Made by a program: the position numbers and the translations under genes. Shown one piece after another: positions 1 to 10,860 of a stretch of 10,860 bases of DNA. Numbering within the stretch: the first letter of the stretch is position 1; every line of letters starts with the position of its first letter. Under the pieces are notes generated by a model. That model worked only from the letters and a program-made list of their open reading frames with translations. It did not search any database and had not been told where the DNA came from. This DNA comes from Gemmatimonadota bacterium (GTDB taxonomy: Bacteria > GCA-2686955): positions 1-10,860 of the forward strand of contig NYZA01000131.1 in the NCBI GenBank assembly GCA_002686955.1, written 5' to 3'.

Positions 1-2
1 GG

Positions 3-797
3 ATGATCGAGCGTTTCGAGGAGTTCCTGGAGAGCCCGGAATCGGCGCGGTCGATCTTCGCGTTTCCGACGCGGAGCGAAGAGGACGATCGGGGGAATTT
101 CTTCCGGCGCATCGGGGGGACGATTCGGCAGCGCTACACTTACGGCAAGGCGATGGTGGGGCGTTCGATGCTGCCGCACGATTATCTGAGCTCGGTGCTG
201 GAGGCTCTGGTTCCCGACCGCGATCTGTCGGAGTCGGAGACACCTTTTGCTTGTGTTGCGGTCGATGTGAGAGAGGCGAGAGAGGTGCTCTTCGCGGCCG
301 GGCCGGCGCATAAAGCGTTGCTGGCCTCGGCGGCGATCCCCGGGGTCTTTCCGCCGGTCGAGATGGGCGATCGGCTCCTGATCGACGGCGCCACGATGGG
401 GGGGATTCCGGTGGAGGCATGTCGCCATCTCGGAGCCGATCTGGTGATCGGATGCGATGTGCGGGCATCGATTCGGCGGCCCTTCGCGCTCGAGAGCGGG
501 CTCGATCTGAGCATCCGCGCCGACGGGATCACGGGGTATGAGCTGTCGCAGACGCAGCTGGAACGGACCGATGTGGCGATCCAGCCGAAGGTGGGGCATC
601 TCTTCTGGTCCGATTTTCACCAGTATCGCGAGGCCTTCGACGAGGGGGTGAAAGCGGCGCTGGAGAGTGTGGACGAGGTAAGGGCGGCGATCGATGGGTG
701 GAGCGAGCAGGAGCGCAGGGCGAAGACCTGGTGGGGGCGACTGCGGGGGGTTCGGGCGCCGGATGCGCCGGATCGGCGGCGGGCGAATCCCCTGTGA
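3..797 (+). CDS. Patatin-like phospholipase, C-terminal part (cut by window edge)
   Basis: This is the distal part of a patatin-family serine lipid acyl hydrolase, which would cleave acyl chains from lipids with a Ser-Asp dyad. Visible are the ASAAIPGVFPPV stretch (residues 108-119 counted from base 3) and LLIDGATMGG (125-134). In patatins the Asp of the DG[GA] motif (D128 here) is the second catalytic residue. The oxyanion loop and the GxSxG nucleophile elbow, which lie upstream in the family, are absent. The ATG at base 3 is therefore probably an internal Met and the gene continues upstream. The C-terminus is basic and rich in Arg, with no membrane segment. The frame ends at TGA 795-797. 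The next gene on this strand belongs to a toxin-antitoxin operon with its own promoter. Family assignment is firm; the substrate cannot be read from sequence. Confidence 0.85.
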   Translation: MIERFEEFLESPESARSIFAFPTRSEEDDRGNFFRRIGGTIRQRYTYGKAMVGRSMLPHDYLSSVLEALVPDRDLSESETPFACVAVDVREAREVLFAAGPAHKALLASAAIPGVFPPVEMGDRLLIDGATMGGIPVEACRHLGADLVIGCDVRASIRRPFALESGLDLSIRADGITGYELSQTQLERTDVAIQPKVGHLFWSDFHQYREAFDEGVKAALESVDEVRAAIDGWSEQERRAKTWWGRLRGVRAPDAPDRRRANPL

Positions 798-896
798 CCG
801 GGATCGGTTGCACAGGTCGCCTGTCAGGCACCGTGCAGGGCACAGACCGCTTTTGCAGCTGGAGTTGGGCATCTACCCAAGCTCGACTGGACGCTC

Positions 897-925
897 TTGA
901 CGTCTGTATATGATGAGCATATACT
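897..925 (+). promoter_or_regulatory. Sigma-70-type promoter of brnTA
   Basis: TTGACG (897-902) and TATACT (920-925) are separated by exactly 17 bp and closely match the -35/-10 consensus. Transcription would be expected to start about 6-7 bases after the -10 box. That is at or next to the A of the brnT ATG (932), so the toxin message is probably leaderless. Confidence 0.7.
906..924. promoter_or_regulatory. Palindromic operator candidate overlapping the brnTA -10 box
   Basis: GTATATG (906-912) and CATATAC (918-924) form a perfect 7-bp inverted repeat around a 5-bp centre and cover most of the -10 element. Ribbon-helix-helix antitoxins such as BrnA are known to repress their own promoters by binding palindromes. 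This site is well placed for that role. The binding itself is inferred. Confidence 0.55.
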
Positions 926-931
926 GCATTC

Positions 932-1252
932 ATGGCTGATCGCGATCCTCTCTCGGGTTGTACCTCGTTTGAGTGGGATGAGGGCAACGCGACGAAGAAC
1001 TGGGAGCGGCACGAGGTCACCCAGGCGGAGTGCGAGGAGGTCTTCTTTCTCGAGCCGCTGCTGGTGTCTGCGGACCCCGCGCATTCCCAGGCGGAGGCGC
1101 GATTCTATGCGTTGGGTCAGACATTGGAATCGCGCAGGCTCTTCGTGGTCTTCACAATCCGGGGTGAGCGGATCCGCGTGATCTCTGCGCGTAACATGAG
1201 TCGACGCGAACGGAGGACATATGAGCGAGCCCAAGAAAAACCGCAAAGCTGA
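932..1252 (+). CDS. brnT: BrnT family ribonuclease toxin
   Basis: Type II toxin of the BrnT/DUF497 family, a small RelE-fold ribonuclease that cuts RNA and slows growth when not bound by its antitoxin. The 106-aa product carries the family signature FEWDEGNATKNWERHEVT (residues 13-30), a central LFVVFTIRG strand (70-78) and the C-terminal RVISARNMSRRERRTYE block (82-98), where the basic and acidic family residues cluster. Length is typical. The ATG at 932 directly follows the promoter and has no Shine-Dalgarno sequence. The gene overlaps the antitoxin gene by 32 bp. The N-terminus is about 10 residues longer than most BrnT proteins before FEWD. No lesion is seen, so it should be functional. 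Confidence 0.9.
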   Translation: MADRDPLSGCTSFEWDEGNATKNWERHEVTQAECEEVFFLEPLLVSADPAHSQAEARFYALGQTLESRRLFVVFTIRGERIRVISARNMSRRERRTYERAQEKPQS

Positions 1253-1535
1253 TTCCAAGGCCAAGAAGGCAGTTCCGCGCTTCGAGAGCGAGCAGGAAGA
1301 GCGCGAGTTCTGGGCGAGTCACGATTCGCCGGACTACGTGGACTGGTCAAAGGCCAATTCTGTTGTACTGCCGCTACTGAAGCCGTCGACCGCCACCATT
1401 TCGCTTCGGTTGCCGGAGTCGCTGCTGGACAGCCTGAAGGCGCTGGCGAACCAGCGGGACGTACCGTACCAGTCGCTGCTCAAGATCTTCTTGGCGGAGC
1501 GGGTCGAGTACGAGCGTCGCCGCAAGACAGGTTGA
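1221..1535 (+). CDS. brnA: BrnA/CopG-type ribbon-helix-helix antitoxin
   Basis: Antitoxin partner of the upstream BrnT, expected to bind and neutralise it and to repress the operon. The 104-aa protein has a Lys-rich start, the FESEQEEREFWASHDSPDYV segment (21-40) typical of the CopG-type antitoxin family that pairs with BrnT, and a ribbon-helix-helix fold at the C-terminus. That fold comprises strand TISLRLP (59-65), first helix ESLLDSLKALANQR (66-79) and second helix PYQSLLKIFLAERV (82-95). A strong GGAGG lies 4 bases before the ATG, unlike the toxin gene. This should favour antitoxin synthesis from the shared transcript. The start codon lies inside brnT, so translation may also be coupled. 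It ends at TGA 1533-1535 and appears intact. Confidence 0.9.
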   Translation: MSEPKKNRKADSKAKKAVPRFESEQEEREFWASHDSPDYVDWSKANSVVLPLLKPSTATISLRLPESLLDSLKALANQRDVPYQSLLKIFLAERVEYERRRKTG

Positions 1536-1598
1536 TGTCCAACAAATGCGATGCCCTGCCCGCATCGGGAGCCGACCCGGGGTCGATGGCCGTGTGCA

Positions 1599-1645
1599 AC
1601 GCTTCATGTGCCGGGAGAGTGCGCGACGATCCAGCAGGCGATCGA
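1599..1645 (+). pseudogene. Beta-helix surface-protein 5' stub, cut at repeat copy 1
   Basis: In the frame of the GTG at 1608 the DNA reads ATLHVPGECATIQQAID. This matches the opening of the secreted right-handed beta-helix domains found elsewhere in this window (RVPGDYPRIQYAIDAAS near 4533, VPSDYGTIAEALSAA near 6940). The match stops exactly where the dispersed repeat begins (1646), and the next codon is TAG. No start codon or signal peptide can be followed upstream in this frame. It looks like a relic left when the rest of the gene was lost. The match is short, so confidence is moderate. Confidence 0.5.
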
Positions 1646-1669
1646 TTAGGGTTCGCGCAAGAATAACTT
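1646..1669 (+). repeat. Dispersed repeat, copy 1
   Basis: 24-bp sequence starting TTAGGGTTCGCGCAAGAATA. It is identical to copy 3 (10763-10786) except for one T/C difference, and 19 of 21 core bases match copy 2 (4996-5016). It begins where the beta-helix stub stops and lies just upstream of lnt. It may be the end of a lost mobile element. Confidence 0.75.
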
Positions 1670-1729
1670 CAGACCTCCTGATCCAGCCCCTCCTTGCGCC
1701 TCGGGATCGCCCATGCCATAGTCCGATCG

Positions 1730-3355
1730 GTGAGGGACACGCCCGAGATCGACCGTCTGACGCGCGCCCGCTGGGCCGCCGGAGAGCAGGGGGGAAGCTC
1801 CTTGGCGCGCTCTCTCGTACTGGCGCTCGGGGCGGGGGGATTGCACGCGCTCTCGATGCCGCCGGGCGCTTTCGGCTGGGCGGTACCAGGGGTGGTCGGG
1901 CTCTCGTTCTGCTCGCTGCGGCGAGTCCGGAATGGGGGACATGCCTTCGGACTGGGGGTCATCTACGGGCTCTCGGTCCATCTCGGGGTGTTTCATTGGC
2001 TCTTCGAGATACCGGAAACGCCGGCCGCGATTCTGGCGGTGGGGTATCTGGCCCTGTCGGTGATGGGTGCGATATTCCCGGGGTTGCTTTTCTTCGTTTT
2101 CGCGCGGGTCGGGGGGCGGTTGCCGGTGGGATGGGGAGCGGCGCTTTTCGCGGTGCTCTGGGTGGGGATGGAGCAGTTGCGGGGTTTCGGTCTGCTCGGC
2201 TTTCCATGGCTCGATCTTTCTACCTCGCTCGCCGTCCATCCGCTGCTGATCCAGGTGGCGGCCTGGGGAGGGGCGGCGGCGGTCGATCTGATGGCGGCGG
2301 GAGTGGGTGTAGCGTTGGCGCTGGCGATCGATCCGAGGGGGTGTTCGGGCCGGCGGCTTCGCTTCGACGCGGCGGGAGTGGCGATGCTCATCCTGGGGGC
2401 GTGGGTGGCGGTGGGGTGGCTGCGTCTACCGTCGATCGGTGCGGAGCCGGAGACCGGTGGGAGCGACTCACTGCGGGTCGCCGTGGTGCAGGGAAATATC
2501 GATCCGACCGAGAAATGGCTCTCGGGGCATGCGCGCCTTTCGCTCGAGACCTTCGCGGAGGAGACGCGGACGGAGATGGAGGCGGCCGAAGGGGCGATCG
2601 ATCTCTTTGTCTGGCCCGAGACGAGTCTGCCCTGTTTGGTCGAGGGGGAGAGCGCCGTCTACTGCCGGTCGTGGGTGGAGGAGCTGGCGCGGGAGACCGG
2701 GGCGTGGCTGCTGGTCGGGGCGCTGGCGCCGGGGCCGCAGGTTGGCGGGCGGAAGTCGTACTACAACAGTGCCTATCTGGTCGATCCGGCAGGGGAGTGG
2801 CTGGACCGCTACGACAAGGTGCACCTCGTGCCTTTCGGTGAGATGATCCCGCTCGACGATCAGATCGAGGTGTTGCGCCGGGTCGATTTCGGCGAGGGGG
2901 ATTTCGTGGCGGGCGAGGCGGTGCGACCGATCGGCGATCCGCCGCGGAGGCTGGGCGTTCTGATCTGCTTCGAGTCGCTCTTCGGGGGGCAGGCTCGATC
3001 GCTGGCGAGGGCCGGCGCCCGGCTGCTCGTGGTGATGACGAACGATGCGTGGTTCGGGCGATCCGCCGCGCCCGAGCAGCACGCTGCGATCGCCGCCCTG
3101 CGAGCCGTGGAGACGGGGCTGCCGGTGGCCCGTTGCGCGAACACCGGCATTTCGGGCTTCGTGGACCCCTGGGGGCGGTATTCGGTGCGGATCGAGCTCG
3201 ATGAGCGCGGCACACGGGTCGCGACCCTGCCGGCGGTGGAGTCCGATACGCTATACAGTCGCTGGGGCGAGATCGTCGGATTCCCCAGTGGACTCTTGTT
3301 TGTCGCGCTGGCTCTGGGCGAGCTCCTGGGACGGCGCCGAAAGGGGTCGAATTGA
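1730..3355 (+). CDS. lnt: Apolipoprotein N-acyltransferase
   Basis: Inner-membrane enzyme that adds the third acyl chain to the N-terminal Cys of lipoproteins, the last step of lipoprotein maturation. The N-terminal half holds several hydrophobic segments, starting with SLARSLVLALGAGGLHALSM. The C-terminal half is a nitrilase-like domain with the complete catalytic triad. Counting from GTG 1730 these are E297 in VWPETSLP, K363 in YDKVHLVPFGE and C413 in LICFESLF. NDAWFG and the Arg/Asn-rich loop ARCANTGISG of the family follow. A last hydrophobic helix (SGLLFVALALGELLG) ends the 541-aa protein, a little longer than the usual 500 or so. The start is uncertain. TTG 1694 and GTG 1730 lack a ribosome site, while TTG 1802 follows AGGGGGGAA and sits just before the first membrane helix. 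The TGA overlaps the era start. Confidence 0.93.
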   Translation: MRDTPEIDRLTRARWAAGEQGGSSLARSLVLALGAGGLHALSMPPGAFGWAVPGVVGLSFCSLRRVRNGGHAFGLGVIYGLSVHLGVFHWLFEIPETPAAILAVGYLALSVMGAIFPGLLFFVFARVGGRLPVGWGAALFAVLWVGMEQLRGFGLLGFPWLDLSTSLAVHPLLIQVAAWGGAAAVDLMAAGVGVALALAIDPRGCSGRRLRFDAAGVAMLILGAWVAVGWLRLPSIGAEPETGGSDSLRVAVVQGNIDPTEKWLSGHARLSLETFAEETRTEMEAAEGAIDLFVWPETSLPCLVEGESAVYCRSWVEELARETGAWLLVGALAPGPQVGGRKSYYNSAYLVDPAGEWLDRYDKVHLVPFGEMIPLDDQIEVLRRVDFGEGDFVAGEAVRPIGDPPRRLGVLICFESLFGGQARSLARAGARLLVVMTNDAWFGRSAAPEQHAAIAALRAVETGLPVARCANTGISGFVDPWGRYSVRIELDERGTRVATLPAVESDTLYSRWGEIVGFPSGLLFVALALGELLGRRRKGSN

Positions 3356-4275
3356 CCGAATCGAAACCGGAATCGAAGCCCGAGCACCGCGCCGGCTATG
3401 TCGCTCTGGTCGGGCGCCCCAATGTGGGCAAATCGACCCTGATGAACGCGCTGCTCGACACCCGCCTCGCGATCACATCGAAGCGGCCGCAGACGACACG
3501 GACGCGGGTGACGGGGATCTTGAACGGCGAGGGCTATCAGGCGGTGCTCGTCGACACGCCGGGCGTCGTGCGTCCTTCCGATCCTCTGCGGAAAGAGATG
3601 ATGCGCACGGCGGAATCGGTTGTTCGAGACGCCGATGCGGTGGTCTATCTGGTCGAAGCGGTGGGGCGGGGAAGCGCTGTTTCTCCGATCGCGATCGGCT
3701 GGTTGCGGGAGAGCGCTCGGCCCGCTCTGCTCGTGCTGAACAAGATCGACCGCCTTCCCCGCCTCCAGCTCTTGCCGATGATCGACCGGCTGCGGGACGC
3801 AAACGACTGGACCGAAATCGTGCCGATCAGCGCGCTGAAAAGGGACGGAATCGACCGGGTGATCGGCGCGATCGAGCGGGTTCTGCCGGAAGGGCCGCCG
3901 CTCTTTCTCGAGGGGGAGCTGTCGGAGGAGCCGGAACGTTTCTTCGCCGCGGAGTTCGTTCGGGAGCAGCTCATGCGGCAGTTGGAGCAGGAGCTGCCGT
4001 ACGCTGTCGCAGTCGAAGTGGAGCGTTTCGAGAGGGCGGAGGAGGGGGGACGGCGTCTGATCTCGGCGTTGATCGTCGTCGAGCGGGAGAGTCAAAAGGG
4101 GATCGTCGTGGGGAAGGGGGGACAGATGATCAAGAAGATCGGGACGGCTGCGAGGCGCTCGATCGAGAGCTTCTTGGGGGAGCCGCTGACGCTCGACCTG
4201 CTGGTCAAGGTGGAGAAGAACTGGAGCACCGATCCGCGCCGCTTGGCCCGCTTCGGGTATCGAGGGCGGGGGTGA
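3352..4275 (+). CDS. era: GTPase Era (30S ribosome maturation)
   Basis: Ras-like GTPase with a C-terminal KH domain that binds the 3' end of 16S rRNA and assists 30S assembly. All G motifs are present: G1 GRPNVGKST (21-29), the switch I Thr in QTTRTR (47-52), G3 DTPG (68-71), G4 NKID (130-133) and G5 SAL (160-162). The Era-type ERFFAAEFVREQL helix (195-207) leads into the KH domain, whose GKGG loop is at 254-257. At 307 aa the length is normal. The start is TTG 3352, overlapping the lnt TGA by 4 bp, with AAGGGG at 3341-3346, so translation is likely coupled to lnt. An ATG start is not available nearby in frame. Pairing with lnt is a plausible core operon, and the gene is intact. Confidence 0.96.
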   Translation: MTESKPESKPEHRAGYVALVGRPNVGKSTLMNALLDTRLAITSKRPQTTRTRVTGILNGEGYQAVLVDTPGVVRPSDPLRKEMMRTAESVVRDADAVVYLVEAVGRGSAVSPIAIGWLRESARPALLVLNKIDRLPRLQLLPMIDRLRDANDWTEIVPISALKRDGIDRVIGAIERVLPEGPPLFLEGELSEEPERFFAAEFVREQLMRQLEQELPYAVAVEVERFERAEEGGRRLISALIVVERESQKGIVVGKGGQMIKKIGTAARRSIESFLGEPLTLDLLVKVEKNWSTDPRRLARFGYRGRG

Positions 4276-4391
4276 TTTGGAGCGGCGGTCGGATCGAGGG
4301 GTGGAATATCTATGTCGCTTCCCCAATACTCCCGACTTCTACGAGCGGAAGTCTACCGGGTGGATGGCCAAGCAACGACTGGAGGTGTGCG

Positions 4392-4800
4392 ATGGCCTTC
4401 CCTTCGATCTCGGCGCCCTTTCCGGCCGGCGTCTCCGGCCGCGTCCCGTCTCTGGGCGTTCTCGGCCACGCGATCATCTTTGCCGGCGTGATGAATGCCA
4501 CTGGAGCACACGCGGCGACGAACCGAGTGCCGGGGGACTATCCGCGGATCCAATATGCCATCGATGCCGCATCGTAGGGCGACACTGTGCTCGTGGCCTC
4601 CGGGACCTATACCGGAGGGGGCAACAAGGATCTCGACTTCGGAGGGGTCTATCTGGTGCCTCTTGCGGAGGCGGGCCCCGTGTTGGAGCGTCGCTCGGTT
4701 TCCGGCAATTCCACGACCGACTACTACTGGGTAGGCGCGGTCTACTGCGAATCCTCCAGCCCGACCTTGACCGACTGCATCATCACAGCGAACGACGCAG
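4392..4800 (+). pseudogene. Secreted beta-helix protein, broken by an amber codon and truncated
   Basis: ATG 4392 follows GGAGGT (4381-4386). It opens a signal peptide with hydrophobic core SLGVLGHAIIFAGVM and a likely AHA|AT cleavage site, then RVPGDYPRIQYAIDAAS. An in-frame TAG (4575-4577) interrupts the frame. Immediately beyond it the same frame reads GDTVLVASGTYTGGG, the expected continuation of a right-handed beta-helix domain. The paralogue at 6118-7463 has CAA (Gln) at the matching position, so CAG-to-TAG is the simplest explanation. After DFGGVYLVPLAEAGP the match jumps to a rung sequence, GAVYCESSSPTLTDCIITAN, suggesting an internal deletion. Homology ends near 4800 at a junction with a recombinase relic on the other strand. 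Proteins of this type are exported and usually sit on the cell surface. Confidence 0.75.
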
Positions 4801-4995
4801 AATCGACCTTCGATCCCTATTGGCGGTCATGTCCACGGCCCAGATCGCGTCGATATCGTGCGCCAACCGCCGGATGTTTTCACGGCCCTCGTCGTCAACA
4901 CGTGTTGCTCACACCGCGCATCCTGAGCTTGTCGCTGCACTTTCGATAGCTTTTCACGCTCTCGTTCCACTGCATTTCGAGAGTCCGGGCAACCA
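4795..4995 (-). pseudogene. Large serine recombinase C-terminal relic, frameshifted
   Basis: Read leftwards on the minus strand, three frames in succession give pieces of one protein. They are ARTLEMQWNESVKSY, then EREKLSKVQRQAQDARCEQH, then ENIRRLAHDIDAIWAVDM followed by TANRDRRSI. This order and wording match the C-terminal coiled-coil region of large serine (resolvase-type) recombinases, where '..LVAR.LE..WN', a charged helix and '..LG.DLPALW.APTTTNRDRK..LR' follow one another. At least two frameshifts and loss of both ends make it non-functional. The right edge coincides with repeat copy 2. The left edge abuts the beta-helix pseudogene. Family recognition is by eye. Confidence 0.55.
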
Positions 4996-5016
4996 AGGGT
5001 CCGCGCAGGAATGACT
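4996..5016 (+). repeat. Dispersed repeat, copy 2 (diverged)
   Basis: AGGGTCCGCGCAGGAATGAC plus T. 19 of 21 bases agree with copy 3, and the orientation is the same. The serine recombinase relic ends exactly at its left edge. Bases 5017-5082 to its right hold nothing I recognise before the MITE-like element begins. Confidence 0.6.
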
Positions 5017-5082
5017 GTAATTGTCGGTGGTTACCGGAGGATCGATCAGACCCCGCCCGCAAGTCACCTCTCGTGCGATCTA

Positions 5083-5261
5083 GCCCGGATATCTCACGAG
5101 ATTCCTGCTGCTACCGCACATCTCCCTGCCCTGCCGCCACTTCCCATCGTTTCGCCTTGTGCGACGTAGCACCAGTACGCCTCCGCGTTGAACCGGCACG
5201 AAGCACCGGCAGGACAAGAACCTGCACGGTCTCCCTATGGAATCTCGTGAGATATCCGGGC
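5083..5261. mobile_element. MITE-like element with perfect 23-bp terminal inverted repeats
   Basis: GCCCGGATATCTCACGAGAT (5083-5102, arm to 5105) is repeated as its exact reverse complement at 5239-5261. The arms are 23 bp without mismatch and are separated by 133 bp. No transposase is encoded in the interior. The size and architecture are those of a miniature non-autonomous transposable element. Its right end sits inside the ATPase reading frame and supplies foreign C-terminal codons and the stop TAG. No target-site duplication is evident at the outer edges, and the ATPase gene does not resume on the left, so sequence loss followed or accompanied insertion. Confidence 0.65.
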
Positions 5262-5939
5262 GCTCCTGGCCCGCACGGTCGGCTGAGAGACGTTCATCGC
5301 ATTGGCGATTCTCGCTCCGTTCCACACCTGGCCATGACAGTGGGCAATCATTGTCCAGAACCGACGCAGCGCGGTGGCGGAGAGGCGCGGACGAAGTTGT
5401 GCGAGATCGCGCTCCAGAAAGGTCCGGATGAAGTCCTGGCGCCAGTGATCGCTTTGTTGTTCCGTGTTGGCGAGGAATGAGCGCGGGAAACCCCCTCGAA
5501 TCCAGAGACGGTCCGCCTGGTCCGGCCCCACTTCCTTGAGATCGAACCCGCTCAGCTCCAGGAAGGTGATCCGGCCGGCGAGGGTCTCGGAACCTTGCCT
5601 CAAGAGCTCCGGCGAAGCGCTGCCGAGAATCAAGAACCGGGCCGGTCTCTCCGGGCGATCCACCAGGACACGGAGCAGCCCGAAGACATCTGGGAGACGC
5701 TGGATTTCATCGAGAACAACGAGACCGGTCAGGGGGCGCAACGCCATTGAGGGGTCGGCGAGGCGGGCGAGGTCGGCCGGATCTTCGAGGTCGAAGTGGG
5801 TGGTCCTCTCGCTCGATCGGTTGGCAATCTGCCGGGCGAGAGTGGTTTTTCCGACCTGACGGGCGCCCAGGATCGCCACGATGGGGGACCATCCCAGCCG
5901 CGCGAGAACGTCAACGATATGGTAGGATCGATCGATCAT
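5235..5939 (-). pseudogene. DUF4143-type AAA ATPase, 3'-truncated by the inverted-repeat element
   Basis: P-loop ATPase of the AAA/DUF4143 family, whose biological role is poorly defined. The 234-aa frame has Walker A GARQVGKTT (25-33), Walker B LVVLDEIQ (73-80, D77/E78), a sensor-like LILGSAS (103-109), WIRGGFPRSFL (146-156) and IRTFLERDLAQLRP (171-184). It then enters the helix-turn-helix region with NVSQPTVRA (216-224). Full-length members have roughly 380-400 residues, continuing with a DUF4143 C-terminal domain. Here the match stops at about 5268, and the last 11 or so codons come from the MITE-like element. The ATG at 5937-5939 is the natural start. The ATPase core could still be expressed, but the C-terminal domain is missing. 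A long inverted repeat lies just upstream. Confidence 0.8.
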
Positions 5940-5950
5940 GGGGCGACATC

Positions 5951-5989
5951 ACCATGAAAAACGGAGGGCTGGCCTTTGTTTTTCATGGT
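5951..5989. repeat. 12-bp inverted repeat upstream of the ATPase gene
   Basis: ACCATGAAAAAC (5951-5962) and GTTTTTCATGGT (5978-5989) are perfect reverse complements around a 15-bp centre. The left arm lies 11 bp upstream of the ATPase ATG. It could be an operator, an mRNA hairpin in the leader or the remnant of an element. There is no T-tract of a terminator on either side. The rest of 5990-6117 shows nothing recognisable. Confidence 0.5.
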
Positions 5990-6300
5990 TGTGCGCCCCC
6001 GGGCGGTCTTCTCACTCCCGCATCGTTGATCCTACCCGAGAGCTCATCGAGAGCGCTCAACCCGTCCTCCGTGAGCACAGGCCGATCCAACTCCCCAGGC
6101 CTCGATCGCCGAGTTGCCTACGGCAACCACCCCGCGTTGCCGGGTCCCCCCATCGCTCCCATGTCCGACCTCGCGCCATTGGGGTACCACGCCGGCCAGC
6201 GGGGATGCCAGTCGTAGATCGCATCCTCGACCGTCGGGTCGCCGGCGTCGACACAAGGTGAGATGGGTCTCAGCAGATAGTCGTATCCCCGATAGGAGAC

Positions 6301-6640
6301 GAAGCGCGGATCGGCGTTGATGTTGCCTTCGCCAAACCAGCCGCCATAGATGTTGGAGTAGGTGAGAACCAGCGTGCCCGCATAGTTGTAGATCTCCTGC
6401 GGGTAGTTAGCCCAGAGGATGCAGTTGGTGAGCGTCGGGGAGGAGACCGAGAGGTAGAGCCCGCCGCCATCCTCGCTGGTCGAGTTCCCGGCGATCGTGC
6501 AGTTGTTGAGCGTCGGGGCGGAGGACCTGCCGTAGAGCCCGCCGCCATCGTTGATGGCCGAGTTGCCGGTGATCGCGCAGCTCGTGAGCGTCGGGGAGGA
6601 GTTGTCGCAGTAGAGCCCACCGCCACTGTCGTCGGACGAG
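6301..6640 (-). repeat. Intragenic duplication, unit 1 of about 340 bp
   Basis: This stretch is closely similar to 7104-7446, offset by 803 bp. Both copies begin GAAGCGCGGATCGGCG on the plus strand, share GATGTTGGAGTAGGTGAGAA, and continue through several 78-bp rung repeats. Each encodes a last set of rungs plus the closing segment of a beta-helix domain, so the protein arose by domain duplication. Confidence 0.75.
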
Positions 6641-7103
6641 TTCCCGGCAATCGTGCAATGATCGACGAAGGGGGACGAGGAGCTGCAACGAATGCCCCTT
6701 CCCCCCCCGTGAGTGTGACACCCGCCAGAGTGCTCGGCAGGAATGGAAACGCCGCCTCGAACACCACGACGTCCTCCCCATTGCCGTTGATGATCGTGGA
6801 GGCAACAACACCCGGGTCTTCGGGATCCCAGCTCCGCACCACCACACCACGTTCTGGGATCCGCAGACCAGACTCCAGGTAGGTGCCTGGAGCGATCAAG
6901 ATCGTGTCGCCTTGACACGCGGCCGAGAGCGCCTCGGCGATCGTTCCGTAGTCACTCGGCACGTCGAGGATGCTGGGAGACGGCTCGACGGGCTCCTCGC
7001 AGCCCAGTCCCCATGCGCCCATATCGGCCCCCTCGAAGCCTGTTCCGAGGCAGGGTGAGTCCGCCGCCAGCTGAAGATCCAATACTCCGCAGGTCACATC
7101 GCA

Positions 7104-7446
7104 GAAGCGCGGATCGGCGTCGATGTTGCCTTCGCCCTCCCAGCCGCCTTCGATGTTGGAGTAGGTGAGAACCGGGGTGCCCGAAGCGACGTAGATCTCC
7201 CGCGGTTGGTCAGCCCAGAGGATGCAGTTGCTGAGCGTCGTGGAGGAGGAACCCGACGAGAGGTGGAGCCCGCCGCCATCGCGGGCGGCGAAGTTCCCGG
7301 TGATCGTGCAGCTCGTGAGCGTCGGGGTGGAGTACTTGGAGTAGAGCCCTCCGCCATCGTTGCTGGCCGAGTTCCCGGTGATCGGGCAGTTGGTGAGCGT
7401 CGGGGAGGACGAAGCGTCGCAGCAGAGCCCGCCGCCATCCTCGCCG
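7104..7446 (-). repeat. Intragenic duplication, unit 2
   Basis: This is the second copy of the rung-plus-closing unit described at 6301-6640. It forms the truncated N-terminal domain of the beta-helix pseudogene. Its right edge is the breakpoint with the PIN-domain fragment. Confidence 0.75.
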
Positions 7447-7540
7447 GGCCGGATCCCGCCTCGCTACGCTTCGTCTGCCTCGATCGACGGCTGGCCTCCG
7501 CGGCGGAACGGGAGCGGTTCGTTGTGTTGAGCTGGTCCGA
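7443..7540 (+). pseudogene. PIN-domain (VapC-like) toxin C-terminal fragment
   Basis: The plus-strand frame reads PDPASLRFVCLDRRLASAAE, then RERFVVLS. This resembles the last strand-helix-strand of PIN-domain ribonuclease toxins, in which '..FVS.D.RL..AA...G..VL' carries the final conserved Asp and ends the protein. No upstream part exists: the same frame to the left is only the antisense of the beta-helix gene. The fragment lies exactly at the junction where the beta-helix pseudogene loses its 5' end. It is probably debris of a lost toxin-antitoxin locus. The match is short, so this is tentative. Confidence 0.45.
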
Positions 7541-7557
7541 TGAGGACCGACCGACTT

Positions 7558-8517
7558 CTATGACTGGAAGTAGTCGATCACCTGCCGGATCGTGGTGTCC
7601 AGGTCGATGGTGGGCTCGTAGCCGATGAATTCACGGGCCTTTGCGAGATTGGGGACGCGGCGGCGCATATCCTCGAACCCTTTTTCGTAGGCGACTTCGT
7701 AGGGGATGTACTGGATCTCCGATGTCGAGCCGGTGAGCTTCTTGACCCGCTCGGCGAGCTCGAGAATGGTCACTTCGGCGTCGTTGCCCAGGTTGAAGAC
7801 CTGGCCGTGGGCCTTCTCGCAGTCCATGAGCTTCATGAGGCCATCGACGACGTCGCTCACGTTGGCGAAGCAGCGGGATTGCTTGCCGTCGTCGTAGACG
7901 GGGAGGGGATGCTCGAGGAGGGCCGATTTGACGAATCGGGGGAGGACCATGCCGTACTCGCCGGTCTGGCGCGGGCCGACGGTGTTGAAGAGGCGGGCGA
8001 TGACGACCGGGAGATGCTTCTCGCGGTAGTAGGCGAGGGCGAGGTATTCGTCGACCGCCTTGGCGTCGGCGTAGCTCCAGCGGCTCAGGTGGGTCGAGCC
8101 CATCGTGCGGTCATGATCCTCGGAGAAGGGGATCTCGTTCGACTTGCCGTAGACCTCCGAGGTCGAGGCGATCAGGACGCTCTTCTTCTTCTTGTTCGCC
8201 TCTTCGAGGACGATCTCGGTGCCACGGATGTTCACGGTGAGGGAGCGAAGGGGCTCGTCGACGATCATGCGGACGCCGACGGCGGCGGCGAGGTGGTAGA
8301 CCTGATCGGCCTGGTCGATCAGCTTGGCCATTGTCTGCTCGTTGAGCACCGAATCGATGACCCAGGAGAAGCGCTCGTTCTCTTCGAGATGCTTGATGTT
8401 GTCGAAGCGGCCGGTGGAGAGGTCGTCGATGATCGTGACGCGGTCGCCTCGGTCGAGGAGGCGCTCGCAGAGATGGGAGCCGATGAAACCGGCGCCGCCG
8501 GTGATCAGGATGTGCAT
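7558..8517 (-). CDS. Extended SDR NDP-sugar epimerase/decarboxylase (UDP-glucuronate decarboxylase-like)
   Basis: NAD-dependent extended short-chain dehydrogenase acting on a nucleotide sugar, supplying precursors for surface polysaccharide or other glycans. The 319-aa protein has the Rossmann motif GGAGFIG (7-13), acidic DD (31-32) ending strand 2 (NAD preference), YHLAAAVGV (74-82), STSEVYG (118-124) and the catalytic Y149xxxK153 in SYADAKAVDEY. It also has ARLFNTVGPRQ (174-184) and a C-terminal sugar-binding domain with QVFNLGND. Length is normal. The STSEVYG/RLFNTVGPR wording resembles UDP-glucuronate decarboxylases and UDP-glucose 4-epimerases, and which reaction it performs cannot be decided here. 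The ATG at 8515-8517 begins directly at MHILITGG. It lies 55 bp downstream of plsC on the same strand, suggesting one transcript. It ends at TAG 7558. Confidence 0.9.
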   Translation of the reverse strand: MHILITGGAGFIGSHLCERLLDRGDRVTIIDDLSTGRFDNIKHLEENERFSWVIDSVLNEQTMAKLIDQADQVYHLAAAVGVRMIVDEPLRSLTVNIRGTEIVLEEANKKKKSVLIASTSEVYGKSNEIPFSEDHDRTMGSTHLSRWSYADAKAVDEYLALAYYREKHLPVVIARLFNTVGPRQTGEYGMVLPRFVKSALLEHPLPVYDDGKQSRCFANVSDVVDGLMKLMDCEKAHGQVFNLGNDAEVTILELAERVKKLTGSTSEIQYIPYEVAYEKGFEDMRRRVPNLAKAREFIGYEPTIDLDTTIRQVIDYFQS

Positions 8518-8572
8518 CTGAGGTCCCGTGGGGTCCGTCGCGGTGAAGGGGAGGACGTTGGAAACGCGGAAG

Positions 8573-9271
8573 TTAGCATATCTGCTCGTAGAGGGCGCGA
8601 ACCGCCGTCTCTGCGCGGGCCAGCAGCTCGTTTCGTCCGCTGGGGCCGAGGGGCGGAATCGGGGCGCCGATCGCGAGGCGGACCTCGCCGGGCACAACTT
8701 CGCGGCCCCCCTTCGGCAGGCGTTCGGCGGTGCCACGGATCGCCAGGGGCACGACCGGGACGTCGGCTTTCGAGGCGAGCACGAAGGCGCCCTTCTTGAA
8801 GGGCTGGATGCGGGTGTCTCGCGATCGTGTGCCCTCGGCGTAGACCAGGATCGTGGTGCCTTGGCGCACGCGCTTCGCCGCTTCGTCGATCGTTCGGAAG
8901 GCGCGGTTGCGATCGCCCCGGTCGATCTCGAGAATGCCGGCGCGGCGCATGGCGCGGCCGAAGAGGGGGATCCGGAAGAGCTCGGTCTTCGCGATGATCT
9001 TGACGTGGGGGAAGATGCTGAGCGTGGAGGGGATGTCGAGCAGGGATTGATGGTTCGATATGAATACGACCGGTGCGATATCGGGGGGACGACCGACGAC
9101 ACGGACGCGAACGCCGAGGACTCGGAGCATCCGATCGGCCCATCGCTTGACGATTCGCTCGAAGCTGCGCTGGAAGCGATCGGGGCGCATCAGGTGCGAG
9201 AGGAGGATCGTATTGATGCATGCCCATCCGGTCACGAGGATCGCCGCGAAGAATCTGAGCTTTGCCGACAT
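8573..9271 (-). CDS. plsC: 1-acyl-sn-glycerol-3-phosphate acyltransferase
   Basis: Membrane-associated PlsC-family acyltransferase that converts lysophosphatidic acid to phosphatidic acid in phospholipid synthesis. The protein has 232 aa counted from ATG 9269-9271. An N-terminal hydrophobic helix (FFAAILVTGWACINTILL, 7-24) is followed by motif I NHQSLLD (73-79, H74 and D79 catalytic), motif II GILEIDR (112-118), motif III EGTRS (146-150, phosphate binding) and motif IV VPVVPLAIRG (171-180). The frame is open further upstream, but the upstream part is Pro/Arg-rich with no family match, so the ATG before SAKLRFF is preferred. No good ribosome site precedes it; the leader is C-rich. The stop TAA is at 8573. 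The epimerase gene follows on the same strand. Intact. Confidence 0.93.
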   Translation of the reverse strand: MSAKLRFFAAILVTGWACINTILLSHLMRPDRFQRSFERIVKRWADRMLRVLGVRVRVVGRPPDIAPVVFISNHQSLLDIPSTLSIFPHVKIIAKTELFRIPLFGRAMRRAGILEIDRGDRNRAFRTIDEAAKRVRQGTTILVYAEGTRSRDTRIQPFKKGAFVLASKADVPVVPLAIRGTAERLPKGGREVVPGEVRLAIGAPIPPLGPSGRNELLARAETAVRALYEQIC

Positions 9272-9404
9272 GGGCGGGATGTTGGGGGCTTTTGGGGGCG
9301 GGATGCAAGGGGGGAGTGGGTTGACTGACGTTTCGACAAGAGCGTGAGATCCTCGGGAGGACCGCGCACTGGCGGGCGGAGAGCCGTCGTTCCTGGCCAG
9401 GCAA

Positions 9405-9426
9405 GCCCAGCGGCTCCGCTCAGGGC
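9405..9426. repeat. Palindromic repeat-like hairpin
   Basis: GCCCAGCGG and CCGCT(CA)GGGC pair into a GC-rich hairpin with a 2-base bulge and a 2-base loop. It resembles the short 'GCCC-TGAGCGGAGCCG-GGGC' palindromes scattered in intergenic DNA of many environmental bacteria. Only one copy is present in this window, and there is no T-tract to make it a terminator. Confidence 0.35.
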
Positions 9427-9485
9427 GAACTTCCCGCCCTGCGTGCCGGCGAGGCGACACCGGCCAGCGCGCCCCTCTCCGCGAC

Positions 9486-9610
9486 GGGGCCCTTCGTTGT
9501 AGGACTCCCCGTAGCGATTGGCCCAGAGCAGCTCGCCCGCGTCGTCCAGCTTGGCCACCGCCTCTGGCGGTGTGACTCGAGAAGGCTCCGCCGTTCCGTC
9601 GTTGGGCACG
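9486..9610 (-). pseudogene. Beta-propeller (SBBP-like) protein remnant
   Basis: The minus-strand frame reads EAVAKLDDAGELLWANRYGE then SYNEGP. This is the repeating blade motif '..F.AKLD..GNLLWA..YGGS..DE' of secreted SBBP-type beta-propellers. After NEGP the expected next blade ('..V..T.DGG..V.G') is not found in any frame, and no full gene surrounds the piece. I read it as a relic of one blade. It is a single short match, so confidence is modest. Confidence 0.4.
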
Positions 9611-9950
9611 ATGAGAAGTGGTCCATGCACCGGTCCCCGTTGTGACTGATCAGGCGGTCTCGATCGGCCGGGACCGCGCCGAAGATCATGGCGACAAACA
9701 CCCCATCCAAGACGGCCAACGCCGCGTTTCTAGCACGCCAGGACAGCGTTCAGGCACGCACCGAGCTCTGGGAGATCCCTTTGCGCAACGTACACTTCCA
9801 TTCACCGACATCGGTCCGGCCCGCTTCGTCGGTGAGGGGCGGATTACAGGACGGTCGCGATAGGTGGGAACCGATTCGCCCCGAGGATCGATCACACGTC
9901 ACGATCTGGAGCCGGATTACCGTGTCCGGACGAGAATCCGCGTCGCTCCG
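9611..9950. other. No gene recognised
   Basis: Both strands have open frames here, but none shows a family motif, a convincing ribosome site or a clean start. The only structure seen is a 7-bp inverted repeat, CGGTCCC (9631-9637) with GGGACCG (9670-9676). It is probably degenerate accessory DNA. Confidence 0.4.
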
Positions 9951-10442
9951 TCAGTGCTCCTCTCTGGGGCGCGTCGCCTTTAGGAGGCGAGTCCAGACCC
10001 TCACACTCGCGGCACCAATGAAGGGCGAGCTCACCAGCCCTGGGAAGTACCCGCCAGAAGTGATTGCCAGTAGCGGATGGGCGATGCCGTTGATCATCCC
10101 GGCGATCGCGAGGAACCAGGCGGCGAAATATGCGGCTGGCCGTGCGGAACGAAGGCCCGGAATCGAGGCAATCCAGATCCCGAGCCAGATCAGATTGAGT
10201 ATGACGAAGAGGGAAAGCGGCATCCCCGGCAGGCCGAAGAGGGCCGGCAAGCGCTCGTGGAGGCCGGTCGCCGTCTCTTCGCCGAAGTGGACGCCCTGAA
10301 TCCCGACTGCAAGAGCGAGCGCACGGGCGGCCGCGACTCGTTCCGCCACATTTTCGGCAGGCGATCGGCGGGTCAGGACGAGAAGCTGGGCGGCCAGCGC
10401 GGTCGGAGCCAGCACGAATAGGCTGGGGAGCAGGCTCAGCAC
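9951..10442 (-). CDS. HXXEE domain membrane protein
   Basis: Small integral membrane protein of 163 aa. It carries the family-naming motif H52-F-G-E55-E56 in VHFGEETATGLHERLP. Hydrophobic segments are LLPSLFVLAPTALAAQLLVL (4-23), MPLSLFVILNLIWLGIW (74-90), AAYFAAWFLAIAGM (103-116) and GLVSSPFIGAASVRV (135-149). Conserved-looking INGIAHPLLAI (118-127) and GGYFPGL (130-136) agree with the family. The function of HXXEE proteins is unknown to me; the His/Glu cluster suggests a metal or catalytic site. The start is taken as GTG 10440-10442, with GGAG about 11 bases upstream. An integrase relic lies immediately upstream on the same strand, so the original promoter, and perhaps a few N-terminal residues, may have been replaced. 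It ends at TGA 9951. Confidence 0.7.
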   Translation of the reverse strand: MLSLLPSLFVLAPTALAAQLLVLTRRSPAENVAERVAAARALALAVGIQGVHFGEETATGLHERLPALFGLPGMPLSLFVILNLIWLGIWIASIPGLRSARPAAYFAAWFLAIAGMINGIAHPLLAITSGGYFPGLVSSPFIGAASVRVWTRLLKATRPREEH

Positions 10443-10464
10443 GGTTCGAGAGTCTCCGGAGAAC

Positions 10465-10650
10465 TTGCCGACAATCGGGTGTTAGAGAGATGACCATCAC
10501 TGCGCCGGTTGTGAGCCACGACCACGAGGACGAAGAGCGAGCGGAACGGGATCGTTGGAATCGTGAAGAAGGCGATTGCCACCAAGTCGCCGGCGTGGTT
10601 GTCGAGGAAAGTCTGTCTCCCCGACCATGATCCGCGACGAACGGCACGGT
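10465..10650 (-). pseudogene. DDE integrase (rve-type transposase) fragment
   Basis: The minus-strand frame contains GRQTFLDNHAGDLVAIAF then FTIPTIPFRSLFVLVVVAHN. This is the start of the integrase catalytic core known from IS481/IS3-like and related transposases ('..W.TFL.NHA..IVA.DFFTVPT..FR.LYVFVVL.H.RR'). At the first catalytic Asp (V-A-x-D-F-F) this copy has Ala (GCC). The upstream helix-turn-helix part is scrambled over several frames, and the core beyond NRR is lost, so the second Asp and Glu are missing. It is a dead fragment lying between repeat copy 3 and the HXXEE gene. Confidence 0.65.
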
Positions 10651-10751
10651 CGTATCCGTCTCTGAGATTCGACGTCCAGGGGGTCTCCGGGCAGCATCGC
10701 GAGCGCACAACAGCTCGGCGCGCCGACCGCCAGGAGGAAGTAGCGGTTCTT

Positions 10752-10778
10752 TGCGCGGACCCTTAGGGTCCGCGCAAG
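10752..10778. repeat. Perfect 12-bp-arm palindrome containing the repeat core
   Basis: TTGCGCGGACCC (10752-10763, overlapping the repeat by one base) and GGGTCCGCGCAA (10767-10778) are exact reverse complements with only 3 bases between. Allowing one inserted T, similarity continues outward for several bases, as if two copies of the repeat met head to head. It could fold into a strong hairpin, but no T-run follows on either strand. Confidence 0.7.
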
Positions 10779-10786
10779 AATAACTT
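10763..10786 (+). repeat. Dispersed repeat, copy 3
   Basis: 24 bp beginning TTAGGGTCCGCGCAAGAATA, in the same orientation as copies 1 and 2. It forms the right half of the palindrome at 10752-10778. The integrase relic lies to its left, reading away from it. Bases 10787-10860 show nothing recognisable. Confidence 0.75.
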
Positions 10787-10860
10787 GTCATTTGGCATCC
10801 CATCTGCACCACATCTCCGGCCGATCGGCAAGTCCCGAAATCCCTGAAATAGCCCGACTA

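Follow-up and report, generated by a model that had tools for sequence, protein, structure and literature searches.

The dispersed repeat of a Gemmatimonadota contig is the TIR of a new MITE family, probably mobilised by an ISAzo13-type transposase

We analysed a 10,860-nucleotide stretch of DNA from a Gemmatimonadota bacterium (contig NYZA01000131.1 of GenBank assembly GCA_002686955.1; hereafter, the window), in which a short repeat occurs three times. The repeat is the TIR of a new MITE family, and the ends, sizes, target and copy number of this family are well supported. We are confident in the wider reading that an ISAzo13-type transposase acts on the MITE in trans, and that the three copies of the window are, respectively, a MITE end interrupted by an insertion sequence, a lone eroded end and a MITE of which the contig contains only the first half.

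Results

The repeat marks both ends of a high-copy element

The 20-base core of the repeat, AGGGTCCGCGCAAGAATAAC, lies on the + strand of the window at positions 1648-1667 (one mismatch), 4996-5015 (two mismatches) and 10765-10784 (no mismatch), which bears out the three copies in a single orientation described in a sequence-only reading of this DNA. No occurrence was found in 200 dinucleotide shuffles of the window. In the draft genome to which the window belongs (4.28 Mb in 270 contigs, 84.5% complete), we counted 117 copies with at most two mismatches, 68 forward and 49 reverse, while the reversed pattern, used as a control, gave no match. Pairing the ends within about 300 kb fetched around these copies revealed 53 facing pairs that delimit elements of 40-180 bp, most of them falling into a few fixed lengths: 179/180 bp (33 complete elements), 87/88 bp and 98/99 bp (the shorter classes spanning 87-99 bp), with two elements of 40 bp. 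One of the latter, at C176:6984-7023, is a minimal MITE in which the two end repeats nearly abut, with TAA on both sides. The sequence-only reading had proposed the terminus of a transposable element, and had set as its test a genomic copy number above about 20, fixed boundaries and a second end at a fixed distance; the 117 ends, the facing pairs and the 3-bp duplications described below support that proposal. The repeat is neither confined to its three window copies, lacking a consistent partner end, nor part of an ordinary coding domain.

The consensus bodies are 179 and 87 bp long, and individual copies are about 90% identical to their consensus (median). The two arms differ, one beginning TTGTCATTTGGCATCCCATCTG and the other TTGTCATCTTGGCGCCCAGATG. 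Bodies of 87-179 bp are non-coding and too short for a transposase; among ten odd solitary ends, whose interiors were screened by eye for reading frames, no transposase was recognised. With the start of the element set at GGG, an exact 3-bp target duplication flanks 25 of 52 pairs (26 of 53 in a recount; 5,000 shuffles averaged 10.2 and never exceeded 20) and is missing in about half of the pairs. The flanks have the consensus C (63%), T (83%), W (91%) and A (82%), so that the target reads C-T-W-A-G, with duplications centred on TWA. TIRs at fixed spacing, a target duplication, a high copy number and the lack of a transposase of its own identify the element as a MITE.

The MITEs are mostly intergenic. 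When the surrounding genes were called with a simple codon model that we built ourselves, the stop codon of a predicted gene fell at the end of the duplication or one base beyond it in 12 flanks, and within the end repeat in 4 more; insertions at such stops leave the reading frame closed. Contigs of the draft often stop inside a MITE, near the centre of the hairpin (for example C18, C156, C195, C251 and C131), and the true copy number is therefore probably higher than the number counted.

Among 386 genomes searched, three others contained the repeat: G149 (14 copies), G148 (6) and G058 (1). The one other genome of the same phylum had no copy and, since the search of the phylum returned only that genome and our own, the three carriers lie outside the phylum. 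G149 and G148 contain elements of about 180 bp with the same two arms, often flanked by TNA, and these are 70-73% identical to our consensus. No similar MITE was found in plasmids, and the exact 21-mer was absent from viral contigs.

The body of the MITE folds more stably on one strand

RNA folding of the 179-nt consensus produced a hairpin that runs from end to end, at -142.6 kcal/mol for the strand on which the GGCGCCCAG arm comes first and -105.4 kcal/mol for the opposite strand. In a symmetric comparison of the consensus arms, 10 differences are G-U and 1 is A-C on the GGCGCCCAG-arm-first strand. This strand is the more stable in all 33 full copies of our genome and in 10 of 10 elements from G149 and G148, in every one of which G-U exceeds A-C, although at the level of the consensus the ratio is weaker in these two genomes (7:5 and 7:3). 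Covariation between the arms was also detected: 32 pairs had changed on both sides, against 14.6, a count above that of 500/500 shuffles, and comparison of elements from unrelated genomes showed double compensation at 9-12 of 78 pairs.

These observations would suit a MITE that is primarily a conserved structured RNA, or a single-strand hairpin, serving some function in its own right and mobile only secondarily. We regard this as improbable. Firstly, the direction of neighbouring genes shows no bias relative to the hairpin strand (17 to 22), and transcription from these genes would favour neither strand. Secondly, among substitutions found in at least two copies G-U outnumbers A-C by 25 to 11 (p 0.029), whereas substitutions found in a single copy are unbiased (19 to 14, p 0.49), indicating that individual copies decay freely; the copies share ancestry, which makes these p-values lenient. 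Thirdly, arm covariation alone can stem from recognition of inverted repeats or from arm-templated repair. Fourthly, no Rfam family passed its gathering score in the window, and matches at four element loci were all sub-threshold. What speaks for a folded strand is the strand asymmetry, which is suggestive rather than proof. We therefore advance only tentatively, and with more doubt than belief, the idea that a hairpin specific to one strand has been maintained along the whole 180-nt body in unrelated bacteria, which would imply that the element needs a folded strand, and not the duplex ends alone, in order to spread.

An ISAzo13-type transposase gene of G149 shares an end with the MITE

We return to the mobile MITE and its partner. 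Sharing of ends with an autonomous element was found in G149. A gene on its contig C130 matches DDE_Tnp_ISAZ013 (PF07592, E 9.6e-114) and is bounded on its C-terminal side by the end repeat, the coding end ...CAAGCAAGAATGTGA passing into AGTTATTTCTGCGCGGACCC-TAA; the left end of this copy is decayed yet alignable. The same junction of C-terminal coding end and TIR is present at a second locus of G149, on contig C77. The terminal 32 bases of the MITE are also those that close the transposase gene of G149. In addition, three ISAzo13-type elements from plasmid records (L206, L207 and L208), two of them annotated as ISAzo13 family, have TIRs beginning with GGG and the duplications CTA, TAA and TTA. 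The junctions between TIR and transposase in G149, together with the ends and duplications of the plasmid elements, are the grounds on which we call the MITE ISAzo13-type. Like the insertion sequences of that family (PF07592), it has GGG...CCC inverted ends and 3-bp duplications of the TWA/CTA type; unlike them, it is non-coding and its body is a conserved hairpin. In our own genome, no PF07592 match was found in the roughly 300 kb fetched around the copies. An ISAzo13-type transposase is likely to mobilise the MITE, with a partner seen in the relative genome and presumed by extension in ours. The ISAzo13-type DDE transposase would act in trans on the non-autonomous MITE, binding and cutting its GGGTYCGCGCAAGAATAACTT ends, and the element would be inserted at C-TWA-G with duplication of the central 3 bp.

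TNA target duplications and GG ends also suit the IS5/PIF-Harbinger group, and the TWA duplications and GGG ends of the MITE could be read as those of an IS5-family MITE. This origin is very unlikely: DDE_Tnp_1 (PF01609) occurs at only two loci of our genome, neither of them bounded by the repeat, DDE_Tnp_4 (PF13359) does not occur in it, and the ISAzo13 partner of G149 fits better. An IS5-type partner was rejected, as the genome contains no IS5-type transposase bounded by these ends.

A PF21804 insertion sequence recurs at one site of the MITE

Fragments of a further element were found on contigs C99, C108, C102 and C22. It has an HTH gene as well as a gene for a 572-aa transposase (PF21804, Transposase_29), the ORF of which is intact in one copy. 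Residues D148, D239 and E343 are invariant in an alignment of six relatives and, judging by this conservation, look like the DDE triad of the transposase. We found eight ends of this insertion sequence, seven that match an 18-base end exactly and that of the window with three mismatches. The junction is with the outer MITE repeat, at AACTT, in five cases and with the inner MITE arm, at AAGTT/AACTT, in three, so that all eight correspond to one site of the MITE, in both orientations. Both sides are visible on C108, which reads AGGGTCCACGCAAGAAT-AACTT-[IS]-AACTT-GTCATTTGGCATCCC. Relative to the outer repeat, the insertion sequence lies one way on C99 and C102 and the opposite way on C108 and C22; therefore, at least two insertions occurred into the same five bases, in a genome with an estimated 3,700 or so AANTT sites. 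Repeated targeting of the MITE site by the insertion sequence is possible, as is the spread of a MITE that already bore it. A variant, GCACTACAT, adjoins the insertion sequence on both C108 and C62 and is absent from the complete MITEs compared; this shared variant gives a slight hint in favour of spread.

Every copy of the insertion sequence with a visible outer-side end is preceded by the 21-bp repeat, and one copy has its transposase ORF intact, as might be expected if the repeat belonged to the PF21804 insertion sequence as its own terminus and the MITEs had arisen from it by deletion. We consider this highly improbable. On C3, C62 and C108, the inner MITE arm directly adjoins the other side of the insertion sequence, with a repeat of AACTT/AAGTT, and it is on this account that PF21804 was rejected as the autonomous partner of the MITE. 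Relatives in other genomes belong to the same transposase family and have the same TTCAGNNNTCCTGA ends, without the GGGTCCGCGC part, and the same 5-bp AANTT duplications (AAGTT, AAGTT and AATTT), but lie in other DNA, whereas the ends found in our genome are all inside the MITE. The MITE, with its 3-bp rather than 5-bp duplication, centred on TWA, and its GGG ends, does not have the features of a PF21804 insertion sequence; the nested element does. No PF21804 relative was found in plasmids and phages by tblastn. In an Acidobacteria MAG (L100:5107-6559), a PF21804 element has itself been invaded, close to its right end, by a different element with perfect 18-bp ends, GAGCCACTTGCAAAATTC.

The three copies in the window are remnants

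With the repeat taken as the TIR of an ISAzo13-type MITE, each copy of the window can be placed. Copy 1 is the MITE TIR GGGTTCGCGCAAGAATAACTT at 1649-1669 (+ strand), identified by the core match and the pairing of ends, and preceded at 1646-1648 (+) by TTA, the left target trinucleotide, in the position of the TWA duplication of complete copies. AACTT, at the close of this TIR (1665-1669), is the 5-bp target that the nested insertion sequence duplicated; the end of that insertion sequence, CAGACCTCCTGATC, follows at 1670-1683 (+). Over its first 35 bases, this stretch of TIR and insertion-sequence end is 97% identical to the MITE/insertion sequence junction of contig C99. After the first 14 bp of the insertion sequence, the remainder of both elements is missing, and unrelated DNA leads from beyond 1683 to a gene of lnt type (Pfam). 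Copy 1 is clearly a MITE end cut at AACTT by a PF21804-type insertion sequence. As the sequence-only reading had claimed, it starts where a beta-helix gene breaks off, in that a short beta-helix-like frame reads ...ATC GAT TAG and stops there. Just upstream, at 932-1535, lie adjacent genes for a BrnT-type ribonuclease toxin (PF04365) and a CopG-type antitoxin (PF12441).

Copy 2 (4997-5015, +) is an eroded solitary MITE end with two mismatches and no arm after it. Copy 3 (10766-10860, +) matches positions 1-95 of the 179-bp MITE consensus at 94.7% identity; the contig stops close to the hairpin loop, so that only about half of the MITE is present. Direct reading showed that another eroded MITE end, of which twelve bases are left (10751-10762, -), stands head to head with copy 3, with TTA between the two. 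Head-to-head ends were also found on C17 and C244, and would be expected if CCC-TWA-GGG itself matched the C-TWA-G target. A serine-recombinase relic beside copy 2 and a dead integrase beside copy 3, which had also been proposed, found no support: a scan of the open frames near these copies gave no significant Pfam match.

A second MITE-like family is present at 5083-5261, where 133 bp separate perfect inverted repeats of 23 bp (GCCCGGATATCTCACGAGATTCC). Its 17-mer CCCGGATATCTCACGAG has 33 copies in the genome with at most two mismatches, several of them in facing pairs 159-160 bp apart. On the minus strand of 6300-7460 lies a beta-helix repeat region made of 78-bp periodic units, in which a 145-bp block is duplicated, the copies being 803 bp apart.

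Discussion

The MITE family described here is new and belongs to a known kind of element. ERIC and Correia are short, non-coding, palindromic bacterial MITEs, mostly intergenic and with a short target duplication. Our element resembles them in all of these respects; it differs in its ends, in its target (TWA rather than TA), in its likely transposase family and in a body that is conserved across unrelated genomes through compensated pairs. REP/REPIN elements moved by RAYT, an HUH tyrosine transposase, are likewise palindromic, of high copy number and mostly intergenic, yet true 3-bp target duplications, long TIRs and a DDE (ISAzo13) partner leave such an origin with next to no likelihood. The ISAzo13 family is named in PMC9208149; in the open-access literature searched, we found no ISAzo13-associated MITE.

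Insertion sequences that target REP palindromes are known, among them ISPpu9 (PMC8450116), ISPsy8 and ISRm22 (PMC1525189, PMC8450116). Like the nested insertion sequence, they are found repeatedly at a single fixed position within a palindromic repeat of high copy number; unlike them, the nested element has a PF21804 transposase, and its target is a MITE end, not a REP. It is thus another insertion sequence that recurs at one site of a palindromic repeat.

A high-copy repeat that was unannotated in a sparsely sampled phylum is now tied to the ISAzo13 transposase family. Hairpin repeats of this kind end contigs in practice, NYZA01000131.1 included. Being common to unrelated genomes, the MITE family offers a test case for selection on a folded single strand: if such selection is real, G-U pairs on one strand would spare the fold of an RNA or single strand while breaking the perfect DNA palindrome.
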